Source: Allokutzneria sp. NRRL B-24872 (GTDB taxonomy: Bacteria; Actinomycetota; Actinomycetes; Mycobacteriales; Pseudonocardiaceae). From it: DNA of 32,856 nt. Made by a program: the position numbers and the translations under genes. The notes below the pieces were generated by a model. That model made no database searches. It was not told where the DNA came from and saw only the letters and a list, made by a program, of their open reading frames with translations. Shown here piece after piece: positions 1-32,856 of the stretch. The stretch covers positions 1 to 32,856 of the forward strand of contig NZ_MUMH01000140.1 of assembly GCF_002155965.1 (NCBI RefSeq), in the 5' to 3' direction. The first letter of the stretch is position 1. Each line of letters starts with the position of its first letter.

Positions 1-57
1 GTTTCGTACCGGTAACGGGAATTGGGAGCGCTCTTTTTCCCGCTTCCGGTACGAAAC
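1..57. repeat. Inverted repeat at the window edge
   Basis: GTTTCGTACCGG (1-12) is the exact reverse complement of CCGGTACGAAAC (46-57). Inside it a second pair, GGGAA (17-21) and TTCCC (38-42), continues the dyad after a 4-nt mismatch on each side. The centre holds the palindrome AGCGCT. It could be the terminator of a gene lying left of the window, an operator, or the end of a small repeat. There is no U-run after the right arm, so a classical intrinsic terminator is not clear. The left context is cut off. Confidence 0.6.
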
Positions 58-102
58 GGGAGCTTGTAACGGCTGCACCCCACGATCGGGTGGGGCGGGG
101 CG

Positions 103-114
103 TAGGTTCTGGGC
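103..114 (+). promoter_or_regulatory. Probable leaderless promoter of the pentapeptide-repeat gene
   Basis: TAGGTT (103-108) fits the actinobacterial -10 consensus TANNNT and ends 6 nt before the ATG at 115. Transcription would therefore start at or next to the A of the start codon. No Shine-Dalgarno sequence lies in the intervening bases, which supports a leaderless message. A GC-rich hairpin (CCCCAC/GTGGGG, about 78-95) lies just upstream. I see no convincing -35 hexamer. Confidence 0.5.
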
Positions 115-696
115 ATGATCACGCGGACGGTCACCGGGGCGGACTGGGACCACGACGACCTGACCGGGCTGAGCTTCGAGCGCGTGGCGTTCGTCGACAT
201 CGACCTCACCGAGGCGGTCGGCACCGGAGCCACGTTCACGGAGTGCACCTTCCGCGACTCGCTGTTCAACGTCTCGCAGCACTCCGGCTCCGCGTTCCTC
301 AACTGCGTGTTCACCAGGTGCGATCTCTTCGACGCCACCTTCACCGACTGCAAGTTCGTCGGCAGCCGCTTCGACCGCTGCGCCTTCGGCCTGACCAAGG
401 TCGTCGGCGGGGACTGGTCCTTCGTCGCGCTGCACGGCGCCGACCTGCGCAAAGCCTCCTTCACCGGAGTGCGCATGCGCGAAGCCGACCTCACCGGCGC
501 GCGCTGCCAGGGCGCGACCCTGCACCGCGTCGACCTCTCCTGCGCGGTGCTGGACAAGGCCAACCTGGAGCGATGCGACCTCCGAGGCAGCGACCTGTCC
601 TCAGTGGACCCCTTGACGGTGTCGTTGAAAGGCGCCCTCATCGACCCCGACCAAGCCATGGTCCTCGCCGCGGGACTGGGCCTCCGCTTCAGCTGA
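115..696 (+). CDS. Pentapeptide repeat protein (MfpA/Qnr-like fold)
   Basis: The 193-residue protein is made almost entirely of tandem pentapeptides of the A(D/N)LXX/F type, for example ADLRK, ASFTG, ADLTG, ATLHR, ANLER and CDLRG. These fold into a right-handed quadrilateral beta-helix. The size is close to MfpA and Qnr proteins, which are about 180-220 residues, mimic DNA and bind DNA gyrase. The ending, IDPDQAMVLAAGLGL, resembles the C-terminal helix of that group. The sequence supports the fold strongly. A gyrase-protecting role is only inferred from family resemblance. The gene appears leaderless and converges on a TetR-type gene with an 11-bp gap. No MfpB-type GTPase genes are nearby, unlike the mycobacterial mfpA locus. 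Confidence 0.85.
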   Translation: MITRTVTGADWDHDDLTGLSFERVAFVDIDLTEAVGTGATFTECTFRDSLFNVSQHSGSAFLNCVFTRCDLFDATFTDCKFVGSRFDRCAFGLTKVVGGDWSFVALHGADLRKASFTGVRMREADLTGARCQGATLHRVDLSCAVLDKANLERCDLRGSDLSSVDPLTVSLKGALIDPDQAMVLAAGLGLRFS

Positions 697-707
697 GGGT
701 GGAGCGG

Positions 708-1421
708 CTACTCGGTGCGCCGGTGGATGAGCAGGGCGAGGCCGTCGAGGATGCGCTCGATGCCGAACTCCAGGCCCTGGTCCTGAGCGCCACCCTCCGC
801 AGCCGAAGCCATCGCTGAGCACACGGCCGGGAAACGCTCACCGTGCTCGCGCAGCACTCCGGCCATGAGCGCAGCCGCATCACGTTCGGGGCGCTCGGTG
901 GTGCCCTGCTGCGCCATCAGCCGAACGTGGCCCGCGACCAGCGCGACCGCGTCCATCCGCTCACCGCCGTCGAGCCCGGTGTCCTCCAGCGCGAGCAGCG
1001 CCGACTCCAGCCAGCCGATCTCGCACGGTCCGAGCACCCGGGGCCCCACCGTGGCCTCGACCAGCCAGCGGTGCGCCCGGAAACCGGTGAACATCCGCAT
1101 CGCCCACTCGCGCAGCCGCTCCCGCCAACCACCCGGAGCCAGCACGGGCGGCTCACCGAGCGCGCGGTCGATCATCAACGCCACCAGCTCGGCCTTGCCC
1201 GGCACGTAGCGGTAGAGCGCCATCTTGGTGGAGGTCAGCTCGTCGGCGACGCGCTGCATCGACACCGCGCCCAGTCCCTCGGTGTCGGCGACGGCCGTCG
1301 CTGCGCGCACCAGCTGGTCCAGGGTCAGCGTCGGGCGGGGGCCGCGACGAGGCTGCGTTTGACGGGGGCCCAACAGACCCTTCCACAGCAGCTCTACCAG
1401 CGGTTCTTGGTCTCTTCCCAT
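708..1421 (-). CDS. TetR/AcrR family transcriptional regulator
   Basis: A 237-residue regulator. The N-terminal region (about residues 25-75) carries a TetR helix-turn-helix: LTLDQLVRAA, a short linker, then VSMQRVADEL followed by ALYRYVPGKAELVALMID. The C-terminal ligand domain resembles the TetR_C_1 class (tetracycline-repressor type), with WRERLREWAMRM and RWLVEATVGPRVL stretches. The ATG at 1421 was chosen because it precedes the HTH by a normal length and lies just downstream of a promoter-like stretch. It is divergent from an FAD monooxygenase with 66 bp between the starts. That layout suggests it represses the monooxygenase, probably using the palindrome at 1450-1466, and senses a substrate of the enzyme. 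The ligand is unknown. Confidence 0.85.
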   Translation of the reverse strand: MGRDQEPLVELLWKGLLGPRQTQPRRGPRPTLTLDQLVRAATAVADTEGLGAVSMQRVADELTSTKMALYRYVPGKAELVALMIDRALGEPPVLAPGGWRERLREWAMRMFTGFRAHRWLVEATVGPRVLGPCEIGWLESALLALEDTGLDGGERMDAVALVAGHVRLMAQQGTTERPERDAAALMAGVLREHGERFPAVCSAMASAAEGGAQDQGLEFGIERILDGLALLIHRRTE

Positions 1422-1466
1422 GGCCGGGGCTACTCTACGCGGCAGAAACTGCGTCCGCCGGACGCA
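1407..1466. promoter_or_regulatory. Divergent promoter with TetR-type operator palindrome
   Basis: On the plus strand, TTGGTC (1407-1412) and TACTCT (1431-1436) are 18 nt apart and would start transcription near 1443, toward the monooxygenase. On the minus strand, TAGAGT (1432-1437) overlaps the same box and points at the TetR gene. Downstream lies a 17-nt dyad, TGCGTCCG-C-CGGACGCA (1450-1466), with a partial AAC/ATT extension on each side. It would sit in the 5' leader of the monooxygenase and upstream of the TetR gene, where a TetR dimer could block both. The assignment as operator is inference from position and symmetry. Confidence 0.5.
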
Positions 1467-1487
1467 ATTAAATCGGGGGAGAGATCG

Positions 1488-2669
1488 ATGACCAACCGAT
1501 CCGTGCTCATCAGCGGGGCGAGTGTCGCCGGACCCACGCTCGCGCACTGGCTGGGCCGTGCGGGCTTCGAGGTGACCGTCGTGGAGATCGCGCCGAAGCC
1601 GCGCGGCGGCGGCAACGCGGTGGACTTCCGAGGACCGGCGCACCTGACCGTGTTGCGGCGCATGGGAGTTCTCGACGAGCTCCGCGCGGTGCAGACGGGT
1701 GGCAGCCCGATCACCTTCGTCGACGAGCGCGACAGGGTGCTGCTGCACCTGCCCGGCGAGTTCGCCGGCGGCGAGGTCGAAGTCCTGCGCGAAGACCTCT
1801 CGCGCATCCTCATCGAGCACAGCCGCGACCACGCGGAGTACGTCTTCGGCGACTCGATCAGCGCGATGACCGAGACCCGGGACCGCGTGCAGGTGCGCTT
1901 CGGCAGCGGCACCGACCGCGAGTTCGACCTGGTGGTCGGCGCGGACGGCATCCACTCCGGTGTGCGCGGGCTGGCCTTCGGGCCGGAGCCGGAGTTCGTC
2001 AGCTTCCTCGGCTACCACGTCGCGTGCTGGGAGCTGCCCAACGACTTCGGCGTCACCTCCGGCTCCTTCGCGCACAACGCGCCCGGCCGCATGGCGAGCT
2101 TCGGCGTCGACCACCGGGACAGCTCGAAGGCGGGCGCGATGGTCGTCTTCGCCTCGCCCGAACTGGAGTACCACCGCCGCGACCTCGACCGGCAGAAGCA
2201 GTTGATCGCCGAGGCCCTCGCGGGCATGGGCTGGCGGGTGCCGGCGCTGCTGGACTCCTTGGCGCGGGCGGGGGAGCTGTACTTCGATTCGATCAGCCGA
2301 TCCGACGTGCCGAGCTGGTCCAAGGGGCGGATCGCGCTCGTCGGCGACGCCGCCGCCGGGGCGACGCTGGGCGGGATGGGCACTGGCGCCGCGGTCGTTG
2401 GCGCCTACGTGCTCGCCGGAGAACTGTCCGCATCGGACGGTGACCACCGCGCCGCGTTCGCGCGCTACGAGCGGAGACTTCGGCGCTTCGCGGAAGGTTG
2501 CCAGAAGGGCGGCAGTCGAACCGGCAAGTTCCTGGCCCCCAGAACGGGTTTCGGCCTCGCCGCGCGCAACCGGCTGCTGAGCAGGTCAACGCTGATGAAG
2601 CTGATGCTCAAGGCGGGCAAGGACACCGGCGACCGGGTCGAACTCGCCGACTATCCGCTTGCGGCATAA
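1488..2669 (+). CDS. FAD-dependent monooxygenase (PHBH family, class A)
   Basis: A 393-residue single-component flavoprotein hydroxylase. The N-terminal dinucleotide fold has the motif ISGASVAGPTLA (about residues 7-18). The DG motif appears as VVGADGIHSGVR and the second FAD motif as RIALVGDAAAGATLGGMGT. These three motifs define class A flavin monooxygenases, which use NAD(P)H and O2 to hydroxylate aromatic or polyketide substrates; TetX-type drug oxidases belong here. The ATG at 1488 has a good ribosome site, GGGGGAGAG at 1475-1483. A divergent TetR regulator of the tetracycline-repressor C-terminal class suggests substrate-inducible expression, perhaps for detoxification. The substrate cannot be read from sequence. 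Confidence 0.88.
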   Translation: MTNRSVLISGASVAGPTLAHWLGRAGFEVTVVEIAPKPRGGGNAVDFRGPAHLTVLRRMGVLDELRAVQTGGSPITFVDERDRVLLHLPGEFAGGEVEVLREDLSRILIEHSRDHAEYVFGDSISAMTETRDRVQVRFGSGTDREFDLVVGADGIHSGVRGLAFGPEPEFVSFLGYHVACWELPNDFGVTSGSFAHNAPGRMASFGVDHRDSSKAGAMVVFASPELEYHRRDLDRQKQLIAEALAGMGWRVPALLDSLARAGELYFDSISRSDVPSWSKGRIALVGDAAAGATLGGMGTGAAVVGAYVLAGELSASDGDHRAAFARYERRLRRFAEGCQKGGSRTGKFLAPRTGFGLAARNRLLSRSTLMKLMLKAGKDTGDRVELADYPLAA

Positions 2670-2680
2670 GAACTTTCTCT

Positions 2681-2710
2681 TTGAGTCCGGCCCCCGCTGG
2701 CCGCTAGTGT
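2681..2710 (+). promoter_or_regulatory. Promoter of the NlpC/P60 gene
   Basis: TTGAGT (2681-2686) and TAGTGT (2705-2710) are 18 nt apart and resemble a housekeeping promoter. The -10 box ends 8 nt before the ATG at 2719, so the transcript would have almost no leader. No ribosome site precedes the ATG. Confidence 0.5.
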
Positions 2711-2718
2711 CCGCCACC

Positions 2719-3765
2719 ATGCCCCCCAATCGAGTGAAGCGCGTGGTGGCGGCCGGAGTGGTCGTGGCAGCGGTGAGCGTGATCCCGCTGAGCACCGCGG
2801 GCGCCGCTCCCGACCCGAGCACCGCCTCGGAAGCGCTCAAACAGCTCAAGGCGCTCAACGAGGAGGCCGAGCGGCTCACCGAGGCGCTGCACAAGGCCAA
2901 CGACGACCTCAAGGCCAAGGAGGGCGATCTCGCCAAGGCCAACGACGAGCTGACCAGGGCCACCACCGCGGGGGAGACGGCACGGCGGCAGGAGGGCGAA
3001 CTGCGCGTGCACGTCGACCAGATGGCCAGCTCCGCCTTCCAGGGCTCGCGGATGAACCACATCAGCGCGCTGCTGCTGAGCAAGTCCCCGCGCGAACTGC
3101 TCGACCAGCTGTCCATGACCGACCTGATCACCGCCGAGAACAAGGCCGCGATGGACCGGCTCAACGCCACCATCGCGCAGGCCGGGGCCGCGGCGAAGAA
3201 GGCCGACGAGGCCAAGGCGAGCGCGGCCAAGGCGGCCGCGGCGGCCAACGGGATCAAGCAGAGCCTGGACGCGCGCACGAAGGAAGCCAACGCCAAGCAG
3301 GAGAAGGCAGAGCAGCACCTCGCCCGGCTCAGCCGCGCCGAGCGGGACAAGCTCTCCGACGCCGGACTGGACATCGACCTCTCCGACCTGCCCGAGGGTG
3401 GTATCGGCGCCGCCGCGCTGCGCCACGCGATCACCCAGCGCGGCAAGATGTACGGCTGGGGCAAGTCCGGGCCCGAGCGCTTCGACTGCTCCGGCCTGGT
3501 GATCTGGGCCTTCGGCAAGGTCGGCGTCTCCCTGCCCCGCTCCAGCGCCCAGCAGGCCCGCGTCGGCACGCCGATCCCGACCGGCAACCGCGGCGCCTGG
3601 AAACCCGGTGACCTGCTGTTCTTCGCCCACCCCGGCGAGGGCGTCAGCCACGTCGCGATCTACGTCGGCGGCAACACCCAGTTCCACGCCTCGCAGGCCG
3701 GAGAACCGCTGAAGTACAGCAACGTGCAGAGCAACCTGGTCGGAGTCCGCCGCATCGGCTCCTGA
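2719..3765 (+). CDS. Secreted NlpC/P60 peptidoglycan endopeptidase (RipA-like)
   Basis: A 348-residue exported protein. An N-terminal signal peptide (RVKRVVAAGVVVAAVSVIPL, cleavage near AGA-APD at about residue 32) is followed by a long Lys/Ala/Glu-rich coiled coil (about 35-215). The C-terminal NlpC/P60 domain (about 230-345) has catalytic Cys257 in RFDCSGLV, His311 in SHVAIYVG and a polar His323 in FHASQ. These enzymes cut the D-Glu-meso-Dap bond of stem peptides; RipA-type members with coiled coils act in septal cell separation. I chose the ATG at 2719 because it places the signal peptide at the N-terminus, and a promoter lies directly upstream. It overlaps nothing and is followed 20 nt later by a P450 gene. 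Confidence 0.9.
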   Translation: MPPNRVKRVVAAGVVVAAVSVIPLSTAGAAPDPSTASEALKQLKALNEEAERLTEALHKANDDLKAKEGDLAKANDELTRATTAGETARRQEGELRVHVDQMASSAFQGSRMNHISALLLSKSPRELLDQLSMTDLITAENKAAMDRLNATIAQAGAAAKKADEAKASAAKAAAAANGIKQSLDARTKEANAKQEKAEQHLARLSRAERDKLSDAGLDIDLSDLPEGGIGAAALRHAITQRGKMYGWGKSGPERFDCSGLVIWAFGKVGVSLPRSSAQQARVGTPIPTGNRGAWKPGDLLFFAHPGEGVSHVAIYVGGNTQFHASQAGEPLKYSNVQSNLVGVRRIGS

Positions 3766-3785
3766 CCGGCTGCGAAGATCACGCC

Positions 3786-4916
3786 GTGTTCAACGCCGAG
3801 TACCTCGCCGACCCGCACGCGCACAACGCCAGGTTGCGTGAGGCCGCGCCGAGCCACCGGATCGCGCTCCCGGACGGCTCGGCCGCCCGCCTGGTCTGCC
3901 CCTACGAGCTGGTGCGCGCCGGGCTGGCCGACCCCGAGCTGTCGTTGGACAAGAAGCGTTCGCGCGGCGGCTACGCGGGGTTCTCCCTGCCGCCCGCCCT
4001 GGACGCCAACCTGCTCAACATGGACCCGCCGCAGCACACGCGCATCCGCCGCCTCGTGACCAAGGCGTTCACCGTGCGGCGGGTCCAAGAGCTGCGCCCG
4101 CGCGTGGCCGAGCACGCGGAATCCTTGGCGGACAAGCTCATCTCGCCGTCCGACCTGATCGCCGAGTACGCCACACCGATCCCGTCGGTCGCGCTCGGCG
4201 CGCTGCTCGGCGTCTCCGCGAGCGACCAGGACGCCTTCTCCGCGCTGATCGGCCGCATGCTCGTCCCGGAGCACCCGCGCCAGCTGCCCGCCACGATCGC
4301 GGAGATCACGACGTTTCTCGCCGACCTCGTCGCGGCGCGCACGCGCAGTCCCGGCGAGGATCTGCTGTCGGAGCTGACCACCTCCGAGCTCAGCCGCGAC
4401 GAGCTGGTGTCGCTGGCTTTCCTGTTGCTCGGCGCGGGCGTGGAGAACGTCCAGAACACCATCGGCACGGGGATCTTCCTGCTGCTGAGCCATCCTCGGC
4501 AGCTGACCGATCTGCGCGCCGAACCAGGGCTCCTGCGCGGCGCGGTCGAGGAGATCCTGCGCCACGACCCCGTCAGCCCCTTGGCGATCCGCCGTTTCGC
4601 CCTGTCCGACAGCGAGCACTGGGAAGCGGGGGAGACCGTGATGTTGAGCCTCGCGGCCGCCAACCGCGATCCCGCGCGCTTCCCCGATCCGGACCACTTC
4701 GACGTCCGCCGCACCGACAACGCGCACGTGACGTTCGGCCACGGCGTTCACCACTGCGTGGGCGCCGCACTCGCGCGCATGGAGGTCGAAGTCGCGATCA
4801 GCGCGCTGCTGCGCCGTTTTCCCTCGCTGACGCTTGCCGTGCCGGTGGAGGAACTGTCCTGGCGGACGTCGTTCCGATCCCGCTCGCTCAGCGCGCTGCC
4901 AGTGCTCCTGGAGTGA
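3786..4916 (+). CDS. Cytochrome P450 (bacterial class, CYP)
   Basis: A 376-residue P450, somewhat shorter than the usual 390-420 residues because the N-terminus is brief. The heme-binding loop FGHGVHHCVGAALARME supplies the axial thiolate Cys324. The ExxR motif is EEILR, followed by a typical PERF-region stretch (FPDPDHFDVRR). In the I-helix the oxygen-activation motif, normally AGxE/D-T-T, reads GAGVENVQN, so the acid is kept but the conserved Thr is Asn or missing. The start is GTG at 3786, 20 nt after the NlpC gene, without a clear ribosome site. No ferredoxin gene is adjacent. The 3' end overlaps the convergent hydrolase by 29 bp. Substrate unknown. Confidence 0.9.
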   Translation: MFNAEYLADPHAHNARLREAAPSHRIALPDGSAARLVCPYELVRAGLADPELSLDKKRSRGGYAGFSLPPALDANLLNMDPPQHTRIRRLVTKAFTVRRVQELRPRVAEHAESLADKLISPSDLIAEYATPIPSVALGALLGVSASDQDAFSALIGRMLVPEHPRQLPATIAEITTFLADLVAARTRSPGEDLLSELTTSELSRDELVSLAFLLLGAGVENVQNTIGTGIFLLLSHPRQLTDLRAEPGLLRGAVEEILRHDPVSPLAIRRFALSDSEHWEAGETVMLSLAAANRDPARFPDPDHFDVRRTDNAHVTFGHGVHHCVGAALARMEVEVAISALLRRFPSLTLAVPVEELSWRTSFRSRSLSALPVLLE

Positions 4917-5685
4917 TCAGGCGCGCGTCCGCTGTCCCGTTGTTGAGCCACGTGAGCATGACTTCGTTGAACAGATCGACGTCCTCGACGTTCCAGATGT
5001 GGTGCATGCCGGGCGCGAGCCTCAGCTCCGCGCGCGGCGCGACCCGGGCGAGCGTCGCCAAGGAACGGCGTGCCGTCGCGCTCTCCTTCTCGCCCGCGAT
5101 CGCCAGCAGAGCACCCGAGAACTCGCTCAGGTCAGCGGGTACGCCGCCCGCGTTGACGTCGGCGAACATCGCGGCCGCGGTCTCACGCCGCACCGACAGA
5201 CCGTGGGTGACGTAGCGCTCGCGCGCCTCCTCCGGTAGCCCCATCGCGGTCGCCAGCCCACGCCAGAACCACGGCGCCCGCCAGAACGCCAATTGCAGCC
5301 GAACGGTCGAGCGCGTCCCGACGCCAAGCCGCTCCAGCAACGCTCCGGTGACCAGCGCCGACCGAACTCGCCCAGGATGCCTGGCCAGCACGCGCAGCGC
5401 CGTCATCGCGCCCAACGACAGCCCGACGAGATCGAAGGGACCGTCAACACCGAGCTCGGTCACACGCGCCACAACGTCATCGGCCGCCGCGTCCAAGCCG
5501 GGCCAGTCCTCGCCGACCCGCGCCCCGAAGCCCGGCAGGTCCGGCGTGATCACCAGCCGGTCGGTCAGCGCGGGCAGCTGCGGCTCCCACATCCAGTTCG
5601 CGACGTTGCCACCGTGCAGCAGCACCAGCGGACGCGCGGCTCCGGACGTGGTGGTGGGGGCGTGCACCTCGGGGAATCCGCTCAT
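4888..5685 (-). CDS. Alpha/beta-fold hydrolase
   Basis: A 265-residue hydrolase of the alpha/beta superfamily. It has an oxyanion-hole motif LVLLHGGNVANWMW, a nucleophile elbow VGLSLGAM with Ser90, and a late His in GMHHIWN. The acid position is probably in IAGEKES, where Asp is usual, so the triad acid may be Glu. The ATG at 5685 has a strong ribosome site (GGAGGAG) and overlaps the stop codon of the upstream padR-like gene as ATGA, so the two are translated as a unit. A hydrolase co-transcribed with its own PadR regulator suggests induction by a small aromatic or drug-like molecule. The substrate is not predictable. Confidence 0.85.
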   Translation of the reverse strand: MSGFPEVHAPTTTSGAARPLVLLHGGNVANWMWEPQLPALTDRLVITPDLPGFGARVGEDWPGLDAAADDVVARVTELGVDGPFDLVGLSLGAMTALRVLARHPGRVRSALVTGALLERLGVGTRSTVRLQLAFWRAPWFWRGLATAMGLPEEARERYVTHGLSVRRETAAAMFADVNAGGVPADLSEFSGALLAIAGEKESATARRSLATLARVAPRAELRLAPGMHHIWNVEDVDLFNEVMLTWLNNGTADARLITPGALAAR

Positions 5686-6200
5686 GTCAGCTCCTCCTCG
5701 GCCGCGTCGAGCCAAGCCAGCTCGGTGCGCAGGTGCGCGATCCCGTTGTCCAGCGTCACCAGGCGCAGCCGGGCGCCACGATCGGTCGCGGAGTTCTCCG
5801 CGCGCAGCTGCTCGTAGCGCGCCAAGCGCTCGTGCACCGCTTCGCGACGCCCCGCGAACAGCGACCGGAGCCCGTCCTCGTCGAGCCCGGCGCCGAAGAA
5901 CACCCGCGCCAGGAACGGGTCGCGCTCGGTCTGGCGCTCTGGTTCGCTCGCCAGCCACTCCGCCAGCGCGGCCTCCCCGGCAGCGGTGATGCGGTGTTCC
6001 TGGCGATCCGGCGCCCCCGACCCCGCCACGGTCTCGACCTCCGCGTGCCCGTCCGCGACGAGCTTGGCGAGGGTGCGGTAGATCTGCGCCTTGTCCGCCG
6101 TCCAGAAGTGCCCCGCGGTCGAGTCGAAGTGCCGTTTCAGGTCGTAGCCGGTCATGGGCGCGATGGCCAGCAACCCCAGGATGATGCGCGCGAGAACCAT
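5682..6200 (-). CDS. PadR family transcriptional regulator
   Basis: A 172-residue PadR-type repressor. The N-terminal winged helix has the family signature: ILGLLAIAPMTGYDLKRHFD, then ADKAQIYRTLAKLVADGHAE and a wing with DRQEHRITAAGEAAL. The C-terminal half (about 90-172) is helical and contains ERLARYEQLRAEN, a likely dimerisation region. The ATG at 6200 fits the family N-terminus, which begins just before the first helix; a TTG 36 nt upstream is in frame but would put coding sequence through the operator-like repeat. It is coupled to the downstream hydrolase by an ATGA overlap. It probably represses its own operon through the inverted repeat at 6206-6239. Confidence 0.85.
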   Translation of the reverse strand: MVLARIILGLLAIAPMTGYDLKRHFDSTAGHFWTADKAQIYRTLAKLVADGHAEVETVAGSGAPDRQEHRITAAGEAALAEWLASEPERQTERDPFLARVFFGAGLDEDGLRSLFAGRREAVHERLARYEQLRAENSATDRGARLRLVTLDNGIAHLRTELAWLDAAEEELT

Positions 6201-6205
6201 GCCCC

Positions 6206-6239
6206 TAGTAGACAAATCGCCTAGTCGACTTGTCAACTA
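6206..6239. promoter_or_regulatory. Operator-like inverted repeat before the padR gene
   Basis: TAGTAGACAA (6206-6215) and TTGTCAACTA (6230-6239) are inverted repeats matching at 9 of 10 positions with a 14-nt spacer, which itself holds the palindrome AGTCGACT. On the minus strand the outer arm supplies TTGACA, an ideal -35 hexamer, and TACAGT lies just upstream. The repeat therefore sits where a PadR dimer would compete with RNA polymerase. This is an inferred autoregulatory site. Confidence 0.45.
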
Positions 6240-6259
6240 CTGTACGCGGGCGAAAAAGG

Positions 6260-6306
6260 GCCGTCGGCCCGCCTCGCGCTGGGGGTCGCGATGGCTGGCC
6301 GACGGC
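6260..6306. repeat. Inverted repeat between the MFS and padR genes
   Basis: GCCGTCGGCC (6260-6269) and GGCCGACGGC (6297-6306) form a perfect 10-bp inverted repeat with a 27-nt loop. A second weaker pair, AACCCGG and CCGGGTT, lies at about 6380-6415. Both follow the 3' end of the minus-strand MFS gene and precede the padR promoter, so transcription termination for the MFS gene is plausible. There is no T-run to confirm it. Confidence 0.4.
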
Positions 6307-6443
6307 GGTCCGGGGAGCGGCGCGCGCCGCGCGCTCGGGGTGGGCTGCGGGAGGAGCCCGGCGCGGTGCGCTGAGAGCGCTCAACCCGGACACACTACGA
6401 CAACGTGAGCCGGGTTCGCGCTTGTTCCCGCAGGTAACGCGCC

Positions 6444-7859
6444 TCACACGAGGGTGGGCACCGTGTTCCCGGAGCGCTCGATCGCCTTCCGCACGTTCAC
6501 CATCGAGATCAGGATGATGCCCAGCACGAAGAAGATCATCAGCGACAGGATGGCGTAGCGGAACGAACCCGTCGCCTGGCCGATGCCCGCGTAGAGCATC
6601 GGGCCGAGCCAGGACGTGGAGCGCTCGCCGATCTCGTAGAGGGAGAAGTACTGCGCCTCCCGGCCCGGCGGCACCATCTGGCTGAACAGCGACCGCGAGA
6701 GCGCGTTCGTCCCACCCAGCACGAAGCCGATGCCGACCGCCACGCCGAAGAACTGGAACATCTCCCCGGCCTCGACGAAGAACGCCGCCGCCAGCACCAC
6801 GATCCACAGCGCCAGGCTGATGATGATCGTCCGCTTCGCGCCGATCACCCTGGCCGCCATGCCGTGCACGACACCGCCGATGAACGCGACGAACTGGGTC
6901 AGCAGGATCGTCGCGATCAGCACGTCCTGGTCCAGCTTCAACTCCAGCCGACCGTACTGGCCCGCCACGTTGGCCACGGTGGAGATGCCGTCGGTGTAGA
7001 TCAGGTACGCGCCGAGGAAGGCCAGCGTCAGCGGGAACGCGCGCGCGGCGGTGACCGTGGAGCGCAGCTCGCGGAAGCCGTCGATGATCACGTTGGTGCC
7101 CGGATCGCGCTTGGCGGGCGCGCGGTGCCGCTTGAGCCTGCTCAGTGGGACCAGGGTGAAGCCCGCCCACCAGATGCCGGTGATCAGGAAGCACAGCTGC
7201 ACGGCGGTGCCCTGCTCGATGCCGACCTGCTCGTGCAGCAGGAACAGCACCAGCTGCAACGCGAGCGCGAGCCCGCCACCGAGGTAGCCGAAGGCCCAGC
7301 CGCGCGAGGACACCGCGTCGCGCTCGTCCGGATCGGCGATCTCGGGCAGGAACGCGTAATAGACGACGATCGAGGCGCCGTAGCAGATGTTGCCCAGCAC
7401 GAACAGGATCGCGCCCAGCTCCCAGTTGGAACCGGAGACCAGCGCCAGCGCCATCGTGGCCGCCGAGCCCGCGAAGGCGAACCCGGCCAGCATCCTGCGC
7501 TTGTTCTGCGCGCGGTCGGCGATCGCGCCGCTGATCGGCAGCACCAGCACCTGCACGACCGTGGCGACCGAGAGCAGGTAGCCCCACAGCGAGCCCGCCG
7601 GGATCTGGAGCCCGAACGCCACGATGTCGCAATTGCGGAGCGTGTCGTCGTTGGGGCACGGGGTGGGCCCGTTGAGCGCGGTGTCGGCCTGGGCGGCGGT
7701 CTGCGCGATCGTGGTGAGGTAGATCGACAGGAACACGGTCGACACCGAGGTCGGGAAGACCGAGTTGGCCCAGTCGTACCAGATCCAGCCCCGTTGCTCG
7801 CGCTTGCGCGCGACCGGGTCGGGGTCGGCGACCGTGGCGGCGTCGTGCTCCGTGCTCAT
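6444..7859 (-). CDS. MFS transporter, UMF1/Atg22-like family
   Basis: A 471-residue membrane protein with about twelve hydrophobic segments. The N-terminal signature GWIWYDWANSVFPTSVSTVF is typical of the UMF1 (Atg22-like) branch of the major facilitator superfamily. The family D/R-rich loop between segments 2 and 3 reads GAIADRAQNKRRML. A long second periplasmic-type loop (QADTALNGPTPCPNDDT) contains two Cys (CPNDDTLRNC). The ATG at 7859 has a strong ribosome site (GGGAGGG) and excludes about 45 upstream in-frame residues of low complexity. Members in fungi export amino acids from the vacuole, but bacterial substrates are largely unknown. It appears monocistronic, divergent from the Rpf-like gene. 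Confidence 0.87.
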   Translation of the reverse strand: MSTEHDAATVADPDPVARKREQRGWIWYDWANSVFPTSVSTVFLSIYLTTIAQTAAQADTALNGPTPCPNDDTLRNCDIVAFGLQIPAGSLWGYLLSVATVVQVLVLPISGAIADRAQNKRRMLAGFAFAGSAATMALALVSGSNWELGAILFVLGNICYGASIVVYYAFLPEIADPDERDAVSSRGWAFGYLGGGLALALQLVLFLLHEQVGIEQGTAVQLCFLITGIWWAGFTLVPLSRLKRHRAPAKRDPGTNVIIDGFRELRSTVTAARAFPLTLAFLGAYLIYTDGISTVANVAGQYGRLELKLDQDVLIATILLTQFVAFIGGVVHGMAARVIGAKRTIIISLALWIVVLAAAFFVEAGEMFQFFGVAVGIGFVLGGTNALSRSLFSQMVPPGREAQYFSLYEIGERSTSWLGPMLYAGIGQATGSFRYAILSLMIFFVLGIILISMVNVRKAIERSGNTVPTLV

Positions 7860-8036
7860 GAATCCCTCCCGCCGGGAGTGATCCAGAACACCCGGCACGC
7901 GGACTGTACTGGGCCGACCGGACGCCGGTGACGACGCGGGTCGACTCGACCACCAATCGCTACCTCCCCGTTCCCCACCCCTCGATCGCGGCACTCCGGT
8001 GGTGGGTTCGGCCCGGCGCCCTTACGGTCCCCGTTT
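7860..8036. promoter_or_regulatory. Divergent intergenic region, MFS and Rpf-like genes
   Basis: This 177-nt gap must hold two promoters. On the minus strand TACAGT (7903-7908) is a plausible -10 for the MFS gene. On the plus strand TACGGT (8023-8028) ends 8 nt before the Rpf-like ATG, again suggesting a very short or absent leader. The MFS ribosome site lies within the palindrome CTCCCG-C-CGGGAG (about 7866-7878). I looked for a c-di-AMP (ydaO-type) riboswitch, common before rpf genes, and did not see one. Confidence 0.4.
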
Positions 8037-8648
8037 ATGTTCTTGGTGCGCCTGTTAGCGCTGGTCGGGCTGCTGATCGTCCTGTGGTCCGGCGCCGCGT
8101 CGGCCGATCCGAGCGTGGGCGACTGGCAGCGGCTGCGGATGTGCGAGTCCACCGACCGCTACGAGACCAACACCGGCAACGGCTACTACGGCGCCTACCA
8201 GTTCGACCTGCCCACCTGGCGCAGCGTCGGCGGCGCCGGGCTCCCGCACCAGGCCTCCAGGGCCGAGCAGGACTTCCGCGCGCTCTACCTCTACCGCATG
8301 CGCGGGTGGCAGCCGTGGGAGTGCGCGGGCAAGCTCGGCCTGCGCGATGACCGCGACGCCAGGACCAAGCGCCAGCCGAGCTACGCCGAGTCCGCCTACA
8401 TCGGCAACCACCCGGGTTTCCCGCCGTGGCCGGGCAAGGTCTACGACTACGGCGACTGCGATCCGGCGCTGCGCGCGTGGCAGCTGCGGATGAACGCCTT
8501 CGGCTACAAGTTCCAGGGCACCGGCTGCTACTTCGCCGAGACCAAGGACGCCGTGCTCGCGTTGCAGCGGGCCAACGGCATCAAGGACTCCGGCCTGCTC
8601 GGGCCGAAGACCTGGGACGCCGCCTGGAACGGCAAGCGCCCGAGGTAG
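8037..8648 (+). CDS. Secreted Rpf-like transglycosylase with peptidoglycan-binding domain
   Basis: A 203-residue exported protein. The signal peptide (FLVRLLALVGLLIVLWSGAA, cleavage after ASA at about residue 23) is followed by a resuscitation-promoting-factor domain (about 26-105). This has the motif DWQRLRMCESTDRY with catalytic Glu37, and the YYGAYQFDLPTWRSVGG substrate-groove stretch. Rpf enzymes cleave the glycan strand with a lysozyme/lytic-transglycosylase fold and help dormant cells resume growth. The C-terminal 60 residues form a PG_binding_1-like repeat ending in SGLLGPKTWDAAW, with a Cys pair (DCD and TGCY) that may form a disulfide. This domain order, Rpf then a C-terminal PG-binding unit, is short compared with RpfB. 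Confidence 0.85.
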   Translation: MFLVRLLALVGLLIVLWSGAASADPSVGDWQRLRMCESTDRYETNTGNGYYGAYQFDLPTWRSVGGAGLPHQASRAEQDFRALYLYRMRGWQPWECAGKLGLRDDRDARTKRQPSYAESAYIGNHPGFPPWPGKVYDYGDCDPALRAWQLRMNAFGYKFQGTGCYFAETKDAVLALQRANGIKDSGLLGPKTWDAAWNGKRPR

Positions 8649-8975
8649 TTCTCCAGCCCCGACCACCTCGTGCGCCCGCCTCACCACCACCGGCCTCCAC
8701 ACCACGTGCCGCAAGATCAACGCCGCGTTCGGTCCGCCGTACTCCCTGAATGACTCATTCAGGACGCTCAAGTACCTCAATGAGTCATTCAGCGCGTTGG
8801 CCGCGCGCCTCGAGGAGGGTTTGGGGTGGTTGACGATGATCGAGAGGGGGGTTGGGCGTACTTGAAGACACCCCAACCCTCGGGCGCCCAAGTACCTGAA
8901 TGACTCATTCAGCACGTTGAGCCACATGAACGAGTCATTCAGTGCGTTCACGTTGGCGAACGAGTCATTCAGGCG
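8649..8975. other. Gene-free 327-nt intergenic stretch between convergent genes
   Basis: This stretch separates the 3' ends of the Rpf-like gene and the glycerophosphodiesterase gene. It contains the five-copy palindrome array listed separately. In the gap between copies 2 and 3 is a long-looped inverted repeat, GAGGGTTTGGGGTG (about 8815-8828) against CACCCCAACCCTC (about 8869-8881), and a GTACTTG/CAAGTAC pair (about 8858-8895). No tRNA or convincing protein gene is present. A minus-strand reading frame through the array repeats an LNDSF/LNESF theme, but only because the repeat unit is ten codons long. Confidence 0.6.
8747..8972. repeat. Five-copy palindrome array on an exact 30-bp grid
   Basis: Five copies of a 16-mer close to TGAATGASTCATTCAG begin at 8747, 8777, 8897, 8927 and 8957, that is at steps of 30, 120, 30 and 30. 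Copies 1 and 3 are exact dyads (TGAATGACTCATTCA), and copies 2, 4 and 5 vary at one to three bases in the left half. Copies 2 and 3 also share their flanks, CAAGTACCT before and GCRCGTTG after. The last copy ends 3 nt before the stop codon of the convergent gene. The unit is too short-spaced and too palindromic for CRISPR. It may be a REP/BIME-like element, a multi-dimer protein binding site, or a bidirectional end of transcription. Confidence 0.75.
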
Positions 8976-9758
8976 TTAAGCGGGGGCCCAGGTGTTGCGG
9001 CGGCGGAAGAGGTCTCGGAGGGTGTCGGGGCGGTCGGTGACGAGGCCGTCCACGCCCATGTCGAGCAGCGCGGCCATCTCGGCGGCGGTGTCGACGGTCC
9101 AGGCGTGCACCTCCAGCCCCAACCTGTGCGCGATCCTGATCAGTCTGTTCTCGATCACGGTCACGCGACCGCGCCGCACGGGCAGCTGAGCGAGCTGGCC
9201 GCGCACGGCGGAGCGCACGGGCAGCACGGGTAGGCGCGCGGCGGCCCAGAGCGCGCCTGCGGATCGGCTGCCGAGTGCGGTGAGCAGGCGAGCACCGCCG
9301 CGGAGCCGCATCCGGTTGAGCCGCTTGTCGGCGAAGGAGGCCAGGCAGACGCGGTGCCACGCGCCGAGGCGGTGGACAACGCGGAGCACGGGGTCCACGG
9401 CGGTGTCGGACTTGACGTCGATGTTGAAGAAGGTGTCCGGCAGCTCTTCGAGGACGTCCTCCAAGCGGCTGACCTGCTCGCGACCGGCGATCTTGGCCTT
9501 GCCGACCTCGGCCCAGCGCTGGGTGGAGATCAGGCCGGTGCGGTCGGTGGTGCGGTCCAGCAGCGCGTCGTGGTGCACGACCACGACGCCGTCGCTGGTC
9601 GCGTGGACATCGGTCTCGATGTACTGGAAGCCCTCGGCCGATGCGCGGCGGAAAGCGCTCATCGAGTTCTCCATGCCGGCGAGGTCGTCGACGTGCCAGC
9701 CGCGGTGCGCGAAAGCCCTCGGATAGGGGCCGTCGAGGTAGGGATGGGTGCGTGCCAC
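8976..9758 (-). CDS. Glycerophosphodiester phosphodiesterase family protein
   Basis: A 260-residue GDPD-type TIM-barrel. The motifs are in order: AFAHRG (residues 15-20) with the first catalytic His, ENSMSAF, YIETDVHATSDGVVVVHHD with the metal-binding Glu/Asp and second His, then FNIDVKS and, late, VHAWTVDTAAEM and GVDGLVTDRPD. Such enzymes cleave glycerophosphodiesters to glycerol-3-phosphate and an alcohol and are often cytosolic when no signal peptide is present, as here. I chose GTG at 9758, giving VARTHPYLDGPYPRAFAHRG; the in-frame upstream extension is Arg/Pro-rich and runs through the divergent promoter. The gene is divergent from a small Cys-rich protein gene. Confidence 0.85.
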   Translation of the reverse strand: MARTHPYLDGPYPRAFAHRGWHVDDLAGMENSMSAFRRASAEGFQYIETDVHATSDGVVVVHHDALLDRTTDRTGLISTQRWAEVGKAKIAGREQVSRLEDVLEELPDTFFNIDVKSDTAVDPVLRVVHRLGAWHRVCLASFADKRLNRMRLRGGARLLTALGSRSAGALWAAARLPVLPVRSAVRGQLAQLPVRRGRVTVIENRLIRIAHRLGLEVHAWTVDTAAEMAALLDMGVDGLVTDRPDTLRDLFRRRNTWAPA

Positions 9759-9803
9759 CCTTCGAGTGTGCCTGGGCGGCGTGGCGCGGGGGTGTCGGCC
9801 CGG

Positions 9804-9817
9804 TATCCGGATAGCGT
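9804..9817. promoter_or_regulatory. Palindrome and -10 box in a divergent promoter
   Basis: TATCCGGATA (9804-9813) is a perfect 10-bp palindrome in the 67-bp gap between the divergent GDPD and zinc-finger-like genes. It runs straight into TAGCGT (9812-9817), a -10-like box that ends 8 nt before the GTG at 9826, suggesting a leaderless message for that gene. The site could bind a regulator serving both genes; this is inference. Confidence 0.35.
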
Positions 9818-9825
9818 CACCTCCC

Positions 9826-10185
9826 GTGCGGGCGGGTAGCGAGGGCACCGGCTGGGGCAGGCGTCCGGAGGCGCGGCACTGCGGGTGGTGCGGTCAGCGG
9901 TTGGCGGACGGCGAGGGGCGCGGCAGACCCCGCCGGTACTGCGGGCACTCCTGCCGCCAGCGCGCCTACGAACGGCGCGCGGCCATGCAGCGCGGGGGCC
10001 TGCCGGAGGACGCGGTCGTGCTCTCCGCCGCCGAGCTGGCCGATCTGCAGGACCGGTTGTTCCAGCTGCGCTGCGCGGCAGAGGACGTGGTGACCGCCGC
10101 TGAGGACGGCGCGGACAGCGGCGAGCTGCGCAGGATGGCCGCCGGTCTGGTCCAGGAGGCCAAGGGCTTGGAGCGGCTGCGCTAG
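9826..10185 (+). CDS. Small protein with CxxC...CxxxC zinc-binding motif
   Basis: A 119-residue protein I cannot assign to a characterised function. An N-terminal Cys cluster, HCGWCGQRL then RPRRYCGHSCRQRAYERR, looks like a compact treble-clef or zinc-ribbon finger rich in Arg, similar in style to the CGNR finger. A conserved-looking RQRAYxRR tail to the finger is common in small actinobacterial proteins. The rest (about residues 62-119) is an acidic helical region (LSAAELADLQDRLFQLRCAA). Nucleic-acid binding is plausible from the basic finger. I chose GTG at 9826 because a -10-like TAGCGT lies just before it; an ATG at 9748 would overlap the start of the divergent GDPD gene. Confidence 0.65.
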   Translation: MRAGSEGTGWGRRPEARHCGWCGQRLADGEGRGRPRRYCGHSCRQRAYERRAAMQRGGLPEDAVVLSAAELADLQDRLFQLRCAAEDVVTAAEDGADSGELRRMAAGLVQEAKGLERLR

Positions 10186-10321
10186 AGCCACCGGAGGGTT
10201 CTTGGTGCTTTGGAGACCAGCGGGGACGCCTGGTACCTGTATCAAGAACTGGCAACGTTGGGCCCTTGCCCACGGGTGCACCGGGCGGCGACCATGGCGC
10301 TCAGCGGCGAGGAGGCGTTAG
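10186..10321 (+). promoter_or_regulatory. Leader of the GGDEF-EAL gene with nested inverted repeats
   Basis: Two nested helices can form: GTTCTTG (10198-10204) with CAAGAAC (10243-10249), and inside it ACCAG (10216-10220) with CTGGT (10230-10234). Within this lies a weak promoter candidate, TTGGAG (10210-10215) with TACCTG 18 nt later. A clear ribosome site, GAGGAGG, precedes the GTG at 10322. I compared the stretch by eye with the GEMM c-di-GMP riboswitch and it does not match. It may be an operator or an uncharacterised leader structure. Confidence 0.35.
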
Positions 10322-12358
10322 GTGTCGGACGACGGTGCGGCGCAGTTCGCGGTGCTGCGGCACACGGACGTCGGATTTGCGGTGACCGACGGTGCTGGTC
10401 GGTTGCTGTGGGTGAACGCTGCCCTGGCGACGCTGCTCGGCATCCCCGAGGACGGCGCCGAAGGGCGCTCGCTGCACGCGCTGATGCCGGGAGTCCCCGA
10501 CTGCCCGAAGGCCGGGATGGTCGCGCTGCTCGCGCCCTCGGCCCGCCCGCAGGGTCACCGCTGGCTGGAGGTCAGCTGCACGCAGCTCGATGACTCCGAG
10601 AACTTGCTCTACCGCGCGATCGACGTGACGGCGTGGCGCTCGCGCGAGCTCGAAGCCACCCAGCAGGCGCAGGCGCTGCACCGCGCGCAGATGCTCGGCC
10701 GCATGGGCAACTGGGAGTGGTACCTGCCCGACGACCGCGTGGTCTGGTCCGACGCGCTGCTGGACCTCGTCGGCCACCCGCCCGGCACCGAGCTGGACTA
10801 CGCCGCCTACCTCTCGCTGATCCACGAGGACGACCGCCCGGAGTTCCAGCGCGTCGTCGAGCGCGCGCTGCGCACGGGCGGGCAGTTCACCTACACGCAC
10901 CGGATCAGCCGCGCCGACTGCGGCTCCGAGCTGGTGTTCGAGTGCTTCGGCGAGGTCGTCAAGGACGACGCGGCCCGCCCCGTGCGGATGCTCGGCACCG
11001 CCCACGACGTGACCCAGTCGCACCGCCTGCACAGCGAGCTGCTGCGACTGTCCGAAGAGGACCCGCTGACGGGGCTGCCGAACCGGCGCGCGCTCACCAG
11101 GGAGCTGGAACGGCAGCTCGCGGCGGGCAGCTCGGGCGCGCTGCTGTTGCTGGACCTGGACAACTTCAAGGACGTCAACGACCTGCGCGGGCACGCCGTC
11201 GGCGACCGCGTGATGCGGACGCTGGCCGCCAAGCTCACCGGCCAGCTCGGCCCCGGCCAGCTGCTCGGCCGCCTCGGCGGTGACGAGTTCGCCGTGGTGC
11301 TGCCCGACGTGGACACCGCCCAGGCCGCCGCGCTCGCGGAGAAGCTGGCTGCGGGCATCTCCGCGCTGCCGGTGGTCACCGGAGCCGCCGCGACCAGGAT
11401 GACCGCCAGCACCGGCGTCGCGCCCTTCGGCGACGGAGCCGGGTGGGAGGACGTGCTGGCCAACGCCGATCTCGCCCTCTACGCCTCGAAAGCCGCTGGT
11501 CGCAACAGGGTCACCGTCTACGAGCCCGGTCACTACGCCGACACCGTCAAGCGCGTGTCCGTGCTGGACCGCCTGCGCTTCGCACTGGACAACGACGGGT
11601 TCGCGCTGCACGCCATGCCGATGGTGCACCTGCGCACCGGGCGCATCCTCGGCTACGAGCTGCTGCTGCGCCTGGAGGACGGCGACGGCCCCGCGCCCGG
11701 CCCGGCGGAGTTCCTGCCCGAGGCCGAGCGCTCCGGGCTGGTGCTCGACATCGACCGCTGGGTGCTGGACAAGGCGCTGGACACGCTGGTCAAGCACCCC
11801 GACTCCGACCTGCGGTTCAACGTCAACGTCTCGGGCCGCACGCTGGAGGACGCCGACTTCGCCAAGTTCGTGCTGGACCGGCTGGTCGCCGCCGGGGTGA
11901 CGCCGGGCAGGCTCGGCCTGGAGATCACCGAGACCGCCGCGATGACCAACCTCGACGCCGTGCGCGACCTGGCCGAACAGCTGCGCGCCACCGGCTGCCG
12001 GATCACCCTGGACGACTTCGGCGCGGGCTTCGGCTCGTTCGTGCACCTCAAGCACCTGCCGATCACCGGACTGAAGATCGACGGCGAGTTCGTGCGCGGG
12101 ATCGACCGGGGCACCAGCGACGCCGTGCTGGTCAGCGGCATCCTGGAGATCGCGCGCGGCCTCGGCCTTTCCACGGTCGCGGAGTGGGTCGAGCGGCCGT
12201 CGCAGGTCGACGCGCTGGCCAGGCTCGGCGTCCGGGTCGGCCAGGGCTTCCACCTCGGCCAGCCCACACCGCTCAAGGACATGCTGCGCCACCGACGCGA
12301 GCACCAGATACCCACCGACGCCGCCCACGGGCTGCCGAGTCGCAGGGCAGGTCGATGA
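10322..12358 (+). CDS. PAS-PAS-GGDEF-EAL cyclic-di-GMP turnover protein
   Basis: A 678-residue, probably cytosolic signalling protein. Two PAS folds occupy about residues 8-110 and 120-240 (the second has MGNWEWYLPDDRVVWSDAL, a PAS_3-like start). The diguanylate cyclase domain (about 248-400) has an intact GGDEF at 319-323 and DPLTGLPNRRAL. No RxxD inhibitory I-site is visible upstream of GGDEF; the stretch reads GPGQLLGRL. The EAL domain (about 415-660) reads E446-L-L for EAL, but the metal and substrate residues look kept: FNVNVSG, LEITE, LDDFGAGFGS, LKIDGEFV, AEWVE and QGFHLGQP. Both activities are therefore possible, with PAS sensing deciding the balance. The stop overlaps the next gene as ATGA. 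Confidence 0.92.
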   Translation: MSDDGAAQFAVLRHTDVGFAVTDGAGRLLWVNAALATLLGIPEDGAEGRSLHALMPGVPDCPKAGMVALLAPSARPQGHRWLEVSCTQLDDSENLLYRAIDVTAWRSRELEATQQAQALHRAQMLGRMGNWEWYLPDDRVVWSDALLDLVGHPPGTELDYAAYLSLIHEDDRPEFQRVVERALRTGGQFTYTHRISRADCGSELVFECFGEVVKDDAARPVRMLGTAHDVTQSHRLHSELLRLSEEDPLTGLPNRRALTRELERQLAAGSSGALLLLDLDNFKDVNDLRGHAVGDRVMRTLAAKLTGQLGPGQLLGRLGGDEFAVVLPDVDTAQAAALAEKLAAGISALPVVTGAAATRMTASTGVAPFGDGAGWEDVLANADLALYASKAAGRNRVTVYEPGHYADTVKRVSVLDRLRFALDNDGFALHAMPMVHLRTGRILGYELLLRLEDGDGPAPGPAEFLPEAERSGLVLDIDRWVLDKALDTLVKHPDSDLRFNVNVSGRTLEDADFAKFVLDRLVAAGVTPGRLGLEITETAAMTNLDAVRDLAEQLRATGCRITLDDFGAGFGSFVHLKHLPITGLKIDGEFVRGIDRGTSDAVLVSGILEIARGLGLSTVAEWVERPSQVDALARLGVRVGQGFHLGQPTPLKDMLRHRREHQIPTDAAHGLPSRRAGR

Positions 12359-12771
12359 CCTTCAGCACGCGCATCGCCGTTCGCGGCTACGAACTGGACA
12401 CCCAGGGGCACCTGCACGGCGCGATCTACCAGGACTACGGCGAGCACGCGCGCTGGGAGATCCTGCGCGAGGCGGGCGCTCCCCAGGAGAAGCTGCTGGC
12501 CAGCGGCGTCGGCCCGGTCATGCTGGAGATCAACATCCGGTACCTGGCCGAACTCGGCGCCGGGGACGAGGTCGACGTGACCTGCGAGTTCACCTGGGGT
12601 GCGGGCAAGACCTTCCGGATCGACCAGCAGATCGTCCGCGCGGACGGCGTGCTCGCGGCCGAGATGCGCGTGATCAGCGGCCTCATGGACCTCGCGCTGC
12701 GCAAACTCGTCGCCAACCCCGCCGAGAAGTTCGCCGAGATCGTCGAGAACCCCTCCGTCCTCGGCCTCTAG
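12355..12771 (+). CDS. Acyl-CoA thioesterase, 4HBT hot-dog fold
   Basis: A 138-residue protein of the 4-hydroxybenzoyl-CoA thioesterase-type hot-dog family (usual length 130-150). The characteristic segment is YELDTQGHLHGAIYQDYGEH, where the Asp and the following helix form the active site, and the central strands carry MLEINIRYLAELGAGDEVDV. Members hydrolyse acyl- or aroyl-CoA in the cytosol. The ATG overlaps the stop of the cyclic-di-GMP gene (ATGA at 12355-12358), so translation is coupled. Why a thioesterase should be tied to c-di-GMP signalling is not obvious. The substrate is unknown. It converges on the LigD-type polymerase gene with a 6-bp gap. Confidence 0.85.
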   Translation: MTFSTRIAVRGYELDTQGHLHGAIYQDYGEHARWEILREAGAPQEKLLASGVGPVMLEINIRYLAELGAGDEVDVTCEFTWGAGKTFRIDQQIVRADGVLAAEMRVISGLMDLALRKLVANPAEKFAEIVENPSVLGL

Positions 12772-12777
12772 CAGCGG

Positions 12778-13698
12778 CTAGCTCCGGCGCGGCAGCGACG
12801 CGCGGTCCTCGGAGCGGAGGTCGGCGAGCAGGTCCCCGTGCTCGGCGACGCGGTCCAGCACCTCGGGCGCGGTGAACACGAGGTCCTGCGGGCTCGCGCA
12901 GCCCTGGACCTCCGCCCAGGTCACGGGCGTGGACACGGTGGGGTTCTCGCGGGCGCGCAGCGAGTACGGCGCGATGGTGGTCTTCGCGGTGTTGTTCTGG
13001 CTCCAGTCGATGAGCACCTTGCCGCCGCGCAGCGCGCGCACCATCTTGGACACGATCTGCCGGGGGTGCTCGCCAGCCAACCGCTCGGCCAGCTCGTGCG
13101 CGTACTCGCGGGGCCGCTCGGCGTCCACCGGGCTGATCGGCACGTAGAGCTGGAGTCCCTTGGAGCCGCTGGTCTTCGCGTAGGCGGTGAGGCCGTCCTC
13201 GGCGAGGGCTTCGCGCAGCAGTTCGGCGACGCGGCAGCACTCCACGACGGTCGCCGGAGCGCCGGGATCGAGGTCGAACACGAGCAGGTCGGGATCGTGC
13301 CGCGCGCCACGCGGACCGACTGTCCACTGTGGAATGTGCAGCTCCAGCGCGGCGAGATTGGCCGCCCACACCAGGGTCGCGGTGTCCTCGACGACCGCGT
13401 AGTCGGCGTGCTCGGCGCCCCGACTGCTTCCCGGAGTTTCCAGGCGGACCGTGCGCACCCAGTCCGGTGCGTGCCGCGAGACGTTCTTCTCGAAGAACGA
13501 CGTGCCGTCGACGCCGTTGGGATAGCGCTTGAGCGTCAGCGCACGGTTGGCCAGGTGCGGCAGCAGCACGGGCGCGATCCGGGCGTAGTAGTCGATCACC
13601 TCGCCCTTGGTGAAGCCGTGCCCGGGGTAGAGCACCTTGTCCAGGTTGGTCAGCTTCAGCGTCCTGCCGTCCACCCGCACCGGCGTCGCCTCGCTCAT
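12778..13698 (-). CDS. LigD-type NHEJ polymerase/primase domain protein
   Basis: A 306-residue stand-alone polymerase of the archaeo-eukaryotic primase superfamily, the POL domain of LigD. It begins with LTNLDKVLYPGHGFTKGEVIDYY and contains the metal-binding pair in DLLVFDLDPG (Asp142 and Asp144) and the stretch YAKTSGSKGLQLYVPI with the catalytic SGSKG. This activity fills gaps, preferentially with ribonucleotides, at broken ends held by Ku. In Mycobacterium tuberculosis this domain is fused in LigD, but here it is a separate gene. Its ATG overlaps the stop of the phosphoesterase-ligase gene (ATGA at 13695-13698), so it is the last gene of a three-gene NHEJ operon. Confidence 0.92.
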   Translation of the reverse strand: MSEATPVRVDGRTLKLTNLDKVLYPGHGFTKGEVIDYYARIAPVLLPHLANRALTLKRYPNGVDGTSFFEKNVSRHAPDWVRTVRLETPGSSRGAEHADYAVVEDTATLVWAANLAALELHIPQWTVGPRGARHDPDLLVFDLDPGAPATVVECCRVAELLREALAEDGLTAYAKTSGSKGLQLYVPISPVDAERPREYAHELAERLAGEHPRQIVSKMVRALRGGKVLIDWSQNNTAKTTIAPYSLRARENPTVSTPVTWAEVQGCASPQDLVFTAPEVLDRVAEHGDLLADLRSEDRASLPRRS

Positions 13699-15146
13699 GG
13701 CTCACCCGCCTCCTCCGGGGACCTGTCCGGCCGCAGGCCGCGCCACCTCGGCAGGCGCAGCCGCCCGTCGGAGGTCCAGCTCTGGAACACGACCTCGCCG
13801 ACCAGGTCCGGCTCCACCCACTCGGCCCGGCGGGCGAACTCGCGCGGCACCTCGGGGGAGAACGGGCTCGTGCGCCGCGACATGCCGCGCAACCTTTCGG
13901 TCAGGGCCCGCAGCACCGCGTCGCTGAACCCGGTGCCGACCTTGCCGACGTAGCGCAGCGCGCCGTCTGCCTGCGGCAGCCCGACCAGCAGCGATCCGAT
14001 CAGCCCCGCGCGTTTGCCCTCGCCGGGCTGCCAGCCGCCGATGACGACCTCTCGCGTTTCAAGATCAGTGATCTTGATCCACTCCGTGGTGCGCTGCCCC
14101 GGCCGGTAGCGCGAGGACCTGCGCTTGGCGACCACGCCCTCCAGCCGCTGCTCGCGCGCGGCGTGCAGCACCGCAGCGCCCGCCCCGGTGTAGGCGGGCG
14201 GGGTGAGCCAGTGCGCGCCGCGCAGCTCCAGGGACTCCAGCAGCCGCCTGCGCTGGTCGTACTCCAGTTCGAGGCAGGAGCGGCCGTCGAGGTGGAGCAG
14301 ATCGAAGATCAGGTAGGTGACCGGCTGGCGCTCGGCCAGGCGCGCGATCTGGGCGGCGCCGGAGATGTTGATCCGCTTCTGCAGCGCGCCGAAGCTGGGG
14401 CGCCCGTCCTCGAACACCACGACCTCGCCGTCCAGCAGCGCGGTTCCCGGGAAGCGCGGTCCGAGTTCCCGCAGCTCCGGGTAGGTGGCGGTGATGTCGG
14501 CGCCGCTGCGCGCGAGCAGCTGCAACCGCCCGCCGGTGATCCGCGCGATCGCCCGCACGCCGTCCCACTTGAACTCGTAGGAGAACTGTTCGTCCTGCTC
14601 GGGCCCGGGAAGCAGGCCGCGCGTGGCGAGCATCGGGGACAGCTTCTCCGGCGGCGGAACCCGGGGTGGAGCCTTGCCCGCGGCCTGCTTGCCGAGGCGG
14701 ACCATCCAGTTCTTGCCGTCGCGGTCGCGCCGGTCGGAGCGGAAGAACACGTAGCGGCCCTGCGCGCGAGCCCCGTGGAAGACCACCTCGACCTCGTGCT
14801 CGGACCACTTCAGCGTGTCGTAGCGGCCGGTGTCCCAGATGGTCATCTTCCCGCCGCCGTACTCACCCCTCGGGATTTCTCCAGAGAACGTGAGGTACTC
14901 CATCGGGTGATCCTCGGTGTGCACCGCGAGGCGGATGTCGCCCTGCTCCACCGGCAGTCCCTTCGGCACCGCCCACGACGCGAGCACGCCGTCGCGCTCC
15001 AGCCGGACGTCCCAGTGCAGCCGCCGCGCGTGGTGCTCCTGGATGACGAAGAGATCGTTGTTTCCGCCGCTGGCGACCGTCTCCGGCATGGGCTCCGGGG
15101 TCTTCGCCGCGTCGCGTTTGCGGTGGTAGTCCCGGAGGTCCGCCAT
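13695..15146 (-). CDS. ATP-dependent DNA ligase LigD (phosphoesterase-ligase)
   Basis: A 483-residue two-domain NHEJ ligase. The N-terminal 3'-phosphoesterase domain (about 15-155) has EHHARRLHWDVRLE, HTEDHPMEYLTFSG and GEYGGGKMTIWD, with the His/Asp cluster that binds Mn2+. The ligase domain (about 170-470) has the nucleotidyl-transfer Lys193 in YEFKWDGVRA, then LLDGEVVVFED (motif III), LIFDLLHLDG, EGVVAKRRSSRY (motif IV) and TEWIKIT (motif V). The polymerase domain is absent and encoded by the next gene. The ATG lies 3 nt after the ku stop codon. An unusual 17-nt perfect palindrome lies inside motif V at 14060-14076. Confidence 0.93.
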   Translation of the reverse strand: MADLRDYHRKRDAAKTPEPMPETVASGGNNDLFVIQEHHARRLHWDVRLERDGVLASWAVPKGLPVEQGDIRLAVHTEDHPMEYLTFSGEIPRGEYGGGKMTIWDTGRYDTLKWSEHEVEVVFHGARAQGRYVFFRSDRRDRDGKNWMVRLGKQAAGKAPPRVPPPEKLSPMLATRGLLPGPEQDEQFSYEFKWDGVRAIARITGGRLQLLARSGADITATYPELRELGPRFPGTALLDGEVVVFEDGRPSFGALQKRINISGAAQIARLAERQPVTYLIFDLLHLDGRSCLELEYDQRRRLLESLELRGAHWLTPPAYTGAGAAVLHAAREQRLEGVVAKRRSSRYRPGQRTTEWIKITDLETREVVIGGWQPGEGKRAGLIGSLLVGLPQADGALRYVGKVGTGFSDAVLRALTERLRGMSRRTSPFSPEVPREFARRAEWVEPDLVGEVVFQSWTSDGRLRLPRWRGLRPDRSPEEAGEP

Positions 15147-15149
15147 GGG

Positions 15150-16016
15150 TCAGGCGCTCTTGCTCTTGCCGCTCTTCTTCGCGGGCGCCTTCTTCGCCGA
15201 TTTCGCGGCCGTCTTCTTCTTGGCGGGGGCCGCGGTGTCGGACCGGTTGGCCTTGGCCTGCGCGACGCTGCGCTCCAGCGCGGCCATCAGGTCGATCACC
15301 TCGCCGGTGTCCTCGGCCTCCGGCTGCTCGGGGATCTCCGCGCCGTCGGCCTTCGCGTCGACCAGCTTCGCCATCGCGTCGCGGTAGTCGTCGGTGAACT
15401 CGCCGGGCTCGAAGGTGCCCGCCATGCTCTCGATCAGCGACTCGGCCATGCGCAGCTCCTGCGGCCGCACCTCGACATCGCCGTCGAGGAAGCCGAACTC
15501 GGGCGCGCGGATCTCATCCGGCCACATCATCGTGTGCAGCACCAGCACGTCGTCGCGGGCGCGCACCATGGCCAGGGACTGCCGCTGCCGCATGGTGATC
15601 TTGACGACCGCGAGCCGGTCCGCCCGCTCCAAAGCCGTCCTGAGCAGCACGTACGGCCGCACGGCCGCCTTGTCCGGCTCCAGGTAGTAGCTCTTCTGGA
15701 AGTAGATCGGATCGATCTCCTCCGTCGGCACGAACTCGACGACCTCGATGGCCCGGTCGGTGGAGATCGGCAGCTTCTCGAAGTCCTCGCGGTCCAGGAC
15801 GACCATCCGGCCGTCCTCCAGCTCGTAGCCCTTGGCGATGTCGGCGTAGGGCACCTCTTCGGAGCAGACCTGGCAGACGCGCTTGTAGCGGATGCGCCCA
15901 CCGTCCTCGCGGTGCACCTGGTGGAAGCGGAAGTCGTGCTCCTCGGTGGCCGAGAACAGGCGAACGCCAATGGTCACCAGACCAAAGGAGATTGCGCCGC
16001 TCCACATCGCCCGCAT
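15150..16016 (-). CDS. Ku homologue, NHEJ DNA end-binding protein
   Basis: A 288-residue bacterial Ku, which forms a homodimeric ring around DNA ends and recruits LigD. The N-terminus MRAMWSGAISFGLVTIGVRL is the classic start of the family, and it fixes the start at 16016. Other conserved parts are RYKRVCQVCSEEVPY with a CxxC, EVVEFVPTEEIDPIYFQKSYYLEP, and MVRARDDVLVLHTMMWPDEIR. After the core (about 1-255) comes a Lys/Ala tail (KKKTAAKSAKKAPAKK), as in other actinobacterial Ku proteins, which contacts DNA and aids threading. It is first in the operon ku-ligD-pol. Upstream is a 7-bp inverted repeat that could regulate it. Confidence 0.95.
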   Translation of the reverse strand: MRAMWSGAISFGLVTIGVRLFSATEEHDFRFHQVHREDGGRIRYKRVCQVCSEEVPYADIAKGYELEDGRMVVLDREDFEKLPISTDRAIEVVEFVPTEEIDPIYFQKSYYLEPDKAAVRPYVLLRTALERADRLAVVKITMRQRQSLAMVRARDDVLVLHTMMWPDEIRAPEFGFLDGDVEVRPQELRMAESLIESMAGTFEPGEFTDDYRDAMAKLVDAKADGAEIPEQPEAEDTGEVIDLMAALERSVAQAKANRSDTAAPAKKKTAAKSAKKAPAKKSGKSKSA

Positions 16017-16192
16017 GGCCCATGCGTACCTGCCCAGCTGCGGTTTCGCATCTCGGCCGGAGCATTCGTGGCCGAGTCGTGCCCATCCCCGCACCGCCCG
16101 GGGCCTGGCACTTGCCGGTGTGCGGCGAGCCTTTCGGGTGATCAGGCCGCACGCGCGCCCGAGTCGTGATCACCGGCCGGTGTGCTGGAACC
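16017..16192. promoter_or_regulatory. Divergent control region, ku and DUF2236-EF-hand genes
   Basis: This 176-nt gap separates two divergent starts. It holds an inverted repeat CTCGGCC (16052-16058) and GGCCGAG (16070-16076) with an 11-nt spacer; a 10-bp direct repeat GCCGGTGTGC at 16114-16123 and 16176-16185; and two GTGATCA sites at 16138 and 16166 (the second a full GTGATCAC palindrome). I see no strong -10/-35 pair in either direction. The repeats are candidate regulator sites. Confidence 0.4.
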
Positions 16193-17521
16193 ATGACTTC
16201 CTTGCCTGGACCGGGCTCACTCGCCTGGAAGTACGCCGGACTGTGGCGCCTGGCGACCGTGCTCGGCCGCATGCTCGTCCTGGAGACCGCGCACCCGGTG
16301 GTCGGCGCCGGTGTCGCCGAGTTCTCCACCTACCGCACCCGCCCGTGGCGGCGGGCCGAGCAGACCCTGCTGAGCCTGCTGCGCATGCTCTACTCCGACA
16401 ACCGGGGCCGCGAGAAGGAGGCCGCCCGGCTGGAGCGGCTGCACAGCCACATCAAGGGCGAGGGCTACAGCGCGCTCGACCTGGAGGCCAAGGCGTGGGT
16501 CTACCTGACGATGTTCGAAGGCGTCGTCGTGATGTGCCGCTCCGGCGGTGACCCGCTCTCGCCCGAGGACGAGGCCCAGCTCTACGACGAGTGGGTGGCC
16601 TGTGGCGCGCTGCTCGGGCTCGGCCCGGACGAGATGCCCGCGACGGTGGCCGATTTCTGGCGCTACTTCGAGCAGATGACCACGGAGAAGCTGGAGCGGA
16701 CACAGGGGCTGAAGGACCTGATCGAGGCGCTCGACCGGGGCTTCCCGGCTCCGCGCGCGCTGGAGTTCCTGCCGCAGCCGCTGTGGCGCCTGCTCAGCAC
16801 GGCGGGGGCGAGGGCCTACGCGGACCTCACTGCCTCCTTGCTGTCACCGGAACTCCAGGAACGACTGGGAATGCGGCCGAGCCCGCTCGGCGCCGCACTG
16901 TCCACTGTGGTCTGCCGGGGCGCGGGGCTGCTGGACCGGGTGCTGCCGATGAGCCTGCGCTACATGCCGGTGGCGGCTTCGGCGATGGCGGTGGAGCACC
17001 AGGTCCGGCTGAGCCCGCAGCAGCCGGGCCTCGGCGGCTCGGAGATCTTCGCCAGGATTCTCGACCAGAACGACGACGGGGTGCTGAGCTGGGTCGACCT
17101 CGCCGCGTCGGCGCGCGTGATCTCCGCGCGCCTGGACCTCGACGAGAAGGACGAGACCGCGCTCTACGACTCCTTCCACGCGTGGTGGCAGGAACTGCGC
17201 GACATGGCCGACGGCGACAAGGACGGCACGGTCAGCCGCGAGGAGTACTCGGCGGCGGTCTTCGAGGGCAGCGCGTTGCGTGCGGCGATGGACGCGGTGG
17301 CCGCCGGGGTCGACAAGGACGACGACGGCTACGTGGAGCTGGCCGAGTACGCGCACCTGCTCGGCGGAGCACCCGAGCCGGACGTGGTGGCGAGCTTCCG
17401 CCAGCTCGACGGCGACGCGGACGGGCGGCTCACGGTCGCCGAGCTCGCCGTCGGTCTCGGCGAGTTCTTCCTGGGGCGCAAGGACTCCCTGGTCGACCGG
17501 CACCTGCTCGGGACGAGGTGA
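16193..17521 (+). CDS. DUF2236 (MpaB/Lcp-like) domain fused to four EF-hands
   Basis: A 442-residue two-part protein. The N-terminal part (about 1-250) matches the DUF2236 oxygenase family (MpaB, latex-clearing protein): ETAHPVVGAGVAEFSTYR, SHIKGEGYSALDLEAKAWVY, and YDEWVACGALLGL. Where family members normally read W-V-H, with the His as heme ligand, this protein has Tyr104 (AWVYLT). The C-terminal part has four EF-hand loops starting at Asp291, Asp340, Asp374 and Asp406, each with acidic residues at positions 1, 3 or 5 and 12 (for example DGDKDGTVSREE), so all look able to bind Ca2+. The arrangement resembles calerythrin, a four-EF-hand actinobacterial protein. No signal peptide is visible. 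Ca2+ control of the oxygenase-like part is inference. The ATG at 16193 has only a weak ribosome site. Confidence 0.82.
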   Translation: MTSLPGPGSLAWKYAGLWRLATVLGRMLVLETAHPVVGAGVAEFSTYRTRPWRRAEQTLLSLLRMLYSDNRGREKEAARLERLHSHIKGEGYSALDLEAKAWVYLTMFEGVVVMCRSGGDPLSPEDEAQLYDEWVACGALLGLGPDEMPATVADFWRYFEQMTTEKLERTQGLKDLIEALDRGFPAPRALEFLPQPLWRLLSTAGARAYADLTASLLSPELQERLGMRPSPLGAALSTVVCRGAGLLDRVLPMSLRYMPVAASAMAVEHQVRLSPQQPGLGGSEIFARILDQNDDGVLSWVDLAASARVISARLDLDEKDETALYDSFHAWWQELRDMADGDKDGTVSREEYSAAVFEGSALRAAMDAVAAGVDKDDDGYVELAEYAHLLGGAPEPDVVASFRQLDGDADGRLTVAELAVGLGEFFLGRKDSLVDRHLLGTR

Positions 17522-17528
17522 ACCCTGC

Positions 17529-18431
17529 TCAGAGCGGGTCGCCGAGCGGGCCGTGCTCGGCTTCGAGGGCTTGGGCCCAGTACGCCTCGAAGTCGGGCTG
17601 GCTCCCGTCGGCGTCGGTGAAGCCGTAGACCTTGTGCAGCCCGGCCGTGGACAGCGCGCGTCCACTGTGGACCATCACGTGCGGGTCGGCGGCGAGCGCG
17701 GCAACGGCCCTGCCGAGGTAGGTCGGGGTCTCCGAGCGGGCGAAGTGCGGGTCGTCGGCGATGCCGTCGCGCCAGTTCCGCTCGGTGACCCCGAAGTGGT
17801 CCAACATGGCTTCGGAGCGCAGGAATCCCGGTGTGATCGCCACGGCGGCGACGTTGTGCGGGCGCAGCTCGTGCGACATCGCGAACGCCAGGCGGATCAC
17901 CGAGGACTTCGCCAGGTCGTAGAAGACGGTGCCCCGGTAGCGCGCGGTGTTGCCGTCGGTGACCTCCACGACGAGTCCGCTGCCGCGCGCGATGAGCAAC
18001 GGCAGCAGGTGGCGGCTGGTGATGACGTGCGTGTGGACGGCTTGGCGCAGCAACCCGAACCCGCGGTCGAGGTCCTGCTCCCAGAGCGGGTTCTCCCAGT
18101 CGACGATCGGGTCGCCGCCCCACACCGCGTTGACCAGCACGTCCAGCTTGCCGTCGTGCTCTGCTGAAACCCGCTCGGCCAGTGCGCGGACCTGCTCGGC
18201 GTCGCTGTGGTCGACGCGGACCGGGATGCCCGTGCCGCCCGCCTCCGTGACGAGGCGGGCGGTCTCCTCGATCGTTTCCGGGCGGTCCATGGGCGAGCGA
18301 CCGTGCTCGCTGCTGCGCCCGGTGACGTAGACGGTGGCCCCGGCGGCGCCGAGCTGCACGGCGATACCGCGGCCACCGCCACGCGTGCCTCCGGCGACCA
18401 CGGCGACTCGCCCCGCGAGAGGAGTCGTCAT
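17529..18431 (-). CDS. Short-chain dehydrogenase/reductase (SDR)
   Basis: A 300-residue classical SDR. The cofactor-binding Gly motif is GGTRGGGRG (residues 14-22) followed by a TGRSS stretch at the second strand, where Arg suggests NADPH preference. The NAG-equivalent motif is NAVWGG, and the catalytic pair is Tyr171 and Lys175 in FYDLAKS; the usual catalytic Ser is replaced in TDGN by Thr or another residue. The C-terminal extension (about 40 residues, ending in EAYWAQALEAEHGPLGD) is like DHRS1-type proteins. It converges with the EF-hand gene (7-bp gap) and is followed in the same direction, upstream, by a protease gene with only 13 bp between them. Substrate unknown. Confidence 0.87.
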   Translation of the reverse strand: MTTPLAGRVAVVAGGTRGGGRGIAVQLGAAGATVYVTGRSSEHGRSPMDRPETIEETARLVTEAGGTGIPVRVDHSDAEQVRALAERVSAEHDGKLDVLVNAVWGGDPIVDWENPLWEQDLDRGFGLLRQAVHTHVITSRHLLPLLIARGSGLVVEVTDGNTARYRGTVFYDLAKSSVIRLAFAMSHELRPHNVAAVAITPGFLRSEAMLDHFGVTERNWRDGIADDPHFARSETPTYLGRAVAALAADPHVMVHSGRALSTAGLHKVYGFTDADGSQPDFEAYWAQALEAEHGPLGDPL

Positions 18432-18444
18432 GCCGGAGACCGTA

Positions 18445-19557
18445 CTAGCCGACGAGCAGGGTGAGCCCGTACGCCGTCAGGATCTCCTGCAACGGCTGGA
18501 AGAAGCTCGTCGCGGCGCCGCCACGGCAGTTGCCCGAGCCGCCGGAGAGCACGCCCTGCGCCTGGGTGAAGCCCTCACCGGCGATCCAGGACCCGCCCGA
18601 GTCACCCGCCTCCGCGCACGCGTCGCTCTTGGTCAGGCCGGTGACCTGGCCCTCGCCGCCGCCGTAGTTGACGGTCTGGTCCTTGGCCAGCACCGTCCCG
18701 CAGTGCCAGCCCGTGGTGCGCCCGGACCGGCAGATCGCCGCGCCGACCGCCGCCTCAGCGGAGCCCTTCACCGTGACGGTGGTGCCGTTCTGCCGGTTCA
18801 CCCACGGCTTCGTGGTCCAGTCGGCGTTCGTCTTCACCCACGCGTAGTCGTTGCTGGGGAAGGAAGAACCCTCGTAGGTGCCGATCGGGACCTGGTTGAA
18901 GCCCTTGATGCTGTCGCCCTTGTCGCCGCAGTGGCCCGCCGTGACGAAACCGCCCTTGACCGAGAAGCCGACCGAGCACGGACTGCCGCCGTTGTAGATC
19001 GCGTCGCCGCCACGCACGTCGTACATCAGCCGCGGCGCCTCGCCGGTCTCCTCGACCGTGACAGCGGGGGAGAGACGACGCGCTGCGGCTAAGAACTCGT
19101 CCGCGTCCTTGGCGCCCTTGCTGACCTCCACCACCACGGAGTTGCCGCGCTCGTCGACGCGCCAGCCGGTGACCGACGCGGGCGCCTTGATGGCGTCGAG
19201 CTGCTGCTTGGCGGCCTTGAGCTCGCTGTGCGCGTGGCGCACCACCGCGATCTCGGCGCCCTGCGCGCGCACGGCGTCGGCCTTGGCCGCGTCGGTCACG
19301 CCCACGACGAGCTTGCCGTCCTGAATCCACGTGCCACCAAAGGAGTCACCAGCGGCGCTCATCGCGCGCTGCTCGACCTCCACGGCCTTCGCGTCGCTGA
19401 GGAGCCGCGCGCGGGCCTGCTGGGCGTCCAACCCGAGGTCGCGCTGAACGGCGTGCAGCAGCTCCGGCGAGTAGTTGTCCTGTGCGGTCGCGGCCGGTGC
19501 GGTGAGCACGCTGGCGGCCAGGAGCACGGCTCCGACGCCGGTCACGGTGCGGTACAT
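18445..19557 (-). CDS. Secreted alpha-lytic-type serine protease (S1 family) precursor
   Basis: A 370-residue preproprotease. The signal peptide (YRTVTGVGAVLLAASVLTAP, cleavage near ATA-QD at about residue 26) is followed by a prodomain (about 27-165) of the alpha-lytic type, which folds the mature enzyme and is then removed. The mature chymotrypsin-fold domain (about 170-370) has the triad His209 in TAGHCG, Asp237 in SNDYAWV and Ser320 in GDSGGSW, plus Cys pairs (CSVGF/HCG, CRSG/HCG and DACAE/NCRGG) for disulfides. It resembles streptogrisins and would degrade extracellular protein. The ATG at 19557 has GGGAG as ribosome site. The short gap to the downstream SDR gene allows read-through. Confidence 0.92.
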   Translation of the reverse strand: MYRTVTGVGAVLLAASVLTAPAATAQDNYSPELLHAVQRDLGLDAQQARARLLSDAKAVEVEQRAMSAAGDSFGGTWIQDGKLVVGVTDAAKADAVRAQGAEIAVVRHAHSELKAAKQQLDAIKAPASVTGWRVDERGNSVVVEVSKGAKDADEFLAAARRLSPAVTVEETGEAPRLMYDVRGGDAIYNGGSPCSVGFSVKGGFVTAGHCGDKGDSIKGFNQVPIGTYEGSSFPSNDYAWVKTNADWTTKPWVNRQNGTTVTVKGSAEAAVGAAICRSGRTTGWHCGTVLAKDQTVNYGGGEGQVTGLTKSDACAEAGDSGGSWIAGEGFTQAQGVLSGGSGNCRGGAATSFFQPLQEILTAYGLTLLVG

Positions 19558-19688
19558 GGGTCTCCCTCGTCTTCGGGGTGGCGGTGCAGGGCGCCACCCC
19601 GGCGAACCTAACTTCGGAGACCCGCGAAGAACCTCGTCCGAGAAGCTTGTTGAATACACGGATTATCTCTCATGTCCCGCGCTCACAA
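19558..19688 (-). promoter_or_regulatory. Protease promoter and leader hairpin
   Basis: On the minus strand TTGTGA (19683-19688, overlapping the stop codon of the upstream gene) and GATAAT (19662-19667) form a promoter with a 15-nt spacer; TAGGTT at 19605-19610 is a second -10 candidate. The leader can form a perfect 9-bp hairpin, GGGGTGGCG (19575-19583) with CGCCACCCC (19592-19600), with an 8-nt loop, ending 17 nt before the start codon and next to the ribosome site. It may stabilise the message or modulate translation. Confidence 0.45.
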
Positions 19689-20546
19689 CGGGAACCACCG
19701 CCGTGCGAGGGCGTTCATCGTCGACAGGCGCGGGACGCCGAGTCTGCGCAAGCACTTCGTCAGGTCGAATGCCGGATGCACCAGCACCATCCCGAGCAGA
19801 CGCCGTTGCAGTTCGAGGTCACGCCGTTGCACCCCCAAGCCGTCGAGCATCCTCCGCACGAGGGGGCGCTTGCCTTTGGCGACAGACAACAGCGTCCACG
19901 CGATGTCGAACTCCCGGGGCCCGAGCATCGCGTGCTCGAAGTCCTGGACGCCGGTCACCGTCCAGCCGCCCGGTCCGTGTCGCGCGAGCGCGGTGGAGAA
20001 CGTGAGTCTGGTGTGCAGCAGCACCAGTTCGTCCGAGGCGAGCTGGTCCATCTCGTCCAGGAACGGCGTGAGGAGCTTCAGCCACTGCGGTGGCGCGCCG
20101 AGCGAGCGCTGGCGCTGGACGAGCCCGGCCCGCTGCTGCGCGACGAAATCCGCCCACGGCGTCGCCGGGAGTTCACCGTGCCGGGAGTCATGCAGGTCGG
20201 CGAGCGTGAGGCCGAGCTGGTGCGCGATGTCCTCGCGCTCCTCGCCGATCATCTCCGACCAGCACTCGCCCAGTTCCTGCCCGCGCGGGCAGCGCAGAAC
20301 GAGGTGGTGCGGGCCCGCTTCCTCGATCTCCGGGCAGTCCGCGACGAAGAGCGGACGCCCGCCCAAAGCCGTCAAGGCCGCGATCTCGGTCTCCCGACGA
20401 TCTTCGCATCCGTGTGGGAACAGTTTCAGCAGGTTGCTGTAGCTCGGGTAGTAGGACGGGATCGGCAGGTCGGACCGCTTCTCCAGGTCGTCCCGCGACC
20501 ATCCGCGGCGGGTGAAGAGTTCCTCTAGGTCAGTCGTGAGGTGCAC
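19683..20546 (-). CDS. Phosphotransferase-family protein with degenerate catalytic loop
   Basis: A 287-residue protein of the aminoglycoside-phosphotransferase/kinase-like fold. The part that aligns with the catalytic loop HGDxxxxN reads LLHTRLTFSTALA (about residue 175 onward): the Asp base and the metal-binding Asn are both replaced. The following metal site, normally IDFxxA, is kept as VQDFEHAMLGPREFDIA. An N-terminal phosphate-binding lobe is hard to see. It may be a pseudokinase, or a lineage with altered chemistry; I recall related actinobacterial proteins with HT in place of HGD. The GTG at 20546 has GGAGG directly against it, too close for normal use, so expression may depend on a small upstream reading frame. 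Confidence 0.65.
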   Translation of the reverse strand: MHLTTDLEELFTRRGWSRDDLEKRSDLPIPSYYPSYSNLLKLFPHGCEDRRETEIAALTALGGRPLFVADCPEIEEAGPHHLVLRCPRGQELGECWSEMIGEEREDIAHQLGLTLADLHDSRHGELPATPWADFVAQQRAGLVQRQRSLGAPPQWLKLLTPFLDEMDQLASDELVLLHTRLTFSTALARHGPGGWTVTGVQDFEHAMLGPREFDIAWTLLSVAKGKRPLVRRMLDGLGVQRRDLELQRRLLGMVLVHPAFDLTKCLRRLGVPRLSTMNALARRWFPL

Positions 20547-20562
20547 CCTCCAACATCAACAT
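20530..20562 (-). CDS. Possible 10-residue upstream reading frame overlapping the phosphotransferase start
   Basis: An ATG at 20562 preceded by GGAGGAG at a normal 8-nt spacing opens a reading frame for MLMLEGAPHD that ends at 20530, running through the GTG start of the phosphotransferase gene in another frame. Ribosomes ending there could reinitiate at the GTG at 20546. The ribosome site lies in a short self-complementary stretch (GAGGAG/CTCCTC, about 20563-20576) that could hide it. This is a low-certainty small frame. Confidence 0.25.
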   Translation of the reverse strand: MLMLEGAPHD

Positions 20563-20627
20563 GAGGAGGTCTCCTCCGGCCAGGAGATTCTCCTCCGGAG
20601 AACCGAACATCACGCGCCGAACGCTGG

Positions 20628-21203
20628 TCAGCGGCGGCGGGCGCGTTGCTTGGCGCGGTTGCCGCAGCGGTCCATGGAGCACCACCGGCGTTGTCCCGGG
20701 CGGGAGAGATCGACGAACACCAGCTGGCAGTCGTCGGCCGAGCATTCCCGAAGACGCTCGCGCGCGGAGCTGCCGAACAACTCCACCGCGTCCCTGGCGA
20801 TCGACGAAAGCGCCTGTGCCGCAGCCGGTCTCGACCACTCACGTGCACCGCCGGAGAGTGTGGGAACGAGCGACGGCGAGGCCGCGACGGCGTTCAGCGC
20901 GGAGACGGCCGCGCGCGGAAGCGCTCGATCGTTCAACTGCGCCTGCGCGATGTCCCAGATCGCGGTGCGCAGGCGGGACAACACCACCAGGTCGTCCACA
21001 GTGGACTTCGCGGTGACGTCGAGGCGCGAGCGGGCGAGCCACGCGGTGAGGGCGGCCGGACTGGTCAGCGAGTCGTGTTCGACATAACGGCCGATGCCGC
21101 CGGTGGTGAGCAGTTCGAGGCACACCGCCCCGGCGTCGAAGCCGAACTCGACGTCGCCCGGCCAGCGCAGGCGCAGCTCGTGCGGGGTTGACCCGGTCGT
21201 CAT
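20628..21203 (-). CDS. CGNR zinc finger protein (ABATE/DUF1470 type)
   Basis: A 191-residue protein with the C-terminal CGNR zinc finger: ECSADDCQLVFVDLSRPGQR then RWCSMDRCGNRAKQRARRR, with four Cys ligands and a basic tail. The N-terminal region (about 1-130) is the helical ABATE-type domain (FGFDAGAVCLELLTT, SRLRTAIWDIAQAQLN). Such proteins are common small DNA-binding regulators in actinomycetes, usually of unknown target. The ATG at 21203 lies 6 nt after a TATAGT box on the minus strand, so the message is probably leaderless. It is divergent from a winged-helix protein gene with only 21 bp between the start codons. Confidence 0.87.
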   Translation of the reverse strand: MTTGSTPHELRLRWPGDVEFGFDAGAVCLELLTTGGIGRYVEHDSLTSPAALTAWLARSRLDVTAKSTVDDLVVLSRLRTAIWDIAQAQLNDRALPRAAVSALNAVAASPSLVPTLSGGAREWSRPAAAQALSSIARDAVELFGSSARERLRECSADDCQLVFVDLSRPGQRRWCSMDRCGNRAKQRARRR

Positions 21204-21232
21204 GACACCACTATAACCGGTGTTATGACGAC
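21188..21232. promoter_or_regulatory. Overlapping divergent leaderless promoters within an inverted repeat
   Basis: On the plus strand TTGACC (21188-21193) and TATAAC (21212-21217) are 18 nt apart, and the box ends 7 nt before the ATG at 21225. On the minus strand TATAGT (21210-21215) ends 6 nt before the ATG at 21203. The two -10 boxes overlap by four bases, so both polymerases cannot bind at once. Around them, GTCGTCATGACACC (21196-21209) and GGTGTTATGACGAC (21219-21232) are inverted repeats matching at 13 of 14 positions, and each arm contains a start codon. This looks like a shared operator. Confidence 0.65.
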
Positions 21233-22298
21233 GGTGACGCGAGCCCAGGTGCTGGCATGGCGGATGCGGCGGCAGCACCTGACCGAGCCCGGCGACGTCA
21301 GCGCGGTGGAGATCGCGCGGCGGCTGGCCGGGGTGCAGGCGCAGGTGCCGTCGGCCGCCGCGCAAGCCGTTGCCTTCCGCCAGGCCGAGCCGGACGAGCA
21401 CGAGATCGACCGCGCGCTGCGCGAGGAGAAAACGCTGGTCAGGATGTGGTCGGTGCGCGGGACACTGCACCTGCACGCGGCGGAGGAGGCAGCGCTCTAC
21501 GGCTCGGCGATGGCGGCCGTGCGGACCTGGGAACGCCCGAGCGTGCTGCGCGGGCACGGGGTCACGCTCGCGGAGATCACGGCGATCATCGACGCCGTCG
21601 CGGAGGTGCTGCCGGGGCGCGTACTGACCCGCGAGGAGCTGACCGAGGCGGTCCTGGAGCACACCGGATCGCCGCACCTGGCCGAAGTCCTGCGCTCGGG
21701 ATGGGGGTTCGCGCTCAAGCCCGCGAGCTGGCTGGGCCTGCTGTGCCACGGCCCGGCGGAGGGCAACCGCGTCACGTTCACCAGCCCTTCCACGTGGCTC
21801 CCGGGCTGGCGCCAGGTCCCCGCCGAGGACGCCGGGCCGGAGCTGATCAAGCGGTATCTCGGCGCCCACGGACCGTCCACTGTGGCCGATTTCGAGCGGT
21901 GGTTCGCCCGCAGCGCCAAGGCTTCTCTGCTCAAGCCGTGGTTCGCGAGCGTCCGCGACGAGCTGGCGGAGGTCACCGTCGACGGCGTGCCGATGCTGGC
22001 GCGGGCCGAGGACGTGGACGAACTCGTGGCCACCGCGCCGAACAAGCTCGTGCGGCTGCTGCCCGCCTTCGACCAGTACGTGATCGCCGCGAACCGCGAC
22101 CTGATCCCGGCCGAGCACCTGGCGAAGGTCAGCCGGACCGCCGGGTGGATCTCGCCGGTGGTGCTGCACGGCGGGCGCGTCGCGGGCGTGTGGAAGGAGG
22201 AGGACGGTGCGGTGAGCGTGCAGCAGTTCGAGCGTTTGCCGAAGAAAACTCTTGTTGCCGAAGTCGCTCGCCTTCTCCCCGGAAGATCTCTAGTGTGA
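21225..22298 (+). CDS. Winged-helix DNA-binding domain protein (HTH_42 family)
   Basis: A 357-residue protein of the HTH_42 (DUF1006) family, related to the YcaQ/AlkX group of DNA glycosylases and to uncharacterised actinobacterial proteins. Typical stretches are VLAWRMRRQHL, IARRLAGVQAQVPSAAAQAV, LVRMWSVRGTLHLHAAEE, the winged-helix region WGFALKPASWLGLLCHG, and LLPAFDQYVIAANRDLIP, where the catalytic region of AlkX-type enzymes lies. DNA binding is likely. Whether it repairs interstrand crosslinks, as AlkX does, or regulates genes is open. The message is probably leaderless. It shares its promoter region with the CGNR gene. Confidence 0.78.
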   Translation: MTTVTRAQVLAWRMRRQHLTEPGDVSAVEIARRLAGVQAQVPSAAAQAVAFRQAEPDEHEIDRALREEKTLVRMWSVRGTLHLHAAEEAALYGSAMAAVRTWERPSVLRGHGVTLAEITAIIDAVAEVLPGRVLTREELTEAVLEHTGSPHLAEVLRSGWGFALKPASWLGLLCHGPAEGNRVTFTSPSTWLPGWRQVPAEDAGPELIKRYLGAHGPSTVADFERWFARSAKASLLKPWFASVRDELAEVTVDGVPMLARAEDVDELVATAPNKLVRLLPAFDQYVIAANRDLIPAEHLAKVSRTAGWISPVVLHGGRVAGVWKEEDGAVSVQQFERLPKKTLVAEVARLLPGRSLV

Positions 22299-22449
22299 CC
22301 GTCGTGCACCGAATCTTCATCGTCACCCCGCCGCCGGCCTCCTAGCGGGGACCCCTTCTCTCAGCGCGCGGCCTGATCGGTCGGCGCCTGTTCGGCGTGC
22401 CCCGCTTCCGCGACCAACCGCCTCAACTGTCGCAGGAGCGCCAGAACAC
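22291..22449 (+). promoter_or_regulatory. Leader region of the EamA transporter gene
   Basis: TAGTGT (22291-22296) is a -10-like box overlapping the 3' end of the winged-helix gene and ends 7 nt before a GTG that opens a 13-codon frame (listed separately). After that frame, GCGGGG (22345-22350) can pair with CCCCGC (22400-22405), and GC-rich segments in between could form alternative hairpins. The EamA ribosome site, AGGAG, is at about 22434. The layout fits an attenuation leader, but no T-run terminator is visible. Confidence 0.4.
22304..22345 (+). CDS. Possible leader peptide MHRIFIVTPPPAS
   Basis: A GTG 7 nt after a -10-like TAGTGT opens a 13-codon frame encoding MHRIFIVTPPPAS and ending in TAG. 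The Pro-Pro-Pro run near the end is a known difficult sequence for ribosomes (relieved by EF-P), so the peptide could pause translation and influence the downstream leader structure and the EamA gene. It may equally be a chance frame; its short length gives no coding statistics. Confidence 0.3.
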   Translation: MHRIFIVTPPPAS

Positions 22450-23355
22450 ATGCAGACCTCAACGCTTTCCAAGCCGTCCACCCGTGCCCACGGGATGTCC
22501 AGCCTCGTCGTCGCCGGAGTCCTCTGGGGAACCAGCGGACTGCTCGGCACCCTCCTCGGCCGCACCGCCGGGCTCTCCCCGGTCGCGGTCGCCGCCGCCC
22601 GCCTCTTCACCGGCGGAGCGCTCATCGTGGCCTTCCTGCTGGCCACCGGCCGGGGCCTGCCGCAGGGCCGCGCCGCGTGGACCCGCGTCGGTGTGATCGC
22701 GGCGCTGGCCCTGGTCTTCCAGAGCGGCTACTTCACCTCCGTCTCGCTCAGCTCGGTCAGCGTCGCCACGCTCGTGACCATCGGCTGCTCTCCGGTGTTC
22801 GTGCTGATCGCCGAGCGCGTGACCGGGCGGCGGGTGATCGACGCGAGCGCCGTGCTGGTCCTCGCGCTCGCGCTGGTCGGCCTCGTCCTGCTCGTCGGAG
22901 TTCCCTCAGGGGGCTTCTCCGGAGGCGGTCTTTCCGGAGGCGGAGTGCTGGCCAGCGCGGCGTTCGCGGTCCTCGCGGCCTCGGCGTTCGCCACGATGAC
23001 CATCGTCGGGTCGCGTCCGGTCGACGGGCTCGACGACCTCACCACCAGCGGGTTCTCCTTCCTGCTCGGCGGCGTGGTGATGCTGCCCTTCACCGGGGTC
23101 GCGTTCACGGTGAGCCCGAGTTCGCTCGCGCTGCTCGCGGCCCTGGCGCTGCTGCCGACCGCGGTCGCGTACACGCTCTACTTCCGCGGACTGCGCGGAG
23201 CCGGTGCGAGCGCGGGCGCGGTGATGGCTCTGCTGGAGCCGTTGACCGGGACCGCGTTGGCGATGCTGTTCCTCGGTGAACGGCTGAGCCCGCTCGGGTG
23301 GCTCGGCGCGGCCCTGCTGTCCGCCGCGGTGATCATCTCCGCGCGCCGGGGATGA
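22450..23355 (+). CDS. EamA/DMT family transporter
   Basis: A 301-residue inner-membrane protein with ten hydrophobic segments in two five-helix EamA repeats, the first starting SSLVVAGVLWGTSGLLGTLL and the second GVLASAAFAVLAASAFATMT. It ends with the family signature LLEPLTGTALAMLFLGERLS. The loop between the repeats is Gly-rich (GGFSGGGLSGGG). Members export amino acids, metabolites or drugs, and the substrate is not readable. The ATG at 22450 has AGGAG 11 nt upstream. A possible leader peptide and hairpins precede it. The ThDP enzyme gene follows after 28 bp and may be co-transcribed. Confidence 0.88.
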   Translation: MQTSTLSKPSTRAHGMSSLVVAGVLWGTSGLLGTLLGRTAGLSPVAVAAARLFTGGALIVAFLLATGRGLPQGRAAWTRVGVIAALALVFQSGYFTSVSLSSVSVATLVTIGCSPVFVLIAERVTGRRVIDASAVLVLALALVGLVLLVGVPSGGFSGGGLSGGGVLASAAFAVLAASAFATMTIVGSRPVDGLDDLTTSGFSFLLGGVVMLPFTGVAFTVSPSSLALLAALALLPTAVAYTLYFRGLRGAGASAGAVMALLEPLTGTALAMLFLGERLSPLGWLGAALLSAAVIISARRG

Positions 23356-23383
23356 GTCGCTGACTTCCGGGTAGCCGAGGTGC

Positions 23384-25171
23384 ATGGCTCCTACCGTTGC
23401 TGACTACCTGCTCCAGCGCCTGCGCGACTGGGGCGTCGAGCACGTCTTCGGCTACCCGGGCGACGGCATCAACGGCATCGTCGCCGCCTTCGGCGAGGCC
23501 GACAACGAACCGCGCTTCGTCCAGGCGAGGCACGAGGAGATGGCGGCGTTCCAGGCGGTCGGCTACGCGAAGTTCAGCGGACGCGCCGGGGTCTGCCTGG
23601 CCACATCGGGCCCCGGCGCGATCCACCTGCTCAACGGCCTCTACGACGCCAAGCTCGACCACGTGCCGGTCGTGGCGATCGTCGGGCAGACCGCGCAGAG
23701 CGCGCGCGGCGGCAGCTACCAGCAGGAGGTAGACCTCCAAGCGGTGCTCAAGGACGTGGCCAGCGAATACCTCGTCGAGGTCACCGTGCCGGAGCAGCTG
23801 CCGAACGCGCTGGACCGGGCGATGCGCACCGCGCTCTCGCAACGCGCGCCCACCGCGCTGATCATCCCCAACGACGTGCAGGAGCAGCCCTACGCGCCGC
23901 CGAAGCACGAGTTCAAGCACGTTCCGTCCAGCAAACCCGGCCTGACCATCGGCACGGCCGTGCCACCATCCGACGAAATCGCGCGCGCGGCGGAAGTGCT
24001 CAACGCGGGGGAGCGGGTGGCGATCCTCGTCGGACAGGGCGCGCGCGGTGCTCGGCAGGAAGTGCTCGACGTCGCGGCGGCCACCGGCGCGGGCATCGCG
24101 AAAGCCTTGCTGGGCAAGGACGTCCTCTCCGACGAGCTGCCGTTCGTGACCGGTTCCATCGGTCTGCTCGGTACGCGTCCGAGCTCCGAGATGATGCGCG
24201 ACTGCGACACGCTGCTCATCGTCGGCTCGAACTTCCCGTACAGCCAGTTCCTGCCGGAGTACGGCAAGGCCCGCGCGGTGCAGATCGACGTCGACGGACG
24301 CATGATCGGCATGCGCTACCCCACCGAGGTCAACCTCGTCGGGGATGCCGAGGCAACCCTCGCCGCGATGCTGCCCCTGTTGCGGCACAAGGAAGACCGC
24401 TCGTGGCGCGAGACCATCGAGTCCACTGTGGACAAGTGGTGGAAGAGCGTTGAAGCGCAGGCGATGCTCGACGCCGATCCGGTCAACCCGATGCGGATCG
24501 TGCACGAGCTGTCCGCGCGCGTCCCGGACAACGCGCTGATCACCGCCGACTCCGGCTCGGCCACCAACTGGTACGCGAAGAACCTGCGGCTGCGCGGAGA
24601 CGTTCGCGGGTCGCTCTCCGGGACGCTGGCCACGATGGGCTGCGCCGTGCCCTACGCGATCGGCGCGAAGTTCGCCCACCCCGACCGCCCGGTGATCGCT
24701 CTCGTCGGCGACGGCGCCATGCAGATGAACGGGCTCGCGGAGCTGATCACGCTCGCCCGCTACGAGCACCTGTGGGAGGACCGCCGCTGCGTGGTCTGCG
24801 TGTTCCACAACAACGACCTCAACCAGGTCACGTGGGAGCTGCGCGCGATGGGGGGCGCGCCGAAGTTCGAGGAGTCGCAGGTGCTGCCCGACCTCGACTA
24901 CGCGGGGCTGGCGCGCTCGTTCGGGCTGGAGGGGATCTCCGTGGACAAGCCCGAGGACGTCGGCCCGGCCTGGGACCGCGCGCTGGCGGCGACGGGGCCT
25001 GTGGTGCTCGACGTGCGCTGCGATCCGGAGGTGCCGCCGATCCCGCCGCACGCGACGTTCGAACAGGTCGCGGCGATGACGAAGGCAGTGCTGAGCGGGG
25101 AACCCAACGCCTGGCACATGATCGGCCAGGGCGTGCGGACCAAGCTCAAGGAGCTCTTCCCCGGGCGCTGA
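23384..25171 (+). CDS. Thiamine diphosphate-dependent enzyme, pyruvate oxidase/acetolactate synthase-like
   Basis: A 595-residue member of the ThDP enzyme family with the usual three domains: Pyr domain (about 1-175) with catalytic Glu51 in RHEEMAAFQA, central Rossmann domain (about 195-335), and PP domain (about 365-560). The PP domain has the ThDP motif GDGAMQMNGL (G442-D443-G444) ending at FHNNDLNQ. The VFGYPGDGINGIVAAF start and the ending with WHMIGQGVRTKLKELF resemble pyruvate oxidase/dehydrogenase-like proteins rather than biosynthetic acetolactate synthase. The likely reaction is pyruvate decarboxylation with FAD, but the substrate is uncertain. No regulatory subunit gene is adjacent. 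The ribosome site (GAGG) is modest. Confidence 0.85.
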   Translation: MAPTVADYLLQRLRDWGVEHVFGYPGDGINGIVAAFGEADNEPRFVQARHEEMAAFQAVGYAKFSGRAGVCLATSGPGAIHLLNGLYDAKLDHVPVVAIVGQTAQSARGGSYQQEVDLQAVLKDVASEYLVEVTVPEQLPNALDRAMRTALSQRAPTALIIPNDVQEQPYAPPKHEFKHVPSSKPGLTIGTAVPPSDEIARAAEVLNAGERVAILVGQGARGARQEVLDVAAATGAGIAKALLGKDVLSDELPFVTGSIGLLGTRPSSEMMRDCDTLLIVGSNFPYSQFLPEYGKARAVQIDVDGRMIGMRYPTEVNLVGDAEATLAAMLPLLRHKEDRSWRETIESTVDKWWKSVEAQAMLDADPVNPMRIVHELSARVPDNALITADSGSATNWYAKNLRLRGDVRGSLSGTLATMGCAVPYAIGAKFAHPDRPVIALVGDGAMQMNGLAELITLARYEHLWEDRRCVVCVFHNNDLNQVTWELRAMGGAPKFEESQVLPDLDYAGLARSFGLEGISVDKPEDVGPAWDRALAATGPVVLDVRCDPEVPPIPPHATFEQVAAMTKAVLSGEPNAWHMIGQGVRTKLKELFPGR

Positions 25172-25226
25172 CGTTCACCCGTTGGTTGTCGGAGAGCCGT
25201 TTCGCGAGGTTCGTTCGGGTGAACGT
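25171..25226. repeat. Perfect 11-bp inverted repeat before the small secreted protein gene
   Basis: ACGTTCACCCG (25171-25181) and CGGGTGAACGT (25216-25226) are exact reverse complements, with 34 nt between them. The left arm begins at the stop codon of the ThDP enzyme gene. TAGCTT (25230-25235) just downstream may be the -10 box of the secreted protein gene. The pair may act as an operator with two half-sites or as a long-loop terminator. Confidence 0.5.
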
Positions 25227-25275
25227 GACTAGCTTCCGCCGTACCGACACCAACGATTCTCCGGAGATGTTGCTC

Positions 25276-25668
25276 ATGTTCGGAAAGCGATTCGCGAAGC
25301 GGGTGGGCGCTGCGGCCTCCGCCGCGGTTGTCGCCTGCGGAATGGTTCTGGTGCTGACGCCTTCGGCGCAGGCCGACGGCGAGTGGTGCAACAACCAGAC
25401 GTGCGTCAAGACCTACGACACCGGCACCTACCTGGGCCGGGTCGAGGTCTCCGTCTGGACGCAGAACCGGGCGGGCACCACCTACGCCAAGGTGTGGACC
25501 ACCAGCGGCTGGAGCGCGAACACCGGCTCGCAGTACGTGGAGGCCTTCCGCACCTATCGCGGCTGGGTGTACCCGCAGCGGCACTTCAAGGCCGGGACGC
25601 GGTTGTGCGCGGAGGGCTACAAGAGCGGCGGCAAGTACGGTCTGCCGTGCGTGACGATCACGAACTGA
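25276..25668 (+). CDS. Small secreted protein with four cysteines
   Basis: A 130-residue exported protein I do not recognise. The signal peptide (KRFAKRVGAAASAAVVACGM and following, cleavage after AQA at about residue 34) leaves a mature chain of about 96 residues. This contains four Cys, in EWCNNQTC and late in RLCAEG and LPCVTI, consistent with two disulfides. The mature part is rich in Tyr, Trp, Thr and Gly and predicted to be mainly beta (SVWTQNRAGTTYAKVWTTSG). I chose the ATG at 25276 because CGGAG lies 9 nt upstream; the ATG at 25267 directly abuts that site. A very strong terminator follows, so it is the last gene of its transcript. Confidence 0.75.
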   Translation: MFGKRFAKRVGAAASAAVVACGMVLVLTPSAQADGEWCNNQTCVKTYDTGTYLGRVEVSVWTQNRAGTTYAKVWTTSGWSANTGSQYVEAFRTYRGWVYPQRHFKAGTRLCAEGYKSGGKYGLPCVTITN

Positions 25669-25681
25669 TCTCGTGACGCGA

Positions 25682-25715
25682 GGGGGCTCCCGGCGGATGG
25701 CCGGGAGCCCCCTTT
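25682..25715 (+). terminator. Strong intrinsic terminator
   Basis: GGGGGCTCCCGGC (25682-25694) pairs perfectly with GCCGGGAGCCCCC (25700-25712) across the 5-nt loop GGATG, and TTT follows. The 13-bp GC stem begins 13 nt after the stop codon of the small secreted protein gene. It is the clearest intrinsic terminator in the window. Confidence 0.9.
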
Positions 25716-25733
25716 CGCTGCCAGGATGGCCCG

Positions 25734-26600
25734 ATGGAGCTTGACGTCCACATCGCGGATCTCGGTGCCCTGCTCGGTGGTTGGGAGGTCAACGTGGTCG
25801 GCGGCAGGCTGAGCGAGCACAGCCGCCTGCTGTGCGGGCACGACGACCGCGGCCGCTCGATGGACCGCGTCGTCCGGGCGAGCAGGACCGACCACGACCG
25901 GTGGTGCTCGGCGACCACCCGGTTCCTGGCGACGATCACCGCGTTGCAGGAGCGGGAGAAGGAGATCGGCGCCCACCTCCGCGCGCCGTGGAAGGGCCGC
26001 CTGCTGTGGCACATCCGCCACGCGCGCCGGAACGCGGTGTTGCGCAAGGGATACGACGAGGCCAGCGCGCAGCTGGAGTCGGACTTCGACGCCGCGCTCG
26101 CGGCCTACCTGAGCAAGGCCGGCGACCTGCCGGAGTACATGACGGAGTTCGCCAGGCGGGAGAAGGAGCGCACGCGCCGCGAGCTGGAGCAGGCGCGACG
26201 ACGGCGGCTGGACGCCATGGAGGGCACGTCGGGCGCGGTGTGGGCCTACAAGATCACCACCGGCGGGCGTCGGCGGTTCTCCATCTATTTGACGAGCCTG
26301 GACCGCTCCCACGAAGGCGCGCACACCCCGTCCGAGGTGCAGGCCGCGCTCACGGCGGAGCGCGCCGAGCACCCCTACACGGGCGTGTCCTGGGGACCGG
26401 AGACCTCGTTGGCGCTCAAGGAGAAGTACGAGACCGAGGCCTCCGGCTGGGCGAAGCTCACCGGCGAGGTGATCATCGTCAACCCGATCGACCCGAACGA
26501 CCGGTCCGCGCGCCCGTTCTCCAAGTACCACGGCGGGCCGTCGAGCACCTACGGCAGCGACGGCGGCGCGGGCGGCTACGCCGGGGGCGGCGGCTTCTAG
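25734..26600 (+). CDS. Uncharacterised protein with coiled coil and Gly-rich tail
   Basis: I do not recognise this 288-residue protein. There is no signal peptide or membrane segment. Residues about 55-100 are basic and helical (EREKEIGAHLRAPWKGRLLW, HIRHARRNAVLRKGY), and residues about 125-162 form a charged helix that could be a coiled coil (EFARREKERTRRELEQARRR). The middle to C-terminal region (about 165-260) looks alpha/beta, with ITTGGRRRFSIYLTSLD and GEVIIVNPIDPND. The extreme C-terminus is Gly-rich, GGAGGYAGGGGF. Its start is 19 nt after the terminator of the previous gene, so it must have its own promoter, which I cannot see. It converges on the ABC permease gene. Confidence 0.7.
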   Translation: MELDVHIADLGALLGGWEVNVVGGRLSEHSRLLCGHDDRGRSMDRVVRASRTDHDRWCSATTRFLATITALQEREKEIGAHLRAPWKGRLLWHIRHARRNAVLRKGYDEASAQLESDFDAALAAYLSKAGDLPEYMTEFARREKERTRRELEQARRRRLDAMEGTSGAVWAYKITTGGRRRFSIYLTSLDRSHEGAHTPSEVQAALTAERAEHPYTGVSWGPETSLALKEKYETEASGWAKLTGEVIIVNPIDPNDRSARPFSKYHGGPSSTYGSDGGAGGYAGGGGF

Positions 26601-26621
26601 CACCACCCCCGGCGCGGGCGC

Positions 26622-27491
26622 TCAGCCCTTGATGCCGGTCTCCGCGACGCCCCTGACCAGGAAGCGCTGCAACGTCACGAAGACGATGACCAGCGGCAGG
26701 ATCGACACGGCCGCTGCCAGGAACAGCTGGTGCACGTTCAGGTTCTGCGCGGTGAGGAAGCTCGACAGCGCGACCTGCACGGTCCACGAGGACTGGTCCT
26801 GGGCGATCACCAACGGCCACAGGAACGCGTTCCAGCTGCCGATGAAGGAGATCACCGCGAGCGCGGCGATGAAGTTGCCCGAGTTCGGCACCACGATCCG
26901 CCAGAACGTGCCCCAGTAGCCGAGGCCGTCGATCCGCGCCGCCTCCTCCAGCTCCTTCGGGAACGCGAGGAAGTACTGGCGGAACAGGAACGCGGTGAAC
27001 CCGCTGAACAGGCCGGGGATCACCAGGCCGCGCAGGTCGCTGAGCCAGCCGAGGCTGGACACGACGACGAAGCTCGGCACGAACGTCACCGCAGCCGGGA
27101 TCATCAGCGTCGCCACGATCGCGTAGAAGACCTTGCCCGCGTGCCGGTATGGAATCCGCGCGAGGCCGTAACCCGCGAGCCCGCACAACAACAGCTGGCC
27201 GATCGTCTGCAACACCGACACGACCACGGAGTTGCCCATGCTGGCCAGCAGCGGCACCGACTGGTCGGAGAACAGCTCCGCGAAGTTCTCCCAGTGCAAC
27301 GTGTCCGGGAAGAACTTCCAGTCCGGCGCCGCGATCTCCGCCTCGGTGGCCAAACCGTTGCGCAGCAACAGGTAGAACGGCACCAGGAACAGCAGCGCCG
27401 CCACCCCGAGCGCGAGGTAGCGCAGCACCGAGGTGATCACGCCGGCCGGGGTGCGCCGATACCCCGCCGGGCGGTGCACGTAGTCGCTCAC
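26622..27491 (-). CDS. Carbohydrate ABC transporter permease (MalG-type, CUT1)
   Basis: A 289-residue permease with six predicted membrane segments and the EAA loop EEAARIDGLGYWGTFWRIVV (about residue 180 onward), which docks on the ATPase. The N-terminus to about residue 45 and the ending FLVRGVAETGIKG are typical of MalG-type components of sugar importers. The start is GTG at 27491, overlapping the stop of the other permease gene as GTGA, with AGGAGG as ribosome site. It is the last gene of the operon binding protein, MalF-type, MalG-type. The operon has no ATPase gene, as in actinomycetes where a shared MsiK-type ATPase drives many sugar importers. Confidence 0.92.
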   Translation of the reverse strand: MSDYVHRPAGYRRTPAGVITSVLRYLALGVAALLFLVPFYLLLRNGLATEAEIAAPDWKFFPDTLHWENFAELFSDQSVPLLASMGNSVVVSVLQTIGQLLLCGLAGYGLARIPYRHAGKVFYAIVATLMIPAAVTFVPSFVVVSSLGWLSDLRGLVIPGLFSGFTAFLFRQYFLAFPKELEEAARIDGLGYWGTFWRIVVPNSGNFIAALAVISFIGSWNAFLWPLVIAQDQSSWTVQVALSSFLTAQNLNVHQLFLAAAVSILPLVIVFVTLQRFLVRGVAETGIKG

Positions 27492-28432
27492 TCACCCCTC
27501 CTGAAGCCGAACAGCCTGCCCTGCAACAACGTCACCAGCGCGATCAGCAGGGCGAGGATCACCGCGCCCGCGCTGCCGTGGCCGAAGTCCTGACCGCCGC
27601 TGCCCAACGCCGTGTAGTAGAGGTAGACCAGCGGTGGTCTGGCGAAGGGCGGGTAGCCGTCAGCCGAGCCGAGCACGTTGTAGAACTCGTCGAAGGCCTG
27701 GTAGGCCGCGATGAGCGTGAGCAGGACGACCGACACCGAGGTCGCGCGCAGCTGCGGCAGTGTGATGTGCCGCAGCGTCTGCCAGCCCGGCTTGGCTCCG
27801 TCGATCCACGCCGCCTCGTAGAGGTGCTGCGGAATCCGTTGCAGACCGGCGATGAACAGGATCATGTAGAAGCCGAGCTGCAACCACAGCCGCAGCGACA
27901 CCAGCACCAGCCAGTACCACGGCGGATCGGTGGAGACCGTCCACGCGATCGGCTCGATCCCGAACATCGACAGGAAGGCGTTGGCCAGCCCGTAGCGCAG
28001 CCCGTTGAAGATCGACAGCTTCCAGATCAGCGACGCGACCACGTAGGAGCACGCCGTCGGCAGGAAGAACACCGAGCGGAAGAACGTGCGCATGAAGCTG
28101 ATCTGGTTGACCAACAGCGCCAACGCCAGCGACAGCACGAACGTCAGCGGCACGATGAACAGCGCGAACAGGGTGAACGTGCCCATGCTCTGCAGGAACG
28201 CGCCATCGGTGAGCATGTCGACGTAGTTGTCGACGCCGACGAACTCGGTCGGGGTGACCGTGTTGTGCGCGTTGAAGAAGCTGAGCAGCAGGCTCCAGCC
28301 GATCGGCAGGTAGGCGAAGATCACCAGGCCCGCGGCGAACGGGCCGACGAAGAGCCAGAAAGCCTTGGCGTTTCCGGGTTTCCGCTTCCTGGTCGCCTGG
28401 GGGGATGAGGTGTGGGCGGCGGCCGAACTCAT
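27488..28432 (-). CDS. Carbohydrate ABC transporter permease (MalF-type, CUT1)
   Basis: A 314-residue permease with six predicted membrane segments after a basic N-terminus (TRKRKPGNAK). The EAA loop reads YEAAWIDGAKPGWQTLRHIT (about residue 210 onward). It pairs with the downstream MalG-type permease to form the membrane channel of a sugar importer. Its ATG overlaps the stop of the binding-protein gene (ATGA at 28429-28432), and its own stop overlaps the next start (GTGA at 27488-27491), so all three are translated in a coupled way. Confidence 0.92.
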   Translation of the reverse strand: MSSAAAHTSSPQATRKRKPGNAKAFWLFVGPFAAGLVIFAYLPIGWSLLLSFFNAHNTVTPTEFVGVDNYVDMLTDGAFLQSMGTFTLFALFIVPLTFVLSLALALLVNQISFMRTFFRSVFFLPTACSYVVASLIWKLSIFNGLRYGLANAFLSMFGIEPIAWTVSTDPPWYWLVLVSLRLWLQLGFYMILFIAGLQRIPQHLYEAAWIDGAKPGWQTLRHITLPQLRATSVSVVLLTLIAAYQAFDEFYNVLGSADGYPPFARPPLVYLYYTALGSGGQDFGHGSAGAVILALLIALVTLLQGRLFGFRRGE

Positions 28433-29694
28433 CCGTAGAGGCGCTTCAGCTCGTCCTGGGCCTTGGTCACCGCGCCGCGCAGCTCGGAGTCGGCGTTCGC
28501 GCCCTCGCGCACGACCCGCGACAGCGCGTCCTGGAACGCGGTGCGCATGGCCTGGGTCCAGTCCGGCGGGTTGGAGGAGCGAGCGTGCTCCTTCACGAAG
28601 CGCACCGCGTCAGATGCCGGGCCGGTCTTGAGCTTGTCCGCCTTGGCGGACAAGGAGTTGCGCGGCGGGATGTGGAAGCCGTAGGAGAGGTTGAAGTCCT
28701 CCTGGTGCTCGGTGCGGTCGATCCACAGCCACTTGATGAACGCCTTGGCCTGGTCGATCTTGGTGCTCTTGGCGTTGACCATCGCGCCGTACGCGCCGAC
28801 CGGCACCGACGGGGCGCCGGAGCCGGAGTGCTTCGGCCACGGCAGCACGCCGAAGTCCTCGCCCAGCGCCTTCTGCACGGCGGGAACGGCCCACAGCCCG
28901 CACCACTGCATGGCGACCTGGCCCTGGATGAAGGCATCCGGCTCCGACCAGTCCTTCACGGCGCCGAGCAGGAGGCTGTTGCTGGTGTTGAGCTCGCGCA
29001 GCTTGGCGATCGCGGCGGCGGCGGCCGGATCGTCGAAGCCGACCTTGTGCTCGGGGGTGACGTAGTCCAGGCCGACCGACCACAGCGCGGGCCCGCCGAG
29101 CGTGGACACACCGCCGTCGTTGCCGACGAACAGGCCCTTCACCCCGCCGGTGCTGAGCTTGCGCGCGGCGTCGATCAGCTCGTCGACGGAGGTCGGCGGC
29201 TTCACCCCGGCCTTGTCCAGCATGCTCTTGCGGTAGAAGAGCATCTGCATGTCGATGGCCTGCGGGACGCCGTAGATCTTGCCGTCCACGGTGTGCCCGG
29301 CGAGCACGGTCGCGGCGAAGTCGTCCTTGGCGGTCGCGATCACGTCGTCCAGCGGGACGATCTGGTTGGCGCGCACCATGCTGATCTGCAACGTCGACTC
29401 GAAGACGTCGGGGCCGCCGCCGGAGAGCAGCGCCGTGGACAGCTTCGAGGTGTAGTCGCCCGGGTTCCACTGCACGGAGACCGGGGTCGCGGTGTAGGCC
29501 TTGGCGTAGCGCTCAACGGCCTGCTGGACGCCGTTCTCGCCGTAGGCGTGGTACCACTGCTGAAGCCCTTGGGCACCGTTGCCGCCGCGGCCGGTGTTCG
29601 AGCCGCACGCGGTCAACCCACCGAAAGCACCCGCGAGCGCGACGGCGCCCGCCGCGTTCAGAAAACCGCGTCTGGACAGCGGTGTTGAGGACAT
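28429..29694 (-). CDS. Extracellular solute-binding lipoprotein of the sugar ABC importer
   Basis: A 421-residue family-1 solute-binding protein. The N-terminus SRRGFLNAAGAVALAGAFGG has a twin-Arg pair and ends in the lipobox LTAC-G, so it is exported by Tat and anchored as a lipoprotein. The body has typical features: VSVQWNPGDYTSKLSTAL, GPDVFES, GKIYGVPQAIDMQMLFYRKS, and a tail DALSRVVREGANADSELRGA. The start at 29694 was chosen because GGAGG lies 5 nt upstream. It is first in the importer operon. The sugar is unknown, and no glycosidase or LacI/ROK regulator is in the window to suggest it. Confidence 0.92.
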   Translation of the reverse strand: MSSTPLSRRGFLNAAGAVALAGAFGGLTACGSNTGRGGNGAQGLQQWYHAYGENGVQQAVERYAKAYTATPVSVQWNPGDYTSKLSTALLSGGGPDVFESTLQISMVRANQIVPLDDVIATAKDDFAATVLAGHTVDGKIYGVPQAIDMQMLFYRKSMLDKAGVKPPTSVDELIDAARKLSTGGVKGLFVGNDGGVSTLGGPALWSVGLDYVTPEHKVGFDDPAAAAAIAKLRELNTSNSLLLGAVKDWSEPDAFIQGQVAMQWCGLWAVPAVQKALGEDFGVLPWPKHSGSGAPSVPVGAYGAMVNAKSTKIDQAKAFIKWLWIDRTEHQEDFNLSYGFHIPPRNSLSAKADKLKTGPASDAVRFVKEHARSSNPPDWTQAMRTAFQDALSRVVREGANADSELRGAVTKAQDELKRLYG

Positions 29695-29811
29695 CAGTAC
29701 CTCCATCGCACGAACATCGACCACGTGGCCGGTGACTTTCCCACACGGACTCCATCACGCGGATACGGCCCTCGTCGATCAATCCCGGGAGCTGGGATCA
29801 GCCCGTTGTGA
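29695..29811 (-). promoter_or_regulatory. Leader of the sugar importer operon
   Basis: This 117-nt gap must contain the promoter of the importer operon. It shows a partly symmetrical stretch, GATCAATCCC and TGGGATCA (about 29776-29802), and a CACGTG core (about 29724-29729), either of which could be a sugar-regulator site. I see no confident -35/-10 pair. Confidence 0.3.
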
Positions 29812-30498
29812 TCACTCCGCCGAGATCAGAACAGCGCTCGCGTTGTCGGCCCCGCCGGCCGCGTCGGCCTCGGCGAGCAACGTCGCGACCTTCGCGATCA
29901 CCGGCTGGGGTTGGCCCATGACCTCGCGAATCCGGTGGAAGGAGACCTGCTCGGCGATCCCGTCGGTGCACAGCAGGTAGGTGTCGCCCGGCCGCACGCT
30001 CACGCTCAGCACGTCCGGCTCTGGCCGGTCAGGATGCCCGACGTAGCGCGTGAGGTGGTAGCGCGCGGCCGCCGCCTCGCGGGAGTCGAACGGGTACCAG
30101 CCGTTCACCGCGCCGAGCCAGGCCACGGTGTGGTCCACGGTCAGCAGCTCCAGGAGCCCTTGGCGCAGCCGGTACACGCGCGAGTCCCCGAGCTGCGCGA
30201 TCCAGAACCCTGTCCGCGACTGGACCAGCGCGGTGAGCGTGCAGCCCGCGAAGCCCGGGATCTTGTTGACCTCGTGCTGGGCGTTGGCGACGGCCGCGCG
30301 CAGCATCTCCGGCGTGATGCCGCTGCTGAGGCTGTTGATGAACGTGTCAACGGCGGCGCGTCCAGCTCGCGCGCTTCCCTCGCCGTCGCCCATGCCGTCC
30401 GCGACGACGGCTCGCAGTGGTGCTTCGGAGAGGTGCACGACGTCGTAGTTGGCGTCGTAGCGCTTGCCGATCTCGCTCCCGGCGGCCGCGGTGATCAT
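29812..30498 (-). CDS. PP2C-type Ser/Thr protein phosphatase
   Basis: A 228-residue stand-alone PP2C (PPM) domain of the short prokaryotic kind. Metal-binding and signature motifs are AVVADGMGDGEG, GCTLTALV, WIAQLGDSRVYRL, VDHTVAW, LLCTDGIAEQ and GGADNASAVLI, with the key Asp residues kept. It would remove phosphate from Ser/Thr of target proteins in the cytosol. The ATG at 30498 overlaps the stop of the upstream merR gene (ATGA), so synthesis is coupled to the regulator. No kinase gene is in the operon. Pairing with MerR and a quinone-reductase-like gene suggests a stress response, which is inference. Confidence 0.9.
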   Translation of the reverse strand: MITAAAGSEIGKRYDANYDVVHLSEAPLRAVVADGMGDGEGSARAGRAAVDTFINSLSSGITPEMLRAAVANAQHEVNKIPGFAGCTLTALVQSRTGFWIAQLGDSRVYRLRQGLLELLTVDHTVAWLGAVNGWYPFDSREAAAARYHLTRYVGHPDRPEPDVLSVSVRPGDTYLLCTDGIAEQVSFHRIREVMGQPQPVIAKVATLLAEADAAGGADNASAVLISAE

Positions 30499-30845
30499 CT
30501 GGTCAGCTCCATGCGCTCCGCGAGGCTGTTCCTGAGCGAGGTCAGGCGCTCGATCTCCGCGGTCAGCGTCTCCAGCCGACGCGCCGCGACCCCTTCCCGG
30601 GGGTTCGACGGACACGGCGTGGTGCCGATCTGGTCCAGGCGGTCCGCGCATCCGCGCAGGTCCTCGACGGTGAGGCCGAGCGCGAGGAGGTCGCGGATCA
30701 CGCGCACCCGCCGGACGTCGTGGACGTCGTAGACGCGCTGGCCGGTGTGCGTTCGGGTCGGCGGCGGCAGGAGACCGCGCTGCTCGTAGAAGCGCAGTGC
30801 CCTGGGCGTCGTGCCCGCCGCTGCCGCCGCGTCACCGATCCGCAT
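30495..30845 (-). CDS. MerR family transcriptional regulator
   Basis: A 116-residue MerR regulator. The N-terminal winged helix MRIGDAAAAAGTTPRALRFY then EQRGLLPPPTRTHTGQRVYD is followed by VRVIRDLLALGLTVEDLRGC. A dimerisation coiled coil ends the protein (ARRLETLTAEIERLTSLRNS). The effector region is short, and Cys residues at RGCAD and TPCPS could bind metal or sense oxidants, though the usual metal-type Cys pattern is absent. It lies between the oxidoreductase gene (15 bp before its start) and the phosphatase gene, and probably controls the whole operon through the MerR-type dyad at 31844-31867. Confidence 0.88.
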   Translation of the reverse strand: MRIGDAAAAAGTTPRALRFYEQRGLLPPPTRTHTGQRVYDVHDVRRVRVIRDLLALGLTVEDLRGCADRLDQIGTTPCPSNPREGVAARRLETLTAEIERLTSLRNSLAERMELTR

Positions 30846-30860
30846 CCGCGCTCCTCCTGG

Positions 30861-31829
30861 CTAGAGCTCCACCACCACCGCGCCGACGTGCTGCCCGGCC
30901 AACAGTTCCTGTAGCGCGCGAGGGGCGTTCTCGATTCCCGAGATCTTCGTGTGCGGGAAGGTGACTTCGCCAGTGCGCAGCCATCCGGCGAAGCGCTCCT
31001 CCCACTCCGCCTGCACGGCCCAGGAGTCCCGTGGGCTCAGCCCGCGCACGGTGATCCTGTTCGCGATCAGGCGCAACAGGTCGATCTCGGTGAAGGCCGT
31101 CGTTCCGGCATGATCCGGGGACAACTGGCTCGACAACGCTCCGACGAGCACGAACCGCGCGCCGTCATTGGCGTTGGCGACCGCTCTTGTCAGTTGCTCG
31201 CCGCCGACGTTGTCCAGGAACACGTCGATCCCCTCCGGTGCTTCGCCTCTCTTGAGCACCTCGTCGTAGCCGAGCTCGCTTCGCATGCGCTCGGCCTTCC
31301 ACTGTGAGCCCGTGCTTCCAACGACCCGCCCCGCGCCGAGCTGCTTCGCGTACTGCGCGGCCAGCGAACCGACTCCGCCAGCTCCGCCGGAGATGAACAC
31401 CGTGTCGCCTTCGCGGACTTCGGCGCACTTCGTCAGGGCGGTGTAGGCGGACAGCCCCTGCGAGAGGTGAGCGACGGGATCGGTGAGGACGTCGCCGATC
31501 GGCGTGACCTGGTCGACGGGCACCACGGCGTACTCCCGCCAGCCCTGCCAGTGCGAGACCAGCGTTCCCGTGGGGAGGTCGCCTTCGACGACCTCACCGA
31601 TCGCCATGCCGATCAGCGGCTCGCCCGGACCGATCGCCGGGAACGGCGTGCCCTTGACCCCGCCGCCGAAGAGCGTGCGGACCGCGGGGAACACCTGGAA
31701 GAACCGGTTCCTGACCAGGACTTCGCCCTCGGCCGGTGCGGGGAGCGCGGTCTCGGCGATCGTGAAGTGCTCCGGGGTCGGCAGTCCGTCCGGAATGGCG
31801 TTGAGGCGGACTTCGCGTGATGTGGTCAT
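30861..31829 (-). CDS. NADP-dependent oxidoreductase, zinc-independent MDR family
   Basis: A 322-residue medium-chain dehydrogenase/reductase of the leukotriene B4 dehydrogenase/curcumin-reductase type. The Rossmann motif is FISGGAGGVGSLAAQYAKQL, preceded by LSAYTALTKCAEVREGDTVF. No structural or catalytic zinc Cys set is seen. VGSTGSQWKAERMRSELGYD and FLDNVGGEQL are typical. It reduces enones or quinone-like compounds with NADPH. The ATG at 31829 lies 5 nt after a -10 box, suggesting a leaderless message. It is first in the operon with merR and PP2C genes and divergent from the TPR gene. Confidence 0.88.
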   Translation of the reverse strand: MTTSREVRLNAIPDGLPTPEHFTIAETALPAPAEGEVLVRNRFFQVFPAVRTLFGGGVKGTPFPAIGPGEPLIGMAIGEVVEGDLPTGTLVSHWQGWREYAVVPVDQVTPIGDVLTDPVAHLSQGLSAYTALTKCAEVREGDTVFISGGAGGVGSLAAQYAKQLGAGRVVGSTGSQWKAERMRSELGYDEVLKRGEAPEGIDVFLDNVGGEQLTRAVANANDGARFVLVGALSSQLSPDHAGTTAFTEIDLLRLIANRITVRGLSPRDSWAVQAEWEERFAGWLRTGEVTFPHTKISGIENAPRALQELLAGQHVGAVVVEL

Positions 31830-31834
31830 GCCGG

Positions 31835-31867
31835 ACGCTAGATCTTGACCCGTGCGTCAGAGGCAAG
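31835..31867 (-). promoter_or_regulatory. MerR-type promoter with 20-bp spacer and internal dyad
   Basis: On the minus strand TTGCCT (31861-31866) and TAGCGT (31835-31840) are 20 bp apart, the over-long spacing typical of MerR-activated promoters. A dyad lies largely in the spacer: CTTGACCC (31844-31851) against GAGGCAAG (31860-31867), matching at 6 of 8 positions. MerR proteins bind such sites and twist the DNA to let polymerase fit. The -10 box ends 5 nt before the ATG of the oxidoreductase. Confidence 0.6.
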
Positions 31868-31885
31868 TCCTGCCATCATCGGAGC

Positions 31886-32389
31886 ATGTCGGAGACGATC
31901 GAAGCCGGGATCGCGCGCATCACGTCGGCTCGCGCGGCCGGGCGGCACGAGGAAGCTCTCGCGTTGGCGCTGGAGTTGGTGGCCGAACACCCGGATGACG
32001 CGCGCGTGGCGTACCAGGCGGGGTGGGCGCACGACAAGCTCGGCAAGGAGAGCGCGGCGGTGCCGTACTACTCGCGGGCGCTGAGCCTGCCGGGGTTGAG
32101 TTCCGTGGAACGGCACGGCGTTTTTCTGGGGCTGGGTAGTACTTATCGGACCTTGGGGCGGTACGAGGAGTCGTTGGAGACGCTTCGGCGCGGGGTGGCG
32201 GAGTTTCCTGACTTCGCGCCGTTGAAGGCGTTCTTGGCGATGACGCTTTACAACTGCGGGGAGCACAAGGAAGCGGTGTCGACGTTGTTGAACCTTGTGC
32301 TGGACACTACTGAGGATGATTCGGTGAAGTCTTATTCTGAGGCTATCGCGTTGTATGCTCGGGACCTGGATCAGGTGTGGGATTCTTAG
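31886..32389 (+). CDS. Tetratricopeptide repeat protein
   Basis: A 167-residue protein of about four TPR units, for example AAGRHEEALALALELVAEHP, VAYQAGWAHDKLGKESAAVP, VFLGLGSTYRTLGRYEESLE and LKAFLAMTLYNCGEHKEAVS. Proteins of this type fold as helical hairpins and act as adaptors. It has no signal peptide. GGAG lies very close to the ATG at 31886. From about 32220 the codons shift toward A/T endings (CTT, ACT, GAT, TCT, TAT, GCT), unlike the first half and the genes to its left. It is divergent from the oxidoreductase operon. No specific role can be given. Confidence 0.82.
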   Translation: MSETIEAGIARITSARAAGRHEEALALALELVAEHPDDARVAYQAGWAHDKLGKESAAVPYYSRALSLPGLSSVERHGVFLGLGSTYRTLGRYEESLETLRRGVAEFPDFAPLKAFLAMTLYNCGEHKEAVSTLLNLVLDTTEDDSVKSYSEAIALYARDLDQVWDS

Positions 32390-32640
32390 CTGGTTCCGAT
32401 GGTTCCAGCGCGGGGTCGGCTTGACCTGGGAACCCCTTGCGCGTGCCCCTGGGCCTCACAGGGGCACGGGATAGAACACCCGGCCCTCGCGCGAGCGTAT
32501 GGCACGCGCACCCCAGGTAAAGCCGACCGTTCCAGCCGCGTGTTCTGTTTCGTGGGGGTTGCGTTTTTCGGGTGGTGGGGCGCCTGGGAATTCATTCTTT
32601 AGGGCCATGATCGACTATTATTTGCGGGTAGTATTGAGGT
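32390..32640. other. Gene-free region before the DUF222 gene
   Basis: Apart from the 115-bp inverted-repeat element, the region has a T-rich stretch (about 32540-32600) of lower GC than the rest of the window. TAGTAT (32629-32634), a good -10 box, ends 6 nt before the ATG at 32641, and GAGG lies in the gap. Frames of 67 and 69 codons on both strands across the element look like chance frames. Confidence 0.5.
32402..32536. mobile_element. Compact inverted-repeat element, MITE-like or structured RNA
   Basis: A 115-bp core (32414-32528) is bounded by 17-bp inverted repeats, GGTCGGCTTGACCTGGG and its reverse complement with one mismatch. Inside lie a second perfect pair, TGCGCGTGCC (32438-32447) with GGCACGCGCA (32501-32510), and a perfect 10-bp hairpin, CGTGCCCCTG (32442-32451) with CAGGGGCACG (32459-32468), which competes with it. 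GTTCCAGC occurs directly on both sides (32402-32409 and 32529-32536). Terminal inverted repeats and flanking direct repeats suggest a MITE, but the left direct repeat is 4 nt away from the arm. A structured RNA is also possible. No convincing protein frame is present. Confidence 0.55.
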
Positions 32641-32856
32641 ATGGCCCTCGATGAACTGTTGGTCGAGGTTGAGGCGAAACATGCTGCTCTTTGTCATGCG
32701 AAAGCGGAACTCGCCACGGCCTTGATCGCATTCCATGTCGCTGCTGATGATCGTGATTACCGGTATGTGCAGAATGAGGTCGCCTCGTCCCTGCACATCT
32801 CCCGACGCTCGGCGGATCGCATCCTGTCCAACGCTGCCGAGCTGACCGAGCGCCCG
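32641..32856 (+). CDS. DUF222 (13E12-type) HNH endonuclease family protein, 5' part only
   Basis: The first 72 codons of a gene running off the window. The sequence MALDELLVEVEAKHAALCHA then YVQNEVASSLHISRRSADRI and LSNAAELTERP matches the start of DUF222 (13E12 repeat family) proteins, where a helix-turn-helix-like EVA.xLxxS..xA is typical. Full-length members are about 400-500 residues and normally end in an HNH nuclease domain, which is not visible here. Such genes are multicopy in actinomycetes and associated with repetitive or phage-attachment regions (REP13E12 in Mycobacterium tuberculosis). Codons here have more A/T endings (GAT, GAA, CAT, GCT, AAA) than the rest of the window, consistent with transfer. 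Confidence 0.7.
   Translation, partial: MALDELLVEVEAKHAALCHAKAELATALIAFHVAADDRDYRYVQNEVASSLHISRRSADRILSNAAELTERP

Follow-up and report, generated by a model that had tools for sequence, protein, structure and literature searches.

We examined a 32,856-nucleotide stretch of DNA (the window), which is one contig of the draft genome of Allokutzneria sp. NRRL B-24872 (G000; 8.19 Mb in 475 contigs, 95% complete). Close to the end of the window, a hairpin-forming element that we call E lies between a TPR-repeat gene and a DUF222(-HNH) gene (Table 1). A preliminary description of this DNA had reported 17-bp terminal inverted repeats with one mismatch, an inner perfect 10-bp pair, and a competing perfect 10-bp hairpin, and each of these structures is present. 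When folded, the window copy of E had a z score of -3.75 on the plus strand and -4.20 on the minus strand, and 0 of 200 shuffled sequences were equally stable on either strand. At least three different versions of the apical part of E occur within the window's genome.

The preliminary description had also placed a DUF222/HNH gene beside these repeats. The 72-codon stub in the window was too short to be recognized by Pfam; we call it DUF222 because it is similar to longer paralogues, and the paralogues that were tested are DUF222 proteins in Pfam, whereas the HNH part lies outside the window. An 8-bp direct repeat, GTTCCAGC, part of the repeat pair 32396-32409 / 32523-32536, does stand on both sides of E as had been described, but it does not look like a target-site duplication and was rejected as one: its right copy varies by unit (ATTCC, GTTTC, TCGG, and so on), and its left copy resembles the arrays of short palindromes found upstream of E.

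Table 1. Features at the end of the window
Feature	Position	Strand	Remarks
TPR-repeat gene, directly upstream and co-directional	31877..32389	+	TPR domains; the unit lies just past its stop codon
Partial copy of upstream array motif (TTCCAGC)	32396..32409	+	Repeat pair with 32523-32536
Element E, window copy	32408..32533	+	Full-length covariance-model match (C47 of G000), 120.9 bits, E-value 3.4e-25
Stem P1, 5' arm, GGTCGGCTTGACCTGGG	32414..32430	+	17-nt inverted pair, one mismatch
Conserved CCCCT between P1 and P2, 5' side	32433..32437	+	Unpaired in the model used
Stem P2, 5' arm	32438..32447	+	Perfect 10-nt inner pair
Competing/apical hairpin	32442..32468	+	Perfect 10-nt pair, 32442-32451 / 32459-32468
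Conserved unpaired GAGCGTAT, 3' side of P2	32493..32500	+	Approximately AGNNTA across genera, consensus by eye
Stem P2, 3' arm	32501..32510	+	Pairs with 32438-32447
Stem P1, 3' arm, CCCAGGTAAAGCCGACC	32512..32528	+	Partner of 32414-32430
Leader between E and DUF222 start	32534..32640	+	Belongs to the repeated unit (continuous homology)
DUF222(-HNH) gene, first 72 codons	32641..32856	+	Gene cut by contig end

Repeated units in Allokutzneria

A search for further copies, which the preliminary description had proposed, found E dispersed in its own genome and mostly directly upstream of DUF222 genes. blastn listed 40 places at 84 to 100% identity, the window's own included. With a covariance model, G000 and the related genome G002 each gave 104 matches; both strands were counted, and no more than 150 candidates were scored per genome. 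Halved, these numbers correspond to about 52 elements in each genome, because a set of 24 loci held 28 elements, every one of which was matched on both strands. Alignment A1 held 74 of 76 distinct copies, the other two being cut by contig ends.

By hand tally of the 52 copies in G000, a DUF222 match follows 31, a contig end cuts 14 (the window's among them), and 3 are second, inverted copies behind a DUF222 gene. Four copies have no DUF222 (L031, which was inspected, and those on C412, C424, and C6, from match tallies). Of the 35 copies that could be tested, 31 thus show the association, and they do so in several DUF222 subfamilies. Seen from the side of the gene, the 46 DUF222 matches in G000 include 31 with E, 1 with a partial E (L124), and 12 too near contig ends; the genes at L135:1791-2882 and L136:1264-2379 have an intact upstream region without E. 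The closest named relative of a paralogue protein is from Allokutzneria sp. A3M-2-11 (73% identity), and E is found at that locus also.

In pairwise comparison, homology ran continuously from E, or the array adjoining it, through a leader of about 100 bp and the ORF to about the DUF222 stop codon, and the flanks beyond differed. Most units of the window's genome have a single E. At L024, L030, and L033 (G000) and at L115 and L117 (G001), a second, inverted E lies about 1.7 kb off with the DUF222 gene between, and the homology of L024 to L030 and L033 covers both E copies. At loci L335 to L339 and L342 of genus g8, E often forms an inverted pair 1.5 to 1.9 kb apart around DUF222, in the manner of long terminal inverted repeats. 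The arrays upstream of E are variable and carry the palindrome GCTGGNNTTCCAGC, with 52 exact matches in G000 versus 9 for a reversed control pattern; by hand tally, 39 of the 52 lie upstream of an E, at a distance of up to about 200 bp and in the same orientation. Broken DUF222 copies with a frame change or internal stop were seen at L129:193-1391 and G002:C1:1786163-1787035; units decay in place.

The site of the window's unit, filled in G000, is empty in G001 and G002, where the TPR gene is followed directly by a convergent gene; the window's own unit is unassembled on its far side, and this comparison was made without its right flank. A second site, L037, carries a unit in G001 but none in G002. 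No target duplication was recognized in these two comparisons of filled and empty sites, the first of them limited to the left flank. At a third site, L018, filled in G000, G002 has a 26-base stretch like the 3' end of the unit (L104:5185-5210, minus strand), which perhaps represents an excision scar. E had no match on plasmids or phages. The preliminary description had suggested a MITE, and E does have many short, dispersed, noncoding copies, including solo ones in other genera, but no target duplication was recognized at the two sites compared. Because the homologous unit takes in the gene, a plain MITE is the wrong name in the window's genome.

Within these units, E has changed less than the gene that it precedes. 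We compared 120 random pairs among 51 units of three Allokutzneria genomes. Where protein identity was below 35% (n = 61), mean identity was 0.86 for E and 0.46 for the ORF nucleotides, and where it was 80% or more (n = 15), the values were 0.93 and 0.89. In G000, tip classes I and II of E are both found together with more than one DUF222 subfamily, and all 19 classed copies in G002 are class I, whatever subfamily follows. This distribution of tip classes by genome, together with the likeness of E while the genes diverge, implies that E tends to uniformity within a genome.

A conserved fold and solo copies in other genera

Outside the genus, blastn with E gave two weak matches, at L051 (coding-looking) and L052, which we judged by eye not to be E. 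The DUF222 paralogues of genus g8 (G009) are preceded by a homologous hairpin with compensatory changes. Model R1 matched 37 of 249 genomes, in 11 of the 46 genera of the family. Model R2, applied to 397 genomes of the order under strict filters with eight candidates scored per genome, matched 10, all in the same family.

Alignment A4 comprised 33 hand-chosen diverse sequences, six of them turned so that CCCCT stands on the 5' side. In the outer stem P1, 17 of 22 pairs had changed on both sides, in agreement with the covariation for which the preliminary description had proposed a check, and 93.9% of cells paired. Double-change cells numbered 146, compared with 43.2 ± 5.2 in shuffles, of which 0 of 500 reached 146; the P1 score was 0.541 and did not exceed 0.126 when the partner was slid by one to three columns. 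At the internal mismatch position of P1, 15 of the 33 sequences have G.A and 18 have G-C. The P2 stem is present in all 33 despite differing sequence (8 to 13 positions, some with one mismatch), and the unpaired CCCCT and approximate AGNNTA are kept across genera. A single-copy element with no tie to DUF222, no covariation, and no transcription was what the preliminary description had set against its own reading, and E differs from this in copy number, tie to DUF222, and covariation. E is a real, conserved, dispersed family of hairpins. Because the fold has been preserved among related genera through paired substitutions in the two arms, we regard it as a real and apparently undescribed element; the openly licensed literature that we searched (subscription papers lay outside the search) contained no description of it.

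Two of 16 genomes compared have copies of E and no DUF222 match. G069 has at least about 75 elements (149 matches of 150 scored candidates) with 0 DUF222 matches, G208 has 52 E model matches with 0, and G032 has 108 with 7. At all 20 loci read in G069 and G032, E was solo, with no DUF222 within the 2.8 kb fetched, and solo copies had no common neighboring gene. Repeats containing a palindrome of the CGCTGCAGCG type lie upstream of twelve near-identical solo copies in G069 (L309 to L320). One orthologous locus holds E-DUF222-E in G245 and a single E without DUF222 in G252, G091, and G220. Solo copies, DUF222-free genomes, and the G245 locus together show that the presence of E does not everywhere require DUF222. 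Thus, the tie between E and DUF222 is lineage specific.

DUF222 proteins and the hairpins of other lineages

DUF222/13E12 genes occur in 39 of 60 genomes of this actinomycete family. Five relatives of the window's gene (369 to 494 amino acids) were all DUF222 proteins, and at a Pfam E-value of ≤0.01, DUF222 and HNH were the sole families in the five, with no RuvC-type domain. HNH was above the cutoff in one (L039) and below it in P0002, and HNH-type residues (C..C, DH, N, C..HH) are conserved in an alignment of 25. The DUF222 N terminus, modeled with the L139:3001-4137 protein (residues ~13 to 139), has a predicted ParB/Noc-like HTH fold. Foldseek alone found nothing significant, and no report of a ParB/Noc-like fold for DUF222 was found in the openly licensed literature searched.

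A scan for hairpins before DUF222 genes generally fetched 66 loci, 64 with a called ORF and 59 with enough flank. Upstream hairpins beat 40 shuffles at 8 of these 59 diverse loci (L139, L177, L179, L182, L184, L190, L192, and L200), compared with 1 of 59 inside the ORF and 4 of 59 downstream. A hairpin as a general DUF222 feature was therefore rejected, most loci elsewhere having none that beat shuffles. Some multicopy units have long hairpins of their own, about 100 to 300 bp upstream of the DUF222 start: L205 to L214 (G010), L235 to L244 (G008), and L216 to L220 plus L224 (G040). The leaders aligned were 8 of 10 fetched for G010, 9 of 10 for G008, and 6 of 10 for G040, the others having begun elsewhere, been cut, or belonged to other subgroups. 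The G040 stem varies with compensating changes, and some G010 and G008 units have short tandem repeats to the left of the hairpin. By eye, an inner stretch is common to the hairpins of G010 and G040; hence, these are distinct from E but not completely distinct from one another. No hairpin was seen by eye in the leaders of G063, G049, and G025.

Passages on the 13E12 family in PMC13061034 and PMC10589994 say that the REP13E12, or 13E12, repeats of mycobacteria lack a defined biological function, and these passages make no mention of E. Like the E units, the mycobacterial repeats are DUF222(-HNH) genes repeated in one genome; the DUF222 copy number in G000 exceeds the 14 annotated 13E12 genes given in the part of PMC13061034 on them. 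Unlike at the E units, no upstream hairpin beat shuffles at 12 mycobacterial DUF222 loci.

Possible roles of the hairpin

The reading that we tentatively place first is that E is a DNA-level hairpin module and makes up the 5' end of a DUF222-HNH unit of about 1.35 kb that is mobile in Allokutzneria. Its most economical form would have the DUF222 protein work on E itself or on the arrays beside it. The ParB-like domain would bind palindromic DNA in E or in the adjoining short-palindrome arrays, the HNH domain would nick or cut there, and the unit would reach further intergenic sites through repair or copying from the break. The likeness among E copies could be maintained by recombination or repeated copying between them. 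E may in this way be a strand-processing site, as palindromic ends serve transposases of other classes.

A possible alternative, which we consider somewhat less probable, is that E is a self-contained, dispersed palindromic repeat that behaves like a REP, spread or homogenized by some other activity, to which DUF222 became attached secondarily in Allokutzneria and part of g8. In REP/RAYT systems, palindromes are scattered between genes and also accompany a gene whose product is presumed to be an enzyme acting on nucleic acids, and E resembles them in both respects. It differs in being about 120 bases long, with two stems and internal loops, and in its partner, a protein with a predicted ParB-like HTH and an HNH domain. 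The solo copies at 20 of 20 loci, the genomes with E and without DUF222, and the locus at which three genomes have a single E and the fourth has E-DUF222-E all agree with such a repeat. Set against it are the nearly complete association in G000 and the position of E inside the homologous unit. Moreover, Y1_Tnp (RAYT-type), the known mobilizer of REPs, is present in 5 of 16 genomes and had no match in G000 (a draft), G002, G032, or G069; without a match in these four key genomes, a Y1-type REP system was rejected.

We think it unlikely that E acts as a structured RNA, either partnering the DUF222-HNH protein in the manner of omega-RNA and IscB or regulating it. In the mobile IscB/omega-RNA (HEARO) units, a structured element immediately precedes the gene for an HNH nuclease; the E units are alike in this layout, and their compensatory changes in both stems and conserved unpaired CCCCT and AGNNTA would suit an RNA. 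They differ from IscB in having no RuvC-type domain, no Rfam match, and no RNA-type wobble bias. The outer-stem cells of E comprised 667 Watson-Crick, 13 G-U, and 10 A-C pairs, whereas 11 distinct tRNAs from the same loci had 214, 14, and 0, a comparison in which ARAGORN may itself select against A-C. An RNA stem this diverged would be expected to show more G-U than A-C; the lack of such a bias in E favors a hairpin used as DNA. Solo copies lie in all gene arrangements without a shared neighbor gene, and the protein is predicted to resemble the DNA-binding ParB. Rfam 15 gave no match in window positions 32300 to 32856 at an E-value of ≤1, and its five matches on 14 loci of other genera included none on an E, so membership of E in an Rfam family was rejected. 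Near one solo E, L279:2154-2330 (minus strand) matched the actinobacterial small RNA Ms_IGR-5. For the structured RNA of the preliminary description, covariation of the stems was confirmed, but the G-U to A-C symmetry and the predicted protein fold point to DNA.

Integron attC sites are recognized as folded single-stranded DNA, with a conserved fold and variable sequence. E is like them in keeping its fold while the sequence varies and also in its conserved unpaired bases and variable tip. It differs in that no GTTRRRY/RYYYAAC core was noticed by eye and in that its copies are scattered, not in cassette arrays.

Much less probable still is a strong terminator or insulator that makes the unit harmless behind genes and whose structure is conserved for that alone. 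Among 42 Allokutzneria units with both neighbors called by a heuristic ORF picker, which was also used for solo loci, the upstream gene was co-directional in 31 and the neighbors converged in 18, as a terminator might predict; a further 20 units had tandem neighbors and 4 had divergent ones. However, a terminator has no need of conserved internal loops, arms nearly invariant within a genome, or 120 bases, and the 20 solo loci of G069 and G032 (6 convergent and 11 tandem) include 3 between divergent genes. It is highly improbable that the covariation reflects mutation rather than selection, through the template-switch correction known for quasipalindromes keeping long palindromes perfect: the strict Watson-Crick pairing without wobble bias would fit, but such correction should erase the G.A/G-C position and the unpaired motifs that are kept across 33 sequences.

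Beyond a DNA-level module in Allokutzneria, a wider and rather doubtful proposal is that E and DUF222-HNH represent a new class of mobile element. Here, a ParB-like nuclease would recognize folded single-stranded or cruciform hairpins, nick them, and copy itself into intergenic sites without a known transposase; the hairpin could also spread alone, and hairpins of other kinds would serve other DUF222 lineages at this position. With its strong covariation in 11 genera and no Rfam match, the E family is a good candidate for curation, and it is suited to asking how DNA hairpins stay alike within a genome. A hairpin partner, a unit with defined ends, and a predicted ParB-like fold together offer a testable mechanism for the DUF222/13E12 repeats, which passages on that family have set aside as having no defined function.
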